Source of the DNA: Cymodocea nodosa
Taxonomy: Eukaryota > Streptophyta > Magnoliopsida > Alismatales > Cymodoceaceae
Assembly: GCA_036874045.1 (NCBI GenBank)
Contig: CM072338.1
Location: 18,002,501-18,066,500 of the forward strand
Direction of reading: 5' to 3'
Length of the DNA stretch: 64,000 nucleotides
Each line of letters begins with the position of its first letter. Within the stretch, counting starts at the first letter, position 1. Below are positions 1 through 64,000 of this stretch, piece by piece. The notes below the pieces were generated by a model. It did not search any database. It saw only the letters and a program-made list of their open reading frames with translations, and was not told where the DNA came from. The position numbers and the translations under genes were made by a program.

Positions 1-957
1 GGAGCAGTTGATTCATAGGTCCTGACCATTTGTTCATTTTTTTAAGATTATTTTGTTATTTTCATGAAAATTAGAAGCAAGACAAACCTTACGTTCATGT
101 ATTCGTTGACGATGAATCATTGATCTTGATAGGTTTTTTCCTGGATTGCATTCATTTTGAGTAAGAGTAAAGTCAAGATGTTATACGATTATTGAGTGTT
201 TTAATTTGAATTCAAACCTAAAGAAGTGAAACAATAAATGCATTATCTTATTGTTGTTGGCATGAGGTGGAAATTTATTCCATTTGACAAGACAAGCCTG
301 TAGTGTTTTTTTGTTCAAATAATTTTATCATCTGTTTGATTCTCTTAATTCATATCTTTTACATTGTAAACTAGAATCTAATAACGGAAAGAATTAATTA
401 ATTTTGTTAATAATTATTACTAAACATATTATTACCAAGCTCACTACCAAAAAAAAATTATTACTAAACATATTATTTATATGCTAATTTTTTTTCTATG
501 TACTAACTTAAAAAAATGTTATGGCTTGAACTAATAATGTTGAATTTATTTATTTTTAAAAAAAAAAAGAGTTACGTGGACTCCTTGAAAGCATCCACTT
601 ATTTTTTTACACTTTAAATTTAAATAATTCTTATTGAACGAATTTTATGGTATTGAACGGCACATCTGCAAATAAATAACAGAGTTGCTTAATTTTGCAC
701 GGTTCTATATTTTTTATCAATTTTTCAAAAAATATTCACAGTACCTACGAGATATGTTTAATTCTGATGGCACCAAAAACTTTAAAAATATTATATTACA
801 AGATATGTTCTATTATAAATATCGATGACGAGTTGAAAACACGGACGATGAGATTGGAACGATTCCATCAAAATATTTTAAGCGGACGGGACAAAAAGCC
901 GGAAAGGTATCATTCAAATATTCGTATTTTAATTTTTTCTCATTCTTTTAAAGTGAC

Positions 958-981
958 TTATATATATATATATATATATAT
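958..981. repeat. (TA)n microsatellite
   Basis: Uninterrupted TA dinucleotides, seen directly in the sequence. Confidence 0.95.
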
Positions 982-2769
982 GGTATAAGTATTTAATAAT
1001 TAAACGAAGATTATAAAAGGAAAAAAGAGTGGTAATAAAAAACCGGTCGATCTCAATTATTGATTGTTGACGTCGTTTCTATATTTTCCATTTTTTGTAT
1101 TTTAAGTTTCCCGTTTGAACGTCTTCGACGCCGACGAGTACACGTAAAAATAAACGTTAGTTCCCTTTTCGTCGTCACGTGAATGATTTTTCCCCTCGTG
1201 CCGGCGGCGATATATATTCTTTTCTTTTACAACAAACAAACGAAGAAAACGACCCGAGCCTAATCCTTAGGGAAGACATATAATATTTCATTATGACAAA
1301 GGAAGAAAACTTTGTCGCAACGATGTCTTTACTCAAACGATAATACTAATATTTGCTCCTACACAGAAATCATCTTTTACTGTACAAAAATCATCTCTCG
1401 CAAATACTCTTTATGTTCTACCACATTGACACCATTCTTTTCGCGTAACAACGCATGCTACATCAACATTCTATAATAATTTATTGTGATTCTGCATGTG
1501 ATTTGATTGTGGTTGCTTTTTCTTTTTTTTTAAATAGCAACTTATGGATATGTTAGAATTTACCTCAATTGTTACTTGATTGTTGAATAGAATGTTGAAG
1601 TTATCATTTTGAATGTTAGCTACGTTCTCAGTTTCCTGTTTCGTATTATCAACCTTTTATCTAACTACACATCCATTAGTTATGCTACATTTAAATATTT
1701 GTTGTAATTTTTCCTTTGCATTCTTTACATTTTGAATGTGATTTTAATAAAAAGAAAAAAGAAGAGAGTTCTAATTAAAAAATGATATTCTATAAACTCT
1801 AATATATAAAGTAGTACATAACAAATCTAATCTTAACAGAGTGATTACATATCTGACCAAGTATGCTTCTAATAGCATTATACGAATTCTAACCTTATCT
1901 TTTTAAAATTTTGATAAATTTATCGTCGAATTTTAATATAATTATTAACATTTTTCTTAGTAATATTCACTCTACATCTGTGTTGTATTTTCCAATCACT
2001 TTTATCTCAAATACTCCCTTTGATCTTGCCATTGTAAGTTTTTTTGTTTAATAAATTAATCTATATGTCTAAAAGAAAAGGGCATTTGCTTGAGTATTTC
2101 AATTAGTATAACTTTGATCTTCTCTTCCATTCTTTACCCTCTTAGGAGTTACCATATTTACGTTAAAAAGAATTATTATTTTAGTATTACTCAAATAATA
2201 ATACAACAATTCATATGCCACTAGTGTAAATAATGCCTGTACAAAAACAATGTGAATAATGTAGTCAAATGTTGAAGCCAGAAAATATTATGATGAGTTT
2301 TATTCAACTTCTAAAACAGATCACTCCAAATCACAAAACTTCCATTCAAGTTTATCCCATATCACCCCAGCAATTGTGCATTTGTATGGGTTGTGAAAAA
2401 GCTCTTGATTAAATCTAAATTCACAATCAAATCTGTAGACATCTTCTCATAATCAAGTCATCTGAAAATCAGTTGTTTCAGATTATTTTACAATCTTACA
2501 ATTGAACACCTCGTAATCTAAATCACAACATTGCAACGATAAAAAGCAACAACCCATGCCTGAAGAGTTAAAATTATGTATAGAAGATGTTCACATTGAT
2601 GATTTGAGTAGATCCGTCTAATGGTCGAAAGTGTTGTAGTTTGAGTAAATCTAACGAGTGATTAGAAGAAAGGAGGTGTTGCAGGTGAATAAGAATCTTA
2701 AGGGGAGAGGCCAAATAACTCACCAAGGTGTTGAACTCTATGTATAAATTCAAAAGATACTAACCCTAT

Positions 2770-2770
<1 letters not shown>

Positions 2771-2811
<41 letters not shown>
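2771..2811. repeat. (GA)n microsatellite
   Basis: About 20 uninterrupted AG/GA units, seen directly. It lies about 770 bases upstream of the PET100-like start codon; GA tracts near plant promoters can bind BBR/BPC factors, but the distance makes a role speculative. Confidence 0.95.
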
Positions 2812-2814
<3 letters not shown>

Positions 2815-3338
2815 AAACGTTTTGTTTTGCCTTTTTGTCTTGGTTTTCTATATTTCGTAAAGATAGAGAAATAGTAGTAATTTCTGTAAGTCTTAGCTAT
2901 CAATTACGAAATTAATAAAGTTAGGTTGCAATCTTATCGGTACTAAAAAAATTAGATCCCAGTAGTTAAGTGAACTAACGTGTTTGGAAGAAAATACTTG
3001 TGTTGCATCTGTATGTAAAAAAAAAAAATCAATAAGGTCAATATTATCATGGATACGAAAACATTCTTTGGAACTATGTATCGTCGAGTAAGCAATAAAT
3101 GCATCAATTGAATGCAATTAAATCTATATAAATTATAATTTTCACAAGATATGTATTTCGATGTAATTAAATACGTTGCTTATGCTGGATAAGATTCTAC
3201 CTTTTCAATGCTTACAACACATCTCCACGGGTCCAATAGTCAAAAAAATTACGTTGGATATGACGTGGCGTTACAAAAAATGCATTTTTTTTTTCTGCTG
3301 TATTGTAGAGGGTGTTTTTGTAACTTAAGTCCTTGGTA

Positions 3339-3348
3339 CTATATAAAT
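3339..3348 (+). promoter_or_regulatory. TATA-box candidate for the PET100-like gene
   Basis: CTATATAAAT lies 229-238 bases upstream of the ATG at 3577, a spacing that allows a 5' leader of roughly 200 bases. It is the best TATA match in the 300 bases before the gene. No start-site data are available, so this is inference from motif and position. Confidence 0.4.
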
Positions 3349-3576
3349 TCGTAAGCCAGACGACTCAAATGCTCACTGCATGTGGGCGGAGGCGTTATTT
3401 GTTTTCTTATGGGGTTGATTGCTAATTAGTGAAACTCAATGGAAAGGGGAAGAAGAATGACCAACAAGATAAAACAAAAGAGGTAGCAAGAGCAGGAAGG
3501 AAGCAGAAGAAGCGGAGCTCGACAGTCGACAGAGCCGAGCCAACTGGTTGATCTGCAAGGGGGAAGAGAGGTAGAG

Positions 3577-6500
3577 ATGTCGTCGTCATTGGGTGCTTCC
3601 AAGGGAGTCTTGGAGATCGCGAAATTCGCTGTTTACGTGACCATACCGATCGTTCTAACCTACGCCGCCACCACCGAATCCAAATCCTTACAGAAATTCA
3701 TGGCGTTCGTATGTTGATCTTACCTTGTTCGATTCTCATTGTCTTAATAATGATATTTTCCCTAGTTTCGAACCTCTTTTTTTCCCTACATAATACACAT
3801 TCGCCACTCTTTAGTTTTAGCGGATTTATGCTATTTTATCAGAATTTTCGGGATGTTGGTTTACCTACTGTTTGATGCTTAGCTTGAATGGAATCAGTTT
3901 TTCGTTTGATTTTCAGAATGTTGCTGTTTTTTTTTTTTTTACTTGTTATCGTTAAACAAAATCTTATTTGCTTGTACATTCCGCGAACCGAAACTATGAG
4001 ATTCCTAAACCAAATTACGTTTTGATGCTCGGTGAACAATAGGATAACTTTATCTTTGAATTTGACCATATTGGTAAGTGTTTTTAATTTCTGCAAGAAA
4101 TGTGGATCAAAAAATACGAGATCATAGACATTTTTTTATTATTCATGAGAATCAGAAACTAAAATAAACCACAATCACATACAGTGATATGAATTTTATA
4201 TTGGTTCCATCATAGTCTACATTCACTCTCTCATGCATGATTATATTCTGAGATTTCATTATTGTTCCTTCCTTTCAGGCAGGGATAACCTTTTTAAATT
4301 AGCACACTCACAAAACTGAGAAGAATTTTTTGACTTCTTCCCCTTTGTGTTATCAAAAACCATCACAAATCATCATATCATTTCAATCAACAAAAATTTT
4401 GAAGATAACAATTCATTGAACAAGCTATATTATAATGTCCAACAATACTAAAATAATAAAAAATCCAATCAAAGAAAACAACTTTTAGTCATTGCGATCA
4501 TTTTCATCCCTAGACACAAACTTATCAAGTCAATAATTCATTTTCTGTAATCCCTAGTGGCTGGCTTATCAAGTCAGTCATTCATTTTCTTAAATCCTTT
4601 TTACATCATCAATCAACTTCTTCACTACCTTCTCCAAGTGCCTAGAAGTAGAAGATGACAAGACAATATTTGTAGAGATGATTGTGATAGCTTTGATCCT
4701 CAACATTTGTAATAGTTAGAGAATCACCTTGTCAATAGTGATGATAATTGGCTAGAAGGATATACAATGATGATGGTAGGAAAAATCCATAAAAAAAGAA
4801 ATATCTAAAGGAGTAATAGGAAAATGATAAGGAAATCTCTCTCAAATCTTGCTAGATTTTATAGAAATCAATGAGAAAGAGGATGAAAATGAGATGAAAG
4901 AGCTAAAAAGTGGATAATGGCTAAAAGGCAAGTTCATCCATCTTACTATTAATCAGACCGAACATTGTATATGCAATTGGGTTATTAAGTCAATCAATTT
5001 ATGCACAAGCTTAGATAGGTGCATTAGATAGGTATACAAAGAGTTTTGACTTATGTGAAAGAAACTTTAGGCAAAGGCTTGTCACATCAAGCATACTGAC
5101 ATATGAAAATAGAGGTTTTTTCTGATGTAGAATATGTATTGACAAAGGGAATAGAAAATCCATCTCTGATTATTGTACTTATGTGGATGGTAATCTTGTT
5201 ACGTGGAGAAATAAAAAATAAAATGTTGTTTCTTGCTTCAAAGTTAAAGTAGAATACAGATTCATGATTGAGACTACACGAGAATTGTTATGGTTAAAGT
5301 CCATTCTCATGAAATTAGGAGTTGCTGTTCAGGAGCCTAGGTTCATGTATTGCGATAAGCAAACTGTTATTTATATATTCAAGAATGAAACATTCCATGA
5401 GCATGCCAAACACATAGAAATTGATTGTTATTTTATTTGGAATTTGGTCATTAAGGGCATTATTTCCACTCCATACACTTCTTTGTCTGAGGAGTTAGCT
5501 GATGTGTTTACTAAAGGGTTGAGCCATGGTGTTTTTATATCTCTTTGAAACAAATTGAGTTTAAAGAACATACATCATCTAGTTTAAGGGAGAGTATGAA
5601 TAAATGGGTATTAGATGTAATGAATGTAATTAAGTATGAGTGACATTATTATGTATTAATGTAACTTTTAGTGTTTTCCGACATGACCTTTGGTGTTTTC
5701 CTTATGACCTTTGGTGTTTTTCATATGACTCTTGGTGTTTTTCATATGACTCTTGGTGTTTTCTATTTGCAACCTTTGGTGTTCTCTATATTAGAATTAT
5801 TAAATATGTTGTAAGCTGTGTTGTATTCTTCCTTGTAGTCTCTATTTAAGAGACTTTGTATTTTGTTAATAAAGATAACTTTCTCTTTTAACATTTCATT
5901 AGTTTCAATAGTTCCCAACTCATGGAATGTCAGGGAATCATCTAATGTCCACATGGATGTTCAAGCTAATGCTTCCAAGCAGTCTAATGTTTGAACATTC
6001 AAGCAAGCATCCAACTCTGAACTTATTGGATTCCTTTATTTAGAAATAAAATTCAATGTTGGTGAAATAAAATTCTTAAAAATTACTAGAAAATTAAGTA
6101 AACATATTTAAAACTCAAACAATCATTTTTATCTAGATAATTTCAAAAATTATACAATCTTATGTAAAACTCGTTACTCATATGAACTACACCTTGAAAT
6201 TCCATTTAATATGCCTAAATGGCTCTAGTTCAAGGGATTTATGAAAATATTGATTTTGCATTGTCTGTTGATCCTAAGTAAAAGGAAACGTATTGAATAT
6301 TGGTGTAAAAGCACAAAAATGTCGAATTTCAGTTGAAAAACCTTGAATATTTAGGAAAAGTTGAATTAAGGCATGATACATAAGAAACTAATTAAATTTA
6401 ATTCGTAGACATTTTTTGATGATGAAAATATTGTAGAAAATAAAGTAATACATATCATTGTTCACATGCAGAAATAAAAATGGAGAACTTGATTTTTTTA

Positions 6501-8400
6501 ATCCTAAAAGCACACATCAATTAACTGGAGTTAATAGTTTGATAAATTTAAAAAATGAAATCAAAATATAAGTATATAACTAAAATAAACATTTCTGCAC
6601 AGATCGTTACTATGACTGAAAATATATAAATCAAAGATACAATCAGAAAATAAGATAAAATCAACAGGAAAAATAAAAGAGAATGAAAAAAGTTTGAATA
6701 TTGTAGCAGATTCTTGAACAAATATAGAAACACTCTTGTAATAAGATCAAAGCTTGAACAAGAGAAATAATGAAAAGTACAAACTAAGAAAGCTTCACAA
6801 AATGAAGTGTTGGTCATTTTGAAGAGCCCTTAATTATTTAAAAAAGATTAGGGTTCCAGAGGAGGAAGTCCTGTAGAGATCCAATGGAGAGGAGAAAGGA
6901 TAAGAGTTGCAGCAAGTAACGAGGTTGAAGAAATCTTTGGTGTTTATGGGTCCCCACCCCATTAATAGATTGGGGGCTTTATACTTAAAAAAAAAACAGG
7001 TTGAAAAGGTTTCCGGTTGTCTCGATGAACTTCAGTCAAAATTTCAACTATATCAATGAAATTTCATTGATATGAACTAAAATTGTCAAAACTTTGCTGA
7101 TATGAATCACAATCTCCATCGAGACCTGTTTAATACTGATAATCTAAGTTTATCGGATTAGTTGGTTGAGAAACCAATTCATATAGGTGAAATTTTGCCA
7201 ATATAGATTGATACGTGATTCCATGTTAAGACTGAGAAGGAAGCTATGCTCACACGGTAGCCAATCTAATCTCATCATTTGTTGTCATATCACATGCAAC
7301 GAGAGATCTGTTCTAGGCGATTCCATACTAGTTTTACATATTGTTGTTTTCTTCTTTGCCGTGTTTTACTGCACCTAGTGTGTCCTTGCATCTCTAGGTT
7401 TTAGGATGTGACAGAATGCAAGCTATGGGGTAATTACTGCAACTTGGTTTCCTAGTGTCGTCTGTTTAGGGAGAAAACAATTTGCAGTGTTTCATGGCTC
7501 CAGTCTTTTCATTTTAGAAACTTTAACCCAAGGCAGGCTACAGGTAGTCACTTTGATTAGGAGAAACGGCTTCCCTTTTGATGTGCTCTCTTTTCTACAT
7601 TGAGACAGATTGTGGAAGGCCGTTTCCTCACTAGTCGATCACTTGCGATTGTTTGTAACTATCAGTTTGTTCTTCCTTTTCTTTTGATTCACACATTGAC
7701 CCCAACCAAATCAACACCCTAAAACCATGTGGTTGATGGTACATAGAAGTCTTGTTCTTTCTTTTGTTTTTTTAAATACTCGGGCATTCAGAATTCTATG
7801 CTTAGAGGTAGATGAGACAAGGGGCTTTGTTTTTTCAATTTTTTGTATTGTGCCTCATATCTTGGGTGTTTTTCCTGAACCACAAATGTTAAGATTGAAG
7901 ATTTGGAGTGTTCACTATCAGTATCAGTACGTTTTAAATTGTTTTTTATTTTGTTTGTCTTGTTTTGATAAGGAATTATTGTTGATAGCTCCTTGTGTCT
8001 GGCCTCCTTTTGTAGGCATAATTCAGGGAGAAAGACATTTGTTGTGAAACAAATTCAAATTGTAACAATCAAACACACTGATCGACAAAACCATGTGAAC
8101 TCTTATAATGGAATTCTGTTCTCACGCAATATTAAGAACCTGCTTACTAGGATTCCACAAATTTTAAATTTGACGACACCTGTAGTTCAACTTATCCAAA
8201 GTATCATACTTATTACCAGAATTTCAGATATTACAAAATGTTCGATGTTTTCGTTCTTCTTTTTTTTTCACAGCTCTTGGTTATTATTGTCATGACAGCG
8301 ACCTTATGTGAGCTATCCTCCAGACGCTCCTAGACCTCCTTCTCCAGAGGAACTTCGTGAAATGGCTCGTGAGATGGCTCGGAAAGACAACGCACGCTGA
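3577..8400 (+). CDS. PET100-like mitochondrial cytochrome c oxidase assembly protein, two exons
   Basis: Exon 1 is 3577-3708 and exon 2 is 8299-8400, joined in phase 0 with GT (3709) and AG (8298). The product is 77 aa. It starts MSSSLGASKGVLEIAKFAVY and has one hydrophobic membrane-type segment at about residues 14-28 (FAVYVTIPIVLTYAA). Exon 2 gives a conserved tail with YPPDAPRPPSPEELREMARE and ends ...ARKDNAR. The Pro-rich patch followed by a charged helix, and the small size, match the plant proteins similar to Arabidopsis At4g14615 and to yeast Pet100, an inner-membrane factor for complex IV assembly. Family assignment is from memory of these sequences; the gene structure is read directly. 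The intron is 4.6 kb, unusual for a 234-base coding sequence, and is partly explained by a Copia fossil. Confidence 0.82.
5040..5895 (+). mobile_element. Copia LTR retrotransposon fossil: RNase H end, polypurine tract and 3' LTR
   Basis: Lying in the PET100-like intron, this is the 3' end of a Copia element in the same orientation as the gene. A degraded RNase H region (about 5040-5550) shows the family landmarks of a Copia polyprotein end, including the ...ELADVFTKGL signature. A purine-rich tract near 5584-5594 is followed by an LTR-like stretch from about 5608 to 5891 that ends in TAACA. The 5' part (gag, protease, integrase, most of RT) was not found. It is broken in several places and looks old. 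Confidence 0.8.
5668..5790 (+). repeat. Minisatellite inside the Copia LTR, about five units of 21-23 bp
   Basis: Successive units read roughly CTTTGGTGTTTTCCTTATGA, CTCTTGGTGTTTTTCATATG and so on. The array lies upstream of the LTR's presumed polyadenylation end, where U3 repeats are common in plant LTRs. The repeat is seen directly; a U3 role is inference. Confidence 0.8.
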
Positions 8401-10457
8401 TCATCATCACATGTTGGCATCTATAAAAAATGGTGATGGTTTCATGATATTCATCATTAAGAGTGAACTTGTCTTGTTCTGCCCCAAGGCTTTTTGGGGA
8501 TTAAAGAGGGATGATACCATTCTAGAGAATTGAGTACGAGATGTTGATACAATACTTGAATGGTCTAGCCCTTTCTGTATTGTGATTTACGGTCGATCCC
8601 GGTCTTTAGTCCTGACCAACGAATGTATAATTAAAAATCAATAAAAGGGGAAGTTATCCTTAATTAAAAATTAATCGCTATCATCCATACCTAACTAAAG
8701 GACTCACTTTTTTAAAAGAGCAGGGCCGGCTGGTTGCATCTTTGCTTTTGGAGAATCGGACGGCAGAGGACTGGGTAACTTTTGACTACGATCTGTTCTT
8801 TCCATTGATGTTGTTCCAGGAACACTTTAAATTCTTATTCTGATCAGAACTCTACATTCCGTAGGTATTATGGATTTGCCATGATATAAACCTTGAGCAG
8901 CGGTGGCATTAGGAAGATGTGATCATGGAGTATTCAGTACTTAAAATCTGCATCTTTCATTATATATATATATATATGCTAGTAGATGTATCTGTTGCAT
9001 ATGATTGGTTTGAATCTGACGTTTTTCATTTCAACTTTTTGCAAGAGGGTTTTCAGTTGGACTCATGTATCCATAAAATACATGAATGATATTCTCTCCC
9101 AGTTATTTATTTTTTATTTTTATACTTTTTTACTTGTCACTTTATCTCAATTTATCTCTTTCATGCTTTTTTTTTTTTTTTTTCCTCTCATATTTTCTTT
9201 TCGTCTTTTCATCTCAAAATTTAAGTAGTTATTTGTTAAATTCGCATCGATATTAGTAAACTTTTTTAGATCAAATGTATCCATCTTTCCTTCTAATACC
9301 ACACATGTTACTTTTAAAAAGTATGTTTTTAAACTTTCTGCTTTTAAGAAAAGTACGTACCGCGTGGGGAGAGCTCTCATTCATCACTTTTGAGAAATTG
9401 CCTTGGATGGTCAGGTCAGCCTTGGGAGTAAAGATGGACTCCATATGCTAAAGCATAATGAAAGAAAGGTAGCTCGGATTCAAGGATTGCATGAACTCCT
9501 GATGGTCAACCACAATACTGTGATATAAACAAGTAAACCTTACCTTATTTACAATCTATACCACTAGTAATGTACCTTATTAAACGAAAGGATCGATGGA
9601 AATCGGCGTTCTTTTCCGTTATTTTGATAATAATGACTTGATTGGTGAGTCAAGTAATTCTAGGATGTAGGGTTGTAAGTCTGAGTGAGTCTCATCTTTA
9701 ATGTATAGGTAAAAAGAGATTATTACAATTTTTGAAGAATTAATTCTAAAAATGTAGTTTGAGGCAACAACAAAACGCAGATCCATTTAGACAGACTATT
9801 ACGAATTTTCCCATGTTCTACTAGTTTTTCTTTTCAGTTATTATTGGCTACCACACATGTTCTTATTATATATAATATTTCTCCCTCTCTCTCTACGCAT
9901 GCTCTCCATCTCCCATATTACACTTTTAGCTTTATCACGTACTTATATATTATTTTCGCCAGAGAAGTTAGGCACCAAACTTCTGATTGCAGTGATGCTT
10001 CTTCACGACCGGCGGCTTCCAACATGGTGGTAAATGTTAGATGCAAATAGATAATGATCTTGATAGACACGAGTGATATTAATTTTGTTAGATTGACGTG
10101 ATTATAGTGTTCGTTTCGTTTTATTGGTAACGGCGGCGAGGAGGAGGAGACGGATCGGAGGGGCCAACGAAGAGGACCACGCCTGAGGAGAAGGGAGGAA
10201 GAGTGCAATGGCTCTATCGTTCTTTTCCATATGTATAGTGTTTGTCTACTTAAAGGTGTCCTTTTATGTATGGATATACGTGAACCTACCTACTCTGATA
10301 TTGGATTAAAGAGTGAAAGGATTCATTATTATATAAGCTTTAGATTGATCCTTACACATGTACAATTGTTCAACAGAGACAACAGAAGAGTGACTTCTTC
10401 TTAACTATCACGTACGCATGGAAGAGAAGAGATGTCATGTCGGCTGCCTTCTCCCTA
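8401..10457. other. Intergenic, no gene recognised
   Basis: This stretch begins with the 3' flank of the PET100-like gene and ends at the EF-hand gene on the other strand. It has a short TA run near 8960-8977 and a T-rich run near 9168-9183. No open frame shows recognisable content. Confidence 0.6.
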
Positions 10458-10715
10458 TCACTTCATCGTCAACTTATTGAGGAGTATGGCGAACTCCTCG
10501 TAGCCGTCGACGAAGCCGTTCCCGTTGAGATCAGCACGCCGCATGATCTTCTTCGCCTTCCATCCGGAGAAGCGGACCCCCTATGAGCGGAGTGCCACGC
10601 AGATATCCTTCTTGCTCACCCGGCCATCTTGGTCCCCGCCCAACCATTCCATCGCTCTCTCCTTCGTCATCCGCGGCGGCGAGACGATGATGGCCTTGGC
10701 CTTGCTCATCGTCAT
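10458..10715 (-). pseudogene. Short EF-hand calcium-binding protein gene with one in-frame stop
   Basis: Read from ATG at 10715 to TGA at 10458, the frame is 85 codons with a single TAG at 10581-10583 (codon 45). The first half carries a degenerate EF-hand (GGDQDGRVSKKD), with Gly at loop position 1 instead of Asp. The second half, after the stop, has a canonical 12-residue loop, DLNGNGFVDGYE, then EFAILLNKLTMK. The hands are separated by ...ALRS*GVRFSGWKAKK, and both sides keep good coding character and high GC, unlike the surroundings. Plants encode many such two-hand proteins related to calmodulin-like or polcalcin-type binders. Either this is a recently inactivated copy, or the stop is a sequencing error or allele. 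The high GC and single exon fit a small intronless calcium-sensor gene. Confidence 0.7.
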
Positions 10716-12585
10716 GGTACGCACATGCACGTCTCAACCACAACCTGTCGATCGATCTTCTCTACCAACGTTTAAACCGCAAGCGAAGTGGTCTCTATTT
10801 AATTATACTTGATTGGGAATATAAAGAAGCGGGTCATCGGCACCGACCATGCGTGTAGATGCGATGCCACAGACTAATCGATCGATCACCATCACCTTTC
10901 AGCTGCATATATGCCACGCTTACCAGTCAGGTTGTGGTTCTTCTTCTTAAAATCTCAAAGGATGAGATTCTTTCTCGAAAATGATTAAAAAAGTGTAGAC
11001 ACAAAGATTAGGTCTAATTAATTGATCGATGTTACATAGATTATTTTTTATCAGATATATACGTCATATATATACCGTTTCATACGCCACGTGATGCGTA
11101 CGTGAAAAGTACACCAATTAATATCAAATAATAATACGAGATTCCGTGCATTTCTTCTCGGTAAAAAAATTAATATAAAAAATCTAACGAGCCCTGGTGT
11201 GAAATTGCGTTATTACCTTCCGTGGTTTATCTTAAGTTTACGAACATTATATTTTATGAGTAAATGAACATAAACTAAATTTGATATCATATAAAATATT
11301 TTATTTTAAAATCAAATAATAATAAATAAAATCATTTACCGTACATTATTTTAAATTCTATTCTCACAAAGATTCTGTTAATTCTTACTTTCCAAGTACT
11401 CGTCTTTAAGCTTTAGGGTAGTGTTTGTGCAGTCGATTCACAGAAAATAAATTTAATAAAATTGAACTCATCTAAATTAAAAATCTAATGAATTTGTCAT
11501 ATAAATATGCCTTATAATTGAAATTTTGACCTTCAACTTTTCGATTCTCATGGAAAGAGATGCTCACGCACTACTAGTCTTCCATCTATGCCCAACCCCT
11601 TGTCGATGCCATCGTTTGTCTGCACATTTACCTGCAAGCAAACACCATTGAAGTCACTCTTGTCTTAGAAACATTAGTTGACGCACAGCACAACCTTCGT
11701 CTGTGTGCACAACCACTGTTTACACACAAGTAGTTTCCCATTTCTACGGCATGTCTACTTCCAAGCAAACATCCTCGAAGTCGTTCCTTTCTTAGAAAAT
11801 TAGTTCTTGTTTTCGTCATGTCTGTTTGTTTACTTTCCATTACTCATCGAAGTCTGTTAAACAGAAATGTCAAGAAAATAAAATAAATAAGAAGAAAGAA
11901 AAAAGAGAGAAATTAATAGATATCATAACTCATTTTTAATGCCTTGTATTACAGGTTTTATGTACTTATTTAATATTTGCTTTTATGAAGTTGTATTTAA
12001 ATTTTATTATAAACATCCATTTCTAATTTATATGGTAATTAAACTTTTATTATAAGGTTAATGACATTAATATCAAATTAGTGTAAATGATAATTTTTAA
12101 TTATTAATATTAAAGTTAAAATTAATTATATTAACAAATAAATTTAAATTTTTTTTATTCAAATTTTATTACTTTCCAATACATACACAAATATATAAAT
12201 TTTAAATTCCATCACATTTCTAAACGTACACAAACACATATATTTTAATTTCTATTAGATTTCAAGAATTAGAATTCTAATAAATTCTAAAAATTTAATT
12301 TTAACTAATTCATTTTACTATATGTATCATAAATACTTTTGTAATTAACAAACAAATGTAAACATCGAAATCCACATACCTCTAGCCAATTCAACTCTTC
12401 GACGTGCATTTTATCGTTTCCTAACCGTTAGACTTCAACAAGTAGCAATCTATATCACAGCTAAACTTTTACGAATTACACATGGGAGTCTTAGTATTAC
12501 AAGGTTTTCCTTTTTGTCGGAATCAAAACAATTATATATGGATTTCTTTTTTTGAAATTCGATTATACAAAAGATTAAGGCACGG
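10716..12585. other. AT-rich intergenic spacer
   Basis: This separates the divergent-side flank of the EF-hand gene from the 3' end of the cyclin gene. The stretch from about 11260 to 12380 is very AT-rich. No gene, tRNA or clear repeat was recognised. Confidence 0.6.
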
Positions 12586-15500
12586 CTAGCAAAGAGGAAG
12601 TTCGCTCAGGGACTCTATTGTAGCAATGCAGCTGCGATCGGACTTCTTAAACTTGTTGTACGTGCTCTTTAACCGTGTTTTATTTGCCGATCTTTGAAGC
12701 CGCAAAATCATATCAGCACAGTCCCTGAAAATAATACAGAATTACTCAAGGTATGCATTTTTTTAGTCTACCAATACTTTTTAGATTTGCTCAAACCAAG
12801 AAAAAAAAGTGATACCTAAGATCAGTCTCCTCATAGCGAGTGTGCTTCTTGAGAAGCTCTGACCAAGTTGGAAAGATTTGTAAAGTACAGCATGCCACAT
12901 AGATTGCTGATGCACTGAGGAGGGATGGTCTGAACTTCACTGCTTCGAATTCTACCAAACACAGCTCAATGAGGTAGAAGGATAGGTGTTCAAGCTGCCA
13001 AGAATAACAAAGATGGCATGATTGAAAATTAGCAAAAATTCTTTACTTACAATGAATTAAATAAATCTCGCCTAAGCACAAGCATTCACCTTTTCATCAG
13101 ATTGAGCAGCCTTCAAAAACCTTAACATAAAAACATAAGGTGTAGGCAAGTTCAAGCGATACCTTAACTTTTCGAGGATGAGCTTCTCCTGAGGAAAAGA
13201 GAAGGGTCACATGGCATATAGTTCAGAACAAAAAAAGAAAAAGAAAAAAAAGGAACATCAACACACCATAGTGAGAATTTCAGATCTTGTGTATGTGAAC
13301 ACTGATATACTGAGCAACTCTTTGATCTGCAACACAAGCAGCAACAGATGTTGAAGGCTTCACAGAATACGAGATTACTTTGCATGTGAAACTAATTTAA
13401 AATTAAGTGCCCACCTTTGGATGCCAAAAGTCTTCGTATTTTGAAGCCAAAAGGAGAGCAGTGAGACCAACCAGCTGCAAATTACCTTTCTTTATAGGAA
13501 CCACAGACAGAGTTCTATCAAGCAACTCTACCATGAGAAAAAGTGTCTCTTGCATCAAATCAAATCTATAGTGTACCTGATCCCAGATTTTTTTTTCAGA
13601 ATTGCTTAGACATAATCAACAATACGAAATGCCAAATAAGAACTTGCCGTACTTCTATCAACCAGTCAACAAGTATAGCCCGCATTTCTGAAATTATTTT
13701 CCCCTGGTGTGTCGTATAATCTTCTGGTAGAGGATTTTGAAGCTGCTACCAAAGAAAAACCCACAAAACTTCAGCAGTTACAAAGTTCTGAACCTTAAAA
13801 CATAATCAAGAAATAGGCTCAAGGTCGAGAATAGCCAAAAGTAGATGAATTTAACATAACCCTATGAGGCTATGAAAAGCACATGCACTTCTTTCTAGCA
13901 GTAATTAGAAATGTCATTGTGCTCTCTTTTATGTCTATGGATACAAACCATAAAGTAAACTGAAAACAGAGAAGCCAGAAAGGCCAGCAACTAGGAGGCC
14001 ATGTGCTACTAGATGAAATTTGTATGAAAAGAAATGAAGCTACAATTTCTAAATGAGAAACCAAATACATCGGAGGTTATGCATAAAACTTTCCTCTGGT
14101 TTTGATATTCAAGATACAATTATTTTTAAAAGAAAGAATACATACAAAAAATGGTGACAACTTATTCATGGGAAGAAAGCAAAACAGAATCGAGAGCTGC
14201 ATATATCAACCAGCAAAATGTACCACCATATTTATCTCTATTTCAGGTAGCAAGTACTATTGTCATGTGAAGCAAATCAGTCCATGTTTGAGCTCATGAT
14301 ACTAAAGACCCTAGAAACACTCCTAAAAATTTTTAAATTGCAAAGCATAGTGGTAACTCCTTACTACTTGATATTTGCCCTAGAAATGCATCAAATGCAG
14401 TTTGCAAAAAACATGAAAGCACATTCTCTTGCTGTGGCACAGGCCAGTTTGCAAAAAGCAGAAATCATTTTTCACAAGGACGATACCTGTGGATGAGGAT
14501 AAACTGGCACATCTTTGCAAGATGAAGACACAAGAATAGATGTACATATTTGGCAGGTTAGATTTGATAAATAATTTTCTACATTATAAGAAAATCCATA
14601 GTGGCTGAACCCACATGGTAGAATTACAACTTGGATTGTTATTGTTGTTGTATAAGCAAATCGACATACACTACAAATAAGAAGCAAAATAAACATCAAA
14701 ACAAAATGCAAAAGGAAGATATCCAAATGATTGGAAGTAAAATAAAATATTCCATAAGTAAAAACTTAAACGTTATGATTTATCAATAAAAAAGGGATGA
14801 TGTACAAGGACATGAAGCAGTTCTACTGAAATGATCGAATCACCTCCATGTTCCAGTAATACTTATAAATCTCGTCTACATATTCCACAACTTCAAGGTG
14901 GTTTGTATCATCATCAATATTTGGGAGCTTATCCATCTTACACAAGTGATTGCATTCTCCAATAAACTGACAATTGATTGATACCGTCAATAAGGTAATA
15001 ATGTAAAAAATATTAGGAAAAAAGTAACTTGGTAATATTACACTGCAATCCATTACCATTGATGTGAATGATTTACGTCTGATACACTTTGCTCTGGGAA
15101 CAATGACAGTCACCTTATCAGAAGAATCTGAGACATCACCATGACGTGCTCCGTGTATATTGGCAGCAACCTTCTCATCAGAACACCCTGAGACAGCACA
15201 ATGATGGCTTTCTAGGTCACAATATTGCATAAGAATAACAAGGTTTTCACAAAAGTATCTGGTAGTTCAGGATCTTTATTTACTAGTGTATTTTCACTAC
15301 CATGTTTCTTTGAAGTAGAAGCACTTGTTGATATTGAAATCACGTTATTCTTGGATCTGCATCTGGGTGCACTGGCTGTCTCCTTTTCATAATGATGTGT
15401 TCCGGGTACATTGGAAGCAACCCTCTCAATAGAAGAGTCTGAGATAGCATAACGATTGATTGCTATGCTATTCCCTTGTGCACAAACATGGTTTTTACAA

Positions 15501-18500
15501 TTTAAATTTTCTGGTACTTCAGCATCTTTATTTGCTCGCATTTTTTCACTATCATATTTCTTTGGAATAGAAGCATTTCTTGATATCGAAATCTTATTAC
15601 TTTTAGATCCTGTTAATCTGCTGATCTTAATTTCCTGAATTCATGAAAAAGACATGTTAAAACTTCAAGTTGGAAGAAACCAAAAGCAAATAATTACCAT
15701 AACTTTCTTAATTTGAAAGCATTGAATTTAAACAATAATGAGAGCATGTTAACATTTCAAAATTTCAACATGGACATGTGAAATTAGTAAATAGAATGTA
15801 GTGAATCAAAGCATTGTGATTGATTGCCAGGCTATTCTCTTGTGCACAAACAATGTGATTTTCACAAAATAAATGTGTCGGTGTTTCAGCATCTTTATTT
15901 GCTAGCATTTTTTCACTATCATATTTCTTTGGAATTGAAGCATTACTAGATATTGAAATCTTATTAGTTTCGGATTCTGTCAGTCTGCTTATCTTAACTT
16001 CCTGGATTCATGAAAAGGACATGTTAAAATTTCCAGTTAAAAGAATCCAAAAGCAAATAGTTACCATAACTTTCTTAATTCAAAAGCAGTAAATTTAAAC
16101 AAGAATGAGAAAATGGTAACATTTCAAAATTTTAACATTGACATCTGAAATTAGTAAGTATAATGTAGTGGATCAAGATATAAAAACAGGAAACAGAAAA
16201 CAATTTTTACAACTGAAACATGGGAAATCCACGACAGAAACAGAGATCTAAAGCTTAGCATGCAAGTCAAGCAGAGGTATGTATTGATTATATAAACCAA
16301 GGGAATAGAGATAATTAGGTTTATGAAATGAATAGCTTATACAAATAATAAAGCACAATTTATTAGGAAAATAATTATATACAACAGTCACTCATTCATG
16401 TAACCTACCGCTCTAGGTTTCTTTGAAGATTTAACATCCACAGCTTTTAGTTTCAATATAGAAGACCTGAAAAGAAAGCTCAAATTGGAATAAAATATAC
16501 TAAGAAATGATGAAGATAATGGAAATATTTAAATACAATATGACAGTGTAAGAATACAAGAAATAGGTAAAAGTAGATCAATTCATTACTAAACATAAAG
16601 TTTCTATATATAAAGGTTACATAGAGATGACAAGCATATCTTAAGTAATGTGATGTGAGACGAAACTCACAACACCCATATAATCTTAATACATTATTGC
16701 TCTAACACTCTTCCTCAAGATGAAACATTTAACTTGTAACAAATTTAATAATTTAACAAATTTAAATATAACAAGAAATAATAAATACACAGGGGAATAT
16801 AAAAAAACTAATTGTTATATTATTAACGGAAAAAGGTAATAATAGTTACTATAACAAAAGTAGTAACAAAAATAACATGAGATAAGTCTATGAAAAACTA
16901 TATTTTAGACAGTAGTAAATTCACCATTAGATATAATATGAGATAGTAAAATAGATAGATAGATGTGGTTTATCCTTGGAAAACAAGTAGATAAATGTGA
17001 TCTACCCTCAAATATATATATATACACACATACTTCTACCATTTTTAACCTTTTTTTTTTCTTTTACACGATTTTTTCCTTTTTTTTCCCTTCCTCTCCC
17101 TTTTTTTTTCTCTCTTCTTTTTTTGTTCTTTTCTTTCCTTTTCTCTTTCCTCTCTCTCTCTCTCCTTTTTTTTCTTTCCATTCTCTTCTCCTTCTTCCCC
17201 TTTATGTACAACTCGTTTGTCACCTCCTCTACAACCCTAATGGGGGTGAGCAACAATGAGCGCAATGGAATCCTCTAGCTCCATGTACACGTATGCAAAA
17301 GATCCACCAATAATAAGAATCTCCACAATGAACTCAATGCAACAAAAGATAAAAAGTAGAGAGGTGAACCCTAGCTTGATCTTTAGATTCCTCATGCTTG
17401 ACTGTTGATGATGGAGATTGAATGGCTACCTCTTTGGTTTCACCACGACATTTGTCAATGTGGTTACTAAAAACTTGTTAAGGGAGTCTCTAGCAACCTC
17501 ATTGGTTAGCTTCTACATCACATCCTAGAAGTTGTTGGTGTTGGCTTGGATGAACGTTGCTGATGGTGATATGATCTTTATTGATGCAAATAGAGTTAAA
17601 GTCTAGGTCACATTCTAGTTCATGACCAACCTCTCCATCACCCCTCCAATGATTTAAACTTAAGGTTTGAGCTCCAAGGATGAGAATTGGTGGTATAAAT
17701 AGAGGGAAATGTGGAAAAAGGCACTTAGCAAAGAGAGGGCAACCAACACAAGAGGGTGATGACACTAGTAATGGCAAAAAATCTAGGTGGACAATAAGAG
17801 AGGGACTAGACATAGGAGGAGGGGTGTCAATGGCAACTTAAATGGTTAGGGTAGACCAACAATATTGTTGGCAATAACTTGGATAAGGCCTACCAACAAC
17901 AATGGTTGGGAGTAGGGTAGTGATTTAGAATTTTCTCCTTCCTACCTAGATCTCTTGCATTTTTTGAACTTTCCAAACCTAAACTTTGATGACATATGAG
18001 AATATAAGAAATAAATGAAGTGGGATTAATTCATTAGTAAACATAAAACCTCTACATAGAGAGGACAACATATTAAGTAATGTGAGACTAAACCCACAAC
18101 ACCCATATAATCTTAATAGCTTATTACTCTAACAGATAAAGAATAAAAACCCTAGACTAGAGAAATCCGACATAGTTGCTGCCAAGGTTTCAGATATCAA
18201 TCTATATCAGCAATTTTTCACTGATACAGTTAGAATTTTAAAACACTTGATCCCAAAACATACTGTATTTCAGGGATTGCATATTTTTGGATGATTTTTC
18301 TTGTAGGATTGATGCATAATCGAAGAATCATACAATCTTCATCATCTTTTCATTTGCTGGAGGATAGATTGATTGATCCATCATAAGGATTGATCAATCT
18401 AGAGAGATGGGTGCTCCATTGTAGTCACCATTAATTGCTGAAAACTCTGTCGAAGGGCTTGCTACTAAGCGTTGTATCTCTTCCATGTGTCACTGGTCTC

Positions 18501-21500
18501 CTAAAGCCTTTTTTCATCATAAGACATCATTGGAAGCCTCCACAACCACCATAACCCATTAGGGTTTCCAATGGGAAGAAAGGAAAGGAGGAAGAAGAAG
18601 AAGAGGCGAGGAGGACAAAGAACAAAAAAAAGGAAAAGAAAGAAAAAAAGAAGAAAGAAGAAAGAGAGAAATAAGAAAAGAAAGGATAAGAAAAAAAGAA
18701 GAAGGAATATAAAAGAAAAAAATTATTAAATAAACATTTGTGTTTAAGAAATGGTGGAAGTAAAAAAAAAAAATTATAAACTTTATTTTCTAGTTTTCTT
18801 ATTAATTCACATGAGATTTAAAAAAATATTAATTACATTATAATCATTGATTTAAAAATCAAGATAGAACGCTAAAAAAAAAGTATAAACATGCTTCTTT
18901 TTTTAAAAAGGACAAATATAATAAAAAAGATTCACATTAAGAAGATATATTTCTCCTTCACATGAAAAAAGTTTTTTTGAATAATAAAGAAAGAAAAATC
19001 TAATAATTAGAAAAAAAAAGAAAAAATGGAAAGAGAAGAAAAAATAAAAAATATCACATAAAAATTATGTTTAAAAGATGAAGTTATTAAAAAATCAATT
19101 TTTTTCTTCTTTGAGTTGACAAAAGAAAGAGCCTACTATAATTGACATAATTTAAGAGTAGTAGTCATACATGCAACTACTATATTTGTATCTAATTAAC
19201 ATTTTATACATGATAATTACCTATAAAATTTATTTAATTTTTTTTTATGTTTATCATAATTTCTTTTATCTTATTTCTAAGTTTTAAGTTGAAATTTTAG
19301 GTTTTTTAGCTGTTTTCATAAAAATATTATGTTTCCACTAATATGATTCTTGATCCTCAATACGTTTGCTTTTTCCACATTACCGATCTTCAATATGATA
19401 CTAATATTTGAAACTTTGGTTCCTACTTACAGAAATCAAATAAGTGATGATGGCCAGACAAGAAAATAATATGTACACAATACACTTCCTAGGTAAAAAA
19501 ATTATGAGAAGAATCTCATACTAGCCAAGCAACTAGGCATTTCCACTTGAATACTTTTTGAATAAAACACTCAACAGATGAAAAAGTGTAAGGGCCTACT
19601 GTAAAAAGAAGAAGAAATATGGATAATGTGATGATTCCTTAAACATACCACAGTAACTTACACAGATATTCTGCCATCACTTGATATTTTTTTCTGAATG
19701 CTCCTCATATTGGTGGTTTCTGATGGCATTTTGAAACAATTACTAGGGTTTAGATTGTAAGTGAGAGTTTGTATAAAACATGATGAATAAGTATTAGAGA
19801 ATTAAACTGCAAAACCAAGATAAGACAGCACTTACCAGAATTAACATGCTTGTTCAAAGTTTCTTCTGGTTTCTTTTTTTTAGTCTGGTAAAAATACTAT
19901 GTGAGAATCATTAAAAGAAAACATGAATTCACATGAAAGAAAACAAAACACAAAGATGATTGCCATGCCTACATTATCATCCAGATATTCCATATAGGTG
20001 TATACATAAAGTAACACTACCACAAAAAGGAAAGAAATTAATAGATGCTAGATGGAAATTTAAATGCTAGTATATTCTAATGTTTGTATGTGCACAAACA
20101 AAATTAATCACTTACTGCAAGGGAAAGAGAAAGGAGACTAACTTTCCCTACTGAGGAGTGCAAAGAGACCTACTTTCTGTATATACTGGAAAAACATAAT
20201 GAAAATGCTGGCACACGTGGTAGCAGTTTCTACCATCACAGTTTCTTTTTTGAATTCGTCTTCCTATAATACTGCACAACTTTTCTTGAATTTTGTTTAT
20301 TAAGTACCTACATTGCTACACATGCAGTTGCAACATGTTCACATCCCCACATCCACTACAAGTCCATTACTGATAGGAATACAAAGATGTGTTACATATT
20401 TCTTAATAGTTAAGCTACTCTAACACCATTTTAAATGAACAAAAAGGCAAATGAACAGAAGAATAACTTTATAAATCCTAATACAAAGTGGCAAGAGTAG
20501 TTTTACATGATGGTGTTTGTTCATGTATATAATTATCAAATAAAACATTTTTTAATGTACGGTGAATGCTTATGGCTAGAATTTTGGAAGACTTCTTCTT
20601 TTATGGTACAAAAATTATATAATCATATGTTTTGGAGGTTGTTATATGATATTGTCTTGATAAAATTTGCGTTCCATAATCCCTATGAATATGCATGAAC
20701 CCATTCTATCATATATGAAAAGCACACATGCATCCTAATTACAGACCCTTAATTCTCAAGTAAGAAAAATAATTGACTATGGTTTAGCATTTTCTCTAAG
20801 TTTCACACATGGCTAGATCATTTTTGTGCCCCACATCAATGATGCATTTTTTTGAAACACATAGCACTTAATTGAATATGAAACTTGTTGATAAAAAGAA
20901 GTGTATAATTGTTCAAAAAATGAATGACAAACATAAATATTAATTTTATATATAATATTGTACCTTTAATGGTTTTTTCGATAATCCATTTGCAACCACA
21001 ATAGCCTTTGCCAAAGAAACCCTGGTTCTGGCACCATTATAATTAACAAATAAGGAATAATTTTTAGAGTGAAAATCACCAAAACATGCCTTTAAAGTTC
21101 AACCTTGGCTGATGAAAATTTCTTGCACCATGAAAGCTCCTGCAAAAAGGAAAAATCAAAGCATACCGATTTGATTGCAATTCAATATACAACTGGTTTA
21201 AGTCATTATTCCGAAGGGTCAATTTCAAGTACATATTTTTCATAATTAAAAAGAATTGGAAGGTAGCAGGCAATATCTCAAAGGTAATATTCAATAGTTG
21301 CAGGATTTTCATACTCATGAATCAGATCAACTTTTTCTTTTTTCTTCTTCCTGCATCGCATCAAATGTGGATTCATTGAAAATGCATGGTGAAATATGTG
21401 CTTAAGGGACATTGAATAAGTAAAGAGCACTGGAAAATAAACATACTTGAGGTCAGCTCCATTTCTACAAATGGTTTTGGCCTTGTGGCTTCTGATAGAG

Positions 21501-22813
21501 TTCAAATTTGTAACGTCAACTAATGCTTTTCTCTCATCTTTCAGATTGGCTATGCCCAAAAGGAAAAAAGAAAAGGGTTTACATGACTTGACATGGTGAG
21601 ATATCACTATATTGCTATGAAAGGAAAATACTACCAACTTTTTGTTTGTCTTACCAGGATCATGACTTTTGGATAAGTTATTCTTTGCACATGTTGTATT
21701 TTCCTATGGGAACCAAGCTTGATGAGATTTTGTTATAGCTATGATTATTTGAAAAATAAGAATAGCATGAGCTGAAATTTATGAAGCAATCAGTTTGTAA
21801 CACACACTCTTTGTTGGATTGAAGATTGTACTAGTGATAAGCTTGAGAATCTATTATTAATGATTACTAGGAGACTACTTTCGAGAGGTAGTCACTCTCC
21901 AAGGGTTCACAGCAAGGCAACAAGATAGCATGAAGAGAAAATGATAGAAACCCTAACCCTAAGTACTTGGGGAAACATCCCCCTCTCCCCCTTATCAGGT
22001 TTGGGCCTAGCTGGATGGGCCAACCCGATAACCTCTTGTTACATAATCCATCACTATTAAAAATGTCAATGATGGTTGATATTTACAAAATTAAGTTTGA
22101 GATTATAGTCCTTGCTGTATAACTTGCTAAAAGAAAGTATAGCATTAGGAACTTAACATGAAGAACCTTGGAAACATTTGATCTGGAGTGGATAGTAGAA
22201 GTCCTTGTAGTTGAAAGCAATGGCACTGGTTTCCTTCAACCACAAAAGGATATTTGAGAAGAAAAATGCCTAGAATCAGAAATCCAGAAAGGGAAAAAAA
22301 AAAACGCAAAGCCATCAACAAACACATATAAGTATAACCACCTTCCTGTCCCTGGAGGTTTCCAACCCTTCATCCTACGACATAAAAACATGTAAATAAA
22401 AAGCATAGATACTTCTCCTTCATGAGTAAACACTACAAAAACATGTAAAAGACATCAAAAACTCCAAGTCACCGGGAGACGCCACCACAGTTGCTGTTCT
22501 CCTTTCCCGAGTAAATCTTCACGTCTTTAAGACCAAATGCTGCAAATATAAACGCCCTCTAACTCAGAACGAGAAGCGGAAAACAATAAAAAGGGAATTT
22601 GAAAGAAAAAAAAACTAGAAATTGAGCAAATTCTGCGTTCAGTACAGCTCCTGGAATCCCTAGAAGAGTGCAAGATCCTGGTGCCACCGCCCCTCGTATT
22701 TCCCTGATCCAAGAAAGAAACACAAAAAAGAAAGTACTAGTGACCAGTCCAGAGTTGAGATCCATGGTGAAAGAGGACAAGAAGACTGTGGGACGAGGTT
22801 GGAGGCCTTCCAT
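12586..22813 (-). CDS. CYCB3-1: B3-type cyclin (CYCB3), about 19 exons, with an apparent frameshift
   Basis: Mitotic cyclin that would bind and activate a CDK. Exons 5' to 3': 22738..22813 (start uncertain), 22473..22539, 22342..22374, 22167..22203 (frame uncertain), 21447..21549, 21315..21350, 21086..21139, 20964..21027, 19836..19884, 19662..19719, 16409..16466, 15042..15634, 14844..14966, 13653..13742, 13415..13576, 13267..13326, 13090..13188, 12816..12994, 12586..12724. From 21549 onward phases agree at every junction. The N-terminal part carries a KEN box (SGKENSN) and a destruction box (RKALVDVTN), the APC/C degrons expected of mitotic cyclins. The cyclin box starts at EYVDEIYKYYW and MRAILVDWLIE and runs through LTALLLASKYEDFWHPK; the C-terminal fold has LNLPTPYVFMLRFLKAA and SASAIYVACC. 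It matches Arabidopsis CYCB3;1 closely in the box. Exon 15042..15634 is 593 bases between two phase-0 junctions and needs a change of frame, so this allele may be damaged. Confidence 0.88.
13740..13750 (-). promoter_or_regulatory. Tandem NAGNAG 3' splice site in the cyclin gene
   Basis: On the minus strand the acceptor before the LQNPLPEDYT exon reads GGTAGCAG, so splicing can use either AG. The two products differ by one codon (Gln) and both keep phase 0: the exon is 13653..13742 or 13653..13745. NAGNAG acceptors are a known source of one-residue isoforms; use here is inference. Confidence 0.6.
15454..16175 (-). repeat. Tandem duplication of about 360 bp holding a cyclin exon and its 3' splice site
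   Basis: Copy 1 runs about 15454-15817 and copy 2 about 15818-16175, with a period of 364 bases and high identity throughout, including the acceptor (TTCATGAATYCAG on the minus strand) and intron. Copy 1 opens the genuine exon ending at 15634; copy 2 carries an exon start at 16001 with a phase-0 frame (EVKISRLTESETNKISIS...) that runs to a stop at 15765-15767 without an obvious donor. A third, more diverged copy of the exon half lies at about 15230-15350. Confidence 0.9.
15765..16001 (-). other. Decoy exon from the duplication (open 78-codon extension ending in a stop)
   Basis: If the spliceosome uses the duplicated acceptor after 16001 instead of the one after 15634, the phase-0 reading frame continues for 78 codons and then stops at 15765-15767. 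That would truncate the cyclin before the cyclin box and expose the mRNA to nonsense-mediated decay. The acceptor, phase and stop are read directly; usage is unknown. Confidence 0.55.
16547..18134 (-). mobile_element. Short-LTR coding-free retrotransposon (family A), both LTRs present
   Basis: Element of about 1.6 kb in a cyclin intron, minus orientation. LTRs are 17997-18134 (5') and 16547-16707 (3'), each starting TGTTAGAG and ending in CA on the minus strand. Next to the 5' LTR is a degenerate primer site resembling initiator tRNA-Met (TCATCAAAGTTTAGG, minus strand); next to the 3' LTR is a purine tract (CTTGAGGAAGAG). The interior has a long CT/GA-rich stretch (about 17050-17200) and no recognisable gag or pol, so it is a non-autonomous LTR element that needed another element's proteins. 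No clear target duplication was seen. LTRs differ visibly, so it is not young. Confidence 0.8.
18180..18800 (+). mobile_element. Fragment related to the family A internal region, opposite orientation
   Basis: The GA-rich block at about 18570-18720 followed by AAAAATTATTA...TGTTTAAGAAATGGTGGAAGTA resembles the block at 63410-63690 inside the copy near the right end. No LTR was recognised at either end of this fragment. It is a degraded piece, probably from a separate insertion into the same intron. Confidence 0.5.
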
Positions 22814-22839
22814 CGTCGCCTACCTTCGACGTGACCATT

Positions 22840-24518
22840 TCCAGGGTTTCCCGTTTCCTCCACACGTTGCTGGGCGAGGGAAAATTTTCAAATGAGAGCG
22901 ATCGGGGTTGCGCTGATACGCCAACGGAAAATTAATTCTTACCCATTATTTTCCCGTATTAATTAGAGTTCATACGATCCTTTTATTATTATTAATTTTC
23001 ATTTAAGACGTGCTTTTACACATAATTAGGAAAACGCAAACCTTGATTTTCTTAAATTTTGTGTATAAATTTTTTTAAAAATGGTTTCTTTATTTTTCAT
23101 CTTGTAAAAGCTAAAATAATTAAACCATTTTTTTCTCTCACGAAAAGTTCTCCTTTTGTCTAGCCTGTTTTTTATTTTTGTTGAAAATCTATTTATAAAT
23201 TACATAGTAGAAATAAAAATTATAAGAATTCGAAGGATACTAGTGTAGCATGACAAAAGAAAAATTATAAGAGTTAAATTATAGGTCAATATTATAAATG
23301 TTTAATAAATGCGATTCTTAAAGATCGTTCAAAAGGAATTATGTTACAAGTCAATTTTCATATTTCGTTTTTATAAGTGATATGTTAAAAAAAGATTTTA
23401 ACCTTAATTTAAAAATAAAGAAAATACATAAGCAGGTGATTACTTTTTTAAAACAGAAATTAGAACGTTTTTGTAAAAATACAGGAATTTAAACGAAAAT
23501 ATATAAATGAAAACAAGTCAAAATATTAATTTTAAAAAGCGACCATCTGAACGACCAAAAATAGGGACGTTTTTTCTTAGAAAAAAAGGAAAGAACGGCT
23601 TAAAAAAGTGATGACTATTTTCTAAGGCCATTTTTCTCTATTCTTTCAAAAAATAAAATGGATCGAGGTGAAAAATTTATTATCGAACACATCACAACAA
23701 ATTGTTTCAAATTTGACAAACTCGATGCCTTTATCCTTGATTGGGTTTACTGGTTGTAATTGTGTGTAATCTTGATAATGACACGTGCAATCTAACAGAT
23801 GATTATTAGATTGTATAAAAGATTTGTCACGATGTTGTTGTAATCATGGTTCGTTTAAATTTAAGACGTAACGTAAACCACGATCATCCCATAATTCATA
23901 GAATATTGATTTTGCATATTGTTAAAGTAGTTTCATATGTATTATATTGTATGCTATTCATAAATTATGGTTCTTATTTGACATCTCGAATATTCTTAAT
24001 CCATAATTTTACAATCAAAAATATCTATGATTTCGAAAAAGAAAAAAAAACGTAAGCTCAATTATTGGTTCAAAAATTTCAAATTAGACTGGTAACCTTT
24101 TATTAATACTACAGGGGAAAGCGAGGTTTTCCATGGAGCTAGGGGAAATCTGCCATTTTTGATAATTTTCTAAATTAGGAGGATGGTTTTACAATTTACA
24201 CTTCTACGTTGAAAGAAAGCGTGAAAATTTCCCACGAGATTATTCGTCGTCGGACACTATCCTTCTACCATATACGCCTCGTGGACGGTGGCGATTGATT
24301 TCATCGTTTTTATTATTTATTCGAAAAAAAGGGAAAAGCATTTCTAGGAAAAAAGGAAAGGGGAAAGGGAGGAAACTGGAAACGTCCCTGCGCCTCGTGT
24401 GGTCCGACTTCCGAGACGCCCGTTCGATACAGGGGAAGGGAGAATAGCGGGGGGGGGGGGGGGAAGGAGGAAGGAGAAAGTAGGGGAGGAGGAGGAACCG
24501 AGTAGGAAGGGAAGGGAG
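22840..24518. other. Intergenic region and 5' flank of the NC2-alpha gene
   Basis: This lies between two divergently transcribed genes, the cyclin (-) and the NC2-alpha gene (+), about 1.7 kb apart. The middle is AT-rich without recognised genes. From about 24330 the plus strand becomes purine-rich and the GC content rises, which marks the 5' leader of the next gene. Confidence 0.6.
24449..24463 (+). promoter_or_regulatory. Run of 15 G in the presumed 5' leader of the NC2-alpha gene
   Basis: An uninterrupted G15 tract lies 56 bases before the ATG, within a purine-rich stretch (about 24330-24540). Such a tract can form a G-quadruplex in DNA or RNA and is prone to polymerase slippage, so its exact length may be an assembly artefact. 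Regulatory effect is inference. Confidence 0.5.
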
Positions 24519-27500
24519 ATGAGGAAGAAGCTCGGCACGCGCTTCCCGGCGGTACGTCTTTCTTCTTTTCTCTTTCATCTATCGTTTTCGTTGGATCTCT
24601 GATTTTCTCGTTCTGACTTGGTATTGAGGGGGAGGGAGATGTCGTAGCAAAGGGATGGAGATCTGATTCTAGTATCTTTACTCATGTTCTGGTTAATTTT
24701 TTTTTTTTTTTTGGATCCACAGAATAGATCTGAGACGAGTGGTAGGTAGAATTTTTGACACGTACGGTAGCTGATTTTTGGAATTCATCGCTTTAGTTTC
24801 TTCTGCTGTTGTGGAGATTTACGTATGTCTCGCGTGGAAAGATGATCTAGAGAAGAATCATCGTGATGACATGCAAAATTTAGTGTTTTTAGGGGACGAA
24901 AGCAGCGAGAAGTTTGACTTTTTTATTATTTGCTTGTCAGTTTTTTTACTTCGGAACGTGCAAGTTAGCGCCTTGGTTTTGTTCATCATCAGCGGTTCAA
25001 TAGAGTAGCTAGGGACTAGGAAATAAAATCACATTACTTGAATAGTTGCATGATTTCACTTAGCACTTTAGCCGTACAGGAAATTGTAAAAAGAGTTGGA
25101 TTCCTAACGACCGAGTGCCATTGGTCCTACCTACGAGTATAGTGCAAGCTGTTGAATTGTCTGATGGACCATCTATCTAGAAATAGGATTTGGCAATAAG
25201 AAGTGATCTTGTCTGGTGCCAGTAGTGTCAATAACCTGAGAAACATATTAGTTTTTGGAAGATTTTTCTAAAGAGGAAGAACTGGCCGATGGTCCAAATA
25301 AGATGATTATATAGGTTATATGGATATCGACATATGGGGTTGCATTACATAGGTTATATGGATATCCATATATAGGGGTTACTACCATATGTGTAATCGC
25401 CCTTGTAAGGATTTATCTTCCATTCTCTCTTGATCAAAAGTGCCATTTAATAACTATGATTCTTTATAATGAATTTTATAATTGAAAATAAGTTGATAAG
25501 TTTATAATACTGGAATGGAATGTTGATAATGTTACGATTTATTTCTCTGTTGATATCTGATGATCCTATTAAAACAATTGACTCCAGATTTCTTATCAGG
25601 TTTTATGCACAAACAGGCTGAAGAGCTTATTGCTGTCTTTGTTGTTCTTTCTTTACTTTCTTCCCATCTTATGTCCTTTTTTCTCTGTCTTCCCATCCAC
25701 TTACCAAGCCTTTTCCCTACCCCCATCCACTTTTCTATCCTGCTGCCATTGTTGTGCAGATTTTGTAGCTAATTCTAGTATTGTACAATGGAAGACAGTA
25801 ACACTAACACATGATTGGGATAGAGAATCAATGCTTGGAGTGTAGATAATCCTTTTTCTATACATTTTCAATTATTCCTTTTTTCACATTAGATATGTTC
25901 CATAATAGAAGTTCTTTCATTGATCATGCTTATGCACGAAGGAATGCATCTCAACAATATAATTTTTATCATATCCTAGTTGTGACCATACTCTGAATGT
26001 TGGGAAGATGAAATTTATGAACTGAGAATGCTGCCTCTTTTATTGTCACAGTCTCGGATAAAGAAGATAATGCAAGCAGATGAGGACGTTGGGAAGATTG
26101 CATTGGCTGTTCCCCTTTTAGTTTGTGAGTTTTCTAATACTTTACTATATTTTTGTCATTCTTTCACCGAATATAGTCTGCGATTCACAGTCCAATGTAA
26201 GTAGTTATCTCAATTGATCATCATATCAACAATGGGTGAAATGCTGTCTATGGAAATCATAAGAGACGTCTTGTTGATTATTAATGAACAAAAACATCCA
26301 TAAAAATATACTTTCATACATATAGTCAGTTATTTATTTCTGTTTATGCAAGTTTTGTACGATTAATGAGTAATCCTTTTGTCTCTTTATTTTATACATC
26401 TACTTGTAGAACTTGAAAATTGAAGTGACATATATATATATATATTTAATTTACCCATGCAGCAAAAGCGCTGGAACTGTTCTTGCAGGACTTATGCGAT
26501 AGAACTTATGAAGTAACTCTACAGAGGGGAGCCAAGACAATGAATTCTTTGCACTTGTATGTAAAATCTGTATTCTTCATTAATATAAGAATACATTGAT
26601 ATCTTATTGTTTCATATTTTGATGTATGATGGGATCCTAGAATTTCAAATTTCTTGTTAAAATGCATCTATATTCTGCAAAGTAATTATTGTAATTATTC
26701 TTTCTCTACATATAAACAAAATTTAGAACAAAGTTGATATGCAAACAAAGTGCTGGCTGAAATTTTCTCTACGGAGCATTGCAACAGGTGCTTCTTATGC
26801 TTTTTATTTTGGCATTTTATGCATTTTTGTATCAATGTTACACCATTGCTTTTTTCTTGATCCCTTATGAAATAACTGAAAAGGACAAAATTTAGTGCAC
26901 GACCTTTCTATCAATGTAAGGAATAGGAAGGATCCAAATTTGTATTTTTACCTTTGAGAAGATGTGGCTTAAGATTCAAAGTCATGGCCTCCATGTCACA
27001 ATAGGGTAACTTCACCATTGTGTCAAGGCTTACCTTCTTTTTATGAAATAAGCCAAATAACTAAATTAATATATTGGTAATTTATTGTTGGACCAGGTAC
27101 AAACTGTCTTCATCTTACATGTAAACTGATACCTATAAATTCATCTGGGATTTACAGAAAACAATGTGTGAAGAGCTACAGTGCATTTGACTTCTTAACT
27201 GATGTTGTGAGTAAAGTACCAAGTCTGGGAGGCTCAGAAGCATATGGAGATCAGAAGCTTTCTAGGAGGAGGTAATTCGGTTTTAAGTATATTTATTTTT
27301 GGCAGCCCCTCACTCCACTAGAACGTTAATCAGCCTAGTTCCTTGTCTCTCTCACCTTCCTTCCTCATGTTCATAGTTTTTCCACTTGAAATGATAGCAC
27401 ACCATTTTTCTGTGTGGTTTCTGAATGAGATGACTGATCATCAATAGTTTGAAATAGAGCTTTTTTTAAGAATATGCAAATGCATTCCAATATATTTGCA

Positions 27501-28062
27501 GTATTAACCGACCTTTTATAGCCATTTGCAGGAAAATATTATCAGACGAGACAGGTGCAGAAAATGACGATGAAAGAAAATGTGCTAGGATGGTATAAAT
27601 TGGTGGATCATCCTTGACATACAAATGTAGTTTTGCAAGATTACTGTTAGTAATATTCATGTTATGCAGGTGATGCAATATCCAAGCATTAGCCAGAGGG
27701 GCCGTGGAAGAGGCCGGGGAAGAGGAAGAGGACGACCTTGTGGGAGTAGAGCTACCGACAAAGTCATCGAGTGCGAAAAGCTTGGAGATGATGTTAGCAC
27801 GTCTCCTGAACACGATCAACCAGTTAAAGAATGTGATAGCTTGGGAAAGGATGATACCTCCAAGACAAACAACATAGATGGCACGTATCCTACCGAAAAG
27901 CCACTAAGTGGATCAGCAGTACCTCCGGGACAGCCCACGGAGCTTGAAAACTACATGGGCTGGCCATACCCGGAAACAGGTAGCATTGGTAATCATCCTA
28001 ATACTCTTGTAAATCTAGCTGTCTCAATAGACCAGGACGAAGACTATGATAACGAAGAATAA
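24519..28062 (+). CDS. NF-YC11: NC2-alpha / NF-YC11-type histone-fold transcriptional repressor, six exons, 255 aa
   Basis: Exons: 24519..24551, 26052..26124, 26463..26556, 27158..27271, 27532..27592, 27670..28062. The sum is 768 bases, an exact 256 codons, with every phase matching. Residues 1-11 are MRKKLGTRFPA; the histone fold follows, with RIKKIMQADEDVGKIALAVP, then LELFLQDLCDRTYEVTLQRG and FDFLTDVVSKVPSLGG. This is the DRAP1/NC2-alpha branch of the NF-YC-like proteins, which pairs with NC2-beta to hold TBP on promoters and block TFIIA/TFIIB in the nucleus. A Gly-Arg repeat (GRGRGRGRGRGRGRP) at about residues 135-150 and an acidic tail (DQDEDYDNEE) complete it, as in Arabidopsis At3g12480. 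The GR run suggests nucleic-acid binding or arginine methylation. The first intron is 1.5 kb. Confidence 0.93.
25311..25380 (+). repeat. Small direct repeat in intron 1 of the NC2-alpha gene
   Basis: ATAGGTTATATGGATATC occurs twice, at about 25311 and 25349, each followed by a similar GG-rich end. It is a local duplication of about 38 bases with no evident function. Confidence 0.7.
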
Positions 28063-28647
28063 TGTTTATGCTCAAGGACATCATCATTTGCTAACGAGGA
28101 AGCCCCAAGTGTGCGTGCCTTAGTCGGTGTTGCCTAGTTGGCAGCATGCTCGTTTGTGCTGCTGACTATTTCTGGATTTGCATTCATTCATGTCTGCTAA
28201 TCTGGATTCGCATGTATGGTATCAGTTTTGATCGATGGTGTTGGCATCCGAAAACTAGTGCCTGATCAAAGTTTTGAAGGGTGTACCGATAAATGCCGAA
28301 AGTGGCCATTTGCTGTCGTGCATCGAATATATTGCAACAAACACACTTTACTCTAGTTCAAGATCTGCAATATTGTTGTTCTATGGCAGTACCGTGCACT
28401 ATGCCATCATTGACAGTTGTATATATAGTAAGCAGGTTATTCCTGTATATCATAATCCTCTTCTTGGACAATGGTACAACAAAATGCTGTTGCAATTAGG
28501 GTGGCTATGGTACCACTTCGCTAAAATTGCATCAGTCAGGCTGATAACATCTTAGGCCCCGTTTCATGGGAGCCAGCACACGACATGTGTGGCAGTGAAT
28601 GATCCTACCACCAACGATGGCTATTTCCTTTGCCTTCGGAGCGAAGT
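28063..28647. other. Convergent 3' flanks of the NC2-alpha and WAT1-related genes
   Basis: Both genes must end transcription in these 585 bases. Their 3' UTRs may overlap. No further reading frame is supported; the 93- and 68-codon frames here lack recognisable content. Confidence 0.6.
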
Positions 28648-31222
28648 TTACATCGGCTGAGGATCGGATTTTGGCAGTTCGGTAAACTGGATCGGGAGCT
28701 CGTGCGTGCTCGCCTTGTTGTTGTTGTCTTCCTCCCCAGTTTTGTTCAGATGGTCCTTGCCCTTGCCCCATATGAGCAAGTAAAGGCCGACAACGATGAT
28801 GACTGCTCCAATAACTCTGGTGGTCGGTTTGATCAAATAATAAACATCAGTAGCAATTTATTTCATCTAAATGAAATGGAATTGAATGTGACAAGATCCA
28901 TCACTAAAAGAAAGAGCATCTAACTTGACGGACGGACCTTCCTTGGCTGATCTCCTCGGCTAGTATTATGGATCCCAGGATGGCAACAATGATCATGACC
29001 AAAGGGTTGAAAGCCGTCACAAACACCGGTCCTCTCTCCTTCATCACTATGCCTTGTACGTAATAAGCGATCCCCGAGCAGACGACGCCCTGCACCAATC
29101 AACCAATGGGTTAATGTTATTTCCCCCGGTCCCTTTCTCTTACTTTTCAACAACCATCTTCTAAATTTACGATATCGAAGATATACATCTCAACTTACCG
29201 AATAAACTGCTGTCGCAAGATTCATGTCCAAGCCGATGGACCATACCGCACGTCTCCTCTCCATCGCCAGCGCCACCGCCAAGCTTTCGGCTCCACCCAT
29301 GAGACATATCCAAGTCGTCAAGGACAACTCCGCCGGATACGATTTCAAGGTATGAGACTACAAGATTCCAAATGCAACTTGATGTCAGACTACATCACCC
29401 CAAACTCTTACTACAATTGCCATTATCAGGTAAATTTCTCAGTTTGGCAGGTGGCCACTGACTTGCAGTATGAAGAAGACAGACCAACAGAAGCAACTGA
29501 AAATAAGCATCAACGTGCCCTTGATAAATTTGGGTCCTTCTTGTGTTTCATCCGAAATGTGGTGAGCTCTTCCCTTGGTCCACACGAAGTCCAGGGCAGG
29601 ACCTCTGTACAGTATCATCACCAGTGCGCCTGCCACCGTCACCAGCGTTCCAACTATCTTCGCCTGGCTTCTAATACTCTTGATGTTTATCTTCTCCATC
29701 CTGATCATGTCGAACAAAACATATATATTCACCGATGATGTCCTCAACCCTCTGCTACTCTATACATCCTTCAATTGTTATCAAGTGCTTCTTAGATTGG
29801 AGACTTAATTATTGACGTCTCACCTCAGTAGAACTGCAAGCAGAAATGTCATGGCAGGGAGCATGTTATACAAAGCAGAGGAAAAGCTTGCAGACGTTAG
29901 TTTGGCCCCCATGTAGTAGAAGTTCTGATCAAGCACTGGCCTGTAAAGAGCAGTGGCAGCAAGAAGAAAGCTCAATTGTATGTAATCAATCATCTTGTAA
30001 AATGGCAATCATGATGAGGAGGTTGGTGTTGGGATGCACGTACTCCAGTAGTCCAAGCATCGCGATCTTTAGAAAGCTGGAGGGCGTCATCTTGGTACTT
30101 ACTTTCCTGTTGATGCAGCAAAAACAAAAAAAGAGACGAGGGAGCCTTAGGAGAGCATAGAGTGAAACAAGAAGTGAACATTATAGACAACGAATCTTTT
30201 TATTTATTGTTAATTAATTTTAAATTATAATTTTAACATGATAGCATTACTTACATGACCTTTGGTTACTTCTCATCTACAAGTTAGGACAGATTTCATT
30301 ATCTTGCCATGTAAATCTTAATTACCATCATTAATTGATTGCTTGCATACCCTCTTACTAATAAAGTGTATTGCTAATTGCTCTTTATCTTAGGGTTGTT
30401 TTTGAGTCAAGGAAAAATGCAGAACATGTAAGAAGAAGAAGAAAATGAAGAAAACAAAAAAAAAACCCTAAGATAATAGTAGTAGTACTTTATTAATAAG
30501 AAGATATACAAATTAATAAGGGTAATATAGAATTTTAACGAAGCAGACTATTGGAATCCGTCACAAGTTATAAGCTAGAAACCAATAGTAGATCAGCATG
30601 CAAGTAATATTTTAGAATTTTTTGTGATGGTACACAAACAGAAGAAAATCCTACCAATGATCCAAAATCCTTGTGAACAAACACTTGTAATTTTTTTAAA
30701 AAAAATCACAATTAATTTCTAATTAGATGCGGCTTGACCTATATATGACAAGCGATAAAATAGAATGAATCAGTCATGCATCCATCAGTATTCTCCCTAA
30801 TTAATCAACAACATGCACATGCCTGTCTATATACGTACGTATATGTATCATGAGAATTCTGGAATCAAAACACAAGCTGCAGCAAAAAAAGAAATACGCA
30901 TGCAAGTGGAAGATATAACTGTTGAAAATCAATTAATAATAAGAAACCAAAACCATAGCCCATGTATGTTCAACTATATCATTAAACAAATACATGTAAG
31001 ACAGAAAGATGTGGTTTACCTCTCGAACCAGAAGGCGAAAGGAGCAATGGTGACGGTGGCGACAAAGTTCCGGTACACGACGAGCACGTAGTGGTTCATA
31101 CCTCTCTTCAGCGACGCGACGGAGATGATGTACATGCCGGCGAAGCCGATCTGCAGGAAGACCATGAGAAAGTACGGCTTCACCGCCCTCAACACGCCGG
31201 CCACCTTCCACCACCACGTCAT
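28648..31222 (-). CDS. WAT1-related (UMAMIT/EamA) membrane transporter, seven exons, 366 aa
   Basis: Exons 5' to 3': 31020..31222, 30044..30106, 29824..29940, 29463..29700, 29199..29357, 28938..29089, 28648..28816; total 1101 bases, 367 codons, all phases matching. ATG at 31222 starts MTWWWKVAGVLRAVKPYFLM. The protein has the pattern of two EamA repeats with about ten membrane helices: MVFLQIGFAGMYIISVASLK, the VLVVYRNFVATVTIAPFAFW helix, PVLDQNFYYMGAKLTSASFS with SSALYNMLPAMTFLLAVLLR, LKSYPAELSLTTWICLMGG, then YVQGIVMKERGPVFVTAFNP and VIGAVIIVVGLYLLIWGKGK. The tail is polar. WAT1-related proteins move amino acids, auxin or metabolites at the plasma membrane or tonoplast; the substrate of this one cannot be told. 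It converges on the NC2-alpha gene with 585 bases between stop codons. Confidence 0.93.
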
Positions 31223-32051
31223 GTTAATAATTCTTTTAGTTTCCACGCTCACAACACCACATGCAACAAGAGATGAAGATTAGTTGTATATGCACAAGAC
31301 CGACTACTAACACACACACATATATGCGTACATACATGTGTATATATATATATATATATGTATGTATGCACCAACCAGCAGCAGATTCCATTGCGACGGC
31401 AACGATTGATTGATTCAATTCGTCAAAAGCAATAATTTCTTCTAAAATTTGAAAGAGAAAGGCCACTGTAGTCAATGACCAAAAAAAAAAAAAAAGGAGA
31501 AAAGAGAGAGATTCCATTGTTTTTCTCTTTTCCGTAAAGTTGAGATATTTTTCAGGTGTTTTAAACCTTTCAGTTCTATGAATATGCGCGCAAGGTAAGA
31601 AAATTGCTAGCCACCTATCTACACGTGTAGAGAGATTCTATTGTGAGGAGGGTGACGCAATAATATTTCATTGATCGCCGGATACCAGTGGGGGAAGTTG
31701 GAAAGCGTTTTGAAGGTGTTAATCTATTTCCTGCTCGTGAATGGGATGTGTTTAGTGCCATCCCAATCCCAAATGCTCTCTTATTAGGATTCCACCTCCT
31801 TTATCTCTGGATCCCATTCCTTCTACTAAAGTGGATGGATGGATGTGTACGTATGCAACCATGTAACCGATCGAGGAGGGCTCAGACGCTGGTTTTTTGC
31901 TTGCTTGCTGCACCTTCACTCCGTTTTTGATACCCCAAGTTTAATTAATTTGGTGAGAACCTGATTAATTACAAGCAAACTGATTAAGGAAGAACTAAAG
32001 AAAAGGTGAAACTAATGCTGGTAATAAATTGGTGCATTGGGTTTGAATAGA

Positions 32052-32078
32052 ACAGAGAGAGAGAGAGAGAGAGAGAGG
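32052..32078. repeat. (GA)n microsatellite
   Basis: About 13 GA units, seen directly. Confidence 0.9.
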
Positions 32079-33279
32079 GAGATGAAGCAAAATGGATTCA
32101 GATTCACTCCCCATGTCCGTCTAGTCTGCCCTTCAAATCATGGAGACTAAAGGGAAGGCTCAGTGTAAAGTGCACTATATCTCAGTTTTGGTAGCCTATT
32201 TTTCCAAGATTTGAACTTAAGAAGGATGATATTTCCTTCGGAAAATAAAAGAAAGATCAATTGCACCATCTTACTATTAATAAAAGACTAATTAATTGTA
32301 CCGTCACTTTGGAGTGAGACACATGTACATTAACTTGATCGTTAGGGCTTACTGATTAGATGAGAAATAGATTCACTAATCCTTTCAAAAAAAATTTGTA
32401 AATAATGTTCTCAAGGGTAACTTTGCTTGTGGAAGGCATCCTAATTAATTAAGTCCTAGAAAAAGAAGAGGAAATAAAAACCTAACTCATCAACCCATTG
32501 GTATAAACAGGAATCTTAGATATTGTTATTCCCATACCACGAGATCAAGACATTGCTGTATACAGTGATTGAATTTTGATAATTATTTATTCGATGATAG
32601 CCTTTAAATTTAAAATAAATAAGTAAAAAATTAATACCAAAAATGTGATCATTTCTTCTCAAACGTCATCACTGGTAATCATAGAATTTTCCCTACCCGG
32701 GGAAACTTTGAGTGACCGGTGCAAACACCTTAATTATCAGGCACAATCATAGCCATCACTTCTTCCATTGCCGTCTTGATCACTACCACCGCCCACTTCT
32801 ACAGTTTGCAAGCCACCACGGCTACCATCGCAGCATCTTGCTGACTATGTCGCCACTAGTCATCTGATTAATTTATTCTATCTTTTTAATTATTCACTAG
32901 GTAAATGAATATATGGAATGCAATTGTATATATTCCATCCAATTCACTTCCGGATTTCATTGCGTATTCCTTGATTCCAGCGTATGAAAATGCATGCTAC
33001 GTTGGAATCTGTCTATTTGGGTTGTTCAAGCGACTCACTTAATCTACTAGTTAAGAACTTTGCAATGTAAATATTCATATTAGGGTTTACGTAGGGCATA
33101 TTTATATCCTTTACAATTTTCATGTGTGAACTTTTCCCTTTTTGGTTATTTTTAATTTCATATTATTTGGTAAATATTGTTAATATCGTTCACATCAATT
33201 ACGATAAAATTAATATAATTGTAATTTTGATGAAAAGATCAATATTTCCTTGAAAAAAAATTGAACATACCATTCAAAG

Positions 33280-33466
33280 TTTTGACGATGGCCGAGTTGC
33301 ACGTAATTTTATTTTATTTTATTTTCCTTTCAAAAGAGAAAGTAGTGATGATGGTCGAACTGCAATTTTATTTCCTTTCAAAAGAGAAAGTAGTGATGAT
33401 GGTCGAACTGCAATTTTATTTCCTTCTTTTTCCAAAGAAAAAGTTGTGATAATGGTGAAATGGCAG
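33280..33466 (+). repeat. 48 bp minisatellite, about three and a half units
   Basis: Unit TTTTATTTCCTTTCAAAAGA...GATGATGGTCGAACTGCAA, with copies near 33317, 33366 (nearly identical) and 33414 (diverged), plus a partial earlier one near 33280. The unit is a multiple of three, which is why a short frame repeats the same 16 residues; there is no other sign of coding. Confidence 0.85.
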
Positions 33467-34387
33467 TGGTGATAACTATTACAACCATGACGGTCATAAC
33501 AAAAGAGGTGGTAGTTAGAAAGGATATAATGGTACGTAACGACGATGGTGGTGTTAGACTAAGTCAACAGTGTTATGGATGCAGATAGGCTTATGAGATA
33601 CGAGTTTTAATTTCTATGATTCATGTTTCACGTCACTATGTAATTAAATTTCTTAATAAGAAGATGTCTAGTCCTCTCTAAATGATGATGGCTCATTCAC
33701 ATCTTTCTCGTTTGCTGCCATTTTAATCAAGCAAGTTTCGGCCATGAGAACAAAACATGAACTCGGGTCTTGTCTGGGAAAAGGGGAGGAACAAAAGTGG
33801 AAAGTTGATTTTGTAAGGGAAATGATTAAGAGATATTCTCAATAACAAGATTCATAGGAGCATGGATAGAGATTTCGCACCAGTAGTGATACTAAAATAA
33901 AACCTTATCTTTTAATATCATGTTGAAATTTAAACATTAAACACAAAATATATTGATTAATTAAGAAGCAGAACCATGCATTAACTTATATTATGCTTTA
34001 GATTTGACTTAAAACCAATTAACAATAAAGAGAGAAACCCTTCTTTCATGTTAATCCATATTTTGTATTAAACTTTATCCAATATGAGACTTTCCATCGC
34101 TATCAAATACCAAACTTAACTATAGTTACAAAATCTCATCCTTTGTCAGAAATTTGTTCAATTTCATCAAGAAATTCAAAAATGGACAATTAAGGGTATT
34201 TGTGCCACCTAGAATGTTAAAAATTGGAAAATTAAGAATAAATTTTTAATATTCTAGTGTTTGTGACATTTTAAAAAATTAAGAATTTTTTCTAACTTCC
34301 AAGATATAAATTGATAAAATTTCTCAACTTTCAGTTATGATTATATTATATTATATTATTATTTATTATTATAATTTTTTTTAAAAA

Positions 34388-35045
34388 TTACTTTGCATAT
34401 ACTTTAATATAATTAAAGTATATATTGTTAATATAATAAAATATGTATTATAATAATTATTTTATTATTATTTCATTAATAATAAAATATTAATTACTTT
34501 ATTATTGTTAATATCATTTAATTTTATTTTATAATATTAAAATCACAAATATTATTTTATTTAATTCATATTATTGTTTTGTTATTTATTATAATTTTAT
34601 TATTTAAAATTAATTATAATTAAAGTTTATATTGTTAATATAATTAAAGTATAATATATTAATATAATATACTTTTTTATTTCATTAAAGTATATTAACT
34701 AAAGTATTATATTATTTTAATTATTACTTTCTAATGTACTTTGTATAGTATATTATTGTTTTAATTAAAATTACTTTGCATATACTTTAATATAATTAAA
34801 GTATATATAGGTAATATAATAAAATATATATTCTTATAATTTTTTTTTAATTACTTTGCATATACTTTAATATAATTAAAGTATATATTGTTAATATAAT
34901 AAAATATGTATTATTATATATATTTTAAATTTATTATATTATTATTATTTTATTAATAATAAAATATTAATTACTTTATTATTGTTAATATCTTTAATTT
35001 TATTTTATAATATTAAAATAATAAATATTATTTTATTTAATTATT
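34388..35045. repeat. Duplicated AT-rich block, period about 462 bp
   Basis: A stretch starting TTACTTTGCATATACTTTAA occurs at about 34388-34571 and again at about 34852-35045, nearly base for base, and its first part a third time near 34770. Each carries a near-palindrome, ACTTTAATATAATTAAAGT. Base composition is over 85% A+T by eye. Confidence 0.8.
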
Positions 35046-35712
35046 TAATATATAATATTAAAAATTCAAAAACGATATAATTTTCCTACTTTCCATTAAT
35101 TACACAAACATCATCAAGTTTTACTTTTTAACTTTCTGATTCCTAACTTTTTTAATATTCTAATTCTTAACTTTTTTGACTTTTTAGATGTCATAAACCC
35201 TCTCTTAAGGAAAATGTGGTATTTTGTTTTATGAATTACTTGCAGTGAAATGTAAGGAATAACATCAAGATTACAACATTTTCGAAAAAAGACAATATTT
35301 CGACACAAGTTTTCACAATCATGCTTTTACACGAATACTATCATTCAATCTCATCATACAAAAAATTATTTGTATACACCCAGCAAAGCCAGAAAGAATC
35401 GGAATTCGAAAGTGCTTCCCCAGCAATACTGCAAATTCTAGGGGGGAAAAACCAAAACATTTCCCTTTCAACAAAAAAAAAACTTTACATTGGAAGAATA
35501 TTTTCCTTTCACTAAATAAAAAATTAGATAAATCTAAAAAAAAAATCACTGAACGCTTGTTCCATTGATTGCAGAATTGTATTGAATCGAATCTGGATAA
35601 CCATTATGGTTAGAGATGGAATCAGTTAATTTTTCCCCTCTTGCTAACTTAACCAGAATTAGAACCAAGATGCAGAAATGAAACATGCTTAGGCTTGTTA
35701 ATCAGATGGCTG

Positions 35713-38700
35713 TTACTCTCGTTTTGCCCCTTCCATGGCTTCTTTCTTTGTTTGGCAGCTTGGGCAAAGAAAAGGACCGTCCCTTGGACGTAATCTACCA
35801 TGCTTTGCAGGACCAGCATGTACAGAAGTGCCCTCCCCAGGTTTGATCTCAACCTGGCAAACAGCACATATGAACAACTTGAACATGTTGCAAATGGGAT
35901 ACTCTGCATCTAACCTGTAAAGGTAATAAAGATTAATGACTAAAATATAGGGCAAGATGAAAGAACTATCCCACTTCATATGCTCGTTTTCAATGCCATT
36001 CAATTTTCACATTGTGTATATTTTTCGTAAGGGGATCATATATAGCTTTTTGTTTTGCATTTTTCTGATGAAATGGTATCATGGCAGGAGCCATGGAACA
36101 ACACGTTTTCTCAAACATGAGGATAGTTAAAAAAACTAGCACACAAACCTTTCAGCTAGTACTGCAGATCCCCCTTCAAAGATTTCCTCGACAAGGTCTG
36201 GTTCATTATATTCTCTATCTAGATTTGAAGATTGACCAGAGTGTTTTCTACAAAACATGGTTTTCAATACTCCCTTTCCTTGCTTCTTTTGTGATGGATT
36301 TGGAGTTATTTTTTCAGGTGGCAAGATATCGACTACAATACAAGTAGTATCATCTCTTAAACCTTGTACCTGTACAGCTTCCTAGAAATAGAAAAAAAAT
36401 TGATAAACTGAACAGATTAGGGAGAAATGTAACAAATAAAAGCTTCAACATCTCATTTTAAAAATGTAGAAAGCTTGAGAAAGATAAGCACTTTGACAAT
36501 ATGAGAAGCAGCAACATCTGCCGGAAACCCACGGGAACAACTTAGAGCCACTTCAGGTGTTAAAGCATCCCAAACACCATCACTTGAAATAATAAGACGA
36601 CCTCCAGCATTTGACAGCTGAAACAATCAGTGCTGGTCAGTGCTAGTCTATGGTAACTCTTTCAGAAATAGAATTAAGATATATACGTTTACAAAAGTAA
36701 AAGAGCATGACAAAATCATATCTACAATAAAACATTCTTCAACTTCGACATTCAACGAATGTCTTAAAAAGCAGGTTATTTTAGAAATTCTGGCCGGAAA
36801 AAAGCCTTCAAATTAGAAAGAATAAAGTCAGAACAATGGTAAATTATGGCAGATTTACCATGTAATTTAGGGATAGGCATCCAAACTGATGAAACCAGTT
36901 AGCCAAAAACCAAATCAGCTATAGTGTTTGGTTCTTTTCTTTATCAAAAAACCTGATCGTGCACTTGGAAGTCAATTCTTGCTAGTTTCCCATCTTCCTC
37001 GTCGATCTTTAAACCTTTCAGGGAGTCATTTGGGCAATTGAGAGAAGGTGCGTTGCTAAAGTATATTAATATATTAGAGTTAAGTGTTACATGTAGATTT
37101 AATCTCACATTGTTTAAGTTGTATTTGTCTTCTTCAAGTAACTTTTATATATAGAAATCTTATGCTTTTTTTAATAAGATCAATTTCACTTTCATTTCTT
37201 CTTTATTTCAACATGGTGTCAAAACTTAGGTTTTAAGAGTCTAAAAAAATGTTAAAGATTTAGATAAAAAGGAGGGAAACCTTAACTACCACCCTAGTCC
37301 AAAAGGTACAAGAAACTGATATGGATCCACAATTTTTTGCCCATCTGAATAGATTCAGAAAATTATGCTTGCACATTTGCAGAGTGGACGCATTGCCAAG
37401 AATTTTGCATTACTGATGCTAGGAGAAGTACACCTTTATGATTACTTTTGGAATTATAAGTACGAAGATGATAGTTTACACTTTACAAACCTTCACTTGC
37501 TTGACATAGGGAATGGGAACGATAAACTCGCCAACATCAAAATCTCCAATCGATCTAGATAAGCACAACCCACCAGGCCAGCATCTAAGGGGACCAATCT
37601 GCATAGAAATATTCATATATAAAAGAGTAAATACTTGTATATTAATGCAAGTGCAAGATAATCTTCTATAATAGTTGGATTTCAATTCAAGTTTGTTCAG
37701 ATAATAAAAGTTTCACTGCTTGTAAGGACTACACATGTTCTAAGAATTTAACATTAAAGGCGTATATAGAATGTATGATTTGGTGCCATTTAAATTTATA
37801 GAGTATCTACTACAAAGGAACAATAAATCTACAAAAACAACAATAATAATCAGTATCTTAATTTTACCATGTAGGATCAATTACATAAATATTCCTTTCA
37901 TTTATTTACATATATCACTAAGTCTTCCATTAAATTACATAATTTTACATCTTTTTTCGCTGTTTCTACGTAATCAAGTAATTTTTTGTCTTCTTTATCT
38001 CTTCATCTTAAATTAATTAATTCTCCTTTCCCTAATAGGTACCTATAAACCTTCTATAGATATCCCAAATCATATAAAATTATTTTTTTATTTTATCCTT
38101 AATAGATACAACTTCTATCTTATTTCACATGAAATTTTGTCTTACATGCTACCAATACTTATTCATCACGACATTTTCATTTAGACTAATTATTTGTACA
38201 TGTTTAATTTTTTTGTACAATTATGCTAATTTTTTGTTTATGTTTAAAAACCAAACACTAGGTCAATAGATGTGATATAAAATTTTCCTTTTAATTTAAG
38301 GTTATTTTTTATCACATAACACTTTTGATGCATTTCTCTACTGTCTATCCCACTTTAATTATTTTTTGAAAGAGAAGCATTTGTGAAGGAGAAGTGAAGA
38401 GAAAATATATTTCGTATGCAGTGAATTACACACATATATATAGGGCAATGAATAACTAAAAATCTATTTACCCAATAAGAGACTCATGTAAATAATGCAT
38501 ACTAGTAAGATGACTATTAATTTTTCAAGTTGGAGCATATATATTGACCATGTCCAACTCATGCAAAGTATCTTGAAAATTCCAACATTTAAATGCTTTG
38601 CAAAGATATCAATCATTTGCTTTGAAAATTGTGTATGAAAGAGAGATGAACCCTCACATTACTGTCTTGAACAAAATGACAGTCCACTTCAATGCATTTT

Positions 38701-41700
38701 GTTTGTTCATAAAGTGTAGGATTGTTAACAATAAAAATTACTGTCTAATTATCACAATGCATCTCCGTAAGTGCCTCAATAATGAAGTCAAGCTCCATCA
38801 GCAGGGATCCAGTCCATATCATCTCATAAGTTGTTCGTACCATTAAACAATATTTTGCTTGCACACTAGATTGGGATACAACATTTTGCTTTTTGTTTTT
38901 AAGCAACGAGATTCCCTCTAATATAAGTATAATAACCTAAGGTGAACTTTCTATCACCTTTATCTTCTACATAACCTGAATTAAAAGACTTCAATCTTAA
39001 GATGATGGTTCCTTTTGTAGATAAGGCTTTTACCCAAGGCTCCCTTGATACATGCAAGTGCACACAAGGCATATTCCCAATGGACAACCTTGAGTTTATG
39101 CATAAATTAAAAAAGCAAGTTGATAACATAAGTGATGTTAAATCTAGAGGCAATTAAGTAGATCAGTTTATCAATCAATCTCTTGTATTTGTTGAGGTCT
39201 TCTAAGAGGCTAGAGGAATCATCCTAAAAGAATAGATTCTACTTTATAGATGTACTTTCATGCTTGTAGCCTAGAAGCTCTAGCTTCTACAATAGATCTA
39301 GAACATACTTCCCTTGAATTATGTCACACTCCCCCTTGAATAAATAAACTTAATGGCTAAGAAATATCAAGGTTTACCAATATCCTTGGTGGCAAAGCAT
39401 GCTCCAAGACATTCTTTTATCATTTGAATGCTTATTGAATCAATACCTATGATCAAAATGTGAACACAAATAGCTATGATAACACTATTATTTGAAGACA
39501 GTAGAAAGTTGAGTAATCGATAGCACATTTCTGAAAATTACCTTGTTCAACAATCTATTGAATTTTTTGAATCAAACTCAGAGACTTTGCTTTATCCCAT
39601 AAATGACCTTTCTTAGGTGGTATATATAATATTTTTATTGAGCAACATACTTAAGAGGTTACTTTATTAATACTTATTCAATCAAATCACCATAAGGAAA
39701 GACATTTTTAACATCTAGCTGGTAAACCTCCTAGGTTTCATTTATGACTATAGATAGAAACACTCAAATGAAGTTTAGGTAGGCAATTGAAGAGAAGCTT
39801 TACACAATTGACACCATATGTCTAGCTAAAATCTCAAGCAACAAAATAAGCTTTGTATCTATTCATTGAGCTATTGGGCTTATACTTGGTAATGTATATC
39901 CATTTACAAGAGATTATATTGGTATCTACAAGTCAAGGAACCAATTTTCATGTGCCACATGATGTGAGGGTAGACATCTCTTGGGTATAGATTTGAACAA
40001 AAGAAATAGAACAAAATTGTGAAAAGAGGTATTCAAGCAATCATAGTAAATGAATTGAAAATAAGATAAAGTGTGTAGGTTCTTGTACTTCAGTCTTTCT
40101 CTTCTTAAATTAACATCTAACACTAACAATTTATGTTGTATGGTTAAGTTTTCACTTGGAATAACCTTACAATCTTTACACATTTTTTGATCAGATTTTC
40201 CAATAAGTAAAAAAAGTCTATTTGACTAGTATTTGAACTACTTTTAAATGTAATTAAATGTTCCTCTATTTTTTAAAAATAAGTGATAGTTACTAAAAGG
40301 TCGCCAGTTATACTAAAGTCCAAACTTGAATTTTCCTCTTTATTTCTATTACCATGACCAAATTCTCCATAATTTCTTTCATATGCTATATTTTTTTTCT
40401 CTTATATGACCATTTAAATCCCTCCAATAAACAACTTTTCACTGGTTGCTAAGCTATGAACTAAACTATCTAAATCTTCCCATAATTTTTGTTTAATAGC
40501 TTCTCCTAAACCTATTTAGGAGAGGTTATTGCTAAAATTATACTCCATATTTAAGTCTTAGTCCACTACTTGAATGGAAAAATAAATCCCTCTCATGATT
40601 GAAATCTAGCACAGGAAGGTATCTAGATTCATGAAATGATGGGAGGAGGTGCCTTATAAACTATTCTCCATATTATAGACTTCACCAAATTTATAAAATC
40701 AATAGTGTACCTTCTTTGAACAGCATGGTTTCTACCAATCCAATACATAAAATGCTTAATGCCTTTAAACATATGCAACATCTTCAATCGTGTACTTTCC
40801 ATTAAACATCAGGTCATATAAATGCTAAAGTTTTCACATAAATATTTGTTAAAAATAAGAATCAAAGAAGACCAAAGAGAAATAAACCTCTGCACCACAA
40901 GCAATGTTTAGTCGTCCAACCTCACCACCACTTGCAATTACTCTCTCCACCCTATATGTATGAAATAAAATTTAAAACAGCAATTTGCAATAACACCATG
41001 TTTAGAATAAACAGCAACTTACTCTTCTTCATTGACGTCCAATCTATGATCAGAAGACAAATAATGAATTGCACCTTCAGCTGATTCAAGTATGCACCGA
41101 GAATCACCAACAGATGCCACAGTCACCATCCATCCATCAATTATTACAAATGTAACGGTAGTCCCTGAAGAACAAGCTGTAAAAACAGGAAAAAGTATGC
41201 GATTACAAGATAAACATATCTGCACCTGTTCTATCTTTTCATCTTAGGTAAACAAGACTGAGCATGAGGGTCATGCCAATTGCCATCCAACAACTCATAG
41301 ATGCATCATAAAAATGCTGGAAAAATTGTTGCAAGATTTTCCTGGAGAATATTACATCCATGAGAATGAGATGACTTTTGCAAAAATTTTGAGTAAGCAA
41401 GGTGTGACAGATATGGTCACCAGGACAACATCAGAAACTTGTGATCGATAGAGTTGTTGATGACCACAAACATTTACATACTAGTGAAGTATGAAGCTGG
41501 AGAATATGCAAGTTCTATCACAAAAGTACCACCTAAAGACTTCTCTAACATGAAGTGGAGTTATCAGTGGCTAATCATGAAACAAAAATGATTCAATGTC
41601 TTCTGTTAAGCAAAGCACTGCTGATGTCCTTGATGCCTAAATTGACAGACAGATAAAAGGGAGACCCCATACCCACTACAGCTAACACCAGATCTTCCCC

Positions 41701-44700
41701 ACTTGATAAAGGTCCCTTTGTTTCTATATCAAAATTGCCCAAGTCCATCACTAGAGTCAATTCATACAAAAAAAATCAAAAATATAAAAGATTTTACTTA
41801 AGACACTTCCTCTAACGAAAACTCCATTCCCCAGTCCTACTTTAGCATGCTTCCAAAGACATTTTTTGTCTTGGTGCTTTGCTTGCTTTAACCGGACAAA
41901 ATGGACAACAACCTAAGCTTCAATATCAAAGGTAAGCTTAATCATGGTTCTTCATATTATTTTAAATCCTAAAACTGTGGTATTTTTGCACAACGATGCA
42001 GAATAAATGTTCATTTATCCATGCAAATGGTAACCAAACTTTCTATGCAAGGAAAATATATTGAAACTAAAGCAATTCAAGAAATATAACTACCTTTTCC
42101 TCCATTCTTGTAAAGGCTAACCTAAAAAATGATCCACTGTGATAAGCACAACATAATGGTGCCCCTTGGGATACCTTCCTACCTTGTTGTTGGAAATCTT
42201 TATCTGTTTTGACAAATGCAGCAACTAGAGCTCTTGGCAGTGCTGTTTGCCAGTCATCCCTACTGAGATCAGGAGGAATGACATTTAATACATTTCTGAG
42301 AAGATTTTCTTTACAATATATAGCAGCACCTGTCCCCTTGTGTCCATCAAAAAGCTGCACAACCAAAAGGTAGAAAAAAGAGAGCATAAAAGGCAGATAA
42401 TTTTGTTTAATATAATGATAATAACATTGACGGAAATGTCACAAAAGGAGACCAAAGTATGCTTCATAGGAAATAATATCAGAAAATAATATGCACAACA
42501 TCCGATAAATCTTTGTAAGATTTTATCTATACCATGAAAAAAAATACAAGATAAGAAATATAAACTCTACTGTGGACAACAAAGATCATTTCACTAATAA
42601 TCCCAAATCAAGAAGTGGGAGAAACTAGAAGTTAAGACAGAGGACTGGTTGATGGTAACATGTAGGCTCACGTTAATGTCTTAGTTCAGTCTCAATGAGC
42701 TCAGCCAATCTGATCTAGTTATCAATCATCAAGTTCAGCTGGTTTGACCTTGTTAAATTTTGGTTGTAGCTGACAAATACAAAAAATGAAAAACAAATAT
42801 TATACGTATTCAGTGAAAAATATTAAATGGCCATTAAACAGCTGTTTTTTCCATTAAAGAGTTGTTTAACAAAAATTTCAGAAAAAATGATTGAAATCAG
42901 TTGGATGGTTCTTTTCCCCCTTTTTAGAACACTAAAGATAAAAGAATTCAAATGAAAGAACTAAAAGATCACACGAGGGGTTTTGCATTGTATCAAACAT
43001 TAGATGAACCCTATGGTCCTCAATAATTTAGTTTGGGCTTTTCTTTGTCCTAGAAATCCAAGGACCAATCCAAGGGATGAGCATTAGGGTAAGCTATTAA
43101 GCTCAGGAATGAGAAAGGAAGAGATCAAAGTGAATGAAGTTAAGGATAGAGACTATAAAATAATTTTTTTACTTTCTTTTTCTTCTTATATATGTTAATC
43201 ACCATGTTGACTTATAACTAATGTATCAAATTTCAACAAGTTGGCAAATGTGTCGAAAATTAGAATGGTCAAAATGATATTCACTTGAATATCTTAAGAT
43301 GCAGAACTTCAGGGGTTTCAGTGTTTTTTATATCAAGAGAAACTTTGTAAATTTTCTACTATTTGTGGGTGCGTTGATCAAAAGTTAAAACTTCAACTAA
43401 TGTTTAGACTGCAGTAGAATCGTTGCTACTGCTATTTTCTGGCCCTATGTGCTTTTCTTTATTCTTCCACCAAAGGAACTTGGATCCAAAATTTCTCCAA
43501 CTGCTAGAAAGTAAGTGCAGCCACCCAAAATTTTTCACTTGTCACTATTACAAGCTTACAACAGGATCTTCTGAGTTTTGAGGTATGTTTATCTGTTGAA
43601 ACTTCTACAAATGATGTTTTTGTGTGAATTTCAAGATTAAATGCATAGATATAAATTTTTTCTATTTTTTAGTGATTTCCCGTAATTTTTATAAATATAG
43701 ATATGTACTTCTAAAAACATGTGTAATTGATGAATATTAAGAACATTGTCTTTGGTTGAATATTAAATTTTTATTGTATTCTAAAACTTTAAATAGGTAG
43801 TATAATATGTTTTTAATTTCATAAATACCTAGAAAATTATTTTAATTATTATTGAATGTGTATTTTTTATTAATTTAGCTTGTCTTAGAATTTCACATCG
43901 AAATTCATATTTCCCAAACCTTTTTAGGAACTTTCATAATTTTACCCAACTTCTATCCAAATTTCCACCAAAGTCTAACATATTTCCCTTTTTCATTGGA
44001 CTGAAGTTTGACATGAAACCAAAGATGCATTCCTTGTTTATTACCTAGTTCTCACCCACTAGCCATTTTTGCAATTTTATTCTATTCCATTTACTTTGTT
44101 GGTTGTTCTGCACATTGATTTTTATTCCAGCCTTTCAACGCTTGGTGTCCAATGTAATTGGTGTTTTCTCAAATCAATGTTAGAAAATCAACATGCATGG
44201 GAACCAAAGAATGGATGGCACACTTTAACATGTTGAATGTTCTCAGGTTATTTTTACTGAAATTGACACTATAGTGCAATTTACCATTTAAACAGTTTGT
44301 TCGACTCATCTAAAAAGTGAGTAGAACGGCTTTGTTTTTTGTTCACTTCTTTGCACATTGAAACTGATTTAAGCCCTCTGGCACATAGCGTCCAAATAAA
44401 TTGGCATGTGAATGGATTGCCCAGTGCCCTAGTGTGGAAGAGAAGTTCGGAGGAATGACATATACTTCCATTGTTGGCATTCACCAGGTATCTTTCTTGA
44501 ATTTATGTTAGAAAAAGACAAGCTTGGCTATCTAGGAATAAGTAGCACATTTTATCATTTTGAATATTATTTTGTTACCTTAATTCAAATCAATAAAATA
44601 GTGCAGATTTCCATCAAAATAGTTTGTTTGACCTAGTGGCTTGCATAGGGAGATTGCATGTTGTAGTTGTGTTAATGCAATGGCCCAGATCATTTGATGA

Positions 44701-45874
44701 AATTAGATGACATGAGGGCCTAGTCGATCCTTTAATCTCATTTTCCACAGTTTCAACTAAGCATGTGCTTAAGGCACCAATCAGACCCTAGCCACCACCT
44801 TCCAATTGAAAGCATCAGACATGTGAATTCATCATACCATAGCTCCATAAGGTCCACAACTCCCATCAATAGCTTAACTTCCATTTCTCATTGTATGTAA
44901 CAAAGTTCAATGTCGGGTGATCTTATATTGTGCAGTGCTCCTCTCAAATAAAACTATAAGATATGGTAGTGATACGGCATCTATAAAGGAGATCTTTAAA
45001 GTTGGAAAATGAAATTATTGACAAGATAAGTAGCCTACTGTCCAGGAAAAACCATTCTGAACAGCAAGGACAGAATTTGAAAATTTCAGTTTACTTGAAG
45101 TAATTTTTATTTATATAAACTCTTCTAAAAAAAGACGCTTGCCAAACTGGCGTTGGTAATCAGCTCTATTCGATCCACTCAGACAAGAATCGCAAATAGA
45201 GACAACAAAGAACAAAGTAACGAGATCCAGAAAAAACAAATTTAACCCCAAGTCATCTTTCAAGGAGAGATCTTCGAGCTACATGCATTGTTACAAAACA
45301 AAATTAGCGTACCCCATCTCTAACGACGCCTAAATAGCTACTTTTATTCTTAATAAAATATACGACGAGAATTGGATCTCCGATTTTGATATTTACAGAA
45401 AACAAACAAAAATAAGATACTACGAAAACAAATAAAAATCACGGTACTTCTTATTTCGATACCTGAAGAAAAATAATTTCGATAAAAATCCAGATGTAAG
45501 AAGAGGTAAAATACGTCCAAAGAACTACGAACAAGAATGAAACGACAATAAATCCCATATGGCCTACCGAAAAGATCATTTTCTAAGGGAATCATGTACT
45601 AAACATTACAAGTAGAAGAAGAAAAGCAAGCGATTATGATCCTCACAGCAAAGACAGAAAACGTGCTGGAAGGGTCACCAGGGATGCGAAGGACGTCGGT
45701 CTTCAACAATGTGAAATCCTCTCCCTTCCTACTCTGGCTGGCCTCGCCGTACAGGAGGTCAGGGCTCTCGATCTTCTCGTTCGTCAGTTCCCTCTTCAGC
45801 AGCACCGCCAGCGGCACCATCGCCGCCGGCTTCCCAACCGTTGACTCCCTCTTCGGCGCTGGCATGGATGCCAT
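35713..45874 (-). CDS. Protein phosphatase 2C (At1g47380-type), eight exons, 426 aa
   Basis: Exons 5' to 3': 45647..45874, 42183..42354, 41023..41176, 40888..40951, 37497..37598, 36492..36617, 36149..36381, 35713..35914; total 1281 bases, 427 codons, all phases matching. Mg/Mn-dependent Ser/Thr phosphatase. Motifs: VPLAVLLKRELTNEKIE and SRKGEDFTLL near the start, the metal-binding LFDGHKGTGAA, SGTTVTFVIIDGW, SVGDSRCILE, RCWPGGLCLSRSIGDFDVGE, ISSDGVWDAL and the last metal site RDDTTCIVVDI. The C-terminal extension holds FICAVCQVEIKPGEG...PFLCPSCQ, two CxxC pairs that could bind zinc, as in Arabidopsis PP2C12. Start is ATG 45874 (MASMPAPKRE); a GTG two codons upstream is not a start. Introns 1 and 4 are each 3.3 kb and hold transposon remains. 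The plant partner or pathway is not evident. Confidence 0.93.
36953..37055 (-). other. Orphan exon-like segment inside a PP2C intron
   Basis: On the minus strand an AG acceptor at CTTTAG precedes an open 103-base stretch, and a GT donor follows at CAG|GTTTTT. It reads NAPSLNCPNDSLKGLKIDEE then DGKLARIDFQVHDQ, with good coding composition. The flanking PP2C exons (40888..40951 and 37497..37598) join in phase without it, and known PP2C relatives have nothing like it there. A family A LTR begins at its edge (about 37052). I do not recognise the parent gene; the ending IDFQVHDQ faintly recalls Ig-like repeats of SMC-hinge proteins such as GMI1, which I cannot verify. Confidence 0.5.
37052..37345 (+). 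mobile_element. Family A short-LTR element, 5' LTR and leader only
   Basis: LTR about 37052-37212, primer site like TGGTGTCAAAAC at 37214-37225, then leader sequence with AGGAGGGAAACCTTAACTAC, the same leader as the copies at 57380 and 62720. No 3' LTR was found, so this is a truncated copy, antisense to the PP2C gene. Confidence 0.7.
38440..40650 (-). mobile_element. Copia LTR retrotransposon fossil, RT/RNase H region
   Basis: In the 3.3 kb PP2C intron 4, in the same orientation as the gene. Minus-strand stretches resemble a Copia polyprotein: around 38900-39000 a peptide like GYVEDKGDRKFTLGYYTY is followed by the RNase H start, and sequence up to about 40650 has the look of the RT region in scattered frames. 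It is heavily broken and lacks recognised LTRs, so the outer limits are approximate. It looks old. Confidence 0.65.
42355..45646. other. PP2C intron 1 (3.3 kb), no gene recognised
   Basis: Bounded by GT/AG on the minus strand. No transposon domain or host exon was recognised in it; the composition is AT-rich throughout. Confidence 0.6.
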
Positions 45875-46723
45875 CTCCACCTCTCTCCTGCTTCTCCACC
45901 AACCAAAATGGCAAGGCCAGACTCACTCCGATTTTCCTTACGACCCCTCGATTTCCATTAGAGGACAGCCAGGCGAGGAATTCGCGCGGAATGTGGTGGC
46001 CTCATCGGAGGGTGTTGCCGCCATTAACGCGAAGAAAAAGGAAATCGAAAGTAAACCGAAATCTCGCAGGACATCTATTACGGTATTTTCGCATTTTCTT
46101 CCTGTGTGCTTTACTTTTTCCACGTATTTTCGAAAATTCCATAATACCAATATTATATTTTACGATGACGTGTGGACCACAAAACTGCCACGGCTTCCGG
46201 CTTGGGCGCCACGGGACCCACACACGATCGCGAGTAACTTGGCGGCTTCCCTGGCCCACCTTTTGAATAGTGTTGATCTGTGACTTGATTTATTATAAGT
46301 TAAGATTGTAATTATAATAACTTTTTTTTTGGGGGGTTAAAGTTTAATCTATTATCAATTTAATATTGCTAGCACAACGATAATATTTTTATTATTTTAT
46401 AATACTAATATCAGTATCAAGTATATAAAAGTACTTAATTTGTATATAAAATATTAAGATGATTTAACATGTAAACCTCTTAATTAAAGATTCTGCTGAC
46501 TAAGTTTTAATTCTAACCAGTGAATATGAAAAGAAGGAAAATTATATTTAGGTTGAATTTACTTTTCCTTAATTTTTTTATTATCATTTTTCTTAATGCA
46601 CAAATCACACTTATCCACGACGACATTGCAAATTCTAGAGTGCCTGTTCTCGCCTCAGCATCTCCGAATCTCCGATCCGAGCATTCTTCCCTTCCCGAAT
46701 CCCTCGCTCTCGTGGAGAGGCCG
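45875..46723. promoter_or_regulatory. Divergent promoter between PP2C (-) and the SDR-MDR gene (+)
   Basis: The two start codons are 849 bases apart and face away from each other. The PP2C side is GC-rich to about 46260, the middle AT-rich, and the oxidoreductase side rises in GC again from 46630. No clear TATA box was found on either side, consistent with housekeeping-type expression. Confidence 0.6.
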
Positions 46724-49700
46724 ATGGAGATTAAACCAGGACTATCAGCTCTCGTCACTGGCGGTGCTTCCGGGATCGGTACCTCCTTTGTATTCCGATC
46801 ATATTTTTATCTTCCATTTCTCTGCTCCAGTCATTTGTTTGTGTTGAATTTCAATCAAAGAACATCGACTGATTAACATGGATTTTGACAATTCTCTGTT
46901 CATCAACTTGTGCTGAATTCTTCGTATCGATTAGAGTGTGATTTGGTTGGACGTCTGAAATTGGTGAAGGCGTTGCTTCGATGATCGTTCTGCAGGTAGA
47001 GCAGTTGCTTTGGCGCTTGCGGCGAAGGGCATTTTCGTGACGATTGTCGATGTCTCTGAACAAAGAGGGAAGGAAGTCCAGTGTCTGCTCCACGAAGAGT
47101 GCAAGAAGTTTCATCCTTTTGCGAAGCATCCACTGGCTACGTTTATAAAGTGCGATGTGACTAAAAGAAGTAAGTTACCTGTTGTTGATGCGTGTTATTG
47201 TGTTCATGCGTTGTTTATTATTTTCCTAATGTCATTACAGGAATCTAATTTGATTTTACCTTGTTTTATCCATTCCATTCATAGTCCTACAACGGGCAAC
47301 GTTGTCTGATTTTAGTAACAACTTGTAACTGTTTATGATAACAACTGTTATCTCAAGCCACCAATTTTTACCATGATATCAGTACAAAATCAAACTCGAG
47401 TCCTTCAGTAGTGTAAGCTCTAAATAACTTACGAACCCTTATTATGTAAAGCTTTGCCAAATTGCCAACAGAGTTCTGACAAACCTAATGAAAATTTATT
47501 TTTTAAAAATCAGTTATCATTTGAGGTTCATTGACAAATTGCATTAAAAGAATCAGATGCCTATTTTTACAAGAGGCATAGTTGTTGAAGCAGGTGCCTA
47601 AGTGTCATTATGTGATGCCTAGGTGCCCAACTTTTATATCTTCAGACCTTGCCTTTTTTTTAAAAAAAAAAACTAGGCGCCCAACTTTGATATCTTCACA
47701 TCTGGATGAGGCCCTTGCCCTTTTTAAAATTTTTTTTTCTATCAGATCTTGTTAGGATCCAATAATGAATATTGTGAGGATCCAATATATTATTTGTGTT
47801 TAATGAGTTTGGTTTTTGAAAACATAAAATATTTAATGCTACCAAAATTTCAATTCTAAAATACACATATTTTAGGTTTTTAGACCATTGACAAGGTATA
47901 TGATGCATTATATATACATGGGCATGCACATATACGAACATGTCTTGAAATAAAGCATATATAAATATATCTAAACAAGTTTGATATATATATTAATTAT
48001 CAAATTTTCAAAATTAAAAATTCAATTAATTTGAACACCTAGGTGGATGCCTAGATCTAGGTGTCCAAGGTGCCCAAGGTGACCTTGGCACATTACAACC
48101 TAGGTGTGAAAATGAATTTTCAACTTTAATGACCTATTTGTAGTCTCTCTCAAAAGTGTTGAATCATATACATCATCCTTCCCTGATCGTGCCAACCATC
48201 GAACACCACGTGAGTACTTTCCCTTGTAGGCAAAGTGGCCCTTCTTTTATAGATACAAGGACCACTTATTGACCAATTGAGCCATTGATTTCTGCTTTCC
48301 AACTTGACTTGAACTTCCTCTGGGATGGGTTGAATGCATTTCAAAACCATTACTCCAGCTTTCATCTTAGGTTCAAGTTTCTTTGCATTAGCCCTCAGAT
48401 CCAGCGCTGGTAACTCTGTGAATGCCCCTTTCCTCTTCTCATTAAGCAAATTCAATGAAAGGTTTCCCTTCACTATACCAGCTCTACCAAAGTAGAGACC
48501 TGTCATTGTTGAAGTGAATGTATAACCACCAGTACCCTCAGGGCTGAACCTCCTGTCTTGTCTAGCTGGCTGTTTGCCAATGAATAAGTTAATAAACCCA
48601 ATCAATTTTTCTCAAGAGATCCTTCCTGCCTCTCCATCTTGGAGAAAAAGCTAGGATCAACTTTGAGGATGTACATTTTGAAAACCATTGGCATCTGCTT
48701 TCATACCCCTGAAAAATTTTGCAAACAAACACATTTACTCATGGCAAGAGAATGAGAATTTATCAAATCAAAAATAGAATGTGTTGATGGGGCAATTCAG
48801 AGATTAATCAAGGAATGAAGATAGAAATAACCAATTCAGAGAATCGGAAAATGAGGGAACAAATAAAAAGATAAAAAAGCAGTGCAGAAAGAAATGTGAA
48901 AAACCGACAGGAATGTCCTCTGTCAGGACAACACAGTAAAATTACAAAGTACAGATTGCAGAATGAACGTGGCTGGGACCTTTAGTGTGCAATGAAGTCA
49001 TATTGAACTAATTATTTGTTTGTTTGTAACTCATTCAACATTTCTCTGTTCTATAAGGATGTTAGATCTTGGAATTTTTCAACATCATTTGCTCCTGGCT
49101 CTGTTTTCCCATGATTGGTCATTAGAATAAGAAATGCATGTACTCCAGTCCATCTATCTTCCATTGGGCTTTGTGGGAGAGAGGAACTAAATGGATTCAA
49201 CTCTTTCAATGTTCTGCTCCAAACAGCTGATCCTTCACAGCACAGTGAGATATAGTTGTTTACAATAGCATGCATCCACAAATGCATCTTATTTGCTTGT
49301 TTAATAAACATGTCAACATAAAATGGCTGCACATCTCTAGTGATGTCTCCACTGTTTGTTGGTCAATCTTTTATTTTTCACTCAATTATAGCTACTGGAG
49401 AATCGATTTTGTGAGTGGGGTTGATAGATATTTGTTTCTTTTCAAACAAACCTTAGATCCTTGTCTAGTTTAAGTTTATAGCATATACTCAACAATAAGG
49501 ATTTTTGAACTTAAAGGTGAGGTGTAATATCCCAAAAACAAAGGAGGCATGTTATTGATTTTTACTTCTTACAATGATCTAATGTCCTTTTCTCTTGTGT
49601 TCTAAGTGCTAACTGAAATACAAATCACAGGTGCAATAGCTGCTGCTTTTGGGACACATGTGGAAGTCTATGGGGGATTGGACATATGTGTGAACAGTTC

Positions 49701-52700
49701 TGGAATTGTTAACCCTATACCGTTTCATAATGATGATACTGATGGCACTAAGTCATGGAGACACACCTTAGATGTAAACTTGATTGCAGTTATTAATTGC
49801 ACACGTCTTGCGGTACATTCCCAAATACAAGATTGTTTTAGTTCAAATGTGTGTTTAGTTTATTCATCATGCAAACTTTGTAAATTTTGGGTTTTTTAAC
49901 CTATTTTAGTTTCACATAAATTAATTAATTTTCATTTCCTTACATGTGCATCTATAAGCCTTTGATAGATATTATCAAACTATTTAAGACAGATTTCTCT
50001 TATTTTGTCCCCAACTAGTGCAATTTTTATTCTATTTCTAATGAAATCATTAAATCATATTTTATCTCATAAAATATCATCATTCACTCATCTTAACATT
50101 TGTATCTTTGTTAGACTAGCCTGTTGCACATGCTTATCATTAACAATTTAACATTCAATGTTATAAAATATAGTTGAACAAATAAATGTATTGTCAAAAT
50201 TTTCTTGTAAATTTAAGGTATTATTTTATCACATAGCACTTTAAATGCTATGGATAGTTTGAGGTGTTGGCTCATTTCATGCTTGTAGAGGCACAGATCA
50301 TCTCAGAAAGAAGTACACTAACAGTGAGGTACACTGGTACTCAAAATTAAGTGGTGTTAAAGGTGGCCAGTGCTATATTCTAGGGTCTCATCATCACTAA
50401 CAAGGTGGCAACAACCCAAGTTGGTTGTGTGCCATCCTTTGACAGGTGGCTAGTGACAAAGGAGAGCCATTGAGTTGTAAGGTTGAAGGTGACTATTCAT
50501 CTTCAATCCTTGAGCTCGACTAGGCAGCCCAAGAGTGTGTCCCATGATGGTCATTTCACTAAATTGAAAGACAAAGTGGGAGTTAATCACCCCTTGTTTA
50601 AACTGGGTAAAGTTCATGAATTAGACTAGGGAGGGTTGCTCAAACCAAATGTTGAGGTGGATTATGAGGATACTATTGAATGACATACATGTATTGAAGG
50701 CTGAGTTGGACTGTGACGGGGTAGTTGGCAGTCAATTCCCAAGTCACTTGGAACTTGCCTACATCAACTAAATGCATCTAGGTGTCAATAGGATCTAAGT
50801 AGATCATCTTCTTCACTTGACTTGGAGCCCAAGACCTGCATGAACTTGGTGATTCGTGTGCAGTGGAAATTTGCAATTTCTCTCTCCTACTCTCCTTTAG
50901 TGAACTTGCCTCTTGAGTTTGGTTTTACAGTATTTCATTCTCCAAATCACCTGAAGTCTATGGAAATATGGATTAGATGGACTTCATGATGTTTTCTTTC
51001 CTTTGAGTAGGCATGGTGTAATGTGTTGGCCATCACCCACCATGTGGTGACAGGTTTATTAGAGATTTCTTTTGTGAGATCGTTGAATCAAAAGGACCAG
51101 CATTAGCCCTTTGGGCAACGACCAACTATCATCTGGAGCTACACCCATTAAGCCCATTCTTCAAACTGTGTGAAGCTCTTCTCCTCAATAGTGTTCATAA
51201 GAGAGCTGCTATGGTAATATCAATATAATCAATGGATATTTTTAGTCTTTTTGATAGTCATCAATCATCACAATAAGTGTCTTAAGGTCTGTTTAGTAAT
51301 GATTATTTTAATCTAATATATGATAATAAGCTAACATTTTCAAAAAAGTTATAGAGCTTAGCCTTTTTTTTCATTTAGTGTTTTTAGTTCAAAGTGGAGC
51401 ATTTTAAGCTGGAGTATACAAACAATTGATACATAAATATTATGTTTTAACATTTTTCATACACTAGATGAAATAATCATTACCAAAGTATTCTATCATA
51501 AACTTTTGTAAATCAATGAAAATCATATGAGTGCCTTTTTTCTCAACCCTAAACTTTTAGTTTAGTTGCTTTAATATATAAATAACTTTGTTTGTTGATA
51601 TGCCTAACATAAATTCTAATTGATTTTTTGTGATTGTGGTTATATGTTTTGTATGTGTAAGAGATAAATATTATGTGCTGTTTTAGAAGTATGGTTAACT
51701 TTTCCTATAAAGATTAGTAAGGATTTTCTTGACTTCAACAGGTCCAAGCAATGGAAGCTAGAAAAAATCCTGGTGTTGTTATAAATCTTGCATCCGCTGC
51801 TGGTCTTTATCCATCATATGCTGACCCAATCTACTCTAGTTCCAAAGGTCTTGTATTCTATTCAATGATATTATCTTTAGATCTTCATAGTTACATATCT
51901 AAAAGAAGTAGAGGAAAGTTTAAAACTACTTGGTTAGGAGTTATGAAAAAAGATTTAAATTTGTGTAATTTAATCAAAAATTTGATCATAGATAGAAATA
52001 TATGGAAGAAAATGATTTTTATGGTCGATTATTCATAGTAAAATTATGACACAAATTGTTGTTGTATTGTTATAATTATAAATACACCATATGAATCACA
52101 TGGAGTTAAGCATTTGAATATCCATGAAGGTTGACATGCATGTATGTTTAATATTTAATATGGAATTATTTATGTGTAAGATATCTCAATGTCAAGATTT
52201 TGCACTGGTGCCTCTGGGGTCTCACTGTATATTTTTCTAATTTAGCACCAGAGTCACGATTCTGTCTTCTTCCATGGTCTGCATTTCCTATTGCACACAT
52301 CTAGTTCTGCTTGGTATTTTTGTTAAACAAGTATATTTCAAAAAATACGGTCATCCAAATTCTAACATCAAAAACCTGCATTTGTTGCTTTATCTGTTTT
52401 ATATCTAAATGTGCAAGGACAGCTTTATTTTCCTGAATATCATTTAAGTAAATGCTGCATTACTTGTGATATTGAAACAAGTGTTTCACCTTTTATGAAT
52501 TTTAATAGAATCTCAAATTTATTGAATCATATCTCAAAGCTAAGTAAAATTTTTTTGCATTTCATGTATTCAATAAAAAATAATATATCGTGTAATTTCT
52601 AATGTAAGGTCTGGTCATGTAATTACATTCTAATATAACTGCAGAAGTTTCATGTGCATTGGAAGCAGACAATCAAATAGGAAAAGGGACATGCTGCAAG

Positions 52701-55700
52701 TTCATTTTGCATTTCACAAAAATTTATTCCAGTCACAAGATTTGTAATAAAGGGTAAACCTAATGTATGAGGCTTTTGCCAATATGGAGTATGAGGGTCA
52801 AACTGTAAACAGTCTTAATCCTATAAATGGAGAGGTTGTTTCTTAGAATTTGAACTCTGATCCCAAAGTCATATTGGAGCAACCTTACCATTGTACCAAG
52901 ATTCACCCACTTCACTTGATTTGTTATAATGGAAAAATGTTCAAACAGTAGAATCAACTGAAAATACGGATTTCAACACTTCATGAACCACTTCATGATT
53001 TACATCATGTTAAATGTGTACTTACTTGATCTTATAATTCACAGCTGGTGTGGTTATGTTTACTAGAGCTCTTGTTCCATTTAAACACAAAGGGATTCGA
53101 ATCAATGCACTTTGCCCAGAGGTAAGTACAACTAATTGTGCTAGTTTGTTTCCCAAAGGCTGGGTATATTATGGTTTACTCATTGGAATGTTCTGTAAAA
53201 AAATTCTTCATATGTGTAAATCTTGGAATGACTTGTGGGCATACTAAGTCCAAATATTGCTTGTAGTTCTACATTTCGGAAACATTCTATGTCTATGTTT
53301 TGGTAATGCTATTCAGATTGCTTTTGCTACAATACAAGCAACTACAATGTTTTGTATGATCTATTGCCTTGTCTCAGATCACAACTGATTTACTCTCCCT
53401 TCCTCTCATGTAATGAAGTTTGTTCAAACTGATATGGGATCAAAAGTAGACAGTAAATTGCTTGATCTATCGGGTGGATTTCTGCCAATGGAAATGATTG
53501 TGAACTGTAAGCTTGTCTAATCTTATGCTTGTGACAATTTTATATTTTACCATATTTCCTTAAATCACAATATAACAGAATCTATTATATTATTATCATA
53601 TTTTAATTTATTAGATTATAAAATATGGTGCAATTCTTTGTTATTGATAGGCTATATTTTCCATCATCAACTTATTTCATCATCAAGTGAAATTACTTGG
53701 TTAGAAAAAGTGTAAAAAGAGATAAAGGAAGGCCAAATATAGGTTAGAAATATTGAAAAATTTAAAATTATATAATTTAATAAAACATTTAGTTATGAAT
53801 AGAAGTAAATAGACAGCAAGGATTCATGTGGCCAATACCATATAGTAGGATTAAATTGCTGTACTTGAATTTAAACACTACATTTTCTCATTAATTTGAT
53901 AGATAGGGTAGATTTTCCTCTATTAAGGTACACATCATTCATTCTTGGTTTCTTCCACTAGATCAAAATCTCACCCAGTGCCTTTCTTCCTATCTCTTGG
54001 TGTTGCTTATGAAGAGGCACAAATATAAAATGGTAAACCCATTATTCCTGAAGTGAGCCCATTTTCTCCATGTCTGTGGAGTTCAAAATCCCCAAGTCCC
54101 AACCTCTTGTACAGCCATAAAGAGTCTTTACTGCTTAACCAAGTGGCAACCCATCATATTTCCTATATTATCAAATGTATCATCCATCTTTTTCACCGTC
54201 ATGGGTGAAGACATGCCTAATTAGCAATTGTGGGCTATTGTATTTTGGATGTTGATTGCAACAGAAAAGTTGCTACCAAGTCACTACAATACGAACAACT
54301 TACCCTATCTATTGTTATAGAAAGCTTGAGATTTTGCCTAACAAATTTATATATTGACCTATGTAGGTTTCTTTAAGCTTATTGCTGATGAGAGTAAGGC
54401 TGGTGCATGCCTTTGGATATCAAACAGAAGTGGCATGCAATATTGGCCAATGGCAGAAGAAGAAAAGAAGTATTTGATCAAAAAAGTGAAGCCTAGGACA
54501 CCTTCTACATGCACTCCACTTGCTAAAATTGAATTGCCTAATAGTTTCAAGAAAGTGTATGTTATCCTTTGCTGTGTTAGTATTTTCTGTTTTTCATAAT
54601 TTTCGATACTAAGTTAATATGAAAATTTTCTCAAAAAAAAACTAATATGAACTCTAAAATTTTTACAAGCGGAAATAGTTTCTATAAATTCAAGTTTTAT
54701 TGTTTGAGAATTTAATTAAAAAATTTTATATAAAATGAAGATTTATCCTTGTGGATATCATATTGTTCCATTAACATTCTGCTTTTTCATACCTTGCAGC
54801 AAAATTGGAACTATACTGAAATGGTCAAAATTTCACCCTGTTAAAGGACAAAAATGAAAGATACCTCCTTTTGGATATTTATCTTTCATTTGTCTTCCTA
54901 AACCGTGAATATGCATAGCTGTCATATGTAAATGCACCATTTTTATCCCTAATAACTGCATATCTTGGAAAAAAAATGAAATGTCATATGGTAGTGTCTC
55001 TGGCTTGGTTAATATTCTTGTCATGCTTGATTTAGGTGCAAGGGAATGCATTTACAACTATGTCATAGATTATGGTTGAACATCAGAATTTCTTTCCTCA
55101 AAGACCTTATATTGTAAGGGAAGCATGCCATTGATTGTGACATTTAATCAAATGATTTAACTTCCCTAGTGCAATTGAAATACCTATACAACTAAGTTAC
55201 CATCTTCTGTTGTACTTCATTAACAACATCTCAGATGTTCGTCTTATCACAACATCAGTGGTAGTTTTTTAAGTGGTAAGCCGTCAGATTTGTTGAAAAA
55301 ATGGAATACAACAGGCTTATCTAGTATATAAGCCAGCCTAGAAGCACAAAAGACAAACATCATGGAAATAGCAAGACAAGATGGATACAATTGAACCTAA
55401 TGGGGTTCATCAAAAAACAAGCAACTAAGATATAGGAAAACAAAAAACCCCGAGATAGGGCAAAGACAACAACAAGCAAATTAGAGCAATGCCATCATCT
55501 GCAATCAATCTCTCATGTAGAAATTGCACTCCACCAGCTACTTTGAACCTCGAGTCCATGAGGTGAGTTTGTAGAATTCCCTCCCCTACAATATCTCTAT
55601 CTCCATCGAACATACTCCAGAATGAATCCTTCTATTCTGCTTCAGCCACCTAAACCAACATGCTGCTTGTGGGAAGACATCCCAGATCTGTTGGCAACTT

Positions 55701-58700
55701 CCCTGGAAAGAAATGCTTCTCTTCCAGACCTCCCAAAATGGCAATGGGTCAATCTGCCTCTGACCCTGCCCCACCCATGCCCCTCCAATATAACCCATCT
55801 TTGGGCATGATGCTCTCGATATTTTTTGTGTACCTCCACTGCAATCTTGAACATGAAAGGGCATTAGATTGATAGGTTTGACAACACTGTAAATAGTAAG
55901 GGAGGCTTTCTGCATCAAGACAGAAATCTACCATCTACCATCCATCAGAACAACCTCTTTTCATATCCATTAACCATTGTGTTCCATTCTTTAGCTTGCA
56001 ACACCTTGATGCCTAGTGGCAATCCAAGATACTGGAAAGAAAACTGCAGCCTTGAAACCAAAGGAAGCAGTGGCTTGCTACACAAACAGATCCCCACAAC
56101 AAATACCAGCTATTGTAGACATGGAAATTAAAATTCAGTCTCGTTACAAGTTACAAATCAAAGAAGCTCAACAAGCATGGCAAGCTTTGCCCTTGAATAC
56201 TTGATCTTCTGAGGTATTTGTGAAGATGATAGTATCATTAGTGTATTACAAGCATGGAACACAAACACATTCCATTCATGGGACAAAAGCTAGAAAATCT
56301 CCCATTCCTCATGGTGGCATTGCACATCTTCCCCAAAACCTTCACCAATGTGTGTACCAATGCTAATTTCTCAATATTGCCTAGTGTGTTTGATCACTTG
56401 GACTTGGTGACTAAATACCAAACCTGCTAATCTTGATGGATATTATCTCTCTAAGATCATTAGTTCTTCCTCAAGGAACTAATTATACATCTTAGTCTAG
56501 GTCAACATTGAAAGTGCTAGTTTTTTGAAAGATGTTATAGGCATTGTTGGAGTTTAGGTGTGAGTTTAGCCCCACATTACTAGAGCTATGTTTGTCCCTT
56601 CTATGTAGCCTTTATATATAAAGGTTTTATTTGTTTGTTTATGAATGAAATTATTGAGGAACCTACTGAAGGACTCGATGGGAGATGGGCTAAATGACTC
56701 ATAGGTAGACTATGGGTGAACACTTTAAGGACCTATGAGGAGACTAGTGGAAGGACCTTACAGATCCGATGGAAGAAGGGAGAAGACCTTAGAAACCTAT
56801 GGGAGAAGACAATTAATCTTAATGGTTCCTCTCACGAACTCGAACTTGTAAAGAATTCTAGGACTTATTTAAAAAGATTAATAACGTCTTTGCTATTAGT
56901 TCGAGTTTTTGGCATAATGATAGCCTGATCTTAACAAGTGGTATCAAAGCCTACTCACAAATGTAGGTTCGAATCCCTGAGGATACATTATGGAATGCAT
57001 TTTTCAGGGGGAGGAGATTCTTGAGGAACCTATTAAGAGACTTGATAGGAGATGGGCTGAAGGACTTGAAAGACCCATAAGCAGACAACGGGTGAATACT
57101 TTAGGGATCTATGAGGAGATGAGTAGAGAGACCTTACGAACTCAATGGGAGAAGAGAGAAAACTTTAGAGACTTATAGGAGAATGAGGTTAATCCTAATG
57201 TTTTCTCCCATGAACTCAAATTTATGAGGGATTCTGGGGCTTACTTAAAATGATTGGTAACATTTTTATTATCAACTTAAACTTTTGGCATACTGGTAAC
57301 TCGGTCCTAACAGAAATAAAACTTCCACCTCATTTCTTGTATTTCCAACATAATATCAAAGCTTAGGTTTTTAAGGTCCAAAAGTGTGAAACATCAAGGT
57401 TGAGAGGAGGGAAACCTTGATCATCACCCTCCTTCCAACCAACCAAGCCACTTTCTAAGTTGTCATCATTGTTGACAATCTTGCCTCCCTTGGTGTTGAT
57501 TGCCTCTCTCTACTGTTGACTCCCTTTCTCTCCCATCCCTATTATCAATGTCTCCACTATTATTCACCCCTCTCCTCTTGTCTCATTCCTCATTGTCATA
57601 ACTCTTCTCCTTTTTTTCCACATGTGGTTCCAAGCCTTCTTGATGTGTTCACTCCTTTCTCTTCTGTGTAATGTTGACGTACTGTGTTTGTTATAAGACA
57701 TCACTAGCACTTCTTGATGTCTGTTGGATCATTGTGGCAACCACTATCATTATTCCTTTACCTTTGGGTTCACTTTAAGGGGTAGAGATTACATTGCTAC
57801 TCATTGCTTATCATCTCTTTTCCTCTATCACCTTCAATGCTCTCCACCTCCTTTATTAGGGAAAAAGTGTTTAATGCTTTATTATCAATCTTTAATTAAA
57901 TTAGTTGTATTTTTCTCATGTGACTGTCAACATTATAGTAGCTCTATCAAAGTTGTTTGTTTTCTATGAGATCAATCTTAGTGATGGACAATGTTGCCCT
58001 GTTCTTTTTTATTAGATGATTGATGATGGTTATATTTGTATTTATAAGAGCATGTGTAAGCCTTTTAGTATGTATAAGTATTTGTATGTTGATTGAGTCT
58101 AATGATATCAACAATGAATCAACCTATTAATATGTGCAGGTGTTCATATGTTGACTAAGTCTAATGATGTCAACAATGAAATAGTGTGTACATCTGTTAA
58201 AATGTGATCAACTAAGATTTGGCCATTTTTCTTGCACAACATTACTACTACTTGTTGTTAGTGTCTACTTTGATGTATCTCTCCTTAGGTATACAAGTTG
58301 GAATCCCTATCAACTGCATAGAGATAGAATCTGACTCACTCTCCCTTGTCAATGTTTTGAAGAACGATCGATGCATCTCTAGATAGGCACTCTCCATATG
58401 GCCTATTGCACTGGACCTAGTTCATCATGCCTTTTCATTCAGCTATATTAAGCATGAAGCAAACTTTCTTGCAGACATTACCAAGCATGCGTTGAACATC
58501 ACTTAATAAGTGCTCTTCTACTTTTCTTTTCTTCAGAGTTATTCATACTTTCAGCCATAATTTTCGAAGTGCAACCAAGATAGTTAGAGCACAGATTAAT
58601 CTTCCAATCAAACCAAATCATGTTCTCGTGAAAATCATATATGCTGGTGTGAATGCAAGTGATGTAAGCCTTTCTCTTTTTATTGGGAACCAAAAGACAT

Positions 58701-61394
58701 CAATCTCAATTTCCTTTTTTCCTCATCTCTCTTCTTATGGTCATAGATTTTATGTAATGCAGGTGAATTTCAGTTCAGGTCACTACTTCAGTCACAGTGA
58801 CAATGGAACTGCCTCGCATGTTCCTTATGATGCTGGCTTTGAGGTTTGTCAAGCTTTTTCTGTCACTAACTTCTTGGAGAACCTTTTTCTCTTGTTTGAT
58901 CAGAAAGCACTCATCTCTCTTTTGCCTTGGTTTTCCAGAAAATGATTTACATTTGCATCACAGTCACTTCCAGTTTGTTCCTTTGGGTGTACAATATAAT
59001 TTTGTTTTTTATCCCAGAGGGTTGCAATATTTATCTATGTATTGACCAAAATAAAGTCAAAAAATACAATTATGTTGGAAATGTTTTTAGTACTTTTCTG
59101 GTGTAGTCTCTTGTAAGGGCACATTCTGGTTCTTTGCTCTTTGAGCTATTTTTGGTAGTTTGGACTTTTATGACTTAAACGGAACCTTTCCTGTTACTCA
59201 AGCTGTCACCTGTCATCAATTAATTACTCTTGCAGTGGCTCTTCAATTACTCATTTTCTGCTATATAATAACATAATCTTCTATCAGATATTTATATCTT
59301 GAAAAACACCCCCTTCCAAAATTATGGACCAGCTTTTAGTGAATTGAATTATATACCATCTATCTATATTATTAAGAGAATACCCTTGTAATTAAATTGT
59401 TTTTTTTGTGAACCTCTAGATCAAATAATGCAATCATCATGTTACTTAATTCTCACAATTATTCCAGATGGATTAATTTCCTATTTTGGTCTCAGGGTGT
59501 TGGTTTAATTGCTGCTGTTGGAGATTCAGTTCATAACCTCACAGTTGGTCTTCCTGTTGCTGTTATGGCATTTGGATCTTATTCTGAATTCATTATGGTG
59601 GGTTGAAAGAAGTACTTTATTGTAGTCTTTTACATTCTTATTTTTATATTTCAAGTTTCAACTAAGTATATGTTATATTATGTAGGAGATTTTAGAGTCA
59701 TCTCTTAATAATGAATCCCTTCTTGTGATGATTTCTTGTTGGGTACATAATTAACTTTTTGGGGTCATAAAGAATGGTATCTTTTAAACTGTAAAAATGA
59801 CTTAAGTATATAATATATATACTATTTCTGGAAGGAATAAATGGATCAGCATTTATTGGCTGACGTTTTAGGTTTTCAGCATTTTAATTCTTGAAGTTTC
59901 AGGAATTTAAGTGGCTGGAAATAAAAGGACTGTTACAATTCAGGAATTTAAGTGGCTGAAAATAAAAGGACTATTACAACATTAATTGGAAATAAATTTC
60001 CAATTAGTGTAGCCTTCCTCCATTGCCTATATAAGGGGAGGCAATTTGGGAGCTAAAGAGAGAAGATTCACACCCTCCTTACAGTTCTGTCATGAGCTTC
60101 CACCCTGTTCCAATCAGTGTGTCAACTTCTGTAGGAAGTTATTTCATCTTTGAAGAATTCTGCTGCTGTTCTGTTGCTGTTTTGCTGTAGAAATCTGTTG
60201 TTGTTGCAGAAATCTACTGCTGTCTTGTTACCAATTTTTGATCTCCATTTCTGTACAAGAGTTTAACTTTTGATCTGAGTTGTACTTTCTCCCAGAAATT
60301 AGTAAAACTACCTGCCCTGCCTGTGGACGTAGTCTTTTTAGGTGAACCACGTAAAATTGTTTGTGTTGTGGCTTGATCTTCTATTTTATTTTCTTACTAA
60401 TCTAATCTTCAAAATTCTTAGCATAAACTTATATAAAAATTGACCGGTTCATTGAGCCATATTTTTAATCTTCAGGTTCCATCCAAGCATATCATTCCTG
60501 TGGCTAGACCAGAGCCAGAGGTGGTGGCAATGCTTACATCTGGATTGACAGCATCAATTGCTTTAGAGATGGTATGCATTTCCTATATATTGCAGCTTTT
60601 GATAGTGAATAACATAATTAGTTTGATTTATAGTTCATAGCTACATCCTTCAAACAACAACCAATTTAGCAAAGATGGAAAATTGGCTTTGTAGAATAGC
60701 TGTTTTATTTTGGTTTTCCACTGTTGGAATTGGAAGTTGGAACTTCAATATTTTTTGAAACATAAGTGGGAAATCCAATATTAGTTACTATTGGTTTTTC
60801 AATGTATATGGAAATAGTCTAGAATGATGGATCTGTGTATAATTCTTTTCTTTTTTGGAAAATGGAATCTGTGTGCACCATGCATATTAACCAATCTTGT
60901 TATAGGCTGGAAGGATGAAATCTGGGGAGGTAATCCTTGTGACAGCAGCTGCCGGGGGAACTGGGCAGTTTGCTGTGCAGGTTAGTGTTGCTATTTCTTC
61001 AGTTGCTAAGGTTCTCATCATTCTACAGAAAAGTATGCTTTGCTGTTCTATAGTGAAAAGATGTAGTGAACGGTATTGAAAATTTGTGCTGGTGCACAGA
61101 TGCTCTTCGATAACTTATTGAATTACTTTTTTTATCATGTCGCAAACTCACAATATATGATTTTACCATATGGTGACACATTTATTGATGTTATATGTGT
61201 GATCTTGGCATACTGCAGTACCATAGCTTTGTCATATCATTTAGTGAAGCATACCCTTTGAGCTCTATTTTCAGCTTGCAAAATTGGCTGGCAATAAGGT
61301 GATTGCAACATGCGGAGGTGAAGAAAAGGCTGCACTTCTGAAATCTTTAGGAGCTGATCGAGTTATTGATTACAGAACGGAAAACATCAAAGAA
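46724..61394 (+). CDS. SDR-MDR fusion oxidoreductase (NQR/ARP, prostaglandin reductase 3-like), 13 exons, 3' end outside the window
   Basis: Exons: 46724..46778, 46996..47169, 49631..49812, 51742..51847, 53045..53121, 53419..53506, 54367..54556, 58537..58663, 58763..58843, 59496..59597, 60476..60571, 60906..60980, 61275..61394; all phases match. Domain 1 (about 1-225) is a short-chain dehydrogenase: MEIKPGLSALVTGGASGIGR with the TGxxxGxG nucleotide site, GLDICVNSSGIVNP (NSSG in place of the usual NNAG), INLASAAGLYPS and the catalytic YSSSK. A linker leads to domain 2, a medium-chain reductase of the quinone-reductase type: KIIYAGVNASDVNFSSG, PYDAGFEGVGLIAAVGDSV and the VTAAAGGTGQFAVQLAK nucleotide loop. 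No structural zinc ligands were seen. This layout matches Arabidopsis At1g49670 (from memory). The gene should continue past 64000, since the last exons of the reductase fold are missing. Confidence 0.88.
47590..47740 (+). repeat. Imperfect 60 bp tandem repeat
   Basis: AGGTGCCCAACTTTTATATC at about 47620 recurs as AGGCGCCCAACTTTGATATC at about 47676, each followed by a TTGCC and T-rich end. Related wording (CCTAGGTG, GTGCCTAG) recurs near 48040-48110. Likely part of a degraded transposon. Confidence 0.6.
48150..49332 (-). other. Antisense open frames in an SDR-MDR intron, unrecognised
   Basis: Within intron 2 (47170-49630) the minus strand holds two open stretches: 48150-48605 (151 codons, for example GGYTFTSTMTGLYFGRAGIV and LPALDLRANAKKLEPKMKAG) and 49051-49332 (93 codons, with WSRTLKELNPFSSSLPQSP). 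Their composition is more protein-like than the surrounding AT-rich DNA. They could be pieces of one inserted gene copy or element. I recognise no domain and propose no function. Confidence 0.35.
49920..50280 (+). repeat. Dispersed repeat shared with PP2C intron 4
   Basis: The end of this stretch, ATTTAAGGTATTATTTTATC then ACATAGCACTTTAAATGC, resembles the stretch at about 38295-38335 (ATTTAAGGTTATTTTTTATC, ACATAACACTTTTGATGC), and weaker similarity extends upstream of both. It is probably the non-coding part of one transposon family; class not determined. Confidence 0.45.
55280..56400 (-). mobile_element. L1-type LINE fragment, 3' part of reverse transcriptase
   Basis: In the 4 kb intron between SDR-MDR exons 7 and 8, antisense to the gene. 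Minus-strand frames read like the region after the RT active site of plant L1 LINEs: a LGLPLGIKVLQAKEWNTMVN-like stretch near 56000, then HAQRWVILEGHGWGRVRGR near 55800 and LPTDLGCLPTSSM near 55680. Several stops and frame changes break it. No poly(A) end or target duplication was recognised. Confidence 0.6.
56545..57960 (+). mobile_element. Family A short-LTR element, LTR split by a nested TRIM
   Basis: The LTR begins TGTTGGAG at 56545, is interrupted at 56651 and resumes at 57313, ending ...TTTCCAACA at 57350. A primer-like site (AATATCAAAGCTTAGG) and the family leader (GAGGAGGGAAACCTTGATC) follow. The downstream limit is uncertain and no 3' LTR was seen. Coding-free. Confidence 0.7.
56652..57312 (+). 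mobile_element. TRIM (terminal-repeat retrotransposon in miniature), 661 bp, apparently whole
   Basis: Two direct LTRs, 56652-56936 and about 57018-57312, both with TTGAGGAACCTA near the start and CTTAACA or CCTAACA at the end. Between them are only about 80 bases: a primer site TGGTATCAAAGCC at 56939-56951 matching initiator tRNA-Met, and a polypurine tract AGGGGGAGGAGA at 57006-57017. GAAAT stands on both sides (56647-56651 and 57313-57317), a 5-base target duplication. There is no coding capacity. LTRs differ clearly by eye, so the insertion is old. Confidence 0.88.
58280..58505 (+). mobile_element. LINE-type RNase H fragment
   Basis: Plus-strand translation reads like the RNase H domain (RVT_3) found at the end of plant L1 LINEs: GIPINCIEIESDSLSLVNVL with the ESDS acidic site, then HHAFSFSYIKHEANFLADIT with the HEAN and AD residues. 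One stop breaks it. It ends about 30 bases before SDR-MDR exon 8. Confidence 0.65.
59840..60420 (+). mobile_element. Probable solo LTR in an SDR-MDR intron
   Basis: The stretch has a core promoter look (CCTATATAAGG near 60028) followed by a leader and the phrase GCCTGTGGACGTAG then GTGAACCACGTAAAATTG near 60320-60355, wording typical of Copia LTR 3' ends in plants. A local repeat (AATTTAAGTGGCTG at about 59905 and 59945) lies in the upstream part. No internal region flanks it, so it is probably a solo LTR. Exact ends are not fixed. Confidence 0.6.
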
Positions 61395-62518
61395 GTATGT
61401 ATTCCTTCCATAATTTAATGTTATTTTTATTTCAATTCATGCTACTTTACTGTCTGTTATATTGGATTTTCTGTTCTTTTCGACAATAAACTTTGCAATG
61501 TAGTTCATTAGCAAAATCTTCTTTAAATATGTATTTCAATATATCAATTAAAATATAAATATCTAACTCAAAACCAATTAGTATCATATATAACCACATT
61601 TAAACCTCACTTTTTTCATGGTTAGACTATTCTAGTATTCTTCTTAATTTGTGAACTATATTATATCCCACAAGTTTCACTTTGGGCAGGGGTATGTGTG
61701 TCTTTTTGGCATTATGATATAACCACATGTTTGATCCTTATTTGTCCTCTTTTTAAGTTACAAACATAGAAACAATAGGCTCATTCTTTTGTCCATTCAT
61801 TCTTACATTTCAAAATAATTTTTTGATTCCAATTTCCAAATGTCTCCAAAAGGATGGTTTAAAATACTTTTAATGTTAAATAAAGGAACCATTCGGTCAT
61901 ATTTATTACAGTCTGAAGTCTGTGCACTGTGGATTAATTTTAGACATGAATTGAAGAAAAAAAAACATTTGAGGCTGACTTAATGTCTGGTATTATGATA
62001 TAAATTTCATGTTTTTGTTGAACATGCAAGTATTGTGAGAAATAGGAGATTTATGACAAACTTCTAGTTGCTCCATATATTAGGGAACGTGGGCAATATT
62101 TCCCTAGGTAATGTGTTGGAGCTGGTGGCAGGAGTGTAAAAGGATATTTTCATGGTATTTTGTTAGAAAATTGTTGCTGGAACTGGAAGGTTAAAACTAT
62201 CAATATGATAATAGAATGAAATTTGGAGGGCCTAGGAAATCTGGCCTAAGCAAGGATACTCTTGGATGGTTGCAAATTTCAATGATTATCTGGCTACTGA
62301 AATTATGGCCTACAACTTGTAGTTTTTTCATTTGCTACATTTTGTTATCTGGGTCTCTTGTTGGGATCCTTTTTTTGTAATTTTCCTTTGTTTCTGACTA
62401 TCTCTTGGATAGAAATCTTATTTGCCTTGTATTCTGCTGGTTCTAATTGTATTTATCTCTCCTTGGTGATTTTAAATAAAATAATTATTCTAATTTAAAT
62501 TAAATTTCCCTTATATAT

Positions 62519-63690
62519 TGTTGGAGTAATAATATATTAAGATCATATGGGTATTGTAGGTTTAATCCCACATTACTTAAGATATATTTGTCTTCTCCAT
62601 GTAATCTCTATATAGAGAGGCTTATATTTGCTATTAAGATTATTCCATTGCCACTTATCTCTTGTATTTTCACATAATATTAAAGTTTAGATTTTGAAAG
62701 TCTATAAAATGTAAAAGATCTAGGTAAGGAGAAGGGAAACCCTAGTCATTACCTTCTTCCCAACCACTATCATTGTCGGCCCCTATCGAGACCACTGCCA
62801 TTAGTGTTGTTGGTTTTTTTCTGGCCATTCAAACTGGTATCTGGCATCCCAACCACCACTGTCATCTCTACCCTTCCCTTGTTATTTACACAGTTTTTCT
62901 AGCACCATTGGTCATCACCATGCTTCCCCTACATTTTCCACCCACCATCATTCGCCACCCCATGCACTGGTCCTGTTACAACCAACAAAATAAGGGAGAA
63001 ACCCTACCTTCCTCCCATGCTACTCCCTTGGCATTTCTACTACCACTAGGTCATTCAATCTCCTTCTAACATTGCCAATCCCTTTCTTGCCACTATAGAT
63101 ACATCCTTCTCTCCTACCAATCACTAGGGTCTGTCTTCTCCCTCTTTCTCCACCCATCACTAAGGGTTGCCATTACATACTATAAGATTAATTGTAGACT
63201 GACCAATATCAACAGTGACCCTATCAAGCTTGTCTGACTAGTGATCCTCTGCTACAAGGTATTCAAGCCCATCCTCCTCAGTTGACACTACTTTGTAAGA
63301 GTGGACATGAGGATTCAAGTCAAAGGTATTGGATGGCCTACTAGATGCATTATTGTCTCTTTTCTTTTGTCACCATTTGTTGCCCTCTCTGTAAGTGGTA
63401 GCACTGATAGATGGAAGAAGACAAAGGGGGAAAAGGAGAAGAGAGGTGAAAGAAAAGAAAAGGGAAAATAAAAGGAGAGAAAGAGGAAGAAAGAAAGAAA
63501 AATGGAAAGGGAGAAAGGAAAAGAAAAAGAAAAAATGGAAAAAGAAAAAAAATAAAAAAGGAAGGGAGAGAGAAAATTTAAAAAGTTAAAAGGAAAAAGT
63601 GAGAAAAAAAAGCAAAAAAGAAAGAAGAGAGAAGAAAAAAATTATTATGTAAAAAATTGTGTTTAAAAAATGATGGAAGTATATTTAAAA
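62519..63690 (+). mobile_element. Family A short-LTR element, 5' LTR, leader and purine-rich interior
   Basis: LTR 62519-62674 starts TGTTGGAG and ends TTTTCACA. A degenerate tRNA-Met-type primer site (AATATTAAAGTTTAG) follows at about 62676, then the family leader (GAGAAGGGAAACCCTAGTC). The interior has no gag or pol but a 230-base GA-rich tract (63408-63640) ending in AAAAAATTGTGTTTAAAAAA. A 3' LTR was not found before 64000 and may lie outside. Confidence 0.75.
63408..63640 (+). repeat. Long polypurine tract
   Basis: Over 200 bases almost purely A and G on the plus strand, matched in kind by 18570-18720 (+) and by 17050-17200 (CT on +). It is a shared feature of the family A interior. The long open frame of Lys, Arg and Glu here is a composition artefact. 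Confidence 0.85.
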
Positions 63691-64000
63691 AATTTCACAA
63701 GAAAATCATGAAAGTAGTTCATATTTATCTACCTATTTCCTAAAGATAGACCGCACTTGTCTATTTATTTTATTGCATCAGATTATATCATCTAATGATT
63801 ACTCTACCATTGTTTGAGATATAGCTCTTCATAAACTTATTTCAGATTATTTGTGTTGCTGCTACTGCTACAACAACTTTTATTGTTTGTTGCTACTATT
63901 ATTACAGTAACTACTACTCTTTTTGCTACTACTTCTACTGCACTAATTGATTTTTTATATTTTTCTATGCATCTGTTATTTCTTATAATGTTTAAGTTTG

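Follow-up and report, generated by a model that had tools for sequence, protein, structure and literature searches.

A tandem duplication across an intron-exon boundary copied a splice acceptor in a mitotic cyclin gene of Cymodocea nodosa

When a tandem duplication copies the end of an intron together with the start of the following exon, the gene is left with two near-identical acceptors, and the question arises which of them is spliced to and what becomes of the other. A duplicated live acceptor lets one follow how a gene settles this choice, the possible outcomes being intron gain, noise or regulation. Such a pair of acceptors is present in a cyclin gene of Cymodocea nodosa within a stretch of 64,000 nucleotides (the window; contig CM072338.1, positions 18,002,501 to 18,066,500), in which all coordinates below are counted. 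The first-pass annotation of the window had read the duplication either as a possible on/off splice switch or as a slowly decaying defect.

Alignment with blastn matches 16175..15810 of the minus strand to 15808..15446 over 366 columns with 85.2% identity (51 mismatches and one gap; E 1.26e-118), which bears out the duplication that had been claimed in the cyclin gene, with a unit of ~365 nt as against the about 360 given originally. The outer (upstream) copy A (15809..16175, minus strand) and the inner (downstream) copy B (15446..15808, minus strand), both delimited by blastn and alignment, adjoin as direct repeats, and each comprises an intron end, an acceptor and an exon start, so that the event is a tandem genomic duplication across an intron-exon boundary. 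Between the copies, 22 of the 171 intron positions differ (87.1% identity), as do 30 of the 189 exon positions (84.1% identity), with one 3-nt indel in addition. The E value rules out a chance origin of the repeat, and a false assembly duplicate or wrongly joined haplotypes is unlikely because the copies have diverged by ~14%. The duplication thus looks old and appears to be of a known kind.

The gene is encoded on the minus strand. Thirteen exons beyond the disputed one share a single frame with GT...AG at every junction, the exon boundaries of the model having been picked by eye from consensus and frame. Five upstream coding exons, placed in this way (21549-21447, 21139-21104, 21027-20964, 19884-19836 and 19719-19662), are followed by the exon that precedes the duplication (16409..16466), which is placed by frame and splice sites and ends in phase 0 before GTAGGT. 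The 3' part of the disputed exon (15057..15187) is in the cyclin frame according to both its open reading frame and the joined frame. The seven downstream exons (14966-14844, 13742-13653, 13576-13415, 13326-13267, 13188-13090, 12994-12816 and 12724-12586), supported by the joined frame and domain matches, encode an intact cyclin box in a tail of 283 residues, with the stop codon ending at 12586. Counted from the first confidently placed exon, the model has 15 coding exons, and when a candidate 113-nt intron within the disputed exon (see below) is removed, the joined model runs for 560 codons without interruption. In this joined model, Pfam detects Cyclin_N (3.6e-38) and Cyclin_C (1.2e-32), with complete or nearly complete profile matches, and among solved structures the tail is closest to cyclin A2, followed by cyclin B1 chains (best 60 of 71 matches). 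By these domain matches, the gene encodes a cyclin of the A/B (mitotic) type. The first of the five upstream exons (21549-21447) encodes RKALVDVTN, which we take to resemble a destruction box.

Both acceptors had been described as continuing exon 16409..16466 in phase 0, and the frame reading agrees: the exon ends in phase 0, and the outer acceptor at 16001 and the inner acceptor at 15634 each take up the reading in that phase. On a home-made consensus score for donors and acceptors, with weights taken from general knowledge and not from a trained plant model, the outer acceptor scores 5.79 (rank 11 of 498 AG sites) and the inner acceptor 5.69 (rank 13 of 498), both within the range of the 13 frame-supported acceptors of the gene (-1.7 to 9.4). 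Across the last 20 intron bases the copies differ at two positions, both of them C/T differences. A fold of the RNA that hides one of the acceptors was considered and dropped, given that the 901-nt pre-mRNA segment folds no more stably than expected (z -0.78; 3 of 20 shuffles fold at least as well).

Read straight on with no further intron removed, the frame opened by the outer acceptor translates into 78 codons followed by TGA (15765..16001, minus strand), as had been claimed. This truncation holds for the straight path, but open frames exist if one further intron is allowed, with 22 such solutions from 16001. The best of these (donor 15947 to acceptor 15187, 759 nt) has a summed score of 10.3 and relies on a donor whose U1 pairing, at -1.6 kcal/mol, equals the weakest of the 13 reference donors (all pairing energies were computed against the U1 end). 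An open frame by way of the outer acceptor and the 15947 to 15187 intron is not favoured, since it depends on this weak donor.

The companion claim, that splicing to the inner acceptor simply gives the cyclin, is not borne out on translation. With no further intron removed up to the next donor at 15057, the inner path reaches an in-frame TAG (15212..15214, minus strand) after 140 codons, ahead of the cyclin box, and its joined length leaves a remainder of 2 on division by three. By this arithmetic, a base count that differed by one could make an extra intron, such as the 113-nt candidate, unnecessary. The later cyclin frame (ORF 15266..14823) differs from the one opened at 15634. The break between the two lies at the end of a third and older copy of the exon motif, copy C (15252..15357, minus strand, from alignment), which is located in the same exon 252 nt from copy B and is more diverged (the B-C alignment spans 223 columns at 73.1% identity). 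Aligned with copy B, copy C falls short by 4 nt at a TTTT run near 15255, where the frame breaks. The cyclin would be reached only through an extra intron, through a base miscounted near 15255, or by use of a different acceptor, for example 15113. Splicing exon end 16409 directly to 15113 would give an open frame for a cyclin that is shorter and lacks the repeats; the acceptor in question scores 2.56 (rank 49 of 498), and this route is not favoured.

The best candidate for the extra intron, chosen by consensus and frame, spans 113 nt (15188..15300, minus strand; ATG/GTAGTG ... TCTCAG/GG), and its removal would take out the frame break and restore the uninterrupted cyclin frame. The exon left between the inner acceptor and this candidate donor, ATG/GTAGTG, would be 15301..15634 (minus strand). 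U1 pairing of the donor is -4.8 kcal/mol, compared with -1.6 to -8.8 for the 13 frame-supported donors, and the acceptor ranks 14 of 498 AG sites. Among the 62 one-intron solutions that open the frame from 15634, this intron has the best summed score (11.5, which also exceeds the best outer solution), although it is drawn from consensus and the next two solutions, at 10.6 and 10.5, are nearly equal. An equally good compatible splice pair is present at 5.4% of 1072 shifted positions along the locus, and the support for the 113-nt intron is therefore moderate.

The duplication, both acceptors with their phases, both stops and the intact cyclin box are established by the sequence itself. The explanation that we favour, with somewhat better than even confidence, is that a duplication crossing the boundary supplied a second acceptor, that the inner acceptor makes the cyclin with the 113-nt intron mending the frame, and that use of the outer site is tolerated noise. 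Under this scenario, a tandem duplication of ~365 bp crossed an intron-exon boundary of a mitotic cyclin gene and copied a live acceptor; the cyclin would now be produced mainly from the inner acceptor at 15634, with the whole of copy A spliced out within a 774-nt intron, and the short intron 15300..15188 would most likely excise the frame break in the older repeat. The outer acceptor is probably used at some level, because it scores as well as the inner one, and the resulting mRNA would stop at 78 codons without a cyclin box. An mRNA with such an early stop is an expected target of nonsense-mediated decay. Decay of the outer-path mRNA and the absence of regulation are both inferred here, and splicing to the outer site is most likely tolerated noise rather than a regulated switch. 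The alignment of the copies, the similar acceptor scores, the 13 exons in one frame, the complete Cyclin_N and Cyclin_C matches, the even distribution of differences over codon positions (see below) and the lack of an unusual fold all point toward this explanation. The outer acceptor, however, comes first and scores equally, so that it might be the main site, and with the 15947 to 15187 intron its frame, too, would be open.

The pattern of divergence between the copies bears on whether the outer one has been kept as code. Differences between A and B fall almost evenly on the three codon positions (10, 8 and 12), and conservation between the copies is not higher in the exon part than in the intron part; both would be expected of an outer copy that is not maintained as code. 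Several observations argue in the opposite direction and count against the favoured explanation. The dN/dS ratio between the copies is 0.34 (dS 0.392, dN 0.133), and the 15 amino-acid changes fall short of the mean of 20.2 in neutral simulations (P 0.016, or 0.022 without stops). The shortage is found in the first 49 codons (11 changes versus 16.2 under neutrality, P 0.008) and not in the last 14 (4 versus 4.1, P 0.65), and the sole indel within the aligned exon part, of 3 nt, is in frame. When copy C serves as the outgroup over 29 codons, the first, second and third codon positions show 0, 1 and 4 changes in the outer copy versus 0, 1 and 1 in the inner copy, counts that are too few to rest on. 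Over the same number of codons, copies B and C differ by 14.5 non-synonymous versus 2.5 synonymous differences, and the N-terminal region thus seems to be fast-evolving regardless. The observations that argue for coding may reflect past or present use of the outer copy as code, but the shortage of amino-acid changes could also stem from constraint on the inner copy alone. Given this mixed evidence, we do not claim coding constraint on the outer copy.

Of the explanations that compete with tolerated noise, the one to be taken most seriously, while still unlikely, is that the gene is damaged, either in the assembly, where a base may have been miscounted in the TTTT run near 15255, or in reality, by a frameshift. 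In either event a full cyclin could not be read through a single unbroken exon from either acceptor, and the 113-nt intron would be a chance construct. The early end of the straight inner path, the shortening of copy C at this run and the frequency with which splice pairs of the same quality occur at shifted positions are all consistent with damage, against which stand the uninterrupted joining of the remaining exons on both sides and the completeness of the cyclin domains. We consider it improbable that the outer acceptor serves as a poison site, drawn on at particular stages to reduce the amount of cyclin through regulated unproductive splicing. The similar scores of the two acceptors and a stop that falls after 78 codons, ahead of many later junctions, fit such regulation, and the outer acceptor and its frame have remained open despite ~14% divergence; however, the outer copy also stays free of stops in 59%, 47% and 38% of simulations when 15, 22 and 30 neutral changes are introduced, respectively, so that its openness is unsurprising. 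The even codon-position differences and the unremarkable fold speak against a poison site, as does the need of the productive path for another splice or a different base count. The two readings offered by the first-pass annotation can be judged on the same evidence. The on/off switch gains from two acceptors alike in strength and from the truncation on the straight outer path, but it lacks support from the codon differences and the fold, and its 'on' state requires an extra splice or another base count that the proposal did not mention; the slowly decaying defect is at least as good a fit. If the choice of site were regulated after all, it would amount to a form of cell-cycle control.

The outer half-exon might also have been retained as an exon of its own, in frame (16001..15852, 150 nt, 50 residues), with a new donor spliced to the inner acceptor, as in a case of intron gain in potato to which we return below. 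The geometry of the duplication matches that of the potato RdRp gene as it is outlined in PMC4974935, the donor at 15852 would keep the phase without a stop, and amino-acid changes are few in the first 49 codons but not in those that follow. Nevertheless, among the 12 GT sites listed in copy A, 15852 alone is in phase 0, open and adds more than one codon, and by the simple pairing score it does not qualify as a usable in-frame donor: its U1 pairing of -0.3 kcal/mol is weaker than that of all 13 reference donors, which is why we disfavour intron gain of this type, and among 489 GT sites it ranks at the 72nd percentile. The downstream frame break would, moreover, still have to be resolved. Altogether, we give this origin of a new exon very little credence, and the donor is too weak for the outer copy to be accepted as an in-frame cassette exon. 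The donor at 15698 pairs well (-5.1 kcal/mol), but a cassette exon ending there would contain a stop and leave 63 nt to the inner acceptor. A more elaborate history, in which at least two duplications reshaped the exon, appears comparably far-fetched: the older, in-frame one would have lengthened the N-terminal region, its second copy then breaking the frame and giving rise to the 113-nt intron, whereas the younger one would have copied the acceptor and created a stage-dependent unproductive path, with the N-terminal part, and through it the level of cyclin, set by competition between the duplicated sites.

Judged by its sequence, the cyclin locus adds another instance of a recognized class of mutation. 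The nearest published case among those examined is the RdRp gene of potato (PMC4974935), in which a tandem duplication reached from the 3' end of an intron into the 5' part of the following exon and copied the putative branch site, the tract and the acceptor; a cryptic exonic GTAAG donor was activated, and the new intron is backed by 106 RNA-seq reads. The two duplications thus have the same geometry, but where the potato gene has a GTAAG donor and an intron confirmed by RNA-seq (PMC4974935), the sole donor of use at the cyclin locus that keeps the phase without a stop is very weak. As a second plant example next to that in potato, with greater divergence and no evident new donor, the cyclin gene would offer a useful contrast.

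CYCB3, the name first given to the gene, is a putative assignment that fits its richness in introns. A study of Brassica napus puts the introns in most members of the CYCB3 group there at 19-20 and reports the group from eudicots alone (PMC11207893). Both those cyclins and the gene analyzed here are intron-rich, but compared with the 19-20 introns of most B. napus members, the present model has 15 coding exons with a provisional 5' end. No CYCB3 gene spliced through duplicated acceptors is among the matches listed in the open-licence literature.

In Drosophila, introns have been gained by tandem duplication with one copy forming the intron; 18 of 18 such introns contain premature stops, and a role of nonsense-mediated decay is suggested by the authors (PMC2891723, in the part that treats these introns). 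The duplicated segments described there are exonic and provide a proto-splice site, whereas an existing acceptor was copied at the cyclin locus. The candidate 113-nt intron differs from exitrons, in the partial account of them given by PMC4484396, in that its retention breaks the frame, and it resembles them in that it sits within a segment whose counterpart in the sister repeat is coding.

Within the disputed cyclin exon (region 15060..15370), alignment revealed an additional weak internal repeat, 15204-15147 versus 15144-15090 (72%, E 0.005), and given this repeat, the N-terminal coding part of the exon looks, judging from the sequence, as though it had been assembled from repeated units. 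The intron that follows the donor at 15057 (14967..15056) is 90 nt long, a multiple of three, and contains no in-frame stops according to ORF 15266-14823 and the joined gene model, so that its retention would preserve the cyclin frame.

Repeat comparison of the intron upstream of exon 16466 (16466..16409) identified two direct repeats (16551..18134), each of ~150 bp, that start with TGTTAGAG, align at 74.4% over 168 columns and are spaced ~1.4 kb apart. This pair resembles a small LTR-type element. Elsewhere in the window, this repeat family recurs at 62519-62674, 56573-56646 and 37105-37167 on the opposite strand.
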